A stretch of DNA of 53,913 bases from the NCBI GenBank assembly GCA_026394395.1, contig JAPKYK010000005.1, positions 129,500-183,412 on the forward strand, given 5' to 3'. Source of the stretch: Methanomassiliicoccales archaeon. GTDB taxonomy: Archaea; Thermoplasmatota; Thermoplasmata; Methanomassiliicoccales; UBA472. This document shows positions 1-53,913 of this stretch, one piece after another (the stretch's first letter is position 1; the number at the start of each line of letters is the position of its first letter). The notes under the pieces were generated by a model. The model searched no databases, was not told where the DNA came from, and saw only the letters and a program-made list of their open reading frames with translations. A program made the translations under genes and the position numbers.

Positions 1-734
1 TCGCCCTGGGTGCAGTGATATTGGACCAGATATACCTCGGATCCTATATGTCCGGGGGTGTCGGGTTCACTCAGTACGCCAACGCCGCCTACTGCGACAA
101 CATCCTGGAGGACTACACATACTGGGCCGTGGACCACATCAAGGACAAGTACGGCGGGTTCTGCAAAAGCAAGCCCTCCACCGAGCTGATCGAGAAGCTC
201 GGTACCGAGATCAACTCCTACGCCCTGGAGATGTACGAGCGCTACCCGGCTGCCATGGAAGCCCACTTCGGTGGGTCCCAGAGGGCCACCGTCGCCGCCG
301 CCGCAACTGGTATCGGAGTCGCCTTCGCTACCGGAAACGCCAACGCGGGTATAAACGGATGGTACCTGTCCATGTACCAGCACAGGGAGAGGCTCGGAAG
401 GCTCGGGTTCTACGGATACGACCTGCAAGACAACTGCGGCGCCGCCAACTCGTTCTCCTACAGGAGCGACGAGGGGCTGCCGCACGAGCTGCGCGGTGCG
501 AACTACCCGATCTACGCGATGAACGTGGGGCACCTGAGCGGATACACCGGTATCGCCCTGGCTCCCCACGCCGCTCGCGGAGATGCCTACGTCTGCCACC
601 CGCTGGTCAAGATCGCCTTCGCCGACAAGAACCTACCCTTCGACTTCGCCAACATCACCAAGGAATTTGGTCGTGGCTGCCTGAGGGAGTTCATGCCGAT
701 GGGTGAGAGGACCGCTGTCATCCCCGCCAAGTAA
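1..734 (+). CDS. mcrA: Methyl-coenzyme M reductase alpha subunit, C-terminal part (5' end outside window)
   Basis: The reading frame is open from the left edge (codons in phase with position 3), so only about the last 243 residues are present. MCR catalyses the last step of methanogenesis, methyl-CoM plus CoB giving methane and the heterodisulfide, in the cytoplasm with coenzyme F430. The [10 protein letters not shown] segment and the [12 protein letters not shown] segment are diagnostic of McrA. By family knowledge the latter carries modified residues: the thioglycine Gly (codon 414-416), the Asp that can be didehydrated (429-431) and the S-methyl-Cys (435-437); all three are kept here. A DUF2098 gene follows 8 bp downstream on the same strand. 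Identification is near certain. Confidence 0.98.
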
Positions 735-742
735 GGTGTCCA

Positions 743-1012
743 ATGCAAGTAGGAGAGTACGTGAAATACAGAGTCACCGGGACGGTGGGAAAGGTACTGG
801 AAGTGCACCAGCGCGACGGGGTGGATTGGGCTTTGCTCGACACCTACGAGCTATGGTACGTATCCAGCCTCCTGGACCCCGCCTCGGCGGACGAGTACAA
901 GCGGACCTCCTTCAAGGATCGGACCCACGCTCAGTCATTGGAGGAAATGCAGGCCTTGACCGACGAGATCATGGCCGACATATCCGTCGTGACACCGAGC
1001 GGGAGTGGCTGA
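743..1012 (+). CDS. DUF2098 family small protein downstream of mcrA
   Basis: This 89-residue protein begins 8 bp after mcrA and is very likely cotranscribed with it. The N-terminal half (VGEYVKYRVTGTVGKVLEV, then WALLDTYELWYV) looks like a small beta-barrel of the DUF2098 type, a family I associate with methanogens. The C-terminal third is a predicted helix with acidic residues. No catalytic motif is visible and the function is not known. Position directly after mcrA suggests a role tied to MCR maturation or abundance, which is inference. An AT-rich terminator follows. Confidence 0.8.
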   Translation: MQVGEYVKYRVTGTVGKVLEVHQRDGVDWALLDTYELWYVSSLLDPASADEYKRTSFKDRTHAQSLEEMQALTDEIMADISVVTPSGSG

Positions 1013-1038
1013 ACAAGCGCAAACAAACCCTTTCCATT

Positions 1039-1057
1039 AATTTTTTTTAAAAAAAAA
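1039..1057 (+). terminator. Oligo-T/oligo-A terminator after the mcr operon
   Basis: A run of eight T residues directly followed by nine A residues lies 27 bp after the DUF2098 stop. On the plus strand the T run is a typical archaeal intrinsic termination signal. The A run read on the minus strand is also a T run, so the element can serve the convergent gene ending at 1105. Confidence 0.6.
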
Positions 1058-1104
1058 TGTGTGGACGACGGTCTCGAGGACCGCTCGTACGTTTTTGAGG
1101 AAGA

Positions 1105-1647
1105 TCAGGACATGTCAAAGCCGACCAGTATGCTGGCCAGCTTGGGGTTGTCCTCCAGCTCGTAATAGTTCTTTATGACCAGGTCGCTGAGGGGCGATGG
1201 GCTGCAGGACACGATGTTCTTGGCTCCCGGGACCTGCTCCAGTTCCTGGAAGGACACCGGCGGCATGAGGAAGAACTCCTTGTTCTTCGGCACCTTGTCG
1301 GTGAAGACCACGAAGTCGTCCCCAAGCCAACAGATGTTCTCCTTGTCCTTGTATAAGGCGTGCTGTCCGGGAAGGATCTCCGTGCCGATGACCAGGTCGG
1401 TGTCTCCCATCATGAGCACGGTCGGCTCGGGTGGGGGTCGGAACCGGGTGTCCTTGATTATGCAGATGATATGCTGTCGGGTAAGGCACTGGTTCACGCC
1501 TTCGTTCACCACGTCCAGGCCGATCTGGGACTTGATGCCGCCCTCGATCTGCTTGATAGCCTCCACGACCTTCGTTTCCAGAACGAAGGCCAGGCGGGTA
1601 CCGGTCATTCCCTTTATGATCTCCACAGCTCTCTCTTCCGGTTGCAC
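1105..1647 (-). CDS. Unknown protein, paralogue of the 5858-6421 product
   Basis: A 180-residue soluble protein that I cannot assign to a named family. Its C-terminal half aligns with the minus-strand gene between mcrC and mmp3: both have a PP(V/M)(S/T)F motif followed by a VP..KN(I/L)VS segment and end in a short (V/I)G(F/Y)D tail, preceded by a hydrophobic stretch ending in an acidic loop (DDFVVFTD versus EDFVLYGD). The N-terminus (residues 5-60) is helical. There is no signal peptide, no membrane segment and no metal motif. Both copies sit antisense inside the MCR/marker-gene block, so a role near methanogenesis or its regulation is conceivable but unproven. The start is the first Met of the frame. 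Confidence 0.75.
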   Translation of the reverse strand: MQPEERAVEIIKGMTGTRLAFVLETKVVEAIKQIEGGIKSQIGLDVVNEGVNQCLTRQHIICIIKDTRFRPPPEPTVLMMGDTDLVIGTEILPGQHALYKDKENICWLGDDFVVFTDKVPKNKEFFLMPPVSFQELEQVPGAKNIVSCSPSPLSDLVIKNYYELEDNPKLASILVGFDMS

Positions 1648-1728
1648 GTCGCCCTCAACGTTCTTTGGTTAGAAATATTTTATTCGAGGACCGCACGCTT
1701 AATATCCCGGCTAGGGGATTCTCAGGTC

Positions 1729-2022
1729 ATGAGCCTGGAACAGATGGCCGAACAGCAGCCTGAGGTCATTCGAGCCATGTACCGATTCAAGAACGAGGTG
1801 TTCAAGGACAACAACCTCACCTTCAAGGAAAAGGAGCTGATCGCCGTGGCCATAACCGCGGTCCTGAAATGCGATGAATGCTTCCAGCTTCACTCCAAGA
1901 AGGCCATGGAGGCCGGGGCCACCAAGGATCAGATACGGGAGGCCTTGAACGTGGCCATGTACCTGGCCGGTCCCAGCGCAGTAGTGGGCATGCCATCCAT
2001 CGACAAGTTCCTGTCGCAGTGA
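1729..2022 (+). CDS. Carboxymuconolactone decarboxylase/AhpD-like protein
   Basis: This 97-residue, mostly helical protein carries the AhpD/CMD motif KCDECFQLHSKKA around residues 47-59: a CxxC pair followed by His. In the family these form a redox-active or peroxidase-linked active site. The following AGATKDQIREAL segment is also typical. The length matches single-domain members. The ATG at 1729 is chosen because the longer frame upstream runs antisense through the neighbouring gene. It is convergent with the gene at 2023-2364; the two stop codons abut as TGATCA. A role in thiol redox homeostasis or peroxide defence is inferred from the family. Confidence 0.88.
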   Translation: MSLEQMAEQQPEVIRAMYRFKNEVFKDNNLTFKEKELIAVAITAVLKCDECFQLHSKKAMEAGATKDQIREALNVAMYLAGPSAVVGMPSIDKFLSQ

Positions 2023-2364
2023 TCAGCCGACGAACTCCACCACGACCGTCTTCTTCAAGGCCAGCTCGGCGGCGGCCTCGGCGCATTTTATCATGGCCAT
2101 AGGCACCGGGCATGAGGAATGCTTCAGCACATCACCGCACAGCTGGTACACGGTGTTGTCGTTGAACGGCATCTTCATCACGTCCCAGATCTCCATCTTC
2201 TTCAGCACCTTCTTCAAGTTCCTCACCTGGGGGCAGTCGCTTTGCAGTATCTCGAACTCCACAATCATCCCGTCCGTGCGAGCCTGGATGGTGCTGTGGA
2301 GGCGGCACACGCCTGGATCGACCTTCACCGTAGCCATAAGTGGAAGCTCAGTCTCTTCGGTCAT
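2023..2364 (-). CDS. Conserved cysteine-containing protein, DUF6951-like
   Basis: A 113-residue protein with a compact alpha/beta appearance. Conserved-looking cysteines fall in the segments VDPGVCRLHSTI, LQSDCPQV, LCGDVL and HSSCPVPMAMIKCAE. The SCPVP...KA.E...LAL ending resembles the archaeal DUF6951 family, an assignment from memory that a profile search should confirm. No signal peptide. The start at 2364 is preferred over the longer frame because a TATA-like sequence lies about 25-30 bp upstream; Met at 2337 is an alternative. Its stop abuts that of the convergent AhpD-like gene. Function unknown; the cysteines could bind metal or an iron-sulfur cluster. Confidence 0.72.
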   Translation of the reverse strand: MTEETELPLMATVKVDPGVCRLHSTIQARTDGMIVEFEILQSDCPQVRNLKKVLKKMEIWDVMKMPFNDNTVYQLCGDVLKHSSCPVPMAMIKCAEAAAELALKKTVVVEFVG

Positions 2365-2551
2365 TCGAACGAAATGCAGTTCCAGCCAGATAATCATATG
2401 CCCCCGGTAACGGGCAGGTCATAACCACGAGGTGCTCCTAATCACGAACGCCGCACCTCTGGATGATAACATAGAGCGGTCCATCACAAGCGCATGAGAG
2501 CTATCGGGGTATGGAACATAAAAAGGAAAAACCGCGGTCATTAGCAGGCTT

Positions 2552-3517
2552 CTAAGGACGCAGCTTGGTCAGTTTGGTCAGCAGTTCCGCAGGCGTCCCC
2601 TTTCCCAGGTCCAGAGTGGCGATGGCCGCGATGGCCTCCTTCTTGCGCATTATGGGCACGGCGATGACCGGCAGCCCCCTATAAGGTCCGCTAGTGGATA
2701 CCCGACGAACGATGGCGCCCTTCCTCATGGCCTCCTCGAGCATAGGCCCGGTGAACACGGTGTCCACGACCTCTCCGTCCTCGCAGCGGACCCCGGTGTG
2801 GTTTCGGCTGCGCATGGTGACCGGCATACGCTCTAGGAGCTCGTGTATCGCCAATGCCAGGCAGCGCAGCTCGTCGGACTCCGTGTCCTGGCTGAGTATG
2901 TTCGTGCCCTCGTTCCAGCAACGCTTGCTAAGGTTACCTAATGACAGGGCCGCGGTCACCGCGCCCTTCTCCGCCGCATCGTAGCTGAAGGCCGAACCGA
3001 TAATGATGACATCACCATCATCCATGCGGAAGTAGTTGCGCAACGGGGCCACCAGATTTTGATCCGGGAACTCCTCGTCCCCCGGGAACACTATCCGTCC
3101 TTTCTGAACGACGAGGGTCGTAGCTCCGACCGCTCCGGCACGTACCGCCTCGTCCCTTTGCTCGCACCCTAAGCGAACTCGGGAACCCGCGCCCTTGATC
3201 AGGACCGCGCAGTTGAACTTGCCAAGGGTAAGGTCGGACAGCTCCACCTGCCTTACCTCCACACCCGAATTGTCCAGCTTGCGCCTTCCGCGATCGGTGA
3301 TGGTGATCCCTAAGCGAGAGCTCTCCACAGACCCCTCCCGCGTCATCTTATCCAAGATGGTCCGAGTGCTTCCCTCCCCTATCTGGAGGACCTCGGCCAA
3401 GGCCTTGCGCCCGATTGGTCCCTCCTTGGCCACTACCTGGTGTGCCTTCCAGATGTGATATGCGGTGAACTTAGGAGTGGGACCTCCGGCAAAGTATGAA
3501 TTGAAAGACATGGACAT
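2552..3517 (-). CDS. Winged-helix regulator with DUF4443 and DUF2111 domains
   Basis: About 321 residues in three parts. Residues 10-75 form a winged helix-turn-helix (GRKALAEVLQIGEGSTRTIL, then a wing ending in LGITITDRGR). A middle segment to about residue 190 fits DUF4443. The last 120 residues match DUF2111, a methanogen-restricted domain: MPVTMRSRNHTGVRCEDGEVVD and PYRGLPVIAVPI are typical. It is divergent from atwA-mcrC and its promoter contains a perfect palindrome at 3522-3542, so it probably represses itself and controls the MCR activation operon; this is inference. The frame could start at 3544, but that would place the operator inside the coding sequence, so the Met at 3517 (or 3511) is preferred. 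Confidence 0.85.
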   Translation of the reverse strand: MSMSFNSYFAGGPTPKFTAYHIWKAHQVVAKEGPIGRKALAEVLQIGEGSTRTILDKMTREGSVESSRLGITITDRGRRKLDNSGVEVRQVELSDLTLGKFNCAVLIKGAGSRVRLGCEQRDEAVRAGAVGATTLVVQKGRIVFPGDEEFPDQNLVAPLRNYFRMDDGDVIIIGSAFSYDAAEKGAVTAALSLGNLSKRCWNEGTNILSQDTESDELRCLALAIHELLERMPVTMRSRNHTGVRCEDGEVVDTVFTGPMLEEAMRKGAIVRRVSTSGPYRGLPVIAVPIMRKKEAIAAIATLDLGKGTPAELLTKLTKLRP

Positions 3518-3521
3518 TATG

Positions 3522-3542
3522 GGATGGATATATAATCCATCC
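3522..3542. promoter_or_regulatory. Perfect palindrome GGATGGAT-N5-ATCCATCC, putative operator
   Basis: Two 8-bp arms in perfect inverted repeat around an ATATA spacer, immediately upstream of the winged-helix/DUF2111 gene and about 90 bp before atwA. The AT-rich centre overlaps the promoter of the minus-strand regulator. The plus-strand TATA box (about 3598-3608, AATATAAACG) sits some 30 bp before the leaderless ATG of atwA. The site is the right size for a dimeric winged-helix protein; binding by the adjacent regulator is inference. Confidence 0.7.
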
Positions 3543-3629
3543 ATAAATATCTTACATCATCCAATCGTTAATGCCAGACAGTAAAAACGGGGAAAGTAAT
3601 ATAAACGCAATAATCGTTGGCAACCGCGT

Positions 3630-5252
3630 ATGCCTGAAGGTTCAGAGGTTTTCATTATATTGGACAAAGTCTCCAAGAGCTTCAACGGGAACCAGATTCT
3701 AAAGGACATTAGCACCACAGTGCATACTGGAGAGGTCCTGGGACTGATCGGAAGGAGCGGCAGCGGTAAATCCGTGCTCATCAACGCCATGCGCGGTACC
3801 CACGAATACAAGCCAGATTCCGGTCACATCATCTACCGTGTAAACCATTGCAAAGCCTGTGGGTGGGTGGACATGCCTTCCCCCGGTGCCAAATGCGTCA
3901 AGTGCGGCAAAGGTACGGAGATCAAGGAGATCGACTACTGGGCCCTCGACGAGAGGAACCCATTGCGAATGGCCATGCGCGGTCGCATCGCCATCATGAT
4001 GCAGAGGACCTTCGCTTTGTACGGAGACCTCACGGTCATCGAGAACGTGTTTGAGGCCATGAAGGAGAAGTCTGACGAGAAGAAGGTAGAACGGGCCATC
4101 CAATTGCTGGAAATGGTCAACATGACCCACCGCACCATGCACATCGCCCGCGACCTGTCCGGCGGGGAGAAACAGAGGACGGTACTGGCCAGACAGCTGG
4201 CCCGGGAACCCCTGTTGTTCCTGGCCGACGAGCCCACCGGAACCTTGGACCCGGAGACGGCGGACACTGTGCACAAGGCCCTCATAAAGGCCGTGGAGGA
4301 CTCGGGAATGTCCATGATAGTCACCTCCCACTGGCCAAAGGCCATCGCCCTCCTGTCCCACCGGGCCATATGGCTCGAGGACGGCATGATCAAGGCCGAG
4401 GGCGCTCCCGTCGATGTCACTAAGGCCTTTGACGTTGGGTTCGAGAAGGAAGCCGACATGAACGTCGAGGTCGGCCAGCCAGTGATCCGCGTCGATGGCG
4501 CCAAGAAATACTTCTACTCCATCGTCCGCGGGGTGGTCAAGGCCGTGGATGACGTGACCTTCGACGTGTATGACAAGGAGATATTCGGCCTCATCGGCCT
4601 GAGCGGGGCGGGGAAGACCACCTTATCGCGCATGATATCCGGGATCACCCCGGCCACGCACGGGGACGTGCTCGTGCGTGTCGGCGATGAGTGGGTCAAT
4701 ATGTCCGACCTCGGCGAGGAGGGCAGAGGCCGCGCAACACAGTATATTGGAATAATGCACCAGGAGAACGCCCTGTACCCCTTCAACACCGTGCTACAGA
4801 ACCTCACTGTCTGCCTGGGAATGAAGTTGCCACAGGAGCTGGCCAAGATGAAGGCCATACAGGTGCTGCGTGGCGTCGGCTTCACCGCCAAGGAGGTGGA
4901 GCGCATGCTCTACGCCTATCCCGAATCCCTGAGCGTCGGCGAGCGACAACGCATCGCCCTGGCCCGGACGATGATCATCGAACCCCGTTTCGTAGTTCTG
5001 GACGAACCGACAGGCACCATGGATCCCATCACTAGACAGGCGGTCGCTAAGTCGGTGATGCACGCCCGTAAGGAGCTCAATGAGACGTTCCTAATCGTCA
5101 GTCATGACATGGACTTCATCTTGGCCTGTTGCGACCGCGTCGCCCTCATGAAAGGCGGCAAGGTCGTGGCCATGGGCACGCCGACCGAAGTCCTGGCCGG
5201 CATGTCCCAGAAAGACCTGGACGGTGACGAGTCCAAGGTTTGTGAGGTCTGA
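3630..5252 (+). CDS. atwA: MCR activation component A2, twin ABC ATPase
   Basis: 540 residues with two ABC ATPase modules and no membrane segments. Module 1 has Walker A GRSGSGKS (about residue 50), the signature LSGGEKQ and Walker B LLFLADEP. Module 2 has Walker A GLSGAGKT, a degenerate signature LSVGERQ and Walker B FVVLDEP. Between Walker A and the signature of module 1 is a Cys-rich insertion with two CxxC pairs ([15 protein letters not shown]), characteristic of component A2. A2 supplies the ATP-dependent step in reductive activation of F430 in MCR. The ATG lies about 25-30 bp after a TATA box, suggesting a leaderless transcript. mcrC follows after 2 bp. Confidence 0.95.
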
Positions 5253-5254
5253 GC

Positions 5255-5857
5255 TTGAAGGATTCCATCGGCCGCAAGACACGTTTTGTGGAATGCCGCG
5301 AGTCACGGGGCATGGGGATAGGCGGAAGCCTGGCCCAACGCGCCACCATCTCCGACAGCGGCCGTGACGTTGTGGCCGTGGCCATGGGTCCCGGCAAGCG
5401 TCACATCACCAAACCGGTCTGCGAGATCACCTATGGTCTCCGAGAGGAGGGCATAGACATATCAGTACTGGTTGTGACGGCCGGTTCGGGCGTACCAACC
5501 GATGCCCCGGACGTCTCCACCGGCTCCCTTTTCGGTCTGGACCCCATCGAGGTAGCCCGCATCCAGCAGTTCAAGGTGATGCTGATCCACCTGGGCAACG
5601 TGCGCAACCACATCATCTACAAAGCCCGCCTGATCCTAAGGAACGTTGATTTGCCGGCGGTCATCGTCTGCCAGGCCCCGGTGGACTTCGAGGACTTCGC
5701 CCGAATAGGGTGCAAGACCCGCTTGGTCATGCCCAAGGACTCGGACATCAACACCAAAGGCACGATCCAGGAGATCATCACCGGCGTGGTACGCGGAACC
5801 ACCGTCAGTCAGGTCAAGTTGGATGAGATAGTGTCCAAGGTCAAGCAGACGATGTGA
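5255..5857 (+). CDS. mcrC: MCR operon protein C
   Basis: About 200 residues matching Mcr[18 protein letters not shown] near the N-terminus, then [24 protein letters not shown] and VVTAGSGVP(T/S)DAPDV. McrC has been reported to copurify with component A2 and marker proteins 3, 7 and 17 in the complex that activates MCR, and those genes are all present here. The likely start is a TTG two bases after the atwA stop, indicating translational coupling. The stop abuts that of the convergent gene at 5858-6421 as TGATCA. In many methanogens mcrC lies within the mcr operon; here it sits with atwA instead. Confidence 0.95.
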
Positions 5858-6421
5858 TCAAAGATCGTAACCGATCAGATGCGTCCAGTGCTTGGTATTC
5901 TCGAAGCCCAACCGCCGCCGCGCATAATCGTCGGAGATGGTGGATATGCTGGCGCTGACCAGGTTCTTTATCTCCGGCACGTCTTTCAGCAAAGGGAAGG
6001 TCATGGGGGGAATGCGGAAGTACGGCTCGCCGACGATGTCCACATCCCCGTAGAGCACGAAGTCCTCGCTAAGAAGATAGGCGTTCTCCCGCAGCTCCAT
6101 CCCTTCCCTGCGTCCCTCTGGCAGATACTCTCCGATGATATGCCCCTTCTGGTCGACGATATGGACCAGGTGCTCCTGGGGTGCTAATATGATCACGTCC
6201 GGGCGCACTACGATGATGAATACCTCCTGTCGGCTGAGCACGTCCCATACCCCGGTGTTGACAAAGGCCATCATCCCGCCGACGGCCCCGTTGGCCTCCG
6301 CCTCCCGTTCTCGCCGTTCCAGCTCTTCGCGGAACCCCGGATCAAGGAACTCCAGGGCGTCCACTCCATCATAGGAAAGCAATCTCTCGCGCACGACATC
6401 GCGCAGCCGCAGACGGTCCAC
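5858..6421 (-). CDS. Unknown protein, paralogue of the 1105-1647 product
   Basis: 187 residues, soluble, with a charged helical N-terminus (RERLLSYDGVDALEF, then an Arg/Glu-rich segment) and a C-terminal half homologous to the product of 1105-1647 (shared PPMTF motif, VPEIKNLVSASIS, and IGYD tail). It is placed antisense between mcrC and mmp3, breaking an otherwise unidirectional block; its stop codon is fused to that of mcrC. I recognise no catalytic motif. Retention of two paralogues beside the same genes argues for a function connected with them, as inference only. Confidence 0.75.
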   Translation of the reverse strand: MDRLRLRDVVRERLLSYDGVDALEFLDPGFREELERREREAEANGAVGGMMAFVNTGVWDVLSRQEVFIIVVRPDVIILAPQEHLVHIVDQKGHIIGEYLPEGRREGMELRENAYLLSEDFVLYGDVDIVGEPYFRIPPMTFPLLKDVPEIKNLVSASISTISDDYARRRLGFENTKHWTHLIGYDL

Positions 6422-6574
6422 GGGGATTAATGGTGACCCAGATATTCATAGGTTTTATAAGCCGGTCGTCGCTGTTTGTACATAGGTCTTATCCGGCCGG
6501 TCGAGCGCCTCGGCCAGCACGGAATATTCAACATAAACATTAATACTGGCGCACTGCATCCCTGGGGGGACAAG

Positions 6575-8167
6575 ATGAGAGCTGTCGTCAACGGGAAAGT
6601 AAAAGAGCTGCCCAAAGGGGCCACGGTGGCTCAGGCCGTGGAGGGAGAGCCTTACACTGCAGGGAATTCCTTAGCCTTGATCAAGGCCATGGATGACCAG
6701 CGCAAGATGACCAATGAGTACATGGTCAAGACCTCCAAGGGATGCTTTATCATCGAGCTGAACGAGAGCGCCTATTCCGAAGCATGGAAGAGGCTGTACC
6801 ACGACGTAGTGGGCAGGAACCTCCGCTGGCAGACCACCCGACTGCACGCCTTCGGTTCCTTTCCCACCCAGTTCGAGAAGTCCCGAAGCACCAGCTCCTT
6901 CAAGCGCTACGATTGCTTCTTCGCCCTGGGCGGGTACGATGTCAATACCACTTACTTCATGATAGCCAGGATAGACATGAGCGACGACCTCGGCCTGGAC
7001 CACGCCGTTTTCGGGCGGGTGACCAGGGGGAGGCACATCCTGGACCTTTTGGACGAGGGGGACGTGATCGAGCACATCGAGCCGGTGGTGCTCCGCATGA
7101 CCTCCCAGAACGCCTTCGCCACCGATGACCTCAGCCTTCCCGTGGAGGAAGGGATGGTCATCGAGACCTACGTAGAGGTGAAGCTGGACGAGAGGTCCCC
7201 GCTGTGCTGCGAGCACTTCCTGGTGGTCGTGGGCGATGGCAGCATCCCCATCGACGAGAAGGGGTTCAGTTACAGCGCCTGCGAGGCCAATATGGACACG
7301 AATCTGGGTCAGGAGTACAGCGATGTGCGCCACCCGGACACCGTGACCGTAAGGCACCAGGGACACCAGGTGGGCAAGATATTCTTCTACAACCAGGTGC
7401 GCCAGATGAACCGCTCTCACAATCTGGTGGGCAAGGTGGTCAACGGCAAGAACCTGGTCCATCTGGTCCCCCTAAAAGGTAAGATGCTGGTCCGTCCGGA
7501 CCCCGTACGCATAATAACCATCGGCATGACCCAGGCTCAGGGCGCGGCCTTCCTGGCCTCCATCGGAAAGAAGCAGAAGAGGAGCGGGGATGTCTCCGAC
7601 AATGCCGTCATAGTGGAGCAGGAACCGGAGATGACCATATACGCCATGAAGGACGACGAGATCGAGACCATCGGCATCAGGGCGGACCGTATATTCGCCA
7701 TAACCATGGACGCCAAGGAGTCCCCCTGGACCATCCGTTACTTCAAAAAGATCACCGGCCTGGACCATAAGTCCGTCGGCACCATGAAGGTGCATTTCAC
7801 TTTCGAAGGTATGCCTATGATCACATTCCAAGGGGACCCCTTGCTGGCCGCGGACCTTTACCCGGAGAAAAAGTTCAAAGGGCTATCAGTGCGGGGCGAC
7901 ATCGGCATAACCAACATGTCCCGGCCCCAAAGGGGCCTTGTGGGCATTCGTCTGGAGGAGAGCAACGAATTCGGACCCACCGGGGAGGAGTCGCAGGGAG
8001 GTAACATCCTCGGTCGCTTCATCGGCGACCTGGACACACTGATGAAGGACGTCAAGGAAGAGGACATCGTCTACATCCGGCAGGCCCGTCCCGAGGAAAT
8101 GACGGGGCCGAAGAAGAAGGCCAAGAAGACCGCCAAGAAAAAAAAGGAGGGCTCCAATGGAAAGTGA
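6575..8167 (+). CDS. mmp3: Methanogenesis marker protein 3
   Basis: 530 residues matching methanogenesis marker 3 (UPF0288). The protein opens with a small ubiquitin-like segment (MRAVVNGKVKELPKGATVAQAV). A cyclophilin-like portion follows (FGRVTRGRHILDLLDEGDVIEHIEP), then the conserved GFSYSACEANMDTNLGQEYS stretch with its Cys, and a Lys-rich tail (KKKAKKTAKKKK). Mmp3 is one of the proteins reported with McrC and A2 in the MCR activation complex. The ATG at 6575 is chosen because GGGGGA lies just upstream and the frame beyond it has no recognisable homology. It overlaps mmp6 by 11 bp, starting a run of translationally coupled marker genes. Confidence 0.93.
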   Translation: MRAVVNGKVKELPKGATVAQAVEGEPYTAGNSLALIKAMDDQRKMTNEYMVKTSKGCFIIELNESAYSEAWKRLYHDVVGRNLRWQTTRLHAFGSFPTQFEKSRSTSSFKRYDCFFALGGYDVNTTYFMIARIDMSDDLGLDHAVFGRVTRGRHILDLLDEGDVIEHIEPVVLRMTSQNAFATDDLSLPVEEGMVIETYVEVKLDERSPLCCEHFLVVVGDGSIPIDEKGFSYSACEANMDTNLGQEYSDVRHPDTVTVRHQGHQVGKIFFYNQVRQMNRSHNLVGKVVNGKNLVHLVPLKGKMLVRPDPVRIITIGMTQAQGAAFLASIGKKQKRSGDVSDNAVIVEQEPEMTIYAMKDDEIETIGIRADRIFAITMDAKESPWTIRYFKKITGLDHKSVGTMKVHFTFEGMPMITFQGDPLLAADLYPEKKFKGLSVRGDIGITNMSRPQRGLVGIRLEESNEFGPTGEESQGGNILGRFIGDLDTLMKDVKEEDIVYIRQARPEEMTGPKKKAKKTAKKKKEGSNGK

Positions 8168-8582
8168 CATAGAGACCAGGCTGATATTCATCGCCCCGTC
8201 GTCCGACCTCACCCCGGACCAGATCGCCCGCTTCGTGCACAACATAAGTAACGGCGTCATCGTCAAGGAAACCTGCTATGGAGTGGTGCTGGAAGGGCCG
8301 CGCGACGAGGTCCGTCACACCCGGGACGAGCTCCGCAAGCTGGACCCCAACCGCATATTTTCCAAAGTAAGAGCGTTCCCGGTGGGCGACATCCGCCGCT
8401 GCCGGGCGCATCACGGCTCTCGACCGGGCTTCGCCCAGCTGGAGAAGGAATGGAAGGACCTGTGCCTTATCGAAAAGGGCCTGATATGCATGGAGAAGGG
8501 CGAGAAACCCCCCGAGCCTAAAAGAAGGGGCAAGATGCCAGTCACCGACCTTAAGAAGCTAATCGACGAGGTAACACCATGA
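8157..8582 (+). CDS. mmp6: Methanogenesis marker protein 6
   Basis: 141 residues, compact alpha/beta. Recognised by RLIFIAPSSDLTPDQIARFVHN near the start, a ferredoxin-fold-like body and the PNRIFSKVRAFPVGDIRRCRAHHG segment with conserved Cys-His. The C-terminus is helical and basic. The start overlaps the end of mmp3 and its stop overlaps the start of mmp5 by 4 bp (ATGA). Biochemical role unknown; strict conservation in methanogens and this neighbourhood link it to MCR or F430 maturation. Confidence 0.9.
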   Translation: MESDIETRLIFIAPSSDLTPDQIARFVHNISNGVIVKETCYGVVLEGPRDEVRHTRDELRKLDPNRIFSKVRAFPVGDIRRCRAHHGSRPGFAQLEKEWKDLCLIEKGLICMEKGEKPPEPKRRGKMPVTDLKKLIDEVTP

Positions 8583-9013
8583 AGATCTTCATAATGCCGC
8601 CGAACAGCATGATTCTGTACGACCTGGTGGAGAGGTTGGGCCACGAACCGCTCAGTCTGATGCAGGGGCTGAGGGAAAGGGTCACCTCCAACGAGATAGA
8701 GGCTCCACCGCTCAACGTCACCATGGACGATGTCAAGAAGGGGCTGAAGTACGCTGGCATTGAGATACCATCCGGAATACGTGGACGACTGGCGGTCTAC
8801 GGTCCGCTCATCGATCAGGCGGAAGCGGCCATATTCATGGAGTCCGCTCCCTACAGCTTCGGCTGCGTCGGCTGTCAACGCACCAACGAGCTGGCCAAGC
8901 TGCTGGTCCGTAAAAGGAAGGTGCCCATCCTCACTCTGATATATCCGGAGAACGAGGATGAGGCCAAGTTCATGGTTGTAAAGATCAAAGAGTTCCTGGA
9001 GGGTTTGAAATGA
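8579..9013 (+). CDS. mmp5: Methanogenesis marker protein 5
   Basis: 144 residues. [26 protein letters not shown] at the start and [21 protein letters not shown] toward the C-terminus are characteristic of marker 5. The GCVGC pair could bind metal or an iron-sulfur cluster. The gene overlaps mmp6 and mmp15 by 4 bp each, so it lies in the middle of a coupled run. No membrane segment or signal peptide; function unknown beyond association with methanogenesis. Confidence 0.9.
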
Positions 9014-10233
9014 TCAAGATCGCCCAACTATCCTGCGGAACGGAATACAGCGCGGTGCAGGCAGAGATCGAGCGCGCCGCCGAGACCGTAGGAGCCAAGA
9101 TGGTCTACCCCGACGTGGACATGAAAAAGATCGACCAGGCGGTGGAAGAGTTCGGCTTCAACCCCAACAGCGCCCAGCTTAAGTTGATGATCGCCAGGGC
9201 CATGGAACTGGCCAACAAGAACTACGACGCCGACGCCATCTTCATCGCCACCTGCTTCAGGTGCGCCGAGGCCGCGCTGGTCCGCACGGAACTGAGAAAG
9301 TTCGTGCAGGAGCACACCCGGCTCCCCGTCGTCACCTACTCCTTCACCGAGAGGACCAAAGCGCCCCAGCTGCTGACCAGGATGGAGGCGCTGGTGACCA
9401 TCGTGGAGAGGAAAGAGCTGCTGGCCCGCGAGAGGCAAGTGGGGCTCACAGCCGGACTGGACTCCGGGTCCTCCACCACCAAGGCGGTCATCATGCGCGA
9501 CAACGTGATAATCGGTAAGTACTGGCTACCGACCACGGACGTGTTCTCGTCCGCAGAGACGGCCCTGACCAACGCCCTGGAGGAGGCCGGGGTCAAACGA
9601 GAGCAGTTGGAAGCCATCGGCACCACCGGTTACGGACGGTACACCCTGGGCAAGAAATTCAACGCCAAGCTGGTGCAGGAAGAGCTGACGGTGAACTCCA
9701 AGGGCGCCGTGTGGCTAGCGGGGAAACAAAAGGGCGAGGCCACTATCATCGACATCGGGGGGATGGACAACAAGGCCATCACCGTGCGGGACGGAATACC
9801 GGACAATTTCACCATGGGTGGCATTTGTGCCGGAGCGTCCGGACGTTTCCTGGAATTGACGGCCAAGCGTCTCAAGGTGGAGATCACCGAGCTTGGCGCC
9901 CTCGCCGACCAGGGTGACCATACCAAGGTCAAGATGAACTCCTACTGCTCCATCTTCGGCATACAGGACCTGGTGACGTCCCTGGCCGCCGGAAATACTT
10001 TGGCTGACGTGGCCGCGGCCGCCTGCCACAGCGTGGCAGAACAAGTATACGAGCAGCAGTTGCAGGAAATAGAGGTGCGCCAGCCTATCATACAGGTCGG
10101 GGGGACGTCGCTAATTTCGGGATTAGTGACAGCTATGGAGCACACCCTGGGTGCGAGGCCAATAGTGCCTAGGGACTCCCAGTACATAGGTGGGGTGGGC
10201 GCGGCGCTGCTCTCATCCGGCCTGCTGGGGTGA
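9010..10233 (+). CDS. mmp15: Methanogenesis marker protein 15, BadF/BcrA-type ATPase
   Basis: 407 residues. Residues 1-140 form a marker-15-specific domain with [13 protein letters not shown]; residues 145-400 are an ASKHA ATPase of the BadF/BadG/BcrA/BcrD class, with phosphate loops [13 protein letters not shown] and [11 protein letters not shown] and the [11 protein letters not shown] segment whose Cys binds an Fe4S4 cluster in family members. Such ATPases drive low-potential electron transfer, so Mmp15 is a plausible reductive activase for Ni-F430 or a related centre; this is inference from the family. It overlaps mmp5 by 4 bp, and the next gene starts within 8 bp. Confidence 0.92.
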
Positions 10234-10240
10234 GAAGTTG

Positions 10241-10807
10241 GTGGAGTTCGAGCTGGAAGGGACCGAGCAATACGCCCTGGAGTCCTACCAGTGGCTACTG
10301 GAACGCATCCTCATGGACATGGGGATATCCACCATGGTGAAGCAGGCGCGCTTCGTCATCCGCCCCGACCAGACCCTATTCATCCTGTCATTGAAGGTCA
10401 AACAGTCCGGGGGCAAGCGTCCGGTCTACGACATCGCGGACATGGAGGCTCGAGAAGGTGGCACGTACATCTACATCAAGGACGAGTCGTATGCACCACG
10501 GCTGCTGGCTACGCTCTGGCGGCTATACGGACGGGAGCGGGTGCAGCAGCTTACCCGCCTAGAGATATTCGTGGAGGGCATCCCGACCGAAGAGCTGGCC
10601 GATATGAAGCTCGATCCGGAGGAGGAGGTCCGCTCCAAGCTCCTGGACGCCCTGTGGAGGTTACTGCCGGAGGGGTTGAAGATACGGCAGGAGATCTACG
10701 ACCACGATGTCATGACCATAGTGGCCACAGAGCATGACATGACCGTGGACTTCATAAACGAGGCCCATAAGGTGCACAAATACATGATTGGCGAGGAGGC
10801 GAAGTGA
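10241..10807 (+). CDS. mmp17: Methanogenesis marker protein 17
   Basis: 188 residues, alpha/beta, recognised as marker 17 by LERILMDMGISTMVKQARFVIRPDQT and IYDHDVMTIVATEHDMT. Mmp17 is reported in the MCR activation complex with McrC, Mmp3, Mmp7 and A2. The start is taken as GTG at 10241, 7 bp after the mmp15 stop, behind a GGGGTGAG ribosome-binding sequence; TTG at 10238 is possible. The open frame extends upstream into mmp15 but that part has no homology. The stop overlaps the ATG of mmp7. Confidence 0.9.
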   Translation: MEFELEGTEQYALESYQWLLERILMDMGISTMVKQARFVIRPDQTLFILSLKVKQSGGKRPVYDIADMEAREGGTYIYIKDESYAPRLLATLWRLYGRERVQQLTRLEIFVEGIPTEELADMKLDPEEEVRSKLLDALWRLLPEGLKIRQEIYDHDVMTIVATEHDMTVDFINEAHKVHKYMIGEEAK

Positions 10808-11727
10808 TGTACGAAGTGCTGATGTACGACGGCGGGGTGCACAAGATCGAGGAGTTCTTCGACCTCATCGAGGACGTCGGCGGCTTCGTGCTGCAGAAGA
10901 CCAAGGTCCAGGTCATGATCACCCTCACCTTCGCCATCCCCGAGGAGGACCGCCCCCTCATCGAGAAGAAGTCCGCCGAGCTGGGCGGAAAGATAATCGA
11001 GGTGCCGTTGGCGGGCACGGAAATCGCGGTCATCGGTCCAACCCTGGGCCGACACCATATGCCCCACCCCATCTGCGACATCGCCGAGCATCTGAGGCGG
11101 TACGGTGCCATAACCATAGTCATGGGGCTGGCCCGCGGGCGCGGGCGCAAGACCTGCCAGATATCGGCCGCGGAGAAGGCCATCATCGAGGAGTACGACT
11201 GCGCCATCTTCATGCTAGGCAACTTCAAGGAATGCATCACCCACGAGAAGATCGACCTCTTCAAGGACATCCAGATTCCGGTGGTGACCGTGGTCGGGCC
11301 CGAGATCGAATCCCTGCCGCACTGCGAGGCCCTGGTCTGCGGGGTCGGCCGCAAGGTGGAGAGGATGCGGCGCTCGGAAGAGATCGCCAAGCTCGAGGAG
11401 ATCGCTGCCCGGGTGAAGGAAGTTATCGACGTCCGTCGCAAGGAGGTGGAGGAGGACCCCCTGTTCGTGCACCCTTCCGAGGTCAAGGACGCCCTGGATG
11501 AGATGGATGCGGTGCAGGAATGCCTGCGCCCGGCGCCGGTTGTGCTGCACGTGGACGGCCTGAGGGTCAAGATCCCCTACAAGAAGCACCTCAAGGAGCT
11601 GGAGGAGCTGGAGGTCTACGGCCGCAAGCTCAAGGACATCGCCACCATAGCCGATTGCCGGCTGGGGGACAGCACCATCATCAAGATTCGCACCAAGGCC
11701 GAGGTGGAAGGCCGGGTCCGGTCCTGA
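10807..11727 (+). CDS. mmp7: Methanogenesis marker protein 7
   Basis: 306 residues. Recognised by MYEVLMYDGGVHKIEEFFDLIEDVGG and GPTLGRHHMPHPICDIAEHLRRYGA. Several Cys residues are spread through the chain (GRKTCQIS, FKECITH, PHCEALVCGVGRK, ADCRLGDS), consistent with cluster binding. Marker 7 is reported as a core partner of McrC in the MCR activation complex. The ATG at 10807 overlaps the mmp17 stop (TGATG). It ends the marker run; the next gene begins 7 bp later and could be cotranscribed. Confidence 0.92.
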   Translation: MYEVLMYDGGVHKIEEFFDLIEDVGGFVLQKTKVQVMITLTFAIPEEDRPLIEKKSAELGGKIIEVPLAGTEIAVIGPTLGRHHMPHPICDIAEHLRRYGAITIVMGLARGRGRKTCQISAAEKAIIEEYDCAIFMLGNFKECITHEKIDLFKDIQIPVVTVVGPEIESLPHCEALVCGVGRKVERMRRSEEIAKLEEIAARVKEVIDVRRKEVEEDPLFVHPSEVKDALDEMDAVQECLRPAPVVLHVDGLRVKIPYKKHLKELEELEVYGRKLKDIATIADCRLGDSTIIKIRTKAEVEGRVRS

Positions 11728-11734
11728 GACGGAC

Positions 11735-12145
11735 ATGCCATCCCAGCCTGGAACCTACGTACTCGTTCTGCACCTGTCAGAAGAAACGGTGCTCGACGTG
11801 GGAAGCCTGGGCCAGGCCAGGTTCCCGGCGGGCTATTATCTCTATTGCGGTTCGGCGCAATCGGGGCTCGGTCCCCGGCTCAGCAGGCACATGTGCCGAG
11901 ACAAGAAAATTCGCTGGCACATCGATCGCCTGACCGCCGTGGCCGAGCCCATCGGGGCGCTGCTGTATGCCGGCGGAAAGGAAGGGGAATGCCGTTCGAG
12001 CCGTGTGCTCGCCCGATGTCCCGGCTCCCAGGTGGTCATGGACGGCTTCGGCTCTTCCGACTGCTCCTGTCGCGCTCATCTTTACCACCTGCCGGATGAG
12101 ATGCCACTCTCCTTCGCCCTTGACCTATTGCGCCGTGGACCATAA
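11735..12145 (+). CDS. GIY-YIG/Uri superfamily nuclease-like protein (DUF123)
   Basis: 136 residues. PGTYVLVLHLSE at the start and FPAGYYLYCGSAQSGLGPRLSRHM supply the GxY and YxG strands and the Arg of the GIY-YIG fold in its archaeal DUF123 form. The KIRWHIDRLT segment and the C-terminal CSCRAHLYHL also match. The family is predicted to be an endonuclease, but its substrate in archaea is unknown. Only 7 bp separate it from mmp7, so it may be cotranscribed although functionally unrelated. Confidence 0.88.
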   Translation: MPSQPGTYVLVLHLSEETVLDVGSLGQARFPAGYYLYCGSAQSGLGPRLSRHMCRDKKIRWHIDRLTAVAEPIGALLYAGGKEGECRSSRVLARCPGSQVVMDGFGSSDCSCRAHLYHLPDEMPLSFALDLLRRGP

Positions 12146-12209
12146 TGGACCGCTCAGATATTGGCCAATTTATTTATCCTGTCCCAGGGAATATTACTTC
12201 GTTGTGACC

Positions 12210-12434
12210 ATGTTCGGATCGAGGAGGGAGAAACTAGAAGGCAAGATCAAGCAGCTAAACGCCCTGCGCGCCGAGTACCGTTCCGAGGTAGAGGAGGCGG
12301 AACGCCTGCATAAGCGCCGAGGGATTAGGGACGAGGAGCTGGAAAGGATCAAGCACAGGGCCCAGGCCAAGATGGACGACATCTCCGAGAAGATCAGGGC
12401 GGTGCGGTCGGAGTTGGAAGGTCTGCAGGACTGA
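12210..12434 (+). CDS. Small coiled-coil protein of unknown function
   Basis: 74 residues, almost wholly helical and charged (KLEGKIKQLNALRAEYRSEVEEAERL, then KIRAVRSELEGL), with heptad spacing that predicts a coiled coil along nearly the whole length. The ATG at 12210 is chosen; a TATA-like sequence (about 12167-12178) lies some 30-40 bp upstream. The frame is open further upstream but overlaps the preceding gene's strand without homology. No family recognised. Confidence 0.65.
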   Translation: MFGSRREKLEGKIKQLNALRAEYRSEVEEAERLHKRRGIRDEELERIKHRAQAKMDDISEKIRAVRSELEGLQD

Positions 12435-12504
12435 ACCATTACTCTTATTTGTACGGCCAGGCATAAAAATAATCTATTTATAGTCACCACGACAAAGTAT
12501 AATG

Positions 12505-12755
12505 TTGCCCGTGGAATGGAGAGGGTAGGACCCGTGGTGTATCAATAACGCCCACTGCGCCTTCATCGGCCGCAGATGCGTCCGCCCGGCTTGGCACAGG
12601 TGATAACTGTGCGATTCCGGTCAGGATCCCCCCGAGCCTTAGGGTGGTCGGGTGGGAATGAAGGGGTGGTCGCCCGAGGAACATCTCCATTTTGAGGAAT
12701 GGGTCGGACCAAAGGTCGCCTTCCTCCTCCCCTCTCCGCCCGGGCACTTCTTGTT
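12505..12755 (+). ncRNA. Candidate structured RNA 1 of a tandem pair
   Basis: About 250 nt without a convincing reading frame. A TATA-like sequence (12474-12483) lies about 25-30 bp before TTGCCCG at 12505. The ends pair: TGCCCG with CGGGCA, then GGAGAGGG with CCCTCTCC. Inside are a CTGCG/CGCAG hairpin, GCACAG-loop-CTGTGC (about 12594-12615) and CCCGA/TCGGG. The TTGCCCG start and CGGGCAC...TCTTGT end recur in the next element, as does a GGAC-AAG-CCTTC stretch near the 3' end. I checked for SRP RNA (no helix 8 GGAAGGGAGCA motif) and RNase P (no GAGGAAAGTC) and find neither. Strand is inferred from the TATA box; the boundaries are approximate. Confidence 0.55.
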
Positions 12756-12864
12756 TGAATTAATTAACGTTCTAACTTAATTTTATTAATATATGAATAA
12801 TTATATTCTGGCTATGTCATAGATTTGCAAAAAATGTATATACTATGAACGACAATAATATATA

Positions 12865-13145
12865 TTGCCCGAGTCGGAAAGGCTGTAGGGAAACCAGGAT
12901 GGATCCAGCATGGTTTGAGGATCATGCCCGTTGGAAAAGGTCCTATCCGCGCTCCTCCGGGAGCGGGTCTGCCTATCGTCGCCTGACTTAAGACGGGTGA
13001 GCGGTGAGACGGACGGTGATCAGGCCCTTCGGGGCTTTGAGAACCAGGTAGGACGTCTTCGAGGCAGTGGCACGCCATCTGCAGATGCCCGGCCACTAAG
13101 TAGGGACGAAGTACCTTCGAGCACCGATACTCGGGCACTCTTGTA
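12865..13145 (+). ncRNA. Candidate structured RNA 2 of a tandem pair
   Basis: About 280 nt with a TATA-like GTATATACT (12835-12843) 30 bp before TTGCCCG at 12865. The 5' GCCCGAGT...CGG pairs with the 3' CCG..ACTCGGGC (ending 13138). Internal hairpins include GCATG/CATGC, GCTCC-loop-GGAGC, AGGCCC-TTCG-GGGCTT with a UUCG tetraloop, and GTGGC/GCCAC enclosing CATCTGCAGATG; AAGACG pairs at a distance with CGTCTT. A T run follows at 13168-13174. The end sequences match those of the upstream element, so the two look like diverged paralogues. Not recognised as any known archaeal RNA class. Short frames on either strand lack homology and typical composition. Confidence 0.6.
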
Positions 13146-13159
13146 ACCTGTGTTAATTC

Positions 13160-13175
13160 GTGCACCGTTTTTTTA
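13160..13175 (+). terminator. T-run terminator after structured RNA 2
   Basis: Seven consecutive T residues at 13168-13174 follow the closing helix of the second structured RNA by about 25 nt, before the promoter of the FAD oxidoreductase gene. Confidence 0.5.
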
Positions 13176-13258
13176 TGTATGGCCTGGGAATAGGTTTAAA
13201 ATACATTACGGTCTTCAGGGTATAATCTCGTTTATATCCTAGTAATTGAGGTCTTCAC

Positions 13259-14839
13259 ATGGAAGCTGCCGATGAAAATGTCAGCAGGGCCTTGGCCCCC
13301 GTCGTGGCCAAACTGCAAGATGCGATTGGAAGGGAGAACGTCAAGACGAGCAAGATGGAAAGACTGCTCTACAGTCATGACCTCGCCCCCCTTCCTAGCC
13401 TCGCTCAGATAGCCTTCAAGAACTTGCCCGATATCGTGGTCCGCCCCCATTCCACGGAGGATGTGGTCAAGATCATCAAGATCGCTGCGGAAGAGAAGAT
13501 ACCGATCACCCCGCGGGGAGCGTCTACCTGGGGCCTGGGCGGTTCCACACCAATATTCGGCGGAATACTCATCGACTCCTCGGGCGGCATGAACAAGATC
13601 CTCAAGATCGACCAAGAGAACCTGTGCGTCACGGCCCAGGCTGGCTGCACCTGGAAACAGGTCCTCGACGCCTGCTTGGAGAAGGGCATGCTGCTCGGGG
13701 GCTACCCCAGCTCGTTCCCCTCGGCCACCTTGGGTGGATGGATATCCGTGAACGGCGTGGGCATCGGTTCCATGAAGTACGGGACCAGCGGCGACCTGGT
13801 CCGCAACATGGAAGTGGTCATGCCTGACGGCACAGTAGTGAAGACCGGGTTCGACCTCATCGTGGACAACGAGACCGGGTATAACTTGAACCGGCTCATC
13901 GTCGGCGCCGAGGGCACCCTGGCCCAGATATGCACCGTCACTTTCAAGTTGGAGCCCGCTCCCGAAGTGATGAAGTCCCTAACCTACGCCTTCCCGACCC
14001 TGAAGGAGGCCGGAAAGCCCCTGACGGAGATATGCCGTTCCCGGGTCAGGCCTCTGCACATAGGATTCAGCGACCCCAACCACTTCGACCTGCTCAGGAA
14101 GGCAGGCAGGCATGCCATCGAGGACGGCAGTGTTCTCAACATCCAGCTGGAGGGGGACAAGGAGATCGTGGCCTGGGAAGAGAAGAAGGTCGACGAGATC
14201 ATGGCCAAGTACGGCGGCAAGCGGTTGGCGGACGACGTCGCCTCCCATGAGTGGGACGAACGATGCTACGAGTACCGTTGCCGTGAGATCGGCATAGGCA
14301 GCATCCCCGGTGAGGCCTTGGTTCCCTTGAACAAGTTCGGGGAGACCGTAGACGCCTGCTATGGCATCCTGAAAGAGCTGAAGATGACCGGTGCCATAAT
14401 CGGTTCCATGGTCGACCGCAACACGGTCATGTTCATGCCCTACTACCTGTTCAACCCGGACGAACTGCAGAACCTGACCTCCTTTGGCTTCAACGCGAAG
14501 TTCGCCAACTACTCACTGTCCGTCGGCGGGCGCCCGCTGGGCTTCGGGTCTTTCTTCGCCTCCAACCTGGACCCCATCCGTGGGACAGGCGCGAAGTACA
14601 TCCGTGCTATAAAGAAGCTTATCGATCCCCAGGACATAATGAACCCCGGGAAGCTGACCGGGACGACATTGCGCTACGGCATCAAGATCCCCCCGGCGCT
14701 GTTCAACCTGGGAATGGGGGCCATTGGCATTGTCAAGAAGGCCTTGCCCTCCGAGACCCCGGAGATCGAGGACCTCCAACAGGCCTATGCCGAGGAGCGC
14801 GCCAACGCCTCCCGTGACGGCCGCCACAAGGACCATTAA
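13259..14839 (+). CDS. FAD-linked oxidase, GlcD/D-lactate dehydrogenase-like
   Basis: 526 residues. An FAD-binding PCMH domain spans about 45-235: PDIVVRPHSTEDVVKIIKIA, ITPRGASTWGLGGSTP, then GYPSSFPSATLGGWISVNGVGIGSMKYG. A FAD-oxidase C domain follows, ending with KKLIDPQDIMNPGKL, the usual C-terminal signature. The family oxidises 2-hydroxy acids such as D-lactate or glycolate, or alkyl-DHAP; the substrate cannot be told here. No Cys-rich electron-acceptor domain or partner gene is adjacent, so the acceptor is unknown. A TATA box about 25 bp upstream of the ATG suggests a leaderless mRNA. It ends at a clear hairpin terminator. Confidence 0.9.
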   Translation: MEAADENVSRALAPVVAKLQDAIGRENVKTSKMERLLYSHDLAPLPSLAQIAFKNLPDIVVRPHSTEDVVKIIKIAAEEKIPITPRGASTWGLGGSTPIFGGILIDSSGGMNKILKIDQENLCVTAQAGCTWKQVLDACLEKGMLLGGYPSSFPSATLGGWISVNGVGIGSMKYGTSGDLVRNMEVVMPDGTVVKTGFDLIVDNETGYNLNRLIVGAEGTLAQICTVTFKLEPAPEVMKSLTYAFPTLKEAGKPLTEICRSRVRPLHIGFSDPNHFDLLRKAGRHAIEDGSVLNIQLEGDKEIVAWEEKKVDEIMAKYGGKRLADDVASHEWDERCYEYRCREIGIGSIPGEALVPLNKFGETVDACYGILKELKMTGAIIGSMVDRNTVMFMPYYLFNPDELQNLTSFGFNAKFANYSLSVGGRPLGFGSFFASNLDPIRGTGAKYIRAIKKLIDPQDIMNPGKLTGTTLRYGIKIPPALFNLGMGAIGIVKKALPSETPEIEDLQQAYAEERANASRDGRHKDH

Positions 14840-14847
14840 AACCTATA

Positions 14848-14877
14848 GCGGGCCCCAAGCCCGCCTTAAAAATTTTT
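14848..14877 (+). terminator. GC hairpin plus T run after the FAD oxidase
   Basis: GCGGGC (14848-14853), a 5-nt loop and GCCCGC (14859-14864) form a perfect 6-bp stem, followed within a few bases by an A run and then six T residues (about 14872-14877). It has the shape of a bacterial-type intrinsic terminator. Confidence 0.7.
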
Positions 14878-14905
14878 TAAAAATAAATTAAAGGGTTTTA
14901 CAAGT

Positions 14906-15052
14906 TCACTTCTTGATGTACTTATCCGGGTTAGCGTCGAACTTCTTCTTGCATCCCGGGGCGCAGAAGTAGTACTTCTTGCCTTTGTGGTCAGAGGTCC
15001 ACTTGGCGCTCTTCTCGTCCACGTCCATCAGGCATATGGGGTCCACGGCCAT
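14906..15052 (-). CDS. YHS-domain metal-binding microprotein
   Basis: 48 residues, the whole protein being one YHS/TRASH-like domain. It starts MAVDPICLMDV, matching the DPVCGM motif with Leu in place of Gly, and continues KKYYFCAPGCKKKF, then NPDKY. The three Cys residues are the metal ligands of the family. Its ATG follows the copA stop codon directly with no spacer, so it is the last gene of the copA transcript. YHS domains accompany or are fused to copper ATPases, so a copper chaperone or sensor role is likely. Confidence 0.88.
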   Translation of the reverse strand: MAVDPICLMDVDEKSAKWTSDHKGKKYYFCAPGCKKKFDANPDKYIKK

Positions 15053-17554
15053 TCACTCACCTCCCTTGCGCTTGATCTCCGGTGTATATCTTTTTAATAG
15101 GGCGGCGTTGGAGACCACGGACACCGAGGAGAAGGCCATGGCCCCGGCGGCGATGATCGGCGAAAGCAGGATACCGAATATGGGATACAGCACGCCGGCG
15201 GCGACGGGGATGCCGGCGGTGTTGTAGCCGAAGGCCCAGAACAGGTTCTGCCTGATCTTCCTCATGGTCTGCCGGCTGAGCTGTATGGCAGCAACCACGT
15301 CCCGCGGGTCGTCCTTGATGAGAACGATGTCCCCGGCCTCCACCGCCACGTCCGTGCCGGAGCCGATGGCCAGCCCGACGTCCGCTTGGGCCAATGCAGG
15401 GGCGTCGTTTATGCCGTCGCCGACCATGGCCACGACCTTCCCTTCGCCCTGCAAACGGGCGATCTCCTTGGCCTTGTCCCCCGGCAGCACCTCCGCCAGG
15501 ACCTTGGATATGCCCAGGCTCTGGGCGATGGCGTTGGCCGTCCGGTGGTTGTCCCCGGTCAACATCACCACCTCGATGCCCATCCGCTGCAGCTCGGCCA
15601 CGGCCTCCTTGGAGGTCGGTTTTAACGTGTCGGCTATGCCCACCGCACCGCATAGCCGGCCGTCTAAAAGAACCAGCACTGCGGTCATCCCCCGCTCCTC
15701 CAGGGCAACTATATCCTTCTCCCGCTCCTCCAGAGGCACTTCCATCTCTTTCAATAGACCGCGATTTCCGGCCACGACCGTCCTGCCGTTCACCACGGCC
15801 TTGACACCCTTGCCGGCCAGGCCCTCGAATCCGCTTACCTCGAAGAGTTCCAGCCCGTCCGCCTTGGCCTTGCGTACGATGGTCTCTCCTAAAGGATGCT
15901 CCGAACCGACCTCGGCGCTGGCGACCATCCTCAGCATGTCCGGACAGGAGACGTCAAAGCTCAGGACCTCCACCACCTCCGGTTCGCCTTTGGTAAGGGT
16001 GCCGGTCTTGTCGAAGACCACGGTCTGGATACTGCCAGCGATCTCGAGGGACTCCCCGCCCTTGATCAGAATGCCGTTCTCCGCTCCCTTGCCGGTACCG
16101 ACCATGATGGCCGTGGGCGTCGCCAGCCCCAATGCGCAGGGGCAGGCTATGACCAGCACGGTGATGAACACGGTGAGGGAAAAGGTGAACGGCGACTCCG
16201 TCACACCGAAGGCCTCCACGCCCAGGAAGTACCACAGAAGGAAGGTAATCAAGGCGATGGAAATGACCACCGGCACGAATATGGCCGAGACGCGGTCGGC
16301 CACCCGCTGTATCGGGGCCTTGCTGACCTGGGCGTCCTCCACCAGCTTGACTATCTGGGCCAGGGTGGTGTCCTTGCCCACCTTGCTGGCCCGCACCTTC
16401 AGCAGGCCGTTCTTGTTCAGGGTGGCCCCGATGACCGCCGAACCCTCCTCCTTGCTGACCGGCAAGCTCTCGCCGGTGATTATGCTCTCATCTACTAAGG
16501 AGCGACCGTCGACGACCACGCCGTCGGTGGGGATCTTCTCGCCAGGGCGAACGAGCATGACGTCCCCTACGTCCAGATCGTCAACGGACAATTCCGTCTC
16601 CACGCCGTCGCGCAGGACGTGCGCGGTCTTGGCCTGCAACCCCATGAGGCGCTTTATGGCCTCGGAAGTGGAGCCCTTGGCCTTGGCCTCCAGGTACTTG
16701 CCGAAGAGGATGAGGGCGATGATCATGGCCGAGCTGTCGAAGTACACGTGATCGAACACCACCGTTCCCGGAAGGAAGATCACCGCTACGCTGTAGAAGT
16801 AGGCAGAGGAGGTGCCCACGGCGATGAGCGTGTCCATGTTAGCGGTGCGGTTGCGCAGCGCCTTGTACGCGCCCATGTAGAACTGCCGCCCGGCGATGAA
16901 CTGCACTGGAGTGGCCAGGATGAACATAGCGAGGTTGCCGTAGTCCATGAGCGCCTCGTGCCACAGATCGGTGAAATCCATGAGCAGCATGATGACCATG
17001 GTGGGGATGGCCAGGGAAAGGGAGAGGAGCAGGAGCCGTTTCCGACGCTTGGTCTCTTTCTCCCGCACCTCCTTCTCCAGGTCCAAGGTCTGGGCCTCCA
17101 CCACCTCGTAGCCGGCGTCCTCCACCGCCTTCTTGATCTGGGACATCCTCACCTTCTGCGGATCGTAGCGTACCATGAGCTTCTCCGTGACCAGGTTGAC
17201 GCTGGCCGAGAACACGCCGTCCAGGTCGCTCACCGTCTCCTCGATGGTGTTGGCGCAGGAGGCGCAGCTCATGCCCGAGATGGACAAGGACAGTTCGTTG
17301 ATTATGACGCCGTAGCCGGCGTCCTCCACGGCCTTCTGCAGCTTGAGCAGGTCGACCTTCTCTGGATCATAGGTGACCGCCGCCCGCTCCGTGGCCAGGT
17401 TCACGTCCGCTCCGAACACGCCCTCCAGCTCGCTCAAGGAATCGCTGATGGTGCCGGCGCAGGTGGCACAGGTCATCCCCGTCACCGAAAAGGCGGCGCT
17501 CTTCCTCTTTCCGTCCTTCTGACCCTGACCTTCCCCATTCATCGGGACATTCAA
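15053..17554 (-). CDS. copA: Cu(+)-exporting P1B-type ATPase
   Basis: 833 residues. Two N-terminal heavy-metal-associated domains carry GMTCATC (Cys about 29 and 32) and GMSCASC (about 100-105). Eight membrane segments follow, with the intramembrane CPC motif ([13 protein letters not shown]), the TGES-type actuator loop (IITGESLPV), the phosphorylation motif DKTGTLT, the SEHPLGE His-Pro motif and [11 protein letters not shown]. The CPC motif indicates Cu(I)/Ag(I). The first codon is TTG; ATG at 17542 is an alternative. It lies 33 bp after ridA in an apparent HAD-ridA-copA-YHS operon on the minus strand. Confidence 0.95.
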
Positions 17555-17587
17555 CGATGGTCAATGGTGAAATAAGTTTTGATGGGC

Positions 17588-17959
17588 CTATCGCCTGGCA
17601 ATGAGGTCAATCTCCACGGATGCGCCCTTGGGAAGAGCGACAACCTGCACTGCGGTCCTGGCCGGATATGGCTGAGGGAAGAGCTCGGCGTAGACGCGGT
17701 TTACCTCGGCCATGTCGGAGATATTGGTCAGGAACACGGTCACCTTGACCGCTTTTGAAAGGGAGCTTCCTGCGGCCTCCAGCACCTTTCCGAGGTTCAT
17801 CAGCGCTTGGCGGGCCTGTTCGTTCGTCCCTCCGCGCAGAACGCCGGTGGCCGGGTCCAGGCCTATCTGCCCTGAACAAAAGACAAGATCGCCGACGATC
17901 AACGCTTGGGAATACGGTCCGACAGGTTCCGGTGCCTCCTTGGTCATCACCTGCTTCAT
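17588..17959 (-). CDS. ridA: RidA/YjgF family enamine/imine deaminase
   Basis: 123 residues, full length for the family. EAPEPVGPYSQALIVGDLVFCSGQIGLDPATG and the C-terminal YPARTAVQVVALPKGASVEIDLIA contain the substrate-binding Tyr, Arg and Glu positions of RidA. The enzyme hydrolyses reactive 2-aminoacrylate from PLP-dependent dehydratases. Its ATG overlaps the stop of the upstream HAD gene (ATGA), so the two are translationally coupled. copA follows after 33 bp. Confidence 0.95.
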   Translation of the reverse strand: MKQVMTKEAPEPVGPYSQALIVGDLVFCSGQIGLDPATGVLRGGTNEQARQALMNLGKVLEAAGSSLSKAVKVTVFLTNISDMAEVNRVYAELFPQPYPARTAVQVVALPKGASVEIDLIARR

Positions 17960-18666
17960 TTATTTCCCTCCAGCAGGTCCGGTAGGTCGGCGATGCTGCC
18001 AATGATGAACTCGGGGCGCAGGTCCTTCCAGACCTCCCGGCCATGCACTCCTGTCAGCACCGCAGCGAAGGGCGTGCCAGCCTCTTTGGCGCACAGGTAG
18101 TCCGTCTCATGATCGCCGATGAAAAGGCACTGCTCGTTCGATAGGCATAGATCATCGAACACCCGCCTCAAGGACATAGGGTTGGGCTTGGCCTCGCTCA
18201 AGGAATGGTCGTCCCGGCAGACGATGGTGTGGAAACGGCCGTTCAGGCCTGAGGAATTCAAGGCCTTCATGGTGTAGACGCGGCTGCCGCGCGTCAATAT
18301 CGCGGAAAGGATGCCTCGGGACCCAAGATGCTCCAGGGTCTCGAAGGCTCCGGGCATGGCCCGGGACTGGTCCACCCGGGCCATCTCCACTTCAGCGCTC
18401 ACGCGGTTCAGATCATTCTCCAGACTCTCCGCCCATCCATCCTGGCTATGCGTCTTGAAATAGGCGTAGACCCGGACGATGCTCACGTTCACCCTCCCCT
18501 TAGAATCAAGGATGTCCTTGGGTAGTCCGTGCATCAGCAGGGTCTCGGCCACCGCCCGGTTCATTTCCCGGAAATCGATAGTGCTCTGAATGATAGTGTT
18601 ATCAAGGTCAAATACCACGGCCTTGAACTTCTGAGGCCGGAGGCCATTGGTGATTGTCGGGCTCAT
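17956..18666 (-). CDS. HAD-superfamily hydrolase, phosphoglycolate phosphatase-like
   Basis: 236 residues with the four HAD motifs: FDLDNTI (nucleophile Asp about residue 20), AILTRGSR (motif II), the Lys in SEAKPNP and IGDHETDYLCAKEAG (motif IV). A helical cap lies between motifs I and II, as in subfamily IA. The substrate cannot be assigned; small phosphorylated metabolites are typical. The gene is divergent from the repeat-peptide gene, and the palindrome at 18791 lies about 125 bp before its start. It heads the HAD-ridA-copA-YHS run. Confidence 0.88.
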   Translation of the reverse strand: MSPTITNGLRPQKFKAVVFDLDNTIIQSTIDFREMNRAVAETLLMHGLPKDILDSKGRVNVSIVRVYAYFKTHSQDGWAESLENDLNRVSAEVEMARVDQSRAMPGAFETLEHLGSRGILSAILTRGSRVYTMKALNSSGLNGRFHTIVCRDDHSLSEAKPNPMSLRRVFDDLCLSNEQCLFIGDHETDYLCAKEAGTPFAAVLTGVHGREVWKDLRPEFIIGSIADLPDLLEGNK

Positions 18667-18788
18667 GGTCGGACCTGGGCAACACCTTCCGGATTATTAA
18701 TGGTGCGGGACATAATATCTTGTCAAAATTACAATGCCCAGCATTGAATATTATTCATTTCTTCAAATGACGATATTTAAACATTGCG

Positions 18789-18817
18789 GTAGCATGCTCA
18801 AAGACCATTTTAATATA
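18789..18817 (+). promoter_or_regulatory. Shared operator-promoter, copy 1 (upstream of repeat peptide)
   Basis: GTAGCATGCTCAAA (18789-18802), containing the 8-bp palindrome AGCATGCT, is followed by a TATA box TTTTAATATA starting 17 bp after the palindrome's first base. The same 14-mer occurs at 21806-21819 at exactly the same distance from a TATA box. The geometry, operator just upstream of BRE/TATA, suits an activator. It lies between the HAD gene and the peptide gene. Confidence 0.75.
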
Positions 18818-18859
18818 CACAAGTCAAACGGGTGACTAAATAGCTAAAAGGTGCTCTCA

Positions 18860-19024
18860 ATGATGGTAAGAAACAAGGTCCTGATCGGGATGGTGGCTCT
18901 GTTTGCCGCCTCCGCCTGCTTGATGCTCGGAATGTCCATGATGTCCCTGACCGGTGGTTTGTCGATCCCGTTCCTGGACCCGCACTCGATCCCGTTCCTG
19001 GACCCCCACGCGATATCCTTCTGA
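18860..19024 (+). CDS. Repeat-containing membrane or exported peptide (SIPFLDPH x2)
   Basis: 54 codons, too short for routine calling. The product has a short basic N-terminus (MMVRNK), a hydrophobic Met-rich segment at about residues 7-30 that can be a signal peptide or membrane anchor, and a tail consisting of two perfect copies of the octapeptide SIPFLDPH (residues 35-50) and AISF. The DNA of the two copies differs at one base of 24. A GGTG-type ribosome-binding sequence precedes the ATG by about 8 bp and a TATA box lies about 45 bp upstream. It is convergent with the STAND regulator and shares an operator-like element with the DUF835 gene beyond it. No homology recognised. Confidence 0.7.
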   Translation: MMVRNKVLIGMVALFAASACLMLGMSMMSLTGGLSIPFLDPHSIPFLDPHAISF

Positions 19025-19031
19025 ACGAAAA

Positions 19032-19053
19032 TGTGCACATCCCTATGTGCACA
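19032..19053. terminator. Perfect 9-bp hairpin between convergent peptide and STAND genes
   Basis: TGTGCACAT, a CCCT loop and ATGTGCACA form a perfect stem. It starts 7 bp after the peptide's stop and includes the stop codon of the minus-strand STAND gene, so it may act as a terminator or mRNA-stabilising end in both directions. No long T run follows on the plus strand. Confidence 0.6.
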
Positions 19054-21760
19054 GCCTTTCCATATTTTCCTTGACCTGTTGCAGCAGTTTCTGATGGCCT
19101 AGCCGGTTGGCGATGTCGTAGGCTTCCTGTAATAACGCCTGGGCCTCGTCCCTCTCGTTGTTCATCAAGCTCACATCAGCGATCTCGATCAACAGCTGGC
19201 CCAGTCTGACCGGGGAGTCATGCTCCTTCAAAATCCCTATGGAGGTATGAAACTCCTCCTTGGCCTCGCTCCGTTCACCCCTCTTGGAACGGATGAACCC
19301 CTTGTAGAAATGCAGCAGTGATTCCATCAGCGGGTCGTCCAGCTTGACCGATATGGGGAGGGAGGCGTTGACCAGGTCATCCGCCCTCTCGAGGTCTCCT
19401 TCGATGATCTTGCACCCGGTCATGTTGGCCATGGCGTGCCCCATCGTACTAAGGTCCCCCACGGCGTTGGCCAGGTCCCGCGAGCGCTCCAGGAATCCGA
19501 CCCCCTCGGCGTTATTGCCTATGGTGCATAGGTCGTTCCCGATGCTTATGCAGGCCTTGGCCATCATGTTGGTGTCGCCTCTCCGTTCCAGAATGACCAA
19601 GGCCTCTCTCTTGTAGCGGATAGCCAGATCGTAATCCTTGAGTGTGGAGTAGGTGCGGCCCAATCCGTAGAGCGCTTTACCTAGGGCAAGGTCATCAGCC
19701 AGCTCCAGGGCTATGGACCGGGCCCTCTCGAAATGTTCCAGGGCCTCCGCGCTCTGCCCCCGCCGCTCCATGAGGCCGCCGATGTCGTACAGGATGTCCG
19801 CCTGGGTCGACAGGTCACCGGTGCTCAGGGAGATGTCCATACCGTACTGTAGGAATCGCATCGCTTCGTCGTAATCGGCGCGGTTGAGGTGGATGACCCC
19901 GATCATGCGGTTCACCTCGCTCAGCACCCGTCCGTCCCTCTCCGCCGGCAACGCCCGGCGCAGCGACTCCAGGACGCCGAAGGCCCGGTCCCATTCCCCC
20001 TGCAGGAAAAGCACTTCGCCCTGCAGCAGGTTGATCTCCACCAGTTCGCTCTTCGCCGTGCCCCCCATGTCCCGCACCAGGCGGTCCAGCAGCGGCGCGA
20101 ACTGCGTGGCGTAGCCCTTGTTAATTATGGTCCGTCCGTCCCCAGCGGCGATGGACACCGCCGTCGGAAGGTCCCCGGCCATGATGGAATGGTAAAGCCC
20201 CTCCACCCTGGCCGGGGCGGACTTGTCCTGCAGGTAGTAGGCGGCCGCCGCACGGTGATAGACCCGCCGCTGCCTGGGGGTGAGCCTGGACAGGGAGAAC
20301 TCCCTCAGCAGGTCGTGCATGCCTATCATGCGCCCCACCGACTCGTAGATGATGGACTTGGCCAGCAGGGAGTCGACCGCCTCGTAGCTTACGGCGTAGT
20401 CCCCGCTGTCGAGCTCCACCTTCTCTATTCCCGCGGCGGTGTGGATCTCCTCCTCCATCAGGAAGAAAGCGTCGATGAGCACAGGGTAGCGGAACACCGC
20501 GGCGATGCTCATTATCTTGCGCTCGGCCACTCCCAGGCGGGAGAAGACCTCCTGCTCGATGAATATGCGGATGTTCTTACCCAAGGCAAGCTTGGGGTCG
20601 TCGATGAGCTCGAGGAACAGGGGATGACCGCTGGTTACCCGGAATATCTCCTCGAAGTTGCCGTCCAGCAGACCGCGGGCCTTCATCATCTGATTGCTGC
20701 TCTCCCGGTCCAGCCCTTCCAGGTTGATCTCCTCCACTAGGCCACGGAAGACCGTCCCGCGGGGATAGAACGAGGGCAGCTCCCGGGCGGTGCACACCAC
20801 CCGCACCCTCTCCAGGCCCTCCAGTACGCTCAGCAAGGCCTGCAGGAGCTCCAGGACCGAGGGGTCGGCCTTGTGCACGTCGTCGAAGATGAGCAAGGCC
20901 GAGACGTCCTTAAGGTCCGCATCGAGGATGTGCGAGACCTCCCCCACCGCCGGCGTCTCCGTCTGATTGAGGTACCATTCGAGGTTCCTCCGCCCCATCT
21001 GTGACAGGAATTCCGCCAAGGGCCGCAGCATGGCCTTCATGTTGGCCCACTCGTGCACCTTGTACCAGAAGACGTTGGTGCTATCCCGCACGTTCTGGGC
21101 GAACTTGGCCAGGAGGGTGGTCTTGCCGATTCCGGGGATGCCGTTTATGACCACCATGCGCTTGCTCTCCGAGGTGAGGAGGTCGGACAGCGTCCGTAGC
21201 TCCTTTTCCCGGCCGTAGAAGCTCCTGACCGCCGGCTTCTTGTCAGTGAAGTCGACATAGCGCCGCTCCTCCCGCATCTTGTTCTCATGGAAGCTGCGAC
21301 AATCGATGCAACCGTGCGCGATGCCGTTGACCAGCTCTAGCAGGTCATAGCGCTTGGGAAGGTAGTTGCCCAGGCGGCCTATCTCGTCCTGGTGCCGGTT
21401 CCCCTGCAGGTCGATCACCTCCACCTTAGTGGCCTCCAGCCCTACCTTGATGCGCTTGGCCTCTTCCTGACCGGCCGGGCTCAGGAAATACACCTTCCGC
21501 ACGCTAGGCAGCCCTTTGACGTGGCGGGTGTAGGTCTCCACCGAACCTTCCCTGCCCATCTCCGCCAGCACCTTGGCCACGTTGTTGCGGCCCACATTCA
21601 CGGCGGCGGAGACACCGTCCTGGGTGACGGTCTTGGGGGAGTCCGGGTCCATCATGAAGCGCTGTTGGAAAAGCAGATGGAGGAAAACCCTCTCCTTCGC
21701 CGTTAATAACGATCTGCCAACAGCGTGGTTCACAGAGCAAAATCGTTCTCCCTCTATCAA
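19043..21760 (-). CDS. Winged-helix/STAND (NB-ARC-like) ATPase/TPR signal-transduction regulator
   Basis: 905 residues. An N-terminal winged helix (about 15-95) is followed by a linker with CxxC (HGCIDCRS) and a STAND NTPase at about 180-440: FYGREKELRTL, Walker A GIPGIGKTT, Walker B ALLIFDDV and a sensor VVCTARE. A winged-helix segment follows, then eight or more TPR-like repeats at about 560-900 (YDEAMRFLQYGMDISL, EALEHFERARSIA and others). Such proteins hold a DNA-binding domain inactive until a ligand binds the TPR sensor. The start is TTG at 21760 (GTG at 21733 possible). Both flanking transcription units carry the same palindromic element, suggesting they are its targets; this is inference. 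Confidence 0.9.
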   Translation of the reverse strand: MIEGERFCSVNHAVGRSLLTAKERVFLHLLFQQRFMMDPDSPKTVTQDGVSAAVNVGRNNVAKVLAEMGREGSVETYTRHVKGLPSVRKVYFLSPAGQEEAKRIKVGLEATKVEVIDLQGNRHQDEIGRLGNYLPKRYDLLELVNGIAHGCIDCRSFHENKMREERRYVDFTDKKPAVRSFYGREKELRTLSDLLTSESKRMVVINGIPGIGKTTLLAKFAQNVRDSTNVFWYKVHEWANMKAMLRPLAEFLSQMGRRNLEWYLNQTETPAVGEVSHILDADLKDVSALLIFDDVHKADPSVLELLQALLSVLEGLERVRVVCTARELPSFYPRGTVFRGLVEEINLEGLDRESSNQMMKARGLLDGNFEEIFRVTSGHPLFLELIDDPKLALGKNIRIFIEQEVFSRLGVAERKIMSIAAVFRYPVLIDAFFLMEEEIHTAAGIEKVELDSGDYAVSYEAVDSLLAKSIIYESVGRMIGMHDLLREFSLSRLTPRQRRVYHRAAAAYYLQDKSAPARVEGLYHSIMAGDLPTAVSIAAGDGRTIINKGYATQFAPLLDRLVRDMGGTAKSELVEINLLQGEVLFLQGEWDRAFGVLESLRRALPAERDGRVLSEVNRMIGVIHLNRADYDEAMRFLQYGMDISLSTGDLSTQADILYDIGGLMERRGQSAEALEHFERARSIALELADDLALGKALYGLGRTYSTLKDYDLAIRYKREALVILERRGDTNMMAKACISIGNDLCTIGNNAEGVGFLERSRDLANAVGDLSTMGHAMANMTGCKIIEGDLERADDLVNASLPISVKLDDPLMESLLHFYKGFIRSKRGERSEAKEEFHTSIGILKEHDSPVRLGQLLIEIADVSLMNNERDEAQALLQEAYDIANRLGHQKLLQQVKENMERLCT

Positions 21761-21805
21761 TAACCTTTCCCACGGCCCTCAGTGGCTGATTCTCATGCCA
21801 GGAAA

Positions 21806-21833
21806 GTAGCATGCTCAAATCCCCTTTAAATAT
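21806..21833 (+). promoter_or_regulatory. Shared operator-promoter, copy 2 (between STAND gene and DUF835 gene)
   Basis: GTAGCATGCTCAAA (21806-21819) is identical to 18789-18802, and TATA (TTTAAATAT, 21825-21833) again begins 17 bp after the palindrome's first base. The predicted start of transcription near 21858 fits a protein start at 21877, not at the ATG inside the palindrome. Read on the minus strand, the TATA-like sequence lies upstream of the palindrome, so a protein bound here could activate the DUF835 gene and repress the STAND gene. Confidence 0.75.
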
Positions 21834-21876
21834 GGTCAAAACGAAGATTAGGGGCAAGGTTCGGAGGAACAAATTT

Positions 21877-22437
21877 ATGGAAGAAGCCACAGGCGCCAAG
21901 GTCTCGCTGTTGGTTGAAGGATACCCTCGTAACGGTTTCCAGATCTACTCGAGGTACCTCTCTGGAGAGGAGGGTGTATGCATAACCCGCCTGCATCCCG
22001 AATACGTGGTCGAGAAGTATGGACTGAAGAACACCAAGTTCCATTGGCTGAGCGGAGTGAAGCAGAAGGGGACGCTCAACCCCGAGAGCATGGGCAACCT
22101 GGTCAAGCAGGTGAGGTCCGAGGTCAGGGGGGGCCAGAAGAGGTTCTTCCTGGATGGGCTGGAATACCTCCTGTTATGGAACGACATGAACAAGATTGTC
22201 TCGTCCCTGAAGGAGATCAGCCAGATGCTCGACGACGTCCAAGGCTCAATGATCGTGTCCATCGACCCTCTGACCTTCGAGGAACGGGACCTGAAGAGAC
22301 TTTGGGACTCCTTCCCCCAGTTCGACCCGTCCGCGCTCAGTGAAGGATTTCCGCAAAGCGCCGCAGACGAGCCAGCTGGCAAGGGTCGAATAGGCGAGGG
22401 TCTATTGGTATCAAAAGGATTGACCGCGACGCCATGA
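21877..22437 (+). CDS. DUF835 domain protein, copy A
   Basis: 186 residues. The DUF835 core runs from VSLLVEGYPRNGFQIY through CITRLHPEYV and the strand FFLDGLEYLLLWND to SMIVSIDPLTF. The fold resembles a RecA/KaiC-type core without a Walker A motif, and the domain is used in archaeal signalling; the ligand is unknown. The ATG at 21877 has a GGAGG ten bases upstream and lies about 45 bp after the TATA box. The last 34 residues are low in homology and are encoded in a region that overlaps copy B on the other strand by 101 bp. Confidence 0.85.
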   Translation: MEEATGAKVSLLVEGYPRNGFQIYSRYLSGEEGVCITRLHPEYVVEKYGLKNTKFHWLSGVKQKGTLNPESMGNLVKQVRSEVRGGQKRFFLDGLEYLLLWNDMNKIVSSLKEISQMLDDVQGSMIVSIDPLTFEERDLKRLWDSFPQFDPSALSEGFPQSAADEPAGKGRIGEGLLVSKGLTATP

Positions 22438-22876
22438 CCACGTCGTTCAGCTCCTCCAGGAAGATGTTGAGCGAACGGAAGTCGGTAAAGAGCGAGATGT
22501 ACTCTAAACCGTCAAGGACCGCAGCGGCGTTCTTCCGCTGGCTCACGAACTCGGCGATCTCTCTTACAATTCTATCCAGGTGTTCCGGTGAGATTCGCCG
22601 GCTGATCCCGGTCTGGCTCAACCAGACGGCGTGAATTTCCTGCAATGGATATCTTTCCCGGAGCAGGTCCGGGTGCATGCGGGAGACGCAGATGATGTCC
22701 TTGCCCGCCGTGGCCATCGAGTTGATCAGGGACAGGGTCTTGTCCAGGCGTTCGTTCATCACCAGGTAAATGCGCCCATGGTCCAGGGTGAACAGACCAT
22801 AGTCTGAATGGACGTCGATAGAGAAGAACTTCTCTCCACTGGTTGTGTCCAGGTCCGCGTTCACGACCTTCTCCAT
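22337..22876 (-). CDS. DUF835 domain protein, copy B
   Basis: 179 residues, same family as copies A and C: GRIYLVMNERLDKTLSLI, DIICVSRMHPDLLRERYP, AAAVLDGLEYISLFTDF, then ILLIPIDPRLFDP. The first 30 residues form an extra beta-rich segment. It is convergent with copy A and the two reading frames overlap by 101 bp. Expected to be a cytoplasmic signalling protein; partner unknown. It ends close after the conserved IDPRLF strand, as the family usually does, so copy A rather than copy B is the one with an extended tail. Confidence 0.85.
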   Translation of the reverse strand: MEKVVNADLDTTSGEKFFSIDVHSDYGLFTLDHGRIYLVMNERLDKTLSLINSMATAGKDIICVSRMHPDLLRERYPLQEIHAVWLSQTGISRRISPEHLDRIVREIAEFVSQRKNAAAVLDGLEYISLFTDFRSLNIFLEELNDVVMASRSILLIPIDPRLFDPCQLARLRRFAEILH

Positions 22877-22954
22877 GCGCCCTTCCCCCGATTCGCGCGT
22901 TAGGTAATCCTCATTCTCTATAAATAATGGTATTCGCTGAATAAAACGTTATTT

Positions 22955-22991
22955 ATAAAAAAATAAGGGGGCCGGAGGCTTTCGTCTCCGG
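22955..22991 (-). terminator. Hairpin plus T run after trpB2
   Basis: On the minus strand CCGGAG, an 8-nt loop and CTCCGG (plus-strand 22972-22977 and 22986-22991) are followed by a C run and seven T residues (22958-22964 as A). This lies just downstream of the trpB2 stop at 23005 and is a clear intrinsic-type terminator. Confidence 0.75.
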
Positions 22992-23004
22992 TTGCCTTGG
23001 GGGA

Positions 23005-24309
23005 TTATTTCAATTCTCCGTTAAGGTACTTATCATACCCTGGAAGGTCCAGCAGCCCGTGCCCGGACAGGTTGAAGACGATGGTCTTCTTCTCGTTCTT
23101 GCGCTTGGCCTCCCGGGCCAGATCGATGGCCACGGCGATGGCGTGGGTGGTCTCTGGAGCGGGTATGATGCCCTCGGACAGGGCGAACTGCACTCCAGCG
23201 GCATAGGTTTCGTTCTGCTCCACCGCCACTGACCTGACCAGTCCCAGGTCCTTCATCAGGCTGACGGTCGGCGCCATACCATGATAGCGCAGACCGCCGG
23301 CGTGTATGGGCGAGGGCATGAAATCGTGACCGAGGGTGTACATCTTCAACAGCGGGGTCATGCCTCCGGTGTCGCCGAAGTCGTAGCGGTAATCACCCTT
23401 GGAGAGCGAGGGTACGGCCACCGGCTCAACTGCGATAAAGTCGGTCTCAACCTTCTTCTTGATCTTCTTGCCCAGCATCGGGAAGGCGAATCCGGCGAAG
23501 TTACTGCCACCTCCAACACATCCAATCATGTAATCTGGCATTATATCTCCTAGGTCCAGTTGCTGGATCAATTCCTGTCCGATTACGGTCTGGTGCAGCA
23601 TGACGTGGTTCAGCACGCTTCCGAGGCTGTATTTGGTATGGGAAGTGGTCACGGCCATCTCAATGGCCTCAGTGATGGCAATTCCCAGGCTACCAGGGCA
23701 GGTGGGGTCCTTCTCCAATAGCATCCGGCCGAACTTGGTCTCCATGCTGGGGGAAGGGTAGACCTTGGCGCCGTAGGTCTGCATGGCGAAACGGCGGTAA
23801 GGCTTGGAGTCATAGGAGCAACGGACCATGAACACCTTGCAGCTCATGTCGAACATGGAGCAGGCCAGGGACAAGGCCATTCCCCATTGTCCTGCGCCGG
23901 TCTCGGTGGTGATGTGCTCCGTCCCCGCTACCTTGTTGTAGTAGGCCTGCGGCACCGCAGTGTTGGGCTTGTGGGATCCGCAGGGGCTCAGGTCCTCCCG
24001 CTTGTAATAGATCTTGGCCGGGGTCTTGAGTGCCTTTTCCAAGCGCACCGCCCGTACCAAAGGAGAGGGACGATTCAACATGACGTAGGCGTCCCTTACC
24101 TCCTCAGGAATGCCGATATATCGATCGGTAGAGAACTCCTGATCGATCAAATTCCGGGGGAAGATGGCCTCCATCTCCTCCGGCTTGAGAGGCTGATTCG
24201 TGCCAGGGTTCAGGTGCGGAGGTATCGGTACAGGAGAATCGGCAGCGATGTTGTACCAGCGCTTCGGGATGTCGTCCAAATTAAGTGTGATCTTAATGTC
24301 TTTTTCCAT
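23005..24309 (-). CDS. trpB2: Tryptophan synthase beta-like protein TrpB2
   Basis: 434 residues. The long N-terminal extension before [15 protein letters not shown] and the PLP-lysine motif in PCGSHKPNT place it in the TrpB2 class rather than TrpB1. ETGAGQWG and [12 protein letters not shown] are the substrate and phosphate loops. TrpB2 condenses serine or phosphoserine with indole and often works without TrpA. No trpA or other trp gene is adjacent, so it may salvage indole. The Met at 24309 is taken as the start; an 8-codon extension is possible. An operator-like region with TGTACA lies upstream and a hairpin terminator follows. Confidence 0.93.
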
Positions 24310-24356
24310 GAAGAAGGGAAAAGATAAAGGCATTATATATCATTTATGGACTATGA

Positions 24357-24378
24357 TGTACAACATTATACAATAATG
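24357..24378. promoter_or_regulatory. TRP-box-like operator upstream of trpB2
   Basis: TGTACA (24357-24362) is directly followed by CATTAT-ACA-ATAATG (24364-24378), a perfect 6-bp inverted repeat. TGTACA is the consensus TRP box bound by TrpY in Methanothermobacter, which also controls trpB2 there. It lies in a very AT-rich stretch about 50 bp upstream of the trpB2 start. A TATA-like ATTATATATC (about 24331-24340) is nearer the gene. TrpY control is inference. Confidence 0.55.
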
Positions 24379-24509
24379 TATTGTTTTATTTTCAATCGTT
24401 TAGAAAACGGGTCAACGTTTGCCCAACCCACGAACGAATATCACAGGCAAAAGGCCGCCAGATAAAAAGTTAGATATGGCCGCAGGCGGTTCTTCCTTCG
24501 TGATGCACG

Positions 24510-24743
24510 GTGAGATCCGGAGCGACTCGCAGTCTGAGCCCGGAGCGGGCCTTGGAGAAGGCGAAGGAATATTTCGGAAAGTTAGAGTTGGTCATAGAGG
24601 AGCAGTCGTCGACCAACGTGAACTTCAAAGGCGCCAACGGCTTTGTTCAGATCAAGGTGGAAACGGCCCACGGCACGGAACTGGAGATCGAGACCAAAGG
24701 TTACGATCAGCAGGTCAAGCAGTTCCTGCAGCGCATCGGCTGA
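24510..24743 (+). CDS. Small alpha/beta protein of unknown function
   Basis: 77 residues from a GTG start; an internal TTG (24552 region) is possible. The sequence ALEKAKEYFGKLELVIEEQSS, VNFKGANGFVQIKVE, then ELEIETKGYDQQVKQFLQRI predicts helix-strand-strand-helix, about the size of an ATP-independent binding or dodecin-like fold, but I cannot assign a family. An in-frame stop precedes the GTG closely. Its stop is fused to that of the convergent eIF2B-like gene as TGATCA. Confidence 0.65.
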   Translation: MRSGATRSLSPERALEKAKEYFGKLELVIEEQSSTNVNFKGANGFVQIKVETAHGTELEIETKGYDQQVKQFLQRIG

Positions 24744-25610
24744 TCAGCATTCCTGGCAATCCGTATCTTTCATCTTACTGCGGTCATGCAACAGGCGCTT
24801 CTCCATCTCCTGACCGGTGAAGGTGCCCTCATCGGTAATGATCGAGGTGAACAGGGAGAGGGGGGCGATCTCGAAGAGCTGTTCTTGGACCGTCAACCCG
24901 TCGACCGTGCGCATGGACCGCACCAGGTCGAGGTCCAGCACCGGGATCAGCTTGGCCGTGGAGCAAAGGGCGACCACCGGTTTTCCCCGTTCCAAGGCGG
25001 CCAGCGCCAGGAGCCTGGTGCCAACCTTATTCACCACTCCCTCGGGGCATACGCCGTCCGCCCCGACCAGCACCAGGTCCGTTTCGGAGACCACCGAGGA
25101 GATCATGGAATCCCGAAAAAGGGAGGCCTTGATCCCTTGGTCGGAAAGTTTTCGACAGGTCATGGCCCCCTCGCCAAGGGGCAGGGACTCCGCCACCAGG
25201 ACCTCCAAACCCTTGGGCATGGCCGACAGGGCGGCCAGCACCGTGCTGGAATAGGATAGCGTGACGATCCTCTTGACCTTGTGGGCCTTGACGAACGCTT
25301 CCGCGATGGAGCGAGGGGCGCTCTCCTCCCTTTCCCGGAGGTCGATGAGGAACCCTTTGATGAAACCGTTGAACTGGTCCTCTGGTATGCTGGCGTTGAG
25401 AAGGACCTTGATGGACCCGGCCACGTTCTGGACCGGGGCCATGGACCTCTTGACCTTGGACAGCCCGTCCGCGAACTCGCGCCACTGCTTGCAGGTGGGC
25501 TTTTGCACCAGCGCCCTCTGCAGTCCGACGAGCAGCGCTGAATAGATCTGGGAGGAACCTGATACGTTGTCCTCTTTTACCTGGGCAAGCAATTCTTCAA
25601 GGGCTGACAT
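24744..25610 (-). CDS. eIF2B alpha/beta/delta family protein
   Basis: 288 residues. The C-terminal Rossmann-like half carries the family motifs: VTLSYSSTV, LEVLVAESLPLGEG, SETDLVLVGADGVCPEGVVNKVGT and KPVVALCSTAKL. In archaea this family includes true aIF2B-like proteins, methylthioribose-1-phosphate isomerase and ribose-1,5-bisphosphate isomerase; the shorter, more divergent sequence does not show clearly which. The GADGV segment and the Cys/Asp positions resemble the sugar-phosphate isomerase fold. The C-terminus ends in a Cys pair (DTDCQEC). Start at 25610 is preferred over 25616. Confidence 0.85.
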   Translation of the reverse strand: MSALEELLAQVKEDNVSGSSQIYSALLVGLQRALVQKPTCKQWREFADGLSKVKRSMAPVQNVAGSIKVLLNASIPEDQFNGFIKGFLIDLREREESAPRSIAEAFVKAHKVKRIVTLSYSSTVLAALSAMPKGLEVLVAESLPLGEGAMTCRKLSDQGIKASLFRDSMISSVVSETDLVLVGADGVCPEGVVNKVGTRLLALAALERGKPVVALCSTAKLIPVLDLDLVRSMRTVDGLTVQEQLFEIAPLSLFTSIITDEGTFTGQEMEKRLLHDRSKMKDTDCQEC

Positions 25611-25649
25611 GAGCACACCGATAACCGTTCACCAACAATAGGGTTTCTG

Positions 25650-25683
25650 AAAAAGGATGGAGGGGGCTGGAGGACGCCCCCTT
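25650..25683 (-). terminator. Hairpin plus T run after DUF835 copy C
   Basis: On the minus strand GGGGGC and GCCCCC (plus-strand 25676-25681 and 25662-25667) form a strong stem only a few bases after the stop codon at 25686, and a five-T run follows (plus-strand A run at about 25650-25654). Confidence 0.65.
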
Positions 25684-25685
25684 GT

Positions 25686-26147
25686 TCAAGTGCATACAAC
25701 TTCGTCGGATATGCGCTCCAGAGCGCCAACGTTACTGGGGGAGTACTCGTTGGGGTCCAGACTGATGAAGAACTCCGCCCCGCCCATACTGCCTCTGGCC
25801 CGCTTTAACGAATCGATCACCGGCCGGATGCCGTTCCACATGTACAAGACGTCCAGACCGTTGAGCACCACTATGGAGTCCTCGTTCTCGTTAAGGAACT
25901 CGACTATACTCTCCTCGAACCTCTGCAGGTTCATCGGTGGGATGCAGTCCCCCTCTGGTCGCGGCATCAGCCACTTGGCGGTCATGTTCTCCTTGACCTG
26001 CTCGAACTGCATCTCCAGCTGCCTCGGGGAATGCTTTGAGATGTACAGTGCCTTCCTTCCTTTCTTCAGCTCCCGGCGCAGCATCTCGTGAGTGCGAAGG
26101 GGTACACGTTCCTTGATCATTACCAGCTTTCCTTCCTTGCCCGTCAT
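25686..26147 (-). CDS. DUF835 domain protein, copy C
   Basis: 153 residues. It aligns with copies A and B: GKLVMIKERVPLRTHEML, ALYISKHSPRQLEMQF, SIVVLNGLDVLYMWNGI, then EFFISLDPNEYSPSNV. The ATG at 26147 is chosen because upstream codons run into the RNase P RNA gene and do not look like protein. It lies about 95 bp downstream of rnpB on the same strand and might be cotranscribed, or have its own promoter in that gap. Function unknown; probably a signalling module. Confidence 0.85.
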   Translation of the reverse strand: MTGKEGKLVMIKERVPLRTHEMLRRELKKGRKALYISKHSPRQLEMQFEQVKENMTAKWLMPRPEGDCIPPMNLQRFEESIVEFLNENEDSIVVLNGLDVLYMWNGIRPVIDSLKRARGSMGGAEFFISLDPNEYSPSNVGALERISDEVVCT

Positions 26148-26242
26148 CTTTTCCACGACGAAATATCGTTCGACGAGTAGGTGTACCTGCGCTGACCGCC
26201 TAGCGAAAAAAGAAGAGAACGGCCGCTGGAATAACGGGCCAG

Positions 26243-26546
26243 GGGTCGGGTGAGGGTAGTAGGCCCCCTTCTGTTTCAGGCGACATTCAACTGCGCGCCC
26301 TACCCGCCGGTCCTGAGCGGTCATCCCGGCTGTTTGGGCTTGCTCCGGTGGGGGGTCGCCGTTTCACCATATCCTCGGGGAACGTCCTCGCCAGGCGATT
26401 CATGCTACCCCGAGACTGTGTCGTTTCTGTGCCCTTGCCTTGGCTCTCGCCAAACCACTTTCGCGGTCCACCTTTCTCATGGAGGAGAGACCTTCCTCAG
26501 CTGGGCCCGAAGGCCCTACCGTCGGTCGCCCTCCCTCTCCCGACGC
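26243..26546 (-). ncRNA. rnpB: RNase P RNA (archaeal)
   Basis: On the minus strand the conserved cores of RNase P RNA appear in order: GAGGAAGGTC (CR-I), TGAGAAAGG, a GGCACAGAAACGACACAG region, GGTGAAACGGCG, CCGGAGCAAGCCCAAACAG, and near the 3' end ACAGAAGGGGGCCTACTA (CR-V). GTCGGG at the 5' end pairs with CCCGAC at the 3' end as P1. A TATA box (plus-strand 26565-26574, TTTAAATAG on the minus strand) lies about 25 bp upstream. The RNA is the catalytic part of RNase P, which removes 5' leaders from pre-tRNAs. The ends are set by P1 and may be off by a few bases. Confidence 0.9.
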
Positions 26547-26709
26547 ATAAACTTATGAAACGCCTCTATTTAAATGAGTTGAGGACAAGCGCTCGTCGTC
26601 ATCTTGCTCCGTTCCGATCGTCCGTTCATCCAGATGGTGAGCGTTCCGCTGGAGCAATATCGGCCATGCAAAGGTTAATAACTGCTCCCTACATTCCCAA
26701 AAAAGCCAA

Positions 26710-26796
26710 GCGGGGGTAGCCAAGCATGGCCAACGGCGCTAGATTGAGGGTCTAGTCCCTAGCGGTCCTTGGGTTCAAATCCCAACCCCCGCACCA
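26710..26796 (+). tRNA. tRNA-Leu(GAG), CCA encoded
   Basis: Acceptor GCGGGGG pairs with CCCCCGC; the anticodon arm CTAGA-TTGAGGG-TCTAG gives anticodon GAG; the long variable arm (TCCCTAGCGGTCC) is class II as expected for Leu; T arm TTGGG-TTCAAAT-CCCAA. Discriminator A at 26793 is followed by CCA in the DNA. A TATA-like GGTTAATAACT lies about 30 bp upstream and a T-rich terminator follows at 26814-26829. Confidence 0.96.
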
Positions 26797-26982
26797 TCAT
26801 GCATAGCCAATGAGTTTTTTTATATTTTTCAGCCCACATTTTTAATTATTAAATTATATTGAATATATAATAAATTAAATATATCTTTATTACAGAATGG
26901 GACATTCTATTTGTTAGAGAACGTAAAAGGTGGAATAATTTTATAGGTTAGTAAATATTCTATTTAGTGCACTGGGAAGGAT

Positions 26983-27306
26983 ATGGTCAAAATCAATCAT
27001 CGTACTTTGTTCAAGGTGTTTCTTCTCCCGCTTCTGATTTTCATTGTATTATTTTTCATCCAAATCTATAATCCTATTTTTGGCCCCCTGAGCTCAGATA
27101 GTGCGTGGGGTCTCTTAATGACCGTCGAATTGCCGAGCGTCCTCTTCATACTCATATCATTGACCCTCATTTCGTCGATCATTAGTATGTTCATAAAAAG
27201 GGAATACGTCTATTTGCCCACGTATATAATATATTGGACATTTTATATTATTTTTATATGTTATATGATCTGGATGATGCTACAAATGTACAAATCTTTA
27301 ATATAA
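26983..27306 (+). CDS. AT-rich three-TM membrane protein, unknown
   Basis: 107 residues with three hydrophobic segments (about 10-26, 46-68 and 76-98) and short charged loops. No family recognised and no catalytic residues evident. The gene and about 170 bp on each side are strikingly AT-rich compared with the rest of the window and use codons such as ATA and TTA freely, and the island begins right after a tRNA-Leu gene. That suggests a recent foreign origin, but there is no integrase or duplicated tRNA end. The ATG has a GGAAGG-type ribosome-binding sequence about 7 bp upstream. Confidence 0.65.
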   Translation: MVKINHRTLFKVFLLPLLIFIVLFFIQIYNPIFGPLSSDSAWGLLMTVELPSVLFILISLTLISSIISMFIKREYVYLPTYIIYWTFYIIFICYMIWMMLQMYKSLI

Positions 27307-27491
27307 TAATTTCAGAAAACTAATCCCCATATCATTAAAGAGTTGCAATTGTCGTTAATTTTTTTTTTGCGAATTACGAAACAACAACCAACTATCATCT
27401 CTTCACAATATTCATCGCCATCATTTTTTAATCCAGATAGTACGAAGGCAAAGGTTAATTTCGCCATTCCCATACCGCCTTCCGATAACCA

Positions 27492-29021
27492 ATGACATCC
27501 AATGACAACGTTGCGTACTCCGCTCTCATGGACCGTTCCAAGGAGATGTTCGTCCTTGGCTCCGCCGGCGATATACTGTACTGGGACATGGAGACCAAGA
27601 TGCCTCCCGCGGCCCAGGCCATGCGCGGCGAGCAGCTCTCGGCCATCGAGCTCATACTGCACAAGATGCTCACCAATCCGGAGAACGACCAGCTACTGCA
27701 GAAATGCGAGGGCGACCTGAGCTCCTTCGATCAACTACAAAGAAGGAACCTGCACCTCCTGCGCAAGAGCTATGACGAGAACTCCAAGCTCCCTGATTCC
27801 CTGGTCACCGAGACGGCCAAGCACCAGTCCAAGTGCAACCAAGTTTGGAAGAAGGCCAAGGCGGCCAAGGACTTCAAGATGTTCCGCGATGACCTGACCA
27901 AGATGATAGAGCTGCGGGAGCAAGCCGCGGATATACTCATGAAGGTCAAAGGCACGAAAACGCCCTACGACGCCCTCCTGGACCAGTTCGAACCTAAGAT
28001 GACCGCGGTGCGCATCGACGAGGTCTTCGCCGAGCTGCGCGAGGCGCTCATCAAGCTCATCGGCAAGGTGGAGTCCTCGAACCTCAAGCCGGACCTATCG
28101 CCCATGTCCCGCAAGGTGCCGGTAGAGGTGCAGAAGAAGATATCCATAGACGTGATGAACTTCATCGGCTACGACACCGTCAGCGACAAGGCCGCCGGCC
28201 GGCTGGACGAGACGGAGCACCCCTTCACCGTCGGGAAGTATGACGATGTGCGCATAACCACGCACTACTACGAGGACCGCTTCTTCTCCAACGTGTTCAG
28301 CGTCATGCACGAGGGCGGGCACGCTTTGTATGATCAAGGCATCCCGAGGGAATGGATGTTCCAGCCTGTCGGGTCGCCTTGCTCGTACGGCATACACGAG
28401 TCGCAGAGCCGCTTCGTGGAGAACATCGTCGGTCGCAGCCCGGAGTTCTTGAACTACGCATTGCCGCGCATCCGTAAGTTCTCCCCCAAGTCGTTCAAGG
28501 GGTTGAAGAACAAGGACCTGATCGCCGCGGCCAACGCTGTGGTCCCGTCCAAGGTGCGCATCGAGGCCGACGAGGTGACCTACGCCTTGCACATCATCAT
28601 CCGCTTCGAGATCGAGAAGGACATCTTCGCCCACAAGGTGACCGTGGACGAGCTCCCGGCGGTCTGGAACCAGAAGTATGCCGATTACCTCGGTGTGAAG
28701 GTCGAGAACGACGGCGAGGGCGTGCTGCAGGACACCCACTGGTCGGGCGGCAGTTTCGGCTACTTCCCCTCGTACGCCCTAGGCAACATCTACTCCGGGA
28801 TGTTCCTGGAGAAGATGCAGAAGGACGTGCCGCAATGGCGCAAAGGTCTCCGTCACGGCGAGTTCGATCCGGTGCTGCAATGGCTCAGAACGAACGTGCA
28901 CTCCAAGGGCGACCTGTACGACCCGGCGGACCTGGTCAAGGAAGTGACCGGAAAAGACCTGACCATCACCCCCTTCATGAAGTACCTGGAGAGGAAGATG
29001 GCCCGCATATACGGGTTCTGA
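27492..29021 (+). CDS. Carboxypeptidase Taq, M32 family
   Basis: 509 residues, full length for M32 metallocarboxypeptidases. The zinc site HEGGH lies in SVMHEGGHALYDQGIPREW (about residue 275), with the third ligand in the downstream GIHESQSRFVENIVGRS segment, and the C-terminal DTHWSGGSFGYFPSYALGNIYS is highly typical. N-terminal GDILYWDMETKMPPAAQAMRGEQ is also conserved. The enzyme removes C-terminal residues broadly from peptides in the cytoplasm. Starts at the first Met, followed by a clear terminator after the stop. Confidence 0.96.
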   Translation: MTSNDNVAYSALMDRSKEMFVLGSAGDILYWDMETKMPPAAQAMRGEQLSAIELILHKMLTNPENDQLLQKCEGDLSSFDQLQRRNLHLLRKSYDENSKLPDSLVTETAKHQSKCNQVWKKAKAAKDFKMFRDDLTKMIELREQAADILMKVKGTKTPYDALLDQFEPKMTAVRIDEVFAELREALIKLIGKVESSNLKPDLSPMSRKVPVEVQKKISIDVMNFIGYDTVSDKAAGRLDETEHPFTVGKYDDVRITTHYYEDRFFSNVFSVMHEGGHALYDQGIPREWMFQPVGSPCSYGIHESQSRFVENIVGRSPEFLNYALPRIRKFSPKSFKGLKNKDLIAAANAVVPSKVRIEADEVTYALHIIIRFEIEKDIFAHKVTVDELPAVWNQKYADYLGVKVENDGEGVLQDTHWSGGSFGYFPSYALGNIYSGMFLEKMQKDVPQWRKGLRHGEFDPVLQWLRTNVHSKGDLYDPADLVKEVTGKDLTITPFMKYLERKMARIYGF

Positions 29022-29026
29022 GCAAA

Positions 29027-29057
29027 GGGGGTACGCCCCCATCTTTCTTTATTTTTT
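29027..29057 (+). terminator. GC hairpin plus T run after the M32 gene
   Basis: GGGGG-TACG-CCCCC (29027-29040) forms a perfect 5-bp stem with a UACG tetraloop 5 bp after the stop, followed by a T-rich tract with six consecutive T residues. Confidence 0.75.
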
Positions 29058-29092
29058 AAAAATAGGATATATGGAAATGGTTTCCTTCACTG

Positions 29093-31003
29093 CTACTTGA
29101 AGCGGATGGTCTCCAGGTTCATGGGCGCCCTGGTCTCCACGTTGAACTTCTTGTACAGCGCGGAGGCCAGCTCCAGACACTTGTGCTCCTCGCCGTGCCC
29201 GATGACGATGCGCTCCGGCTTGGGGTCCAGACTGGCTATGTAGTTGATGAGCTGCCTCCGGTCCGAATGCCCGGAGAACCCGTCCACGATCTCCACGTTC
29301 ATGTGGAACTCCACGGTGATGCTCTTGCCCTTATCCGCCAGCGTGAGCTCGTGCACGCCCTTCTGGATCTTGCGGCCGATGGTGCCTTCGGCTTGATATC
29401 CGACGAACACCAGGGTATGCAGCGGGTCGCTGGCCCAGGCCTTCACGTACTCCATGACCGGCCCGCCGTTCATCATGCCGCTTGTGGCCAGGACGATGCA
29501 TGGTTCTGGATCATGTAAAATCTTCTCCCGCATCTCCTGGCTGTCGACGCGCTTGAACATGTCGCTGAGGAAGGGGTTCTGCCCCATCTGGAATATCTGG
29601 GTGCGCAGCTGGCTGTTGAGGTACTCCGGATAGGCGGTATGAATCGCCGTCGCTTCCCATATAGAACCGTCCAGGTACACCGGGACCTTGTCCACCTTGC
29701 CGGTGCGGGCCAGTTCCTCGATGACCAGCATCACTTCCTGCGAACGCCCTACAGCGAAAACGGGTATGACCATCTTGCCCTTGCGCTGCATGATGGCCCG
29801 TTCGATGATCCCCTTCAACTGGGTGGCGGCGTCGATCCTGCTTGGTTGTATGTCGTTGAAGCCGCCGTAGGTCGATTCGATCACCAGCGTCTCCAGGCGT
29901 GGGAACTTGTTGGTGGTGGCGTTGAACAGCCACGTCCGTTCGTACTTCATGTCCCCGGTGAAGGCGACGTTGTAAAGCCCGTCGCCCACGTGGAAGTGGC
30001 AGACCGCGGAACCGAGAATGTGCCCGGCGTTCTGCATCGTCAACCGTATGTCCGGGGCGATGTCGGTGGTCTCGCCGTACTTCAGGGTGATGGTGTGCTT
30101 CACTACCTCGCGGATGTGCTTCGCTTCGTACTCGGACTTGTTAGCTTCGCCGTGCGACACCTTGATGCCGTCCAGCAAGCTCAATGACATCATGTCCCTG
30201 GTCGGGGGCGTGCAGTAAACCGGTCCGTCGTAACCGAACTTGAAGAGCACTGGAAGCAGTCCGCAATGGTCCATGTGGGCGTGGGTTATGACCACAGCGT
30301 CAATCTGTTCCAGGGGCAGGAACTCCGGGGCGGTGAAATAGGGCTTGTTGGAGCTGTTGGAAGGGTCCATGCCGCAATCAATTAGTATCTTGCTCTCTCG
30401 CGTAGATAGCAATGTGCAGGAGCGCCCGACCTCGCGATAACCGCCAAGGCAGGTCATCCTAATCCAGTTCTCTCCCTCGTACTTGGTCTGGGCCAGGCGC
30501 TTTCCGACCCTGCGCAGGAACTCCTTGCGCTCGGCCTGGACCTCCCGAAGATAGGCCCTGGTCTCATAGACGGTCTTGGAGGGTATCGGCGGAGCTCGTA
30601 TCACCTTGGGGGCCCAGCCCACCTCCTTCTTGATCTCATTGAGGACCGCGCCCTGCTTACCTATCACTAGACCAGGGGCGATGGCCTCGATGGTCACCTC
30701 ACCGGTCTCGTCCTCGAAGGAGATGTTGGTGATCTGGGCCTCTTCAGGGATGATCTCCCGTAGTCTCTTCTCCACGTCTACGGAATTGGCCAGGGTGGAG
30801 GGATCAGGGCGAATAGCCACCCGGCGCCGCAATCCCTGCGCCAGCTGGCGGATCATGTCGTTCCCGGAGGCGAAGGCCTCCATGTCCCTGGTGTAGATTA
30901 CGACTACTGGACCCTCAAAATCGATGGAAGATATGTTGATTTGAGATGGTACTATCTTCCGGACCTGTTCTCGGGCTTCCTCGAGAATTCTTTCTGTGCT
31001 CAT
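29093..31003 (-). CDS. fttA: KH-domain beta-CASP ribonuclease, transcription termination factor FttA (aCPSF1)
   Basis: 636 residues. Two KH-like domains occupy about 1-150 (IAPGLVIGKQGAVLNEIKKEVGW carries the GxxG loop). The metallo-beta-lactamase core has HAHMDHCG, AGHILGSA and FTGDMKYERT; the beta-CASP insertion has VIESTYGG, VIPVFAVGRSQE and ATSGMMNGGP; the C-terminus has GHSDRRQL and IGHGEEHKCLELA. This is the conserved archaeal aCPSF1/FttA, which cleaves nascent RNA behind RNA polymerase and ends transcription. It probably matters in this genome, where many convergent genes have no room for intrinsic terminators. The Met at 31003 is preferred to one three codons earlier. Confidence 0.97.
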   Translation of the reverse strand: MSTERILEEAREQVRKIVPSQINISSIDFEGPVVVIYTRDMEAFASGNDMIRQLAQGLRRRVAIRPDPSTLANSVDVEKRLREIIPEEAQITNISFEDETGEVTIEAIAPGLVIGKQGAVLNEIKKEVGWAPKVIRAPPIPSKTVYETRAYLREVQAERKEFLRRVGKRLAQTKYEGENWIRMTCLGGYREVGRSCTLLSTRESKILIDCGMDPSNSSNKPYFTAPEFLPLEQIDAVVITHAHMDHCGLLPVLFKFGYDGPVYCTPPTRDMMSLSLLDGIKVSHGEANKSEYEAKHIREVVKHTITLKYGETTDIAPDIRLTMQNAGHILGSAVCHFHVGDGLYNVAFTGDMKYERTWLFNATTNKFPRLETLVIESTYGGFNDIQPSRIDAATQLKGIIERAIMQRKGKMVIPVFAVGRSQEVMLVIEELARTGKVDKVPVYLDGSIWEATAIHTAYPEYLNSQLRTQIFQMGQNPFLSDMFKRVDSQEMREKILHDPEPCIVLATSGMMNGGPVMEYVKAWASDPLHTLVFVGYQAEGTIGRKIQKGVHELTLADKGKSITVEFHMNVEIVDGFSGHSDRRQLINYIASLDPKPERIVIGHGEEHKCLELASALYKKFNVETRAPMNLETIRFK

Positions 31004-31056
31004 GGCATTCACTTTTTATGGGATGTATAACAGGAAAGTATGTTGGAAAGGGGTTT

Positions 31057-31707
31057 TCAGTTCGGCCGGGGGACGTTGATCCCCATGCGCGAAGCTCGTT
31101 TCAGTATCTCTTCCTGAGACACTTCCACGTACCCGTCCTTGGTGATGGTCACGATGTCCATGCCGTCACCGCTGGCCGAGTCCCTCTTCATGGCCGCGTT
31201 CAAGGCGCGTATGGCCAAGTTGATGGAATCGTCCAAGGTGATGTCCTTCTTGTAGTGGTCCTCCAGGACACCGTAGGCGTAGGGGGAACCAGAACCGACG
31301 CTGATGTAGTGGTCGGCTATGGAACCGCCGGCTGCGTCCAAGGAGAAAACATGCCCACCCTCCTTGTCGTAACCTCCGACGATCAGCCCTACATAGTAAT
31401 AGCCGTAGGCGCCGCCTCCCCTTCTCAGGATGTTGGAGGTCAGGGTGGCCGCGGACTTGACGGACATGTCCACCGTCCTCTTCAGCTTGTACAGCTCTAC
31501 CTCAGCCCGTAGGTAGCGGACCATGACCTGGGCGTCCCCTACTAGTCCAGCGGTGGTCAGTCCCAGGTTGTTGTCGATCTTGAAGACCTTCTGGGTCTCC
31601 TTGTGAGCGATGAAATTGCCCATGGTGGCCCGATGCTCGGTCGCCAGGACCACGCCGTCAGCGTTAACTATACCTATCGTGGTAGTACCAGTCTTCATGT
31701 TTTCCAT
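31057..31707 (-). CDS. psmB: Proteasome beta subunit
   Basis: 216 residues. The mature protein should begin at the Thr in TTTIGI after a 7-residue propeptide (MENMKTG); autocleavage exposes the catalytic Thr. [13 protein letters not shown] and the Lys in [16 protein letters not shown] are characteristic. It forms the inner rings of the 20S proteasome. The frame is longer upstream, but a GGAGG ribosome-binding sequence in that part and the propeptide length favour ATG at 31707 (or 31716). The gene lies upstream of fttA on the same strand with a 53-bp gap; the two may be cotranscribed. Confidence 0.96.
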
Positions 31708-31830
31708 ATGAATCATATCCTCCAAAACGGTAAAAGTGAATGATATGGATTGACTGGTGCTCAATCTACAAGACTGTATATAAGCGTTTTCCTAAGATTC
31801 AGCGTTAACGAGAACCGAATGCTGGACTGG

Positions 31831-32364
31831 TCATTTCGATGACCGTCCGTTCTGCCGATCGCCCGTGAAAAAGCGGTCCGTCAGCATGCCTATCCCCCAA
31901 CCCAGCCCAGCACCGGCCAAGCATCCGGTCAGCGCCCTTATGACATTGCCCGACTCGTAGGAGGTCAAGGCCTGCGCCCCCCCGTCCAAGGCCATGGGCA
32001 CGAGCAGAAGCAGGAGCCACGTCCATCGTACCGGCCACCGGACCAACATGTAGGCGATGAGCCCTAAGGTCAACCCGGCCACGATGCCCACGTCCCGAGC
32101 GCATATCGGCAGCTGGTTGTCGTTGAGGAAGAACGAGCGGTCCGCCTGCTGGTGGCAGTTCAGGTCCCCGATGAGGTAGACCAGGCGTTGCAGCAAGGGC
32201 ATCTCCTGCAGCTCGTCCCAATTGTCCACCGACCCGATCCTGCCGTCCAGGTCCGACACAGAGCCAGTGGGCAGGGTCAACGGAGAGATGACGATGAAGA
32301 GGAACGCCAATGCCAGCAGCGTCTCGAACAAGGCCATGTAACGCAGGGGAGGGGAAAGCCTCAT
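31831..32364 (-). CDS. DUF2085 membrane protein
   Basis: 177 residues with four predicted membrane segments (about 10-30, 88-106, 112-130 and 142-162). The family motif is present between the first two: CHQQADRSFFLNDNQLPICARDVGI, with the CHQ..R and P.CARD.G residues. DUF2085 proteins are small membrane proteins of unknown function. The invariant Cys-His-Gln and Cys suggest metal or haem binding, by inference. Divergent from the FmdE-like gene. Confidence 0.88.
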   Translation of the reverse strand: MRLSPPLRYMALFETLLALAFLFIVISPLTLPTGSVSDLDGRIGSVDNWDELQEMPLLQRLVYLIGDLNCHQQADRSFFLNDNQLPICARDVGIVAGLTLGLIAYMLVRWPVRWTWLLLLLVPMALDGGAQALTSYESGNVIRALTGCLAGAGLGWGIGMLTDRFFTGDRQNGRSSK

Positions 32365-32453
32365 GACGGTCCCGCTACCGCGCCCCCGCCTTTTAATCCT
32401 TCACTTGATTTTTGTGAATAAAATTTTATATCCATCCTCATCGAGTAACCATC

Positions 32454-32888
32454 ATGACCAGTTTGCCAGAGGACCTAAGAAGGCTCGCTGATTTCCATGG
32501 GCACCTGGGTCCCTACGTCCTTCTGGGCTACCGGATGGGGCTGATGGCCAAGAGCTACTTCCCAGGCAAGTTCTTCGCCACGGTATTCACCGGCACCGAG
32601 ACCCCGGTCTCCTGTCTCATCGACGGTGTGCAGTTCTCCTCCAGCTGCACCATGGGCAAAGGCAACCTCGGAATAAAGGAGGGAGGAAGGCCAGTGGTCC
32701 GCTTCTACGATGGGATGCGCTCCATGGAGATATCCCCTCTCGAAACGATACAGACCAGGATCGATTCCGTCCGCAGCTACGAGTCCGGGGAAAGGCTGGC
32801 CTTGGACCTGCATCGATTGAGCGATCTGGAACTGCTCCTGGTCAGAGAAGGCGGAAAAGAAACGTCTGACCGCATAGTGAAGCTGTGA
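32454..32888 (+). CDS. FmdE/FwdE-like protein (formylmethanofuran dehydrogenase subunit E family)
   Basis: 144 residues. The FmdE domain is recognised by FHGHLGPYVLLGYRMG at the start and the CTMGKGN segment, with VSCLIDGVQFSSSCT supplying metal-binding Cys residues. It lacks the C-terminal zinc-ribbon seen in full FwdE, so it is a stand-alone domain, and no other fwd gene is nearby. A metal-binding or chaperone role related to molybdenum or tungsten enzymes is possible. Its 3' end overlaps the convergent pilus platform gene by 47 bp. Confidence 0.88.
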   Translation: MTSLPEDLRRLADFHGHLGPYVLLGYRMGLMAKSYFPGKFFATVFTGTETPVSCLIDGVQFSSSCTMGKGNLGIKEGGRPVVRFYDGMRSMEISPLETIQTRIDSVRSYESGERLALDLHRLSDLELLLVREGGKETSDRIVKL

Positions 32889-34554
32889 GGAAGACCATCA
32901 GCGCCACCGCTCCGCGTTTGCCATAGTTCCGCCAGCCCTCCTGCCCGTTGCGTCTCTCATCCAGGTTCGACGTGAAGTAGTTGACCACCAGGGCCAGCTC
33001 CACGACGTAGACGGATGCGACGGCCATCAGCCAGTCCCGGTCCCCTCCCAGCAGGCCCATTATGCCGCTGGTCAGACCGATGATGGCCGGGGCGAACAGC
33101 AGGCTGGTGGAGGTCATCATGTCCACCACCGAGCGCAGGTTCTCCCGTATGCGCCTCTTCGTCCTCAGAAGATCGTCCTGGCATTGGGCCAGGTTGATGG
33201 CCACCTTCCCCGCCCCCCGGTGGTCCTCCCGGGCGCATTCCAGGACCGTCAGGTAGCTCTGGTGCAGGGCGGCGCTCATCATCGGCAGCTCCTGGTCCTC
33301 TCGGACCGCGTCGATGAGCGAGGTCCGCCCGGTGCGCATGGCATGGACCATCCTCAACCCCCATCGTTGGAACTCACCCTCCTCCATGAGCGCCGCGTCC
33401 TCGAAGGAAGTCTCCAGGTCCTGCCCTCCAAGCATGCCGTTGCCCAAGCGGTACAGCCCATCCACGAAGGAACGCATCCGCTCGCCGCCGTCCTTGCACG
33501 CCCTTCCTCCGGTCATGTAGAAGGCCAGAAGAACGAGGGCCATCGAGGCAATGGTCGAGATCACGACCTGCCCGGTAAGCGTGATCATGGACAGGAACAG
33601 GGGCAGGGACAGGGTGAGAAGCATCGTCGGGCCCTTCCCCAACAGTGAAGCAGGTAAGCTGGCCCGGTTCAAAGGGTTCCGCTCGATTAAAACCTTGACG
33701 TAAAGAACGGTGACCGTCGGCACCAGGGCCAGGAGGACCACGGCCAGCGAGGTGATGTTCAAGGAAACGCCCCCGTCAGGAATGCCCGACCCCAGCCCCA
33801 GCAGGGGGATGAGGGAGAACAGCATCACCGGGGCCAACACCCCAAAGGTGAAAACCAGCATGACCGGGAAGGAGAGCGATCCGACGTATTTCTCGCAAGC
33901 TTCCCTCATCCCCTCCAGCACCAAGGAGTTGGCCCGGTCCAGCAAGCGGTCCCGGCCTTCCTTTCCCGGCTCCTCCTCGGCCGCCATTATAAGATGGATG
34001 GAACGCCTCAAGCCTTCGTTACGAGCATCCAGGTTGGCCGTCCAGGCTGAAACGCCACAGCGTAGGTCCTGCATCTCGCCGGTCAAGGCCTTCCATACAA
34101 CCGATGAAAGGGACGCCTGCAAGGCCCCGTCCCCAGAGCGCGCTCCCACCTCCAGTGCCCTCTCCAACGAAGGGGAGCGGTTCATGCTCATGGTCATGGC
34201 CCCCACCACGGCGGGGGAATCCTGCAGGTAGGAGCGCTGCTCCGCCCGGTAGCTCCGTACCGGTCCTGAGGTCACATAGGAGGGTATGATCACTGTTGTC
34301 AATGCCAAGCCGATCGAGGTCAGGCTGTAAGGGTAGGGTGCAGCGAGAACGATCAAGGCCGCCAGGGGCAACAAGGTCAATAGGCACCACAGGAAGGCGT
34401 TGTACCCTCGAAGGTAATAATCCTCCGTCCGTCGGCCTTTTCGGGTCAGAAGGTCCAAGGATCCGGTCGGAGCCTTGATGGCGTAGACCTTCCTGAACCA
34501 TCCTGGCACATGTCCGGCGATGGCGGGCAATCCAAGGGACGAAGGCAAGGCCAT
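32842..34554 (-). CDS. Type IV pilus-like platform protein (T2SF/TadC)
   Basis: 570 residues in two homologous halves, each with a cytoplasmic T2SF domain followed by a group of membrane segments (about 60-110, 240-310, 340-380 and 500-570). TMSMNRSPSLERALEVGAR in the first half and MVHAMRTGRTSLIDAVRED in the second are the usual conserved helices. This membrane protein is the platform on which the ATPase drives pilin assembly. The ATG overlaps the stop of the ATPase gene (ATGA). The C-terminal coding region overlaps the convergent FmdE-like gene by 47 bp. Confidence 0.9.
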   Translation of the reverse strand: MALPSSLGLPAIAGHVPGWFRKVYAIKAPTGSLDLLTRKGRRTEDYYLRGYNAFLWCLLTLLPLAALIVLAAPYPYSLTSIGLALTTVIIPSYVTSGPVRSYRAEQRSYLQDSPAVVGAMTMSMNRSPSLERALEVGARSGDGALQASLSSVVWKALTGEMQDLRCGVSAWTANLDARNEGLRRSIHLIMAAEEEPGKEGRDRLLDRANSLVLEGMREACEKYVGSLSFPVMLVFTFGVLAPVMLFSLIPLLGLGSGIPDGGVSLNITSLAVVLLALVPTVTVLYVKVLIERNPLNRASLPASLLGKGPTMLLTLSLPLFLSMITLTGQVVISTIASMALVLLAFYMTGGRACKDGGERMRSFVDGLYRLGNGMLGGQDLETSFEDAALMEEGEFQRWGLRMVHAMRTGRTSLIDAVREDQELPMMSAALHQSYLTVLECAREDHRGAGKVAINLAQCQDDLLRTKRRIRENLRSVVDMMTSTSLLFAPAIIGLTSGIMGLLGGDRDWLMAVASVYVVELALVVNYFTSNLDERRNGQEGWRNYGKRGAVALMVFLTASLCGQTFLFRLL

Positions 34555-36179
34555 CACCTCTCCCGCACGAACGCGGCGAACTCCGTGGCCATGTCCTCGT
34601 TTTCGAAGGAAGATCTCTGCCAAAGGAACTCGTTGGCCATCAGTGTGCTCGAGGGCGAAAGGAGAGCAGGGTCCTCGCTGGACATATCGAGAAGTACTCG
34701 CCGCAGGGCGATGCGCTGCAAGAGGTTCCGCAGACCCTCCTCATAACCGACCCCCCATCCGGAGGAGATCCGTCCGATCAGGGGCATGACGCGCTCGCTG
34801 AGATGGTAGGAACCGTCGTAGGTGAGCATAGGGAGGAAATCCAGACCTTCCTCCGTCCTCACCACCTCGGCCACCTCCGTGACCCGGCGCACCTGACCCA
34901 AGCCTCCGCCCGGACGCACCAACCCCATGGTCACGACGACGTCGGTGGAGGCGAAGGAGGCCTCCGGTATGCCCATCTCGTTCACCACCCGGTCGTGGAC
35001 CTCGCGTGCCCCGTCGCCGTGGATGGTGCCTAGGACCGAGGAGCCGGCCTTTCCTGTGCGCATGCTCTCATAGAGGGTCATGGCCTCCTTTCCCCGCACC
35101 TCCCCCACCACGATGGCCGATTCCCCCAGCCTCAGGGAGACGCGGAGCGCCTCGTCGGCCGCCTCCGCCCGGTCCAGGCCCTGCACCGGGTCCACCAGCA
35201 TGGACTGCACCTTGAAGCCGAGGAATTGCAGGGCGTGCACCGGGACCTCCCTGGTGTCCTCTATGACCAGTATCCTTTGGTTCAACGGGAACTCGAACAG
35301 CAGCGAGGAAAGAAGCGAGGACTTACCGGAACCGCGAGCGCCGCAAACGAGTATCGAGGCCCGTCCATCCACCAAGAAAGACAGAAGTCCAGCGGCCACC
35401 GCGTCCATGGCCCCGCAGCTGGCCAAGCGCAGAAGCGTCCAGGGAACGTCCGATCTGCGACGGAGGGCCAACGCCAGCCCGTCGGGGCTCAGCGGCGGGC
35501 ACAGAGCGGTCGCCCGCACCTCGCTGTCCCCCAGGTCCGTCTCTAGCACCGGGTTCGAACGAGAGAAAGGGCGACTAGAGCGGTACTTCAAACGGCTCAC
35601 CAGCCCGTTCATCTCGCTTTCGCTGACGATCAGGTTGCTCTCGCAGCGCCCGAACACGTGGCCCGGACCGGCCTGGTTGAGGGTGATGTAGGCCCGGTTC
35701 CTCTGGCAGGGGGCGTCCACATACACGTCCTCCACCCTCGGGTCCCGTAGCAGAACGTCGATGGCGCCCAGGCCGAGGGTGTTGCGCATGACCGCGTCCA
35801 GGAACTCCTCGTCGCTCTCCGAATGGGCATCCAGGGAGCGCACCACCGATTGCACATGAGCCTTCAACTCGACCTCTCCGCCTTTAAAGCCCTGAGGAGG
35901 CCGGGACCGTACCATCTCAATAGCCTTGGCCAGCTGGGACTGGGTCTCCCGATTGGCAGTGTGCTCCCATGGTAACAGGAAATAACGGTGACGAAGGCCG
36001 GAAGGATTGGTCAAAAGGTCGACGCGCCCGCCACGGACCTTCTTCTGGTCCAGCACCCTCCATCCCAGAGGTATCTCCCTTTCTATCCAGTAACCGGAGA
36101 ACGACGGCTTCACCAGCCGGTCGCGCCTAAGGGCCGGTAAGGCCTGCGTCATTCCTTCCTTCGCTGAAGGGGGCATCAT
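34554..36179 (-). CDS. Type IV pilus-like assembly ATPase (T2SE/TadA)
   Basis: 541 residues. An N-terminal domain (1-240) includes FLDAVMRNTLGLGAIDVLLRDPRVEDVYVDAP. The RecA-like motor has Walker A GARGSGKSS (about 288-296), the Asp box VIEDTREVPVH, Walker B ESAIVVGEVRGKEAMTLYESMRTG and the His box GTIHGDGAREVHDRVV. The arrangement is that of archaeal PilT/TadA-class ATPases. It powers pilin assembly with the downstream platform protein, to which it is translationally coupled, and overlaps the preceding Cys-rich gene by 4 bp. Confidence 0.93.
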   Translation of the reverse strand: MMPPSAKEGMTQALPALRRDRLVKPSFSGYWIEREIPLGWRVLDQKKVRGGRVDLLTNPSGLRHRYFLLPWEHTANRETQSQLAKAIEMVRSRPPQGFKGGEVELKAHVQSVVRSLDAHSESDEEFLDAVMRNTLGLGAIDVLLRDPRVEDVYVDAPCQRNRAYITLNQAGPGHVFGRCESNLIVSESEMNGLVSRLKYRSSRPFSRSNPVLETDLGDSEVRATALCPPLSPDGLALALRRRSDVPWTLLRLASCGAMDAVAAGLLSFLVDGRASILVCGARGSGKSSLLSSLLFEFPLNQRILVIEDTREVPVHALQFLGFKVQSMLVDPVQGLDRAEAADEALRVSLRLGESAIVVGEVRGKEAMTLYESMRTGKAGSSVLGTIHGDGAREVHDRVVNEMGIPEASFASTDVVVTMGLVRPGGGLGQVRRVTEVAEVVRTEEGLDFLPMLTYDGSYHLSERVMPLIGRISSGWGVGYEEGLRNLLQRIALRRVLLDMSSEDPALLSPSSTLMANEFLWQRSSFENEDMATEFAAFVRER

Positions 36180-36721
36180 TTTTCGACCCCTCCCGCGACC
36201 TCGGTTATGCGGAAACGGTCTGCGGCCAAGGTCCGCCGGACCCGGCGCCAGTCACCTTCCAAGGAGCCAAGGGCATCCTTCTGGACCTTGAGGCATTCCT
36301 GGCATTGTCGTCCCTCTCCCAGGCAGAACATATCAGCGTGACCGTTGGCCACCCTCTCTATGTACCTTGTCACCTTCTCTGTCGGCAATGGCCTGAAGCA
36401 GGGAAGGGAGCGTATCGACGCACGGAAGCCCTCCCAGGCCTTTTCAGCGGAGATCAGGGAGCGCAGGGTCTCCATCTCCCTCTCCCTTATCCAAACATGC
36501 TCGTCCCCCAGCAGCACCAAGCCGATCGCTTCAGGATGGGCATCCAAGGCGGAGCAGATCCCGGCCATGCACCTCTCACTCGGGGCGTCCAGTGAAAATT
36601 GGCATCCCTGGCATTCCATGTAGACCTCCCTCCCCTCCACGATGTAAGCGCACCCCTTCATCTCGACCGGGAGCGCTTGCTTCGCGGCACCGTTCCTGGG
36701 CATCTTCACGACCTTCGCCAT
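36176..36721 (-). CDS. Cysteine-rich protein of the pilus operon, unknown
   Basis: 181 residues, no membrane segment. Two Cys clusters stand out: YMECQGCQFSLDAPSERCMAGIC (residues about 38-60, spacing CxxC...CxxxxC) and FCLGEGRQCQEC near residue 145. These eight or so Cys could hold zinc or an iron-sulfur cluster. The gene is first in a coupled run with the ATPase and platform genes (ATGA overlap), which ties it to that machine. I know no archaeal pilus component of this description. The start at 36721 is preferred, since the frame upstream overlaps the divergent U32 gene. Confidence 0.75.
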   Translation of the reverse strand: MAKVVKMPRNGAAKQALPVEMKGCAYIVEGREVYMECQGCQFSLDAPSERCMAGICSALDAHPEAIGLVLLGDEHVWIREREMETLRSLISAEKAWEGFRASIRSLPCFRPLPTEKVTRYIERVANGHADMFCLGEGRQCQECLKVQKDALGSLEGDWRRVRRTLAADRFRITEVAGGVEK

Positions 36722-36800
36722 TTTCTTCCCTGAGCGAGGACGGTCGGAAAGCGTATTTGAACTGACAATTAACCGTAGGCTACGTTCCAGGGAGATTAAT

Positions 36801-38750
36801 ATGGGAGCAATCGATTCCGGGGGCATGGAGCTCCTCGCCCCGGTGGGCACGCAGGAAGCGCTGAAGGCGGCCATGGCCGGAGGAGCGGACGCGGTCTACC
36901 TGGGCGGGAAGGACTTTGGCGCCCGCCATTTCGCCAGCAACTTCGACGACCACCAGCTGGCCGGCGCCATCAAGATGACTCACGACCGGGGCATGAGGAC
37001 GTACGTCACCGTGAACACCCTGATCAAGGAGTCGGAGGTCCCGGCCGCCCTCTCGTTCGTGGAGATGCTGGACACCCTAGGGGCGGACGCGGTCATCGTC
37101 CAGGACCGCGGCCTGATGACCCTGATAAAAGAACGCTTCTCCATACCCATGCACGCCTCCACCCAGATGGGGATCCACAGCCTGGACGGAGCTATGTGGG
37201 CCAAGGCGCAGGGTCTTGAGCGGGTCATACTGGCCCGGGAGCTCGGCCTGGACCAGGTCACGGAGATAGCCGAGAGGTCGCCTGTCGGGGTAGAGGTGTT
37301 CATCCACGGCGCCCTTTGTTATTGCTTCTCCGGACAATGCCTTTTCTCCAGCTTCCTGGGGGGCCGCTCCGGTAACCGGGGCATGTGCGCCCAGCCCTGC
37401 CGCAAGAGATATTCGAACGGAACAAAGGAAGGATACCTTCTCAGCACCGCCGACACATTCGCCGTGGAGTCCATCCCTGAACTGATGAAGGCGGGCGTGG
37501 CCTCGTTGAAGATAGAGGGGCGCATGCGCTCCCCCCAGTATGTCTATCTGACCTCCAAGATCTATTCTCAGGCCATCAAGAGGGCCAAGGAAGGCGTGAC
37601 GCCGCTGTTGACCGAACGGGAGAAGGAACTGCTGGAAGTGGTCTTCAACCGGGGGTTCTCCGGCGGTTATCTCGTCGAAAAAGAGGTCATGCAGACCGCC
37701 TTCCCCGAGTCGAGGGGCAGGCCCATCGGACCGGCGGTGATGAAGAAGGGGACGTTGAGCCTGACCAAGGGCATGCTCGAGCCCGGGGACGGCATCAGCC
37801 TGTACCTTGGCGACGAGAAGGTGGGCGGCTTCGACCTGCGCCCCGCCGATCTCGTTGGGGAGGGCGTTAAAGCCTTGCCCCCCTTCCCGCTGAACGAAGG
37901 CCAGTACCTCGTATACAAGACCAAGGACCGGGAGTTCCCCAGCATTGAGGAGCTTATAAACCGGATCCAATTCCAGGAGGGGGAGGCGGTCCGGAAGGTC
38001 GTGGACGTACCGTCAAAAAGATTGCGCCGGAAGGAAAAGAAGGGCGAGCTCTCCTTCTACGTCTCCAGCCTGACCGTCTTGCAGGCCGTGCTGCCATACG
38101 CGGATCGCATCTATTACGATGGGACGAAGCAGGTCGAGGAGGCCGAGGCCGCCTGCCAAGAGACCAGCAAGGAGTTCGTTCGGGTGCTGCCCCGCCTGGC
38201 CCTCGGCGAAGAGGTATCGGGCGCCGGTCCGGTCATGGTGCACACCTCCGACCAGTACCAGAGATATCGCCACACACGTTGCTATGGTTCCTACCATATG
38301 AACGTCTTCAACAGTTTCACCGTGCCCCAGATGCACCAGTGGACGCTGTCCCCCGAGCTGAACCAGGAGGAGATGTTCCAGCTGCTCTCCGCCACCGAAC
38401 AGAGGTGCGAGGTCCTGGCCTTCGGGCGCATCGAACTTATGCTGAGCCAGGACCCGACCCTGCCCGAAGGGACCCTGGTGGACGATCGCGGGGTGCGCTA
38501 TCCTGTGCACCACGACCAGGAAGGGTTCGTACACATCCTGCACAGTACTGACCTGCTCATGCTGGAAAAGGTGCCGGAGCTCCAAGCCATGGGCGTTGAT
38601 TCGATAGGCATCGACGTGCGCCGGAGGCATCCAGACCTGGCGGCCTTCGTGGCCATGGCGTTCTTCGAGGTCGATCTGGGTGCGGTCGAGGAGCTACGGC
38701 GCAAGTGCGGACGCAGCAGCCTTGGACATTACCGCAAGGGAGTGTTCTGA
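36801..38750 (+). CDS. U32 family peptidase-like protein
   Basis: 649 residues. The U32 catalytic-type domain covers about 8-400: ELLAPVGTQEALKAAMAGGADAVYLG, DAVIVQDRG, IPMHASTQM, FIHGALCYCFSGQCLFSS and NRGMCAQPCRKRY, with the Cys cluster that in several U32 proteins (tRNA or ubiquinone hydroxylation factors) binds an Fe4S4 cluster. A second, less conserved domain extends to the C-terminus. U32 proteins include RNA-modification and prenylation enzymes as well as collagenases; the substrate is not evident. It sits between the two halves of the pilus locus but is a common archaeal gene. Confidence 0.92.
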   Translation: MGAIDSGGMELLAPVGTQEALKAAMAGGADAVYLGGKDFGARHFASNFDDHQLAGAIKMTHDRGMRTYVTVNTLIKESEVPAALSFVEMLDTLGADAVIVQDRGLMTLIKERFSIPMHASTQMGIHSLDGAMWAKAQGLERVILARELGLDQVTEIAERSPVGVEVFIHGALCYCFSGQCLFSSFLGGRSGNRGMCAQPCRKRYSNGTKEGYLLSTADTFAVESIPELMKAGVASLKIEGRMRSPQYVYLTSKIYSQAIKRAKEGVTPLLTEREKELLEVVFNRGFSGGYLVEKEVMQTAFPESRGRPIGPAVMKKGTLSLTKGMLEPGDGISLYLGDEKVGGFDLRPADLVGEGVKALPPFPLNEGQYLVYKTKDREFPSIEELINRIQFQEGEAVRKVVDVPSKRLRRKEKKGELSFYVSSLTVLQAVLPYADRIYYDGTKQVEEAEAACQETSKEFVRVLPRLALGEEVSGAGPVMVHTSDQYQRYRHTRCYGSYHMNVFNSFTVPQMHQWTLSPELNQEEMFQLLSATEQRCEVLAFGRIELMLSQDPTLPEGTLVDDRGVRYPVHHDQEGFVHILHSTDLLMLEKVPELQAMGVDSIGIDVRRRHPDLAAFVAMAFFEVDLGAVEELRRKCGRSSLGHYRKGVF

Positions 38751-38803
38751 GTTAAGCTACACTTAATGGTTAGCGGAAAGGTCCCTCGCGCGAAATCACG
38801 CTC

Positions 38804-39229
38804 ATGCGGGATTGGAGGAATAACGACGAAGGCGTAGGCGGCTTTCTCGAGTCGATACTGGCGGTCATGGCGGTGATCACCGCATCTTCGATATTCTTGG
38901 TCATGCTCTCGGTGAGCGCGGTGCAGGAGGGGCCGACCGTCGACGGGGACGAGCTGATCGACCTGCTGCGAGAACAGGGATTGTGGCCTGACGACGGTGA
39001 GGCGATCGAACTCGACCTTCTGGAGCAGCGGTTCGCCTCGCTTCCGGCCTTGCCCGAAGGCTTTTCCGGAGTATGTCTGAAATATAGGCCGATGGGCGAG
39101 GCGGAGGCCTTGCTGTCCTTGGGCGGCACGCCTCCATCTGGCGCCGCCGTGCTCAGCGCTCGCGCGCCTCTGTTACTGTCGGTCGACGGCCGAGCGATCC
39201 CGGCGACGGTGGAGGTGCAGGCGTGGTGA
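38804..39229 (+). CDS. Pilin-like protein 1
   Basis: 141 residues: a short charged N-terminus (MRDWRNNDEG), then VGGFLESILAVMAVITASSIFLVML, a single hydrophobic helix with an early Glu, then a soluble acidic domain. This is the layout of archaeal type IV pilins, with prepilin peptidase cleavage probably near the Gly residues. The head domain contains one Cys. It overlaps pilin-like protein 2. Together with the ATPase and platform protein on the other side of the U32 gene it supports a small pilus or secretion apparatus. Confidence 0.72.
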   Translation: MRDWRNNDEGVGGFLESILAVMAVITASSIFLVMLSVSAVQEGPTVDGDELIDLLREQGLWPDDGEAIELDLLEQRFASLPALPEGFSGVCLKYRPMGEAEALLSLGGTPPSGAAVLSARAPLLLSVDGRAIPATVEVQAW

Positions 39230-39693
39230 TGTCCAGGGACCGCAGGGGCTTGGCGGTCCTGATGGACGCCATGCTGTTCCTGGTAGTGCTCACGGTGCTC
39301 AGCGCCAGCATCATAATGCCTGGAACGTCCGTCAACGACGAAGGGCGGAGCGAGATGGCCAAGTCCTTTCACACCGTCATGCTGGGCGGGGAGGTCCCGG
39401 GCGGCGACGGCAGCGCCATGTCCCGGACGTCCTTGTCGGCCTACATAATCCTGACGTCTCAGGACGGCCCTGAGCCGACCGCGGAAGAACTGGAGCGCAT
39501 CGGGATGGCGGTGAACAGAACGATACAGGAGATAGAAAGTATGGGCCAAACGGCCTGGTGGACCCTGGTCATCGACGAGGAGAAGTACGTATTCGGCCAA
39601 AGGTGCGAAGGCGACGGAACCTCGTTGTACGTGGACCGCAGGGTGCTGAACGATGACTCGTCCGTCCTCTGCTTCTTGACCATCGCCGCCTAA
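39226..39693 (+). CDS. Pilin-like protein 2
   Basis: 155 residues. MSRDRRG precedes a hydrophobic helix (LAVLMDAMLFLVVLTVLSASIIM), which fits a class III signal peptide cleaved after RRG. The remainder is a soluble beta-rich domain. The ATG at 39226 overlaps the stop of the first pilin gene, so the two are coupled. It may be a minor pilin. The stop overlaps that of the convergent zinc-ribbon membrane protein. Confidence 0.72.
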   Translation: MMSRDRRGLAVLMDAMLFLVVLTVLSASIIMPGTSVNDEGRSEMAKSFHTVMLGGEVPGGDGSAMSRTSLSAYIILTSQDGPEPTAEELERIGMAVNRTIQEIESMGQTAWWTLVIDEEKYVFGQRCEGDGTSLYVDRRVLNDDSSVLCFLTIAA

Positions 39694-40004
39694 CGCACCT
39701 TGCCGACCATTTTGATGGCTAGCTGGGTCGTCCGGTTCAGTTCGATATAGTAAAAGACCATGGCCAGGATCAGGGAGCCGAACATGACGTAGAGACGGTA
39801 ATCCCCCAGCCCTATGTCCGTCCCGATCATCTCCAGGACCACGAACACGGCGCCCACGACGCTGAGGACGCAGGTCAGGTATCCGTAGATGGACATGGGT
39901 ATGGCGATGATGCGGCTCTTCTGTCCGCAGATTGCGCAGCTATTAAAGTTGTGCCACGACCTCGGCCGCAGGTCCAAGCAATCCGGGCAATAGGTGAACT
40001 TCAC
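39690..40004 (-). CDS. Zinc-ribbon membrane protein
   Basis: 104 residues. Residues 5-26 form a zinc ribbon (YCPDCLDLRPRSWHNFNSCAICG, two CxxC pairs), followed by two membrane helices (about 38-60 and 70-88). The sequence is typical of small archaeal membrane-anchored zinc ribbons of unknown function. It is convergent with the pilin genes, overlapping them by 4 bp; a specific link to the pilus is possible but not shown. Confidence 0.75.
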   Translation of the reverse strand: MKFTYCPDCLDLRPRSWHNFNSCAICGQKSRIIAIPMSIYGYLTCVLSVVGAVFVVLEMIGTDIGLGDYRLYVMFGSLILAMVFYYIELNRTTQLAIKMVGKVR

Positions 40005-40044
40005 GTCTCCCTCATCAAATTGTCCGGTTAATAACTTACCCCGG

Positions 40045-40425
40045 TCAGGTCATTCCTTCCGTCTCGTGCTCCCGGTTCCAGACGGAATCCGGAAGGCTGC
40101 CGTAGACGTCGATCGGCTCTTTCAGGTCCGGTTCATCTTTCAGCAATTTGCCGATGTTCTCCCAGTTGAAGGACCAATAGAATATGCGCCAATTGCGCCC
40201 GGAGGCCAGCTGGGTCTCCTCCCACCTAGTGCTCAATATCCGCATGTCCTGTAAGAAGTAGAAAAGGCGGCGATCGTCATGGTTCAGGGCATTATCGATG
40301 ATCTCGTCGTGATAACCGAAATAGTTGAGCACGCGAAGGGCCACCTCATCCGCCACCGGGCTGCTAAGGCCCACGCTCTTGGTCAGAACCTTGACCACCG
40401 AGGCATGCCCCAGGTAAGGTCTCAA
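40045..40425 (-). CDS. DUF6015-like winged-helix protein
   Basis: 126 residues from a TTG start with GGTGAG about 6 bp upstream. An in-frame stop lies just before, so this is the only start. VLTKSVGLSSPVADEVALRVLNYFGYHDEIIDN followed by LFYFLQDMRILSTRWEETQLASGRNWRIFYWSFN resembles archaeal DUF6015 and the winged-helix part of transcription factor E, including the closing W-R-I-x-Y-W strand. The DUF number is from memory. It may act in transcription. The C-terminal tail is acidic. Confidence 0.72.
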   Translation of the reverse strand: MRPYLGHASVVKVLTKSVGLSSPVADEVALRVLNYFGYHDEIIDNALNHDDRRLFYFLQDMRILSTRWEETQLASGRNWRIFYWSFNWENIGKLLKDEPDLKEPIDVYGSLPDSVWNREHETEGMT

Positions 40426-40570
40426 ACGTGCTCACCAAGATGAATAGCGGTCTACCGCGCCTAAATAGCTTGGTAATGTATCGTAACATCAGGAAAGGAA
40501 TTTCGCTCCGCCCCCATTTTATTAATATACGGTGCGTTACCGTTTTAGCCGACAGGCACTGGAACCAGTC

Positions 40571-41204
40571 ATGATCATCGATTCCATCAACCAGTTCGTC
40601 ATCGACCTCATCAACGGTACAGGGTACATAGGCATCTTCCTGGCCATGCTGGTAGAGGGTGTCTTCACCCCCATTCCCAGCGAAATGATCATGCCCTTCG
40701 CCGGATATGTGGCATACACCGGCGAACTGAACTATTTCCTGGTCATCCTGGTCGGGTCGCTCGGGGCGGTGGTAGGTTCCTTCATCGCCTTTCTTTTGGC
40801 CTGGCACCTGGGTCGGCCCATCATCAATAAGCTCGGTCCATACATCGGGCTAGACCAGAAGAAGCTGGAGACGGCCGAGCACTGGTTCAAGAAATGGGGG
40901 GGTCTGGGGCATATTCATCGGGCACTCCCTCCCCGGCATCCGATCAATAATATCCTTCCCCGCCGGGCTGGCCAAGATGGACCGTTTGAAGTTCATCACC
41001 TTCACCTTCTTCGGGGCGCTGGTCTGGAACACCGTGCTGGTTACTGCGGGATACTTACTCGGCGAGAACTGGATGCAGTTCTGGAAGAGCACCGACGGGT
41101 TGGACTACATACTGCTCGGTGCTCTGGCCATAGCATTGGCGGTCTACTACCTCTATTACCGACACAAGAAGGCTAAGCTCACTCGATCATCAGGCAGCGA
41201 ATGA
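40571..41204 (+). pseudogene. DedA/SNARE-associated family membrane protein, frameshifted
   Basis: The N-terminal frame (from ATG 40571) reads as a DedA protein: GYIGIFLAMLVEGVFTPIPSEMIMPFAGYVA, then EHWFKKWGG. Near 40896-40910 the frame changes: IFIGHSLPGIRSIISFPAGLAKMDRLKFITF, the conserved DedA segment, continues one frame over up to the stop at 41204. One extra base in the G7 run (40896-40902) or the following G4 run explains it. DedA proteins act as undecaprenyl/polyprenyl-phosphate or lipid flippases. It may be a sequencing error, a slippery phase-variable tract or a real pseudogene. The 3' end overlaps the convergent CBS gene by 26 bp. Confidence 0.85.
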
Positions 41205-41625
41205 CGTCCTGACGGGAGAGCATGCCCTTCAACTTCCCCTTCTCCAGGACCGGCAGGCTGCGCAGGTTGAACTCCACCATGAAATCGGCGGCCGTGGATA
41301 TGTCGTCCTCCGGGGATACGTAGACGTTGGCGGCGTGCATTATGTCGCCTGCGGTCTTGCTGTAGAGCATCATGAACCTGCCAACGTTAACGTTCACCCC
41401 CGAGGTGAAGGCCTTGAGCAGGTCCAGCTTGCTGACCACGCCCACCAGGTCCTGCCCGTCCACCACCGGGAAGCTGTTGAAGTCATATTTCTCGAACATC
41501 TCCTTCAATTGCTTGAGGTCGGTGCTGGAGGTTACGGTCACCACTTCCTTGGTCATGACCTCCTTGACCTTTTTGCGGGCGATGTGACGTTCCATGAGGA
41601 TATCATTTACATTTAAGGCGTCCAT
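41179..41625 (-). CDS. CBS-domain pair protein
   Basis: 148 residues with two CBS motifs: VKEVMTKEVVTVTSSTDLKQLKEMFEKYDFNSFPVVD (about 20-60) and AGDIMHAANVYVSPEDDISTAADFMVEFNLRSLPVLE (about 90-130). Stand-alone CBS pairs bind adenosine nucleotides or SAM and act as sensors. No partner domain is fused and the target is unknown. It is convergent with the frameshifted dedA gene. Confidence 0.92.
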   Translation of the reverse strand: MDALNVNDILMERHIARKKVKEVMTKEVVTVTSSTDLKQLKEMFEKYDFNSFPVVDGQDLVGVVSKLDLLKAFTSGVNVNVGRFMMLYSKTAGDIMHAANVYVSPEDDISTAADFMVEFNLRSLPVLEKGKLKGMLSRQDVIRCLMIE

Positions 41626-41712
41626 TCGATATTGAACTATCGCTGGTATTTTGCGTTAGCGACATCGTCATTCCAATGAAACAGTTTAATGCGCCTTGCG
41701 GGATACGTCATC

Positions 41713-42456
41713 ATGGCCGGAGGTCAGGAGGGAGGCTGGGGGACGGTCAGGTCCATGGTCATGGACCCATGTCCCAACTGCCCGAGGGACCGGACGAAGA
41801 TGCCGGTCCATTTCAACCGGAAGGCCGACCCCTCCAAAGTTGATTTTTTGATCGTTTCGCAGGAACCAGGGTTCTGGCTTCGGCAAACAGGTTCGAACGA
41901 GGCCGCCGAACAGAAGTTGGCCGCGCTGTGCAGGAACGGCGGTCCGGCCGACGAGGTGAAGAAGGCTAATCCGCTCAGCAAGGTGCTGCAGCTCTTCGGC
42001 AGCTTTGACCCGGCTGAAGGGCGCGTATACTGGACGCACGCCCTGAAATGTGTCCCGGCCAACAGCGACCGGGATGTCAACAAGGAGTGGCGCAAGGCCG
42101 CGACGAAATGCCAGGAGCACTTCGTCAACGAGCTCCGGTCTCTGGGAAAGGATGAGCTGAACGTCATCGCCTTCGGCAAGTATGCCTTGGAGATGTGCCT
42201 GACAGTATTCGACGGACAGGACATCGACCAGGAGCTGAGCATCAGCGAGTTCATGCAATCAACGAAATTGCCGCTGAACTACAAGCATCGCTTCAAGGAC
42301 GGCTCGTCAAAGAACATCAACCTGTTCGTGTTCACCAATCCCTCTTCTGAGGTGGTCAAGGTCATGAAGAGCGGGGGGAAGATGACCACCGAGGAGATCC
42401 AGGACCTGGAGGGGAAAAAGATAAAGGACCTGCTTACTAGAAAGAGCGGAAGGTGA
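41713..42456 (+). CDS. Uracil-DNA glycosylase-like protein
   Basis: 247 residues. VDFLIVSQEPGFWLRQTGSNEAAE corresponds to the UDG motif with the water-activating region, followed by YWTHALKCVPANS and NVIAFGKYALEMC, the usual Rossmann-like strands of UDG families 4 and 5. CPNC near the N-terminus could be part of an iron-sulfur or zinc site, but the complete four-Cys pattern is not obvious. If active it would remove uracil from DNA. A TATA-like sequence (41677-41684) argues for the start at 41713 rather than 41689. Confidence 0.72.
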   Translation: MAGGQEGGWGTVRSMVMDPCPNCPRDRTKMPVHFNRKADPSKVDFLIVSQEPGFWLRQTGSNEAAEQKLAALCRNGGPADEVKKANPLSKVLQLFGSFDPAEGRVYWTHALKCVPANSDRDVNKEWRKAATKCQEHFVNELRSLGKDELNVIAFGKYALEMCLTVFDGQDIDQELSISEFMQSTKLPLNYKHRFKDGSSKNINLFVFTNPSSEVVKVMKSGGKMTTEEIQDLEGKKIKDLLTRKSGR

Positions 42457-42554
42457 CTTCACCATCGGGCGCCAAAGATGCTCTGAAAACCACCGGTCGG
42501 TCAGGCTATTAAGTTCGTCCAGACCAATCAACTTCGCTTTGCTTGAAGATCACT

Positions 42555-42659
42555 TCACATCATGAGGGATCCGCACAGCAGGCACTTGGTAGCCCCCGCG
42601 GGGTTCATCCCTCCGCAAACAGCACACTTCTTCTGGTCGCCTACGTTAGTTATTCCCAT
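42555..42659 (-). CDS. 34-residue zinc-ribbon microprotein
   Basis: Reading MGITNVGDQKKCAVCGGMNP then AGATKCLLCGSLMM, this tiny protein is essentially a zinc ribbon with two CxxC pairs separated by 11 residues. An in-frame stop lies eight codons before the ATG, and the gene lies alone between the UDG-like gene and tRNA-Leu. Short zinc-ribbon proteins are frequent in archaea and often bind RNA or ribosomes; that is inference here. Confidence 0.65.
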   Translation of the reverse strand: MGITNVGDQKKCAVCGGMNPAGATKCLLCGSLMM

Positions 42660-42722
42660 GGCATATCCATTGAGCGTCAGTCACTATAAACACGATGTCG
42701 TTGGATAAGAAATGGTAATCGC

Positions 42723-42809
42723 TGGTGCAGGGGTGGAGATTTGAACTCCAGAACCACTAAGGATAGGATCCTAAGTCCTACGCCGTTGGCCAAGCTTGGC
42801 TACCCCTGC
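42723..42809 (-). tRNA. tRNA-Leu(TAG), CCA encoded
   Basis: On the minus strand: acceptor GCAGGGG/CCCCTGC, anticodon arm TAGGA-CTTAGGA-TCCTA giving TAG, long variable arm, T arm TGGAG-TTCAAAT-CTCCA, discriminator A and encoded CCA (plus-strand 42723-42725). Its 5' half is nearly the same as that of tRNA-Leu(GAG) at 26710. Confidence 0.96.
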
Positions 42810-42833
42810 TTGTGATTTCGGAATGGCAATTTC

Positions 42834-43271
42834 CTATTTATCCTGTCGGTCAATGAGCTCTTGAAGCATCACCTTGGCGTTCTCCAGGGCCTTCTCCCGG
42901 CGCTTGGGGTAGCTCTCCACCTTGGCCCGGACGTGGATGCAGTCGTCGCCTGAGGAGACCACCAATTCCTCCTCGAAGGCCTTCTGCTTGTCCAGGCGGA
43001 AGAAGAACTGTCCGTCGTCGTCCAGCCTCTGATCAATGGATGATAGGAGCTCCTTCAGGTCCTCCCTCGACAGGCGTCTGAAGAAGGCTCGGATGTCCGC
43101 CTTGCGGGTAAGATCGCACTCCATGATCAGGATCTTATTGCCGTGATACCCTTCGGAATGCGTCACGACGGCCTCCTGGCCGCCAGAAACGAACTCCAGG
43201 GCTTTCTTCACCCTTTCCTCCACCTCGGTGGCGTGGCAGAAAGTGCGTAGGTCAAGATGGATGACGCTCAT
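42834..43271 (-). CDS. RNA-binding protein of the PF01877/DUF54 family
   Basis: 145 residues. HLDLRTFCHATEVEERVKKAL, EGYHGNKILIMECDLTRKADIRAFFRRL and DDGQFFFRLDKQKAFEEE define the archaeal family that resembles the ribosomal L5 fold and is often linked with the exosome or tRNA genes. It probably binds structured RNA. The C-terminal helix is charged. It lies just upstream of tRNA-Leu(TAG) on the same strand with a 25-bp gap and could be cotranscribed with it. Confidence 0.9.
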   Translation of the reverse strand: MSVIHLDLRTFCHATEVEERVKKALEFVSGGQEAVVTHSEGYHGNKILIMECDLTRKADIRAFFRRLSREDLKELLSSIDQRLDDDGQFFFRLDKQKAFEEELVVSSGDDCIHVRAKVESYPKRREKALENAKVMLQELIDRQDK

Positions 43272-43315
43272 CGCCAGGGCTATGGTAGCCTTGATTCAAA
43301 ATCATTTGCTGCGTT

Positions 43316-44398
43316 TCAGGGGCAGCGGACCATACGGTACTGCGAATAACCGACCAGCACCTTCTGGTAGCCGCTCATCTTCCGGTCGATGTCAACGTCC
43401 CCCGAGTCCGAACGCAAACAGCTCGTTTCCCTCAGTTTGGCCGGGGTGGCGATCACCTGGACGTACTCCAGACCGATCGCCTCGATCACCTTGGCGGATA
43501 TTTGCTGGTTCCCCCGACCAAAGACAAAGCCCTGGCGCCCTATCGGGGTGATGATCAACGCCACCTTTTCCCCACGGACCAGGCGGAGCAGGTCGTCCTC
43601 GGAGGCGTCCGCCTGCAGCAGCTTTCCGTTCAGATAGACATCCACTCCGAGCAGGGTCTTGGGCTGCCCCATCCTATCGGCCACCGCCTTGGTCGTCGTC
43701 CCCGGGCCCAGGACGTACAGGGTTCCCGGCTCCATGTCCTCCACCACGAACTCGGCGATTACCGCCTTCTGCTCATCGTCCGAGGTACCGTAGGTAGCGC
43801 CTTTGGGAGGCTGCATGCTCCCGCCCTCTGGCACGCGCAGATAACCATACAGATGGGCCTTGAGCTCGCCTGCGCGGAAGGCTTCCTCGTCCACGTCCAT
43901 CACCTCCGCCAGGCGCGTCGGTGCCCCCTCGACGAATGAACGAACGGCGTCCCCGGCCTCCTCCGGGGTGTTGGCGAAGACCGCCGAATGCATCTTGACG
44001 CCGGACGGTACCCCGATAACCGGGACCTTCTCCCCCACCGAGTCCATTACATCGCGGGCCGTCCCGTCCCCCCCGCAGAAGACGATCAGTTCCACCTTCC
44101 GCTCCAGGAACTCGGTGCAGGCCTTCCGGGTGTCCTCCGGACCGGTCTCGCCCTCATTGGCGTGGACCACTTCGAACTCATACCCCAGTTCGGAAAGCAC
44201 CGCCGCCCCCATCTCCCCCGCGGCGGTGAGGAACCGCACCTCCCCGCCAACCCGGGACAAGGCGCGCAGCGCCCGGCCGCGGGCCACCGGAACGGCGCCT
44301 CGCCTCAAGGCCTCGCGGTACGCTCCGCCGTCCGTTCCCTTCAAGGCCACGCTGCCGCCCATGCCGGCCACGGGGTTGATGATTAATCCCACAAGCAC
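43316..44398 (-). CDS. ATP-NAD kinase-like protein (COG3199 type)
   Basis: 360 residues from a GTG start. GLIINPVAGMGGSVALKG and IVFCGGDGTARDV (the GGDG motif) define the NAD kinase/diacylglycerol kinase fold; IGVPSGVKMHSAVFA is typical of the archaeal COG3199 subgroup, and VLGPGTTTKAVADRMG follows. It may phosphorylate NAD or a related metabolite with ATP. The C-terminal extension (about 300-360) is specific to this subgroup. Same strand as the downstream DUF54 gene with a 44-bp gap. Confidence 0.87.
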   Translation of the reverse strand: MLVGLIINPVAGMGGSVALKGTDGGAYREALRRGAVPVARGRALRALSRVGGEVRFLTAAGEMGAAVLSELGYEFEVVHANEGETGPEDTRKACTEFLERKVELIVFCGGDGTARDVMDSVGEKVPVIGVPSGVKMHSAVFANTPEEAGDAVRSFVEGAPTRLAEVMDVDEEAFRAGELKAHLYGYLRVPEGGSMQPPKGATYGTSDDEQKAVIAEFVVEDMEPGTLYVLGPGTTTKAVADRMGQPKTLLGVDVYLNGKLLQADASEDDLLRLVRGEKVALIITPIGRQGFVFGRGNQQISAKVIEAIGLEYVQVIATPAKLRETSCLRSDSGDVDIDRKMSGYQKVLVGYSQYRMVRCP

Positions 44399-44519
44399 GC
44401 AAAGACAACGTATGAAGACGAAATAAGACCTTTGGATGTCAGTTCGTTAGAATTGATTCGGGGGTGGTACGGCGGCTGACATCCGCCGCACCTAGATCGT
44501 TTGGAAGCCGATAATCGGT

Positions 44520-45365
44520 TTACCGCATCAGTCCCAGCTCGCCAGTCGGGCGCAGGTCGACCTCGGCCGGCCCCTTGGCGGCCACAACCAGCTCGGGCAT
44601 GACGTACTGAGGCATCTTCGCCTCGGTCTTCTGTTCGTCCCCGTGCATATACTGGATGACCTCCTCGGTCAGAGCGCTCATGAAGGACATGCTGACCTGA
44701 GAGCAAAACGAGTCGATGATCTTGACCACGCTGTTGTCGATCACGGAGAAGGCCTTGTTCAGGGGCATCTCTTCCGCTATGTTCAGCAGCCGGTCGTTCT
44801 CCACCACCACGGTGGTCTTGGCTATCTTCCTGATCTTGGATATGCCCATCTGGGCCTTCTGCACCCTCTCCGTCTCGAAGGAGAAGGGGGTGATCGCTAT
44901 TACGAACGTGATGGAGTTCAGGTCCTTGGCCGCTTGGGCCACCACTGGAGCGGTCCCGGTCCCCGTCCCGCCGCCCATGCCAGCGATGACGAACACGATG
45001 TCCCGGTCCTTTATGGCCTCCTTGATGGCGTCCTTGGCGCACTCCGCGCAGTACTCCCCGACCTCGGGAAATCCATCGGCGCCCCGCCCCTCGGTCACGT
45101 CCTTGCCGATGAGCAGCTTCTTGTGCGCGTTGATCTTCTGCAGCGAGCGCTCGTCGGTGTTGATGGCGACCGTCTGCACGTTCTTCCTGCAGCTGCCGAA
45201 GATGTTGTTGACTATATTGTTGCCAGCACCCCCGCAGCCTACTACCGATATCTTAGGTTCGGTCAGGCCTCGGCTGAGCATCGAAACCATTTGCTCGGTC
45301 CTGATCGTTTGTTCCATTATCCCGGCTTCCATTTTTTTGGCCCCTTTTTTGTGCGCGGGGCGCAT
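44520..45365 (-). CDS. FtsZ-family GTPase lacking the C-terminal domain and T7 loop
   Basis: 281 residues. The GTPase domain is intact: VVGCGGAGNNIVNN, INTDERSL and the tubulin signature GGGTGTGTAP (about residue 133). Helix H7 follows (FSVIDNSVVKIIDSF), but after it the chain runs SFMSALTEEVIQYMH and a Pro-rich tail, and ends. The FtsZ C-terminal domain with the catalytic T7 loop (NxDxxD) that hydrolyses GTP of the neighbouring subunit is absent. Only 120 bp separate the stop from the next gene, with no C-terminal remnant in any frame. It is either a regulatory or polymer-capping FtsZ paralogue or a GTP switch. The gene follows a ribbon-helix-helix gene on the same strand. Confidence 0.85.
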   Translation of the reverse strand: MRPAHKKGAKKMEAGIMEQTIRTEQMVSMLSRGLTEPKISVVGCGGAGNNIVNNIFGSCRKNVQTVAINTDERSLQKINAHKKLLIGKDVTEGRGADGFPEVGEYCAECAKDAIKEAIKDRDIVFVIAGMGGGTGTGTAPVVAQAAKDLNSITFVIAITPFSFETERVQKAQMGISKIRKIAKTTVVVENDRLLNIAEEMPLNKAFSVIDNSVVKIIDSFCSQVSMSFMSALTEEVIQYMHGDEQKTEAKMPQYVMPELVVAAKGPAEVDLRPTGELGLMR

Positions 45366-45439
45366 GAGCGCCTCCGCTAAAGTAAGTTAGTGCATCCCAT
45401 CCCTGTGTGCTCTCGCCCAGAGCTATGTCCGCAGGTCCT

Positions 45440-45796
45440 TCACATCCTTGCCGCGATCTGCCTCTGCTTGATCAGTAGTTCGTCCTTGGCCTTTTGCAGG
45501 TTGTCCGCAGACACGAACTCCTTCCGGAGGCATTCCACGACTATGTCCTCCACCGAGTTGTAGTAGCCATCCTCTACCATCCCTTCCATCATGCTACGTA
45601 CGACCGGCGGAACCTTCACGACCATCTCGCCCTTGGAGCTTTCGACCCGCGTTCCACCATCCCTTTCTATGAATGTGCGAAGGGCGATCCTTGCGAGCTG
45701 CGACCGGTTCGAGATATCCGGGTGCCCTTCGATGAACTCATCGATGAGCTCCAGGTCCTCGCCCTCAAGGCGCAGCGATATCCTCTCTCCCTCCAT
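45440..45796 (-). CDS. Double ribbon-helix-helix protein (CdrS-like), upstream of the FtsZ homologue
   Basis: 118 residues with two RHH units: ISLRLEGEDLELIDEFIEGHPDISNRSQLARIALRTFI (about 5-45), then VVKVPPVVRSMMEGMVEDGYYNSVEDIVVECLRKEF (about 60-100). Two RHH units in one chain would form an intramolecular DNA-binding unit. In haloarchaea the RHH regulator CdrS controls ftsZ and other division genes, and here such a protein stands 75 bp upstream of an ftsZ homologue. AAGGAGA is 9 bp before the chosen ATG at 45796. Confidence 0.8.
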   Translation of the reverse strand: MEGERISLRLEGEDLELIDEFIEGHPDISNRSQLARIALRTFIERDGGTRVESSKGEMVVKVPPVVRSMMEGMVEDGYYNSVEDIVVECLRKEFVSADNLQKAKDELLIKQRQIAARM

Positions 45797-45982
45797 GGTC
45801 AATACTCTCCTTGGCAAGACTGAAAATTAGATTGTCATATAAACTATTTAAAATGTATGTCATTTGTCATATTTCGTCATACCAACGCAGCCAGCAATAA
45901 AAAAGAGGTAACAAATACAGGACATAAACGGCGTGAACGATGCTGTCATAAATAACCCTGGCCATATACTCATCGATAAACG

Positions 45983-46501
45983 ATGTCGAACTGCGCGAGC
46001 TGTGGAAAGGCCATCCTGGAGGACATGCGCTTCTGCCCCTATTGCGGCCAGCCTGTCGCTTCCGAGGAGTTGGAGCGCTTCGAACCGACCCATGGCGAGG
46101 TCATCAGCGCGATAGCTTCCCCGGCGCACATCGTAGGACACGAAGGCATTTTCGCACTGGCCTTCACCAAGGAGCGCTTGATATTCGCCCGCATCGAATC
46201 CCATCCGGGAGACAAGATCAAGGGAGAGCTGCTCCAGGCGGGGATCTTCTTGCCTGGTTCTAGCGGAACCTCGAACACCTCGCGCTTCTATGAGATGGAC
46301 CCGGACCAGGTGCTGCAGGAATCGCCTGGCAACTTCCACCTGAACACCGATGAGGTCGACTCGGTCAAACTGTCATACGACGAGGGCAGCTACGTCGTGG
46401 ACGTGCGCCATGGCGATGAGCGCACAAAGATTACCTTGCCCTACGACAAGTACTACCGCGACCTGCTCTTCCAGGCCTTCGAGGGCCGCATGTCCTGGTG
46501 A
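45983..46501 (+). CDS. Zinc-ribbon protein with PH-like/beta-rich C-terminal domain
   Basis: 172 residues. Residues 4-25 form a zinc ribbon (CASCGKAILEDMRFCPYCGQP); the rest is a beta-strand-rich domain with FALAFTKERLIFARIES, as in bacterial and archaeal PH-like proteins that sense membranes or ligands. Function unknown. Its stop is fused with the stop of the convergent HD gene as TGATCA. Confidence 0.75.
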   Translation: MSNCASCGKAILEDMRFCPYCGQPVASEELERFEPTHGEVISAIASPAHIVGHEGIFALAFTKERLIFARIESHPGDKIKGELLQAGIFLPGSSGTSNTSRFYEMDPDQVLQESPGNFHLNTDEVDSVKLSYDEGSYVVDVRHGDERTKITLPYDKYYRDLLFQAFEGRMSW

Positions 46502-47677
46502 TCAGATGTCCATGTGGTCCAGCTCCAACATAAGTTGGTAGAAGTCGATGCCCGACACCGTCCCGGATGCCTGATATATCTCCAGCAGACGCTGCTTCCC
46601 TGCCCTGAGCACTTTCGAACTGACACCGTACTTTATGGAGGAGTTGGCCTCGATGAAGGCCGCCAGGTTGTCGCACCCTTTCAGCATGGCCCCGTCCGCC
46701 GCCCAGGGGCGCTCGTCCTTGTTCTCCACATCCCGGTTCCGGTTGCGGAAGGGGTCCAGCACCAGACCTTCAAAGTCCTTGCGCCAGGTGGCCGGGAGCA
46801 GGGGCAGCAGGTTCTCCTCCACCTCCTGTTCCTCGTAATCGGCGATAAGCTCCTCCAGGCCGCCCACGGACTTCTTCACCGGGGTGATTATGTCCTTGGT
46901 CAATACTTCTGGCAGGTCGTGGAACAGGGCGGTGTAGAAGTTGTTCACCGTGCGCTTCGGATCGGCCGAGATGCGTAGCGAGCAAAGATAGGACATTATT
47001 GCGACCATGAGCATGTGCCCCAGGACCGAGGTCCGGGGGATGCGCGGAGCCCGGGCCCAGCGCTGCTGGTAGCGCAGCTGGCCACAGAACTCGATGAAGC
47101 CGTAGGACTTCTTGGCCAGCATGATGCGCTGCACTCCTATCAGATCGTAGTGGTCCTCGATCTGCATCTCGATGTTGTGCTTGGTCTCCTCGATCCCCAT
47201 CATGGTGGGGTTCGCCGCATAGATCAAACGGAACTCCCAATTGGTCGCCAGATAGTGCGCTGCCCGCAGCACCCTCCGTTCAATGCTCTCGTCCTTCTCT
47301 AGATGATAGGCTTTGAAGCGGGCTAGGAAGTCCGGGTCGATGTCCGGAACCTCGGATATCAGCTCGCGGAAGACGTACTCGTTGAGCTCCTTGCCCTTCT
47401 CCTTCTGCATGCGATGATATACTGGAGGTTTCAGGTCCGTCAGGAAGATGCGGTGCAGGAACTCGAATATGCCGCCCTCGATTATCTTGGTCCAATCGAT
47501 GCTCCGCCCCTTCTCCGTCTCCTCGAACCTGGCCAGTACGTAAGCGATGACCATCTTGTGCGATTGCTTGTCCAATTCCGTCAGTTCCACGGGGCGGATG
47601 TGGTCGTTCCACCGCTGCATGTTGGCGGCCTCGAAGAACTTGTAGATCAGTTTAGCATTCATTGGTCCTTGGGACAT
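46502..47677 (-). CDS. HD-domain phosphohydrolase
   Basis: 391 residues. The HD pair lies in NFYTALFHDLPEVLTKDIITPVKKS, and the first metal ligand His in TSVLGHMLMVAIMS, as in YfbR-like 5'-nucleotidase/HD proteins. A longer N-terminal part (1-180) is specific to this archaeal subfamily, as is the C-terminal DPFRNRNRDVENKDERPWAADGAMLKGCDNLAAFIEA. It is expected to hydrolyse nucleotide phosphates. Start at the first Met; M6 is an alternative. Confidence 0.85.
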   Translation of the reverse strand: MSQGPMNAKLIYKFFEAANMQRWNDHIRPVELTELDKQSHKMVIAYVLARFEETEKGRSIDWTKIIEGGIFEFLHRIFLTDLKPPVYHRMQKEKGKELNEYVFRELISEVPDIDPDFLARFKAYHLEKDESIERRVLRAAHYLATNWEFRLIYAANPTMMGIEETKHNIEMQIEDHYDLIGVQRIMLAKKSYGFIEFCGQLRYQQRWARAPRIPRTSVLGHMLMVAIMSYLCSLRISADPKRTVNNFYTALFHDLPEVLTKDIITPVKKSVGGLEELIADYEEQEVEENLLPLLPATWRKDFEGLVLDPFRNRNRDVENKDERPWAADGAMLKGCDNLAAFIEANSSIKYGVSSKVLRAGKQRLLEIYQASGTVSGIDFYQLMLELDHMDI

Positions 47678-47806
47678 GGCGCTCCTCTGAGAATATGGCG
47701 GGAATGGAGTTAAGAGTTCGCAAAAAATAAAGGGACAATTAAAGCAACTTATCGCCTTCCGCCCCTTCTCCGATACTTACATCTCTTTTTTAGAGCAAGC
47801 TTTTTC

Positions 47807-48124
47807 ATGTCCATTCACATCTTTCAGGTTGTGAACGGGCCCGGATCTGACGAACGGATGCGCCACCTCTACCAGGCGAACAGGAAGAACATCATAAAGC
47901 TGTCACGCACCAAGAACAAAGGTGGTAAGGCCGCTACGCAGGTCGATGTCATGCTGGAGACCGGGGAGATACTGCTGAGCGTGAACATCCGTCCCTCCAA
48001 GGTTATCTTCACCGAGGACAAGAGCTACCTGACCTTCTTCGTCCGCCACGACCCAAAGCTGTCGGAGCAAGAGTTAGATGCCCTTTTCGAAAAAGCCCTG
48101 GCCGAAAATGGACCGAGGCCTTGA
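47807..48124 (+). CDS. Conserved small protein, unknown
   Basis: 105 residues, alpha/beta, no Cys. MSIHIFQVVNGPGSDERMRHLY, then KVIFTEDKSYLTFFVRHDPKLSEQELDALFEKAL. No domain recognised. The first methionine is the likely start; a T-rich TATA-like region lies upstream. The fold could be that of a small RNA- or nucleotide-binding protein, but this is only a guess. Confidence 0.6.
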   Translation: MSIHIFQVVNGPGSDERMRHLYQANRKNIIKLSRTKNKGGKAATQVDVMLETGEILLSVNIRPSKVIFTEDKSYLTFFVRHDPKLSEQELDALFEKALAENGPRP

Positions 48125-48187
48125 CCATCGTTATTAATTCTTGAGTAGCAAAAAAGGTTTATCGGGCTTGTACCCTTTCTCTTTAGA

Positions 48188-49048
48188 TTGAAAAAGGAAC
48201 AAGTTGCCAAGCTGACGGTGGCTGGCGGGCTGTTGATATTCGCCATCAAGCTGATAGCCTATCTGATATCAGGCTCGGTGGCCTTGCTTTCGGATGCGCT
48301 GGAATCCATAGTCAACATCGTGGCCTCGGTCATGATGCTGGTCTGCGTGAACATCGCCATGATGCCGGCCGACGCGGACCACAAGTACGGTCATCAGCGT
48401 GCCGAGAACATATCCTGCCTGGTCGAAGGCATTCTCATTATCATCGCCGCCCTGCTCATCATCCTGGCCAGCGTTGGGCGCCTGTTTCATCCGGTCCCGT
48501 TCACCTCCATAGACCTGGCCCTGGTCGTCTCCCTGACCGCCACGGCCCTGAACGGGGGGCTCTCGTACATCCTTTCCCGTTCCTCGCGGGAGAACGGCTC
48601 CATTGCCCTAGAGGGGGATGCCAAGCACCTACTTTCTGACGTCATATCGTCCATAGGCATCGTCATCGGCCTGTTCCTGGCCAAGATCACCGGCTGGTAT
48701 ATCCTGGACCCCATCCTCGCTCTGATCGTCGCCGCTCTGCTGGTGCGCATGGCCATCTCCGTGCTGAAAAAGACCACCAGCGACCTGATGGACCACAGCC
48801 TCCCGGAGATCGAGGTCATCATCGAGGACGTGCTGAAAAAACAACAGGGTTTCCTGCAATACCACGACCTGAAGACCCGCCACGTCGGCGATTGCGTCTA
48901 CGCGGAAATGCACATATGCGTTCACGCGGATAGCACGGTAGCCGAGGCCCACGATCTCACGGAGAGGATCGAGGAGGCCCTGCGTGAAAAGGTGCCGAGC
49001 ATCGTGGTCAGCATCCACATGGAAACGGAAAGGCAGATCGAGGGCTAA
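48188..49048 (+). CDS. Cation diffusion facilitator family transporter
   Basis: 286 residues from a TTG start. Six membrane segments; the metal site residues are seen in LLSDALESIVN (HxxxD-equivalent in TM2 is replaced by SDALE) and LLSDVISSIG (TM5), with the HKYGHQRAENIS loop typical of the family. The cytoplasmic C-terminal domain (VGDCVYAEMHICVHADSTVAEAHDLTERIEE) is the usual CDF dimerisation domain. It exports divalent metals such as Zn, Fe or Mn. TM2 carries S-D in place of H-D, which affects metal selectivity. Stop fused as TAATCA with that of the convergent aminotransferase. Confidence 0.92.
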   Translation: MKKEQVAKLTVAGGLLIFAIKLIAYLISGSVALLSDALESIVNIVASVMMLVCVNIAMMPADADHKYGHQRAENISCLVEGILIIIAALLIILASVGRLFHPVPFTSIDLALVVSLTATALNGGLSYILSRSSRENGSIALEGDAKHLLSDVISSIGIVIGLFLAKITGWYILDPILALIVAALLVRMAISVLKKTTSDLMDHSLPEIEVIIEDVLKKQQGFLQYHDLKTRHVGDCVYAEMHICVHADSTVAEAHDLTERIEEALREKVPSIVVSIHMETERQIEG

Positions 49049-50206
49049 TCACCATTTCAGACGTGACAACCGGTCGCAGGCGGCCTTCAGGACGTCATCC
49101 TTCTTGGCGAAGCAGAACCTGACCAGGTCCTCCCCGCCCTCGTGATAGAAGGCGGAACCGGGAACGCTGGCCACCCCGCATTCCTTCAGGATTTGCAAGG
49201 CCTTTTCCTTGGAATCCCGTCCCGGAACGGAGCTGACGTCCGCCAGTACGTAATAGGAGCCCTGGGGCACGTGTGGGTACAGTCCGCCGTCGCGCAGGCC
49301 GCGCACCATCGTCTCTCGCTTGGCCTGGTACTGTTGACAGAGCCGCCGGTAGAACTCGCTCGATAGCCGGTCGATGCCCTTGGCCACGCCCACCTGCAAC
49401 GGTGCCGGGGCGCACACGTACACCAGGTCGTTCATGTAACCGATCATGCGGGCCCATTTTCGGTCGCAGACGGCGTAACCGATGCGCCACCCGGTGATGC
49501 TGAACGTCTTCGAATAGCCGGAGATGACCACCACGCGGTCCCGGCTGTCGGCGAAGGAAAGGGGCGAGACGTGCTGGCGGTCGTCGTACACGAAGTACTC
49601 GTAGATCTCGTCGGAAAAGATAAAGAGGTCATGGTCCACGGCCAGGTCCGCGAGCGCCTTCAGCTCGTCGCGCCTGAACACCTTGCCCGAGGGGTTGGAG
49701 GGCGTGTTTACCACGATGGCCTTGGTCCGGGGTCCGATATGGTCCTTGATCGCTTCCAGGTCCAGCTCCCAATCCGGCGGATACGTGCTGACGAACACCG
49801 GCACCGCTTCCATGGCCAACAGCGTGTTCACATGATAGCCGTAGTACGGCTCGAGCACGATGACCTCGTCCCCGGGGTCCAGCAAGGCCATGCAGGTGCA
49901 GTAGAAAGCGCCAGTAGCTCCGGCTGAGCATACCACCTCGCCTTCCGGGTCAACGTCCAGGCGGTTGAACTCCTTGAACTTCTTCGAGATGGCCTGCCTC
50001 AATATCGGCAGCCCGTCGTACCGGGTGTAGGCGTTGATGCCGTCCAGCGCCGCCTGGTACGCCCCCTCGATGACCTCTGACGGGGTATCGGTGTCGCAGA
50101 CCCCCTGGGCCAGGTTTATTCCTCCTACCCGGATGCATTCCAAGGTCATGTTCCTTATCTCGGACTGCACGATGAGCTGCGAACGTTGGCTGAAGTCACT
50201 TTTCAT
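49049..50206 (-). CDS. PLP-dependent class I/II aminotransferase
   Basis: 385 residues. Fold type I motifs: GVCDTDTPSEVIEGAY, TRYDGLPILRQAI, SAGATGAFYCTC, NTPSNPSGKVF, FSDEIYEYFVYDD and the PLP-lysine in VISGYSKTFSITGWRIGYAV; the C-terminal Arg lies in LVRFCFAKK. It is in the aspartate/aromatic or kynurenine aminotransferase group (class I, subgroup I-gamma); the exact substrate is uncertain. The start at 50206 is the first Met. Confidence 0.95.
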   Translation of the reverse strand: MKSDFSQRSQLIVQSEIRNMTLECIRVGGINLAQGVCDTDTPSEVIEGAYQAALDGINAYTRYDGLPILRQAISKKFKEFNRLDVDPEGEVVCSAGATGAFYCTCMALLDPGDEVIVLEPYYGYHVNTLLAMEAVPVFVSTYPPDWELDLEAIKDHIGPRTKAIVVNTPSNPSGKVFRRDELKALADLAVDHDLFIFSDEIYEYFVYDDRQHVSPLSFADSRDRVVVISGYSKTFSITGWRIGYAVCDRKWARMIGYMNDLVYVCAPAPLQVGVAKGIDRLSSEFYRRLCQQYQAKRETMVRGLRDGGLYPHVPQGSYYVLADVSSVPGRDSKEKALQILKECGVASVPGSAFYHEGGEDLVRFCFAKKDDVLKAACDRLSRLKW

Positions 50207-50288
50207 GGTCTCTGGAACTGCAAGGGGTCCGCGGAATTAAAATGGTATCTGGGCCTCCGATGCCACCGCCGTACGCTCCTACCCGATA

Positions 50289-50753
50289 ATGGGATTGCTG
50301 CAAAGACTAATGATGTTGGAGCGCGTTGAACAACTGTCACGCTCTGTTTGTGGACGTGTGGATGATATTATGGAAATGGAAAACTTAGAGATTCCGGTCA
50401 CGGACGACGTTGGCAACAGGAAATTGACTCTGAAGGTCCTGCAAGGACTTTACTCGGACATGCTTAACGAATACGAGAGGCAGATCGACGAGGTGGCCGC
50501 TCTGGGTCGGGTCTCCCGGAACACCCTATACAACCCAGCGGTCCTGCACGAGATAGAGAGCATGGCCTACCGGAGGAAGTTCGAGGAGCTGTTGTCGGCC
50601 GTGTGGATCGCCCAATCCCAGCTGGGAGACATCATCGCTCTGCAACGGACCGTATGCGTCCTCAAGCGCTCCATGTCCGAAGAGGACATAGTCTCCACGG
50701 AAAAGGTGGAAAGGGACATAGACCACCAAGCGCTGCCTTACGAAACGATATGA
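50289..50753 (+). CDS. Helical protein of unknown function
   Basis: 154 residues, predicted almost entirely helical (LQRLMMLERVEQLSRSVCGRV, LQGLYSDMLNEYERQIDEVAAL, then FEELLSAVWIAQSQLGDIIALQRT). No motif recognised and no signal peptide. It could be a scaffold or coiled-coil-like factor. Start is the first Met, 8 bp after a short AT-rich stretch; internal Mets at residues 8 and 9 are alternatives. Confidence 0.65.
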   Translation: MGLLQRLMMLERVEQLSRSVCGRVDDIMEMENLEIPVTDDVGNRKLTLKVLQGLYSDMLNEYERQIDEVAALGRVSRNTLYNPAVLHEIESMAYRRKFEELLSAVWIAQSQLGDIIALQRTVCVLKRSMSEEDIVSTEKVERDIDHQALPYETI

Positions 50754-50847
50754 TCTCAGCTAACCAATTCCCGGCCTGACAAGGCCGGATGTATACTTTT
50801 CAACATCTCCCCATTAAACATATTAGGCCTTTCTTCCCTATCACAAC

Positions 50848-51309
50848 ATGATTAACATGGAGGGCATCGAGATCATTACGACGAAAAAGATAACGGCCAT
50901 AGCCATCAGGGAGACGGTGAAGGTCGGTGAGATGCCTCAGGCCATGGGGCTCATGTTCTTAGAGCTCGGTCCGCTTTTGGGGAAAGCGGTCCGCTGTGTC
51001 GGGCCACCGTTCGCATTGTACCATTCGTGGTCTGGTGAAGAGATGGACATGGACGTCGGTTTCCCGGTGGCCGGAAAGGGCGTGACGAAAGGAAGGGTGC
51101 GTCCCATCGAGCTCCCTGCGGTCAAGGCTGCGGTGGCCATGCATGTAGGGCCGTACGAAACCATATCCGACACCTACAACAAGATGATGGTGTGGATGGA
51201 GGAGAAGGGCTACAAGCCATTGGACTTCATGTGGGAAGAGTACCTGAACGGCCCGCAGGACACCCCGCCTGAAAAACTGATGACCCGGCTGATATGGCCT
51301 GTTAGGTAG
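50848..51309 (+). CDS. GyrI-like/AraC effector-binding domain protein
   Basis: 153 residues consisting of one GyrI-like (SHS2) domain: EIITTKKITAIAIRETV, then MGLMFLELGPLL, HSWSGEEMDMDVGFPV and the C-terminal MMVWMEEKGYKPLDFMWEEYLNGPQDTPPEKLMTRLIWPV. These stand-alone domains bind small hydrophobic or cationic ligands; some act as hydrolases of cyclopropanated compounds. The Glu in the WEEYL segment is the usual ligand contact. A TATA box about 30 bp upstream fits a leaderless start at 50848. Confidence 0.88.
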   Translation: MINMEGIEIITTKKITAIAIRETVKVGEMPQAMGLMFLELGPLLGKAVRCVGPPFALYHSWSGEEMDMDVGFPVAGKGVTKGRVRPIELPAVKAAVAMHVGPYETISDTYNKMMVWMEEKGYKPLDFMWEEYLNGPQDTPPEKLMTRLIWPVR

Positions 51310-51414
51310 GGCCTATTAAGAACGAATGCCCAGAAGAGCATTTGTTGTCCAATATAGTGAAATCGATGAGGCCGATATGATTTTAAAGATGACGGGTCTG
51401 GCATGTAAAAAGGA

Positions 51415-51627
51415 TCACCGGTCAAAGATCACGCCATCGATCAAGCGGCGGCTCTTGATCACCGTACCGCACTTTGGGCAAAGAAGGTTGGAACGGGTCA
51501 CCTTCGCATCCTTCAGGTTGTTGATGAGCACATAATCGTAGAAAAGAAGGTTCCCCGGTTTATCGACCAGTTCCTCATCCTTCCCTTCCCAATCACAATT
51601 GTAACATTTTACCACAGGTCTCACCAT
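51415..51627 (-). CDS. Zinc-ribbon protein, unknown
   Basis: 70 residues from Met 51627; the frame is open back to 51783 and the longer form (122 residues) cannot be excluded. Two CxxC pairs frame a ribbon: VVKCYNCDWEGKDEE and LLCPKCGTVIKSRRL, which probably bind zinc. A hydrophobic middle (LLFYDYVLINNLKD) connects them. The upstream extension contains more Cys but has a composition unlike the core. AGGAA lies 11 bp before the chosen ATG. Function unknown. Confidence 0.6.
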   Translation of the reverse strand: MVRPVVKCYNCDWEGKDEELVDKPGNLLFYDYVLINNLKDAKVTRSNLLCPKCGTVIKSRRLIDGVIFDR

Positions 51628-51876
51628 GTGCCATATGTTCCTATGGCCATATCCGCCCATGCCAAGGAACGGACGTTCGCAGAGAGCATCTGGAGGTTGC
51701 TCACAGGATGCTCCAAGTATGTACCATTTGTCATCCGTTCTCTTGATGGATCGTTCTTTTTCATATGTTAAACGAAGGATCAAAGGACCGTACCTGATCG
51801 CATCGATTCAAACTTGATGTCCCACTCATAAAACAACCTAAAAACGGAAAAAATTGGGGTGAGTCAGTGAAATGGA

Positions 51877-51951
51877 TGGGCCCAAGGTGATTCGAACACC
51901 TGACCTCCCGGTTATCAGCCGGGCGCTCCAACCAGGCTAAGCTATGGGCCC
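51877..51951 (-). tRNA. tRNA-Ile(GAT)
   Basis: On the minus strand: acceptor GGGCCCA/TGGGCCC, D arm, anticodon arm CCCGG-CTGATAA-CCGGG giving GAT, T arm AGGTG-TTCGAAT-CACCT, discriminator A. CCA is not encoded, unlike the two tRNA-Leu genes. A TATA box (GGTTTAAAATC, near 51981 on the minus strand) lies about 30 bp upstream. Confidence 0.97.
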
Positions 51952-52157
51952 AAGTGGATTGGCGAATGCGGAGTTCGATTTTAAACCTTTCCATGGTCCT
52001 GGCGTGCCAAAAGGGTTGACAGCATGTTTTTCAGCATCGTCAGAAGACAGTTGACCAGGAATTGTTAATGAAAATTAGAAGAAGTATGACCAGTCTGCAG
52101 TGTTTGGCCGCAGCTGGGGCGTTTAAACCTTTTGGGTCCTGTATTTCAGGCGGGCGT

Positions 52158-52580
52158 TTAGTTCCTGAAGGATACGGAGTACTCCATCTCCTTGGCCCCA
52201 AAGTACTTCTTACAGTACTTGGCGGTCTTCTCGGGTGGGTATTCCCTGCAACTGAAGACGTCGATGAACGCGCGGTCCGTGTCTTCAGCGAAGTGACCAG
52301 AGATCAGAGAGGTCTCGATCAGCTGGGCCAGCGAATATCCCTCTACCTTGGGAATGGGCCCGAACCGGACAACTATAGGGTCGCCGAACCTCTTCATCTT
52401 GATATAGTCGCAAAGGTCGATGGCGAACTGGGTGATGACCTCCTTGCTCCGGATCTTCTCCGGGTCGCACTTTCTAAGGTCGATCGAGGTTAAAAGGCCC
52501 CATTCGTCTTCCTTCACGTACTTTTCTATCACTTCTTTGTCCGTCAAGAGTTTTCCTGCCTTAGGACTCATACTGTACAT
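52158..52580 (-). CDS. S-adenosylmethionine decarboxylase (SpeD)-like protein with altered processing site
   Basis: 140 residues. The C-terminal half shows the SpeD core: GYSLAQLIETSLISGHFAEDTDRAFIDVFSCREYPPEKTAKYCKKYFGAKE. Aligned with bacterial and archaeal SpeD, the cleavage site that normally reads Glu-Ser-His is Thr-Ser-Leu here: the Ser that becomes pyruvoyl is kept, but both neighbours are changed. The family makes decarboxylated SAM for polyamine synthesis; SpeD homologues with other substrates are also known. A perfect palindrome (52598-52612) lies 18 bp upstream. The start is at 52580, with Met 52571 possible. Confidence 0.82.
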   Translation of the reverse strand: MYSMSPKAGKLLTDKEVIEKYVKEDEWGLLTSIDLRKCDPEKIRSKEVITQFAIDLCDYIKMKRFGDPIVVRFGPIPKVEGYSLAQLIETSLISGHFAEDTDRAFIDVFSCREYPPEKTAKYCKKYFGAKEMEYSVSFRN

Positions 52581-52597
52581 TTCTGGTAACGCCCTCT

Positions 52598-52612
52598 AGG
52601 TGTATTACACCT
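52598..52612. promoter_or_regulatory. 15-bp palindrome upstream of speD-like gene
   Basis: AGGTGTA-T-TACACCT is a perfect 7-bp inverted repeat with a one-base centre, 18 bp upstream of the SpeD-like start on the minus strand. A half-site (AGGTGTTA) recurs around 52675. It is the right shape for a dimeric repressor that blocks initiation. The rest of the 345-bp gap holds AT-rich sequence and the hmgA promoter. Confidence 0.5.
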
Positions 52613-52810
52613 TGAATCGACCGCATGAACGCTTCTGATATTAAAACTTAACCCGTAACCTTTGGTATGTTAAGAGGTGTTACTCAACGCCGTTAAAGAA
52701 TTAAAGTAATAACCTTTATTAGATTAATTCTTATTGTAAATATAATGAGTTCAGGCTTCGGGGCGGACACATGTTAACACATATCAAGGGCGAGCTTCGG
52801 GCACGGCTTG

Positions 52811-52872
52811 GAAATCCGTTCAAAATGCGAACCTATATCCGAAATCCGTCCGACCCGAAAAGCATATATATT
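52811..52872 (+). promoter_or_regulatory. hmgA promoter with direct repeats
   Basis: GAAATCCGT occurs at 52811-52819 and again at 52841-52849, 30 bp apart (about three helical turns, so on the same face). A TATA box CATATATATT follows at 52863-52872, and the ATG of hmgA is about 55 bp after it. The repeat spacing suggests paired activator binding. The regulator is unknown. Confidence 0.5.
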
Positions 52873-52925
52873 TTGTGGTAGGCGCCGACAGGGCCGAGAA
52901 GGTTATCTAATACGACCCTAATTCC

Positions 52926-53913
52926 ATGCCGATGAATTCGACCAACGGTCTCCGGAACAAGGGCAAGACCAGGACGGACATGGACGACAGGCGGAAGGCG
53001 GTGGAGGAGTTCACTGGCGTACGTCTGGAGCAATCCGGGAGCTGCTCCTTCGATCCCATCCTGGCGGAGAAGAACGTCGAGAACATGATCGGCTGCACCC
53101 AAATTCCGTTGGGTTTCGTCGGTCCCCTCAAGGTGAACGGGGACCACGCCCAGGGCGAGTTCCTGGTGCCCCTGGCCACCACCGAAGGCGCTCTGGTGGC
53201 CTCAATTAATCGCGGCGCCTTCATCATCACCGCCTCCAGTGGAGCAGAGGCCATCATCATAAAGGACGAGATGACCCGGGCCCCGGTGTTCCGCACCAAC
53301 GGGGTGCGCCAGGCCAAGCAGGTGGCCGACTGGGTCTGCGAAAATTTCAGAGAGGTCAAGGCGGCCGCCGAATCCACCACCAAGCACGGCAAGCTGTTAA
53401 AGGTGCACGCCTTCGCCTCGGGACGATCGCTTTTCCTGCGCTTCTATTACGATACCGGTGACGCCATGGGCATGAACATGTGCACCATCGCCACCGAGGC
53501 TGCCAGCCGCCTGATCGAGGAGAGGACCGGAGTCAAACTCATATCCGTCTCCGGCAACCTGTGCGTGGACAAGAAGCCCGCTGCCATCAACTTCATCGAG
53601 GGGCGGGGAAAGATGGTCCTGGCCGACGTGCGCATACCCGAAGAGATGGTCAGGGACAAGCTGCACACCACGCCCGAGGCCATGGTCGAGACCTGCTACC
53701 GCAAGAATCTGGTCGGGAGCAGCATGGCCCTTTCCTACGGCTTTAACGCTCATGCCGCAAATATGCTCGCCGCCCTCTACATCGCCACCGGCCAGGACCC
53801 CGCTCAGGTGGCGGAAGGGAGCATGGTCACCACCTCCTGCGAGGTGTGCGAAGAGGGGGTCTACCTCTCCGTCCGTCTGCCGTGCGTTGAGGTCGGTACC
53901 GTCGGCGGGGGCA
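52926..53913 (+). CDS. hmgA: HMG-CoA reductase (class I), 3' end outside window
   Basis: The frame is open to the right edge; 329 residues are present of an expected 400 or more. Catalytic residues are visible: Glu in ATTEGALVASINRG, Lys in CVDKKPAAIN and Asp in GDAMGMNM. The N-terminal FDPILAEKNVENMIGCTQIPLGFVGPL is also typical of archaeal class I enzymes, without a membrane domain. It makes mevalonate, the entry to isoprenoid ether lipids. The ATG at 52926 is used; 52932 is an alternative. Confidence 0.96.
   Translation, partial: MPMNSTNGLRNKGKTRTDMDDRRKAVEEFTGVRLEQSGSCSFDPILAEKNVENMIGCTQIPLGFVGPLKVNGDHAQGEFLVPLATTEGALVASINRGAFIITASSGAEAIIIKDEMTRAPVFRTNGVRQAKQVADWVCENFREVKAAAESTTKHGKLLKVHAFASGRSLFLRFYYDTGDAMGMNMCTIATEAASRLIEERTGVKLISVSGNLCVDKKPAAINFIEGRGKMVLADVRIPEEMVRDKLHTTPEAMVETCYRKNLVGSSMALSYGFNAHAANMLAALYIATGQDPAQVAEGSMVTTSCEVCEEGVYLSVRLPCVEVGTVGGG

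Follow-up and report, generated by a model that had tools for sequence, protein, structure and literature searches.

Organization of the locus

We analyzed a window of 53,913 nucleotides (JAPKYK010000005.1, positions 129,500 to 183,412, forward strand) from the 1.64-Mb, 99.85% complete genome of a Methanomassiliicoccales archaeon. A small repeat-peptide gene lies there convergent to the 3' end of a STAND/TPR regulator gene, and a DUF835 gene diverges from the regulator's other end (Table 1). The original prediction of a 54-residue peptide with two SIPFLDPH repeats was confirmed as an open reading frame (18860-19024, plus strand) preceded by an AGGTG Shine-Dalgarno site. Its translation, as read from the window, is MMVRNKVLIGMVALFAASACLMLGMSMMSLTGGLSIPFLDPHSIPFLDPHAISF: a basic N-terminus followed by a hydrophobic leader, the two octapeptides and a short tail, AISF. 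The regulator had been described as 905 residues long; its frame (19043-21760, minus strand) is intact, but that length is counted from TTG 21760, and since homologues align only from residue 10 of this frame, the true start is probably GTG 21733, giving 896 aa. The DUF835 gene probably starts at ATG 21877. Two more DUF835 genes are found near the locus, at 22337-22876 (minus strand), overlapping the 3' end of the operator-controlled DUF835 gene, and at 25686-26324 (minus strand).

Table 1 Features of the repeat-peptide/STAND/DUF835 locus and of the associated RNA element.
Feature	Position	Strand	Remarks
Operator 1, GTAGCATGCTCAAA; palindromic core AGCATGCT at 18791-18798	18789..18802	+	Exact copy of operator 2; relatives that have the peptide gene keep it upstream
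TATA-like box TTTTAATA, peptide promoter	18808..18815	+	Read from sequence
Shine-Dalgarno AGGTG of peptide gene	18849..18853	+	Read from sequence; similar purine-rich or AGGTG site in relatives
Repeat-peptide gene, 54 aa	18860..19024	+	Orthologues in 32/32 STAND-positive genomes
Octapeptide copy 1, SIPFLDPH	18962..18985	+	
Octapeptide copy 2, SIPFLDPH	18986..19009	+	One synonymous core codon apart from copy 1
STAND/TPR regulator	19043..21733	-	Pfam, orthologues, AlphaFold2 model, Foldseek; N-terminal winged helix, STAND NTPase (GIPGIGKTT, MHD), arm, C-terminal TPR superhelix
Operator 2, GTAGCATGCTCAAA, between STAND and DUF835, TATA box towards DUF835	21806..21819	+	
TATA-like box TTTAAATA, DUF835 promoter	21825..21832	+	Read from sequence; kept in relatives
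DUF835 protein, third member of the conserved unit	21877..22437	+	PF05763, E=5e-20 on longer ORF
Probable small RNA, conserved core GGRGAAGGTCCRCGGGG, hairpin and T run	G000:C1:36954-37090 (L081:3955-4090), outside window	+	

A shared operator at two promoters

As predicted, both promoters flanking the regulator carry the same 14-bp sequence without a single difference, one copy driving the repeat-peptide gene and the other the DUF835 gene. The 17-bp spacing to the TATA-like boxes was also correct as a figure, although it runs from the start of the AGCATGCT palindrome and not from its end. Nor is the 14-mer a common genomic sequence: in the whole 1.64-Mb genome, GTAGCATGCTCAAA occurs just twice at 0-1 mismatch, both times exactly, and the next best sites have two mismatches. 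The 8-bp palindrome alone was not significantly enriched within the window, and the significance of the operator therefore comes from genome-wide and comparative tests rather than from a window count of the 8-mer. In about 32 related Methanomassiliicoccales genomes, the operator recurs at the same two promoters and at a fixed distance from TATA, the spacing being constant over 68 sites. The proposed search of relatives for operator plus TATA (AGCATGCTCA-N9-TWWATA, one mismatch allowed) yielded ~100 matches in 61 genomes, mostly at peptide and DUF835 promoters; the reversed pattern, used as a control, gave 3. Regulation through this operator is thus well supported.

Further matches lie elsewhere. 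In one lineage (G025:C14), operator and TATA precede an archaellin gene (PF01917; L064:313-1038), which suggests motility as an operator output there, and an exact operator-plus-TATA match stands before a response-regulator/PAS gene in another genome (G013:C27; L074:4088).

Conservation and joint loss of the unit

Of 61 genomes from the order, 32 have an orthologue of the STAND protein with 44-77% identity and the same layout, and the named records among them are Methanomassiliicoccales. Every one of these 32 also has a repeat-peptide gene, convergent with STAND at its 3' end and in some cases on a separate contig, and the divergent gene encodes a DUF835 protein in 29 of the 29 loci examined. 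Peptide, STAND and DUF835 genes with their two operators are, as anticipated, one conserved unit across the STAND-positive genomes, embedded in the gene order TrpB-like, DUF835b, DUF835a, STAND, peptide, HAD, RidA, TRASH-type regulator, CopA; the locus is old chromosomal synteny. Beyond the 32, two genomes (G007, G024) have a repeat-peptide gene at contig ends, where the repeat probably broke the assembly. In G029, the STAND 3' end and the peptide gene are ~1.3 kb apart (L028).

Eight genomes (G012, G014, G016, G017, G026, G035, G038 and G053) keep both the TrpB-like gene and the CopA side but lack the peptide, STAND and DUF835a genes together. The same eight are also without an unlinked RNA and its operator (see below), apart from a degenerate relic in G012. 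The strongest evidence for a single functional circuit made up of these parts is their recurrent loss as a group.

Distant STAND relatives elsewhere in Thermoplasmatota (25-34% identity, L133-L140) had neither the operator nor an octapeptide gene, and no STAND relative was found in viral contigs. Two of these distant relatives (L133, L136) have a DUF835-like neighbor, as judged by eye. Another, a Thermoplasmata relative with 25% identity, has beside it a 195-aa ORF, convergent and made up of nonapeptide repeats (INQGICQST; L140:7201-7788, minus strand), which may be chance or a remote parallel.

The repeat-peptide family

Family members have a hydrophobic leader followed by 1-12 units of the form x-I-P-x-x-[D/E]-P-H, or in its fuller form x-I-P-[G/F/L/V/M]-x-[D/E/S]-P-H. 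The leader starts with a basic N-terminus and continues as a strongly hydrophobic stretch (median best 19-residue hydropathy 2.6), a strong leader or transmembrane segment being present in nearly every member. Octapeptide copies are nearly always identical inside one genome and differ between genera, where changes fall at positions 1, 4, 5 and 6. Some genera have their copies head to tail (e.g., IIPGIDPH twelve times in G029), while others have identical copies (YIPVNDPH, GIPGNDPH, VIPGNSPH) separated by unrelated spacers of 7-18 aa; a single copy is found in G003, and many of the ORFs stop directly after PH. His occupies position 8 in 31 of 32 first copies.

The predicted conservation of the octapeptide tail beside STAND homologues is borne out by the peptide gene in 32/32 STAND-positive genomes and by codon usage: between copies within genes, we counted 834 synonymous versus 4 non-synonymous codon differences (pairwise counts, hence not independent, from copies found with a regular expression that omits badly broken ones such as AIPGDDPH in G025 and GIPAADPL in G037). 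This synonymous bias is far beyond neutral, indicating translation of the octapeptide, on which selection acts as a unit.

Divergent members also exist. G011 has a nonapeptide repeat, PLPGVGPVM, which contains no His and has no clear leader in frame with it; the operator is nevertheless present (L011, 4652, minus strand). The repeat of G021 is IPGIDPI, again without His. In the single-contig genome G015 (L012, ~4300-4600), three octarepeat copies are followed by a run of IIPGTDPH in a different frame, which may reflect sequencing error, decay or phase variation. Peptide matches away from the locus (L049-L051, L053-L059) were rejected as antisense or chance.

Domains, fold and co-variation of the regulator

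The regulator is a member of the STAND family: GIPGIGKT, DD and MHD are nearly invariant in 31 orthologues, Pfam matches comprise AAA_16, ATPase_2, NB-ARC and TPR, and the family's succession of NTPase, WHD, arm and repeat sensor is present. An AlphaFold2 model (pLDDT 82.6) has a winged helix, the NTPase, WHD/arm and a long TPR superhelix. Like other STAND proteins, it would be expected to undergo a ligand-driven ADP/ATP switch and to oligomerize. By both sequence and Foldseek, its best PDB match is PH0952 (6mfv), an archaeal STAND protein with a TPR sensor. Foldseek matches of the TPR model include Rap receptors crystallized with their pheromones (4gyo, 4i9c, 8rst; TM 0.66-0.70 by target length) and also LGN-peptide complexes; likeness to Rap and LGN is generic for this type of TPR. 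Other winged-helix proteins of ~430 aa, related to the STAND N-terminus, exist in the genomes.

Octapeptide and TPR distances are correlated once the distance of the winged-helix and NTPase part is removed (partial r 0.39); no such correlation of the octapeptide is seen with the equally fast-evolving DUF835 protein (partial r 0.04). Against motifs simulated along the tree, this co-variation reaches p 0.035-0.06, and by column it delineates no clear pocket, few columns carrying the signal; we take it as a borderline hint only. The oligopeptide-binding protein family PF00496 (SBP_bac_5) is present in the source genome and in 9 other searched genomes.

A third operator and a probable small RNA

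Many genomes have a third operator site, upstream of an operon for an NMP kinase (AAA_18) and a CDP-alcohol phosphatidyltransferase. This copy is weaker than the other two, and in the source genome its TATA spacer is degenerate. Between it and the kinase operon lie a conserved core, G[GA]GAAGGTCCRCGGGG, a stable hairpin and a T run. The hairpin varies in sequence while its pairing persists (median z -3.0 for 24 sequences folded one by one, one of them a mis-extracted stretch). A covariance model built from a MAFFT alignment (R1) was discarded: hairpins of such unlike sequence do not align, and it retained only 3 base pairs. No Rfam family matches the element. These features suggest a small RNA of roughly 100 nt, which the original prediction had not picked up; alternatively, the element may be a leader or attenuator of the kinase operon. 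A search for its targets in the source genome by complementarity to the core returned several scattered sites.

Of the 31 locus-positive genomes checked, 29 contain the RNA (it is missing from the AK6 locus of G013 and G021), while RNA and operator were absent from the 12 STAND-less genomes examined. In the STAND-less genome G012 (L167, L148), an apparent relic stands ahead of the NMP kinase, consisting of a degenerate operator, GAGTATGCTC, and an RNA core. The RNA is also present, with no STAND gene detected, in three incomplete assemblies (G019, G024, G059). The co-occurrence of RNA and STAND (29/31 versus 0/12) gives a Fisher p of 6e-9, or 9e-7 when these three are counted against it, in both cases ignoring shared ancestry.

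A candidate peptide-signaling circuit and its alternatives

The reading that we favor is one of signaling. The winged helix of the STAND protein would bind AGCATGCT, which lies immediately before the TATA box, and, with its TPR sensor occupied, the protein, which we infer to be an activator, would switch on three promoters: those of the repeat-peptide gene, the DUF835 gene and the small RNA upstream of the NMP-kinase/CDP-alcohol phosphatidyltransferase operon. The peptide precursor would be exported by its hydrophobic leader and its C-terminal repeats cut into octapeptides of the form x-I-P-x-x-D-P-H, which could re-enter through an oligopeptide permease, the corresponding binding-protein family being present. 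An octapeptide lodged in the TPR groove would close a positive feedback loop and report cell density or kin. The steps are not equally secure. That the STAND protein binds the operator is likely, whereas we see the case as evenly poised for a processed octapeptide signal that the TPR part would bind, and likewise consider an autoinducing, self-regulating peptide circuit of Methanomassiliicoccales plausible without leaning either way. Slightly more tentative is the broader proposal of a multi-copy, gene-encoded oligopeptide pheromone system, the first in archaea, with a precursor of 1-12 octapeptides, a STAND reader acting through its TPR part, and a common operator on the precursor gene, the DUF835 gene and the small RNA.

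Several observations weigh against such a circuit. Many precursors are head to tail without spacers, so that a protease cutting after PH would be needed, and no predicted protease or transporter gene lies under the operator; the TPR co-variation is borderline and not carried by many columns, and the Rap/LGN likeness is generic; MalT, the nearest well-studied TPR-type STAND activator, senses a sugar; and G013 and G021 have the module without the RNA at the AK6 locus. The strongest competitor, which the original prediction also raised and which we still consider somewhat unlikely, is an envelope effector: a membrane-anchored small protein with its repeats outside, serving adhesion, envelope protection or antagonism of neighbors, and turned on together with DUF835 and the RNA by a STAND protein that senses some other signal. 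The strong leader or transmembrane segment of nearly every member agrees with this, as do a copy number that drifts from 1 to 12, like that of surface repeat proteins, and a third operator adjoining an operon for lipid head-group transfer by the CDP-alcohol phosphatidyltransferase. However, copies that are alike within and unlike between genera, even across unrelated spacers, suit a short recognized ligand better than a structural repeat, one copy is enough in G003, and the borderline tracking of the TPR domain likewise speaks for a ligand.

A signaling role also has to be separated from internal feedback, in which the peptide would not pass between cells but would regulate the STAND protein in cis, inhibiting or tethering it inside the cell that makes it or at that cell's membrane. 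Adjacent genes, a shared operator and a conserved octapeptide would be equally expected then, but the positive charge at the N-terminus of the leader predicts repeats facing outside, and we hold this to be improbable. Scarcely more credit is due to the idea that an unlinked factor reads the operator and the STAND protein is a passenger of the locus. DNA binding by its winged helix is a prediction, and the related ~430-aa winged-helix proteins offer other candidates; yet STAND shares its gains or losses with the operators and the distant RNA (the 29/31 versus 0/12 contrast above, uncorrected for ancestry), and one operator sits in the STAND-DUF835 intergenic region itself. Least probable of all is a metal-binding octarepeat, in which Asp and His of each repeat would buffer copper or another metal outside the membrane under a STAND metal-stress regulator. 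The near-constant His at position 8 would fit, as would a copper-type P-ATPase with HMA domains and a YHS protein nearby, joined in relatives by a TRASH-domain regulator. It is disfavored because members without His or Asp exist (IPGIDPI in G021 lacks His, PLPGVGPV in G011 lacks both), so that a ligand is not present in every repeat, and because the copper genes stay when the module is lost: the CopA-HAD-RidA-TrpB2 synteny persists, and proximity thus looks like ancient gene order. In addition, the CopA-side genes are without the operator, and variable positions 4-5 follow no metal logic.

Relation to known systems

The favored signaling circuit resembles the RRNPP/RRNPPA systems (Rap-Phr, NprR-NprX, PlcR-PapR and the AimR-AimP arbitrium) in placing a TPR sensor of peptide-receptor fold beside a small exported precursor gene, here in 32/32 genomes, in the shortness of its peptides (5-10 aa in theirs) and in its DNA-binding regulator, which most of them have. 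As in arbitrium, a target lies beside the receptor, the arbitrium target being aimX, which acts as an RNA. RRNPPA systems have been reported from Bacillota and from the elements and phages of these bacteria (PMC12700828). In such systems the HTH, or the helical domain of Rap, is joined directly to the TPR, while here an archaeal winged helix is followed by a STAND NTPase and arm, the precursor gene is convergent, and it encodes 1-12 identical octapeptide copies. Because the STAND NTPase separates the DNA-binding and TPR parts, the protein is not a member of RRNPP/RRNPPA, although it may work like one. Fungal alpha-factor-type precursors are likewise exported, contain several identical peptide copies, sometimes with unrelated spacers, and vary between species; unlike them, the precursors here have no known processing sites and no GPCR, and we claim no homology.

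MalT, Pyrococcus horikoshii PH0952 and AfsR are not known to us to be linked to a repeat-peptide gene, a shared operator and a small RNA; in the present case, by contrast, a candidate peptide ligand is encoded beside the sensor. The NTPase-WHD-arm-TPR layout itself is common to all of them (PMC6468293), and the literature consulted on PH0952 yielded no inducer. Within the literature covered, which is partial, we also found no archaeal counterpart and no gene-encoded archaeal peptide signal. Cell-cell signaling in archaea is poorly known (PMC12240190). Quorum sensing in Haloferax volcanii (DFS signal, DdfA, CirA) is likewise archaeal cell-cell communication, but its signal is a protease-resistant small molecule (PMC12240190) and not a gene-encoded peptide like the candidate here.

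A peptide/STAND/operator circuit thus appears to be undescribed in archaea, possibly one with a cell-to-cell role. Peptide signaling is well known in Gram-positive bacteria and fungi, and TPR-type STAND regulators are widespread in archaea. With a candidate STAND ligand encoded next door, in species-specific sequences and with a defined operator and a small RNA output, this locus makes two questions testable: whether archaea use peptide pheromones, and what archaeal STAND regulators sense.
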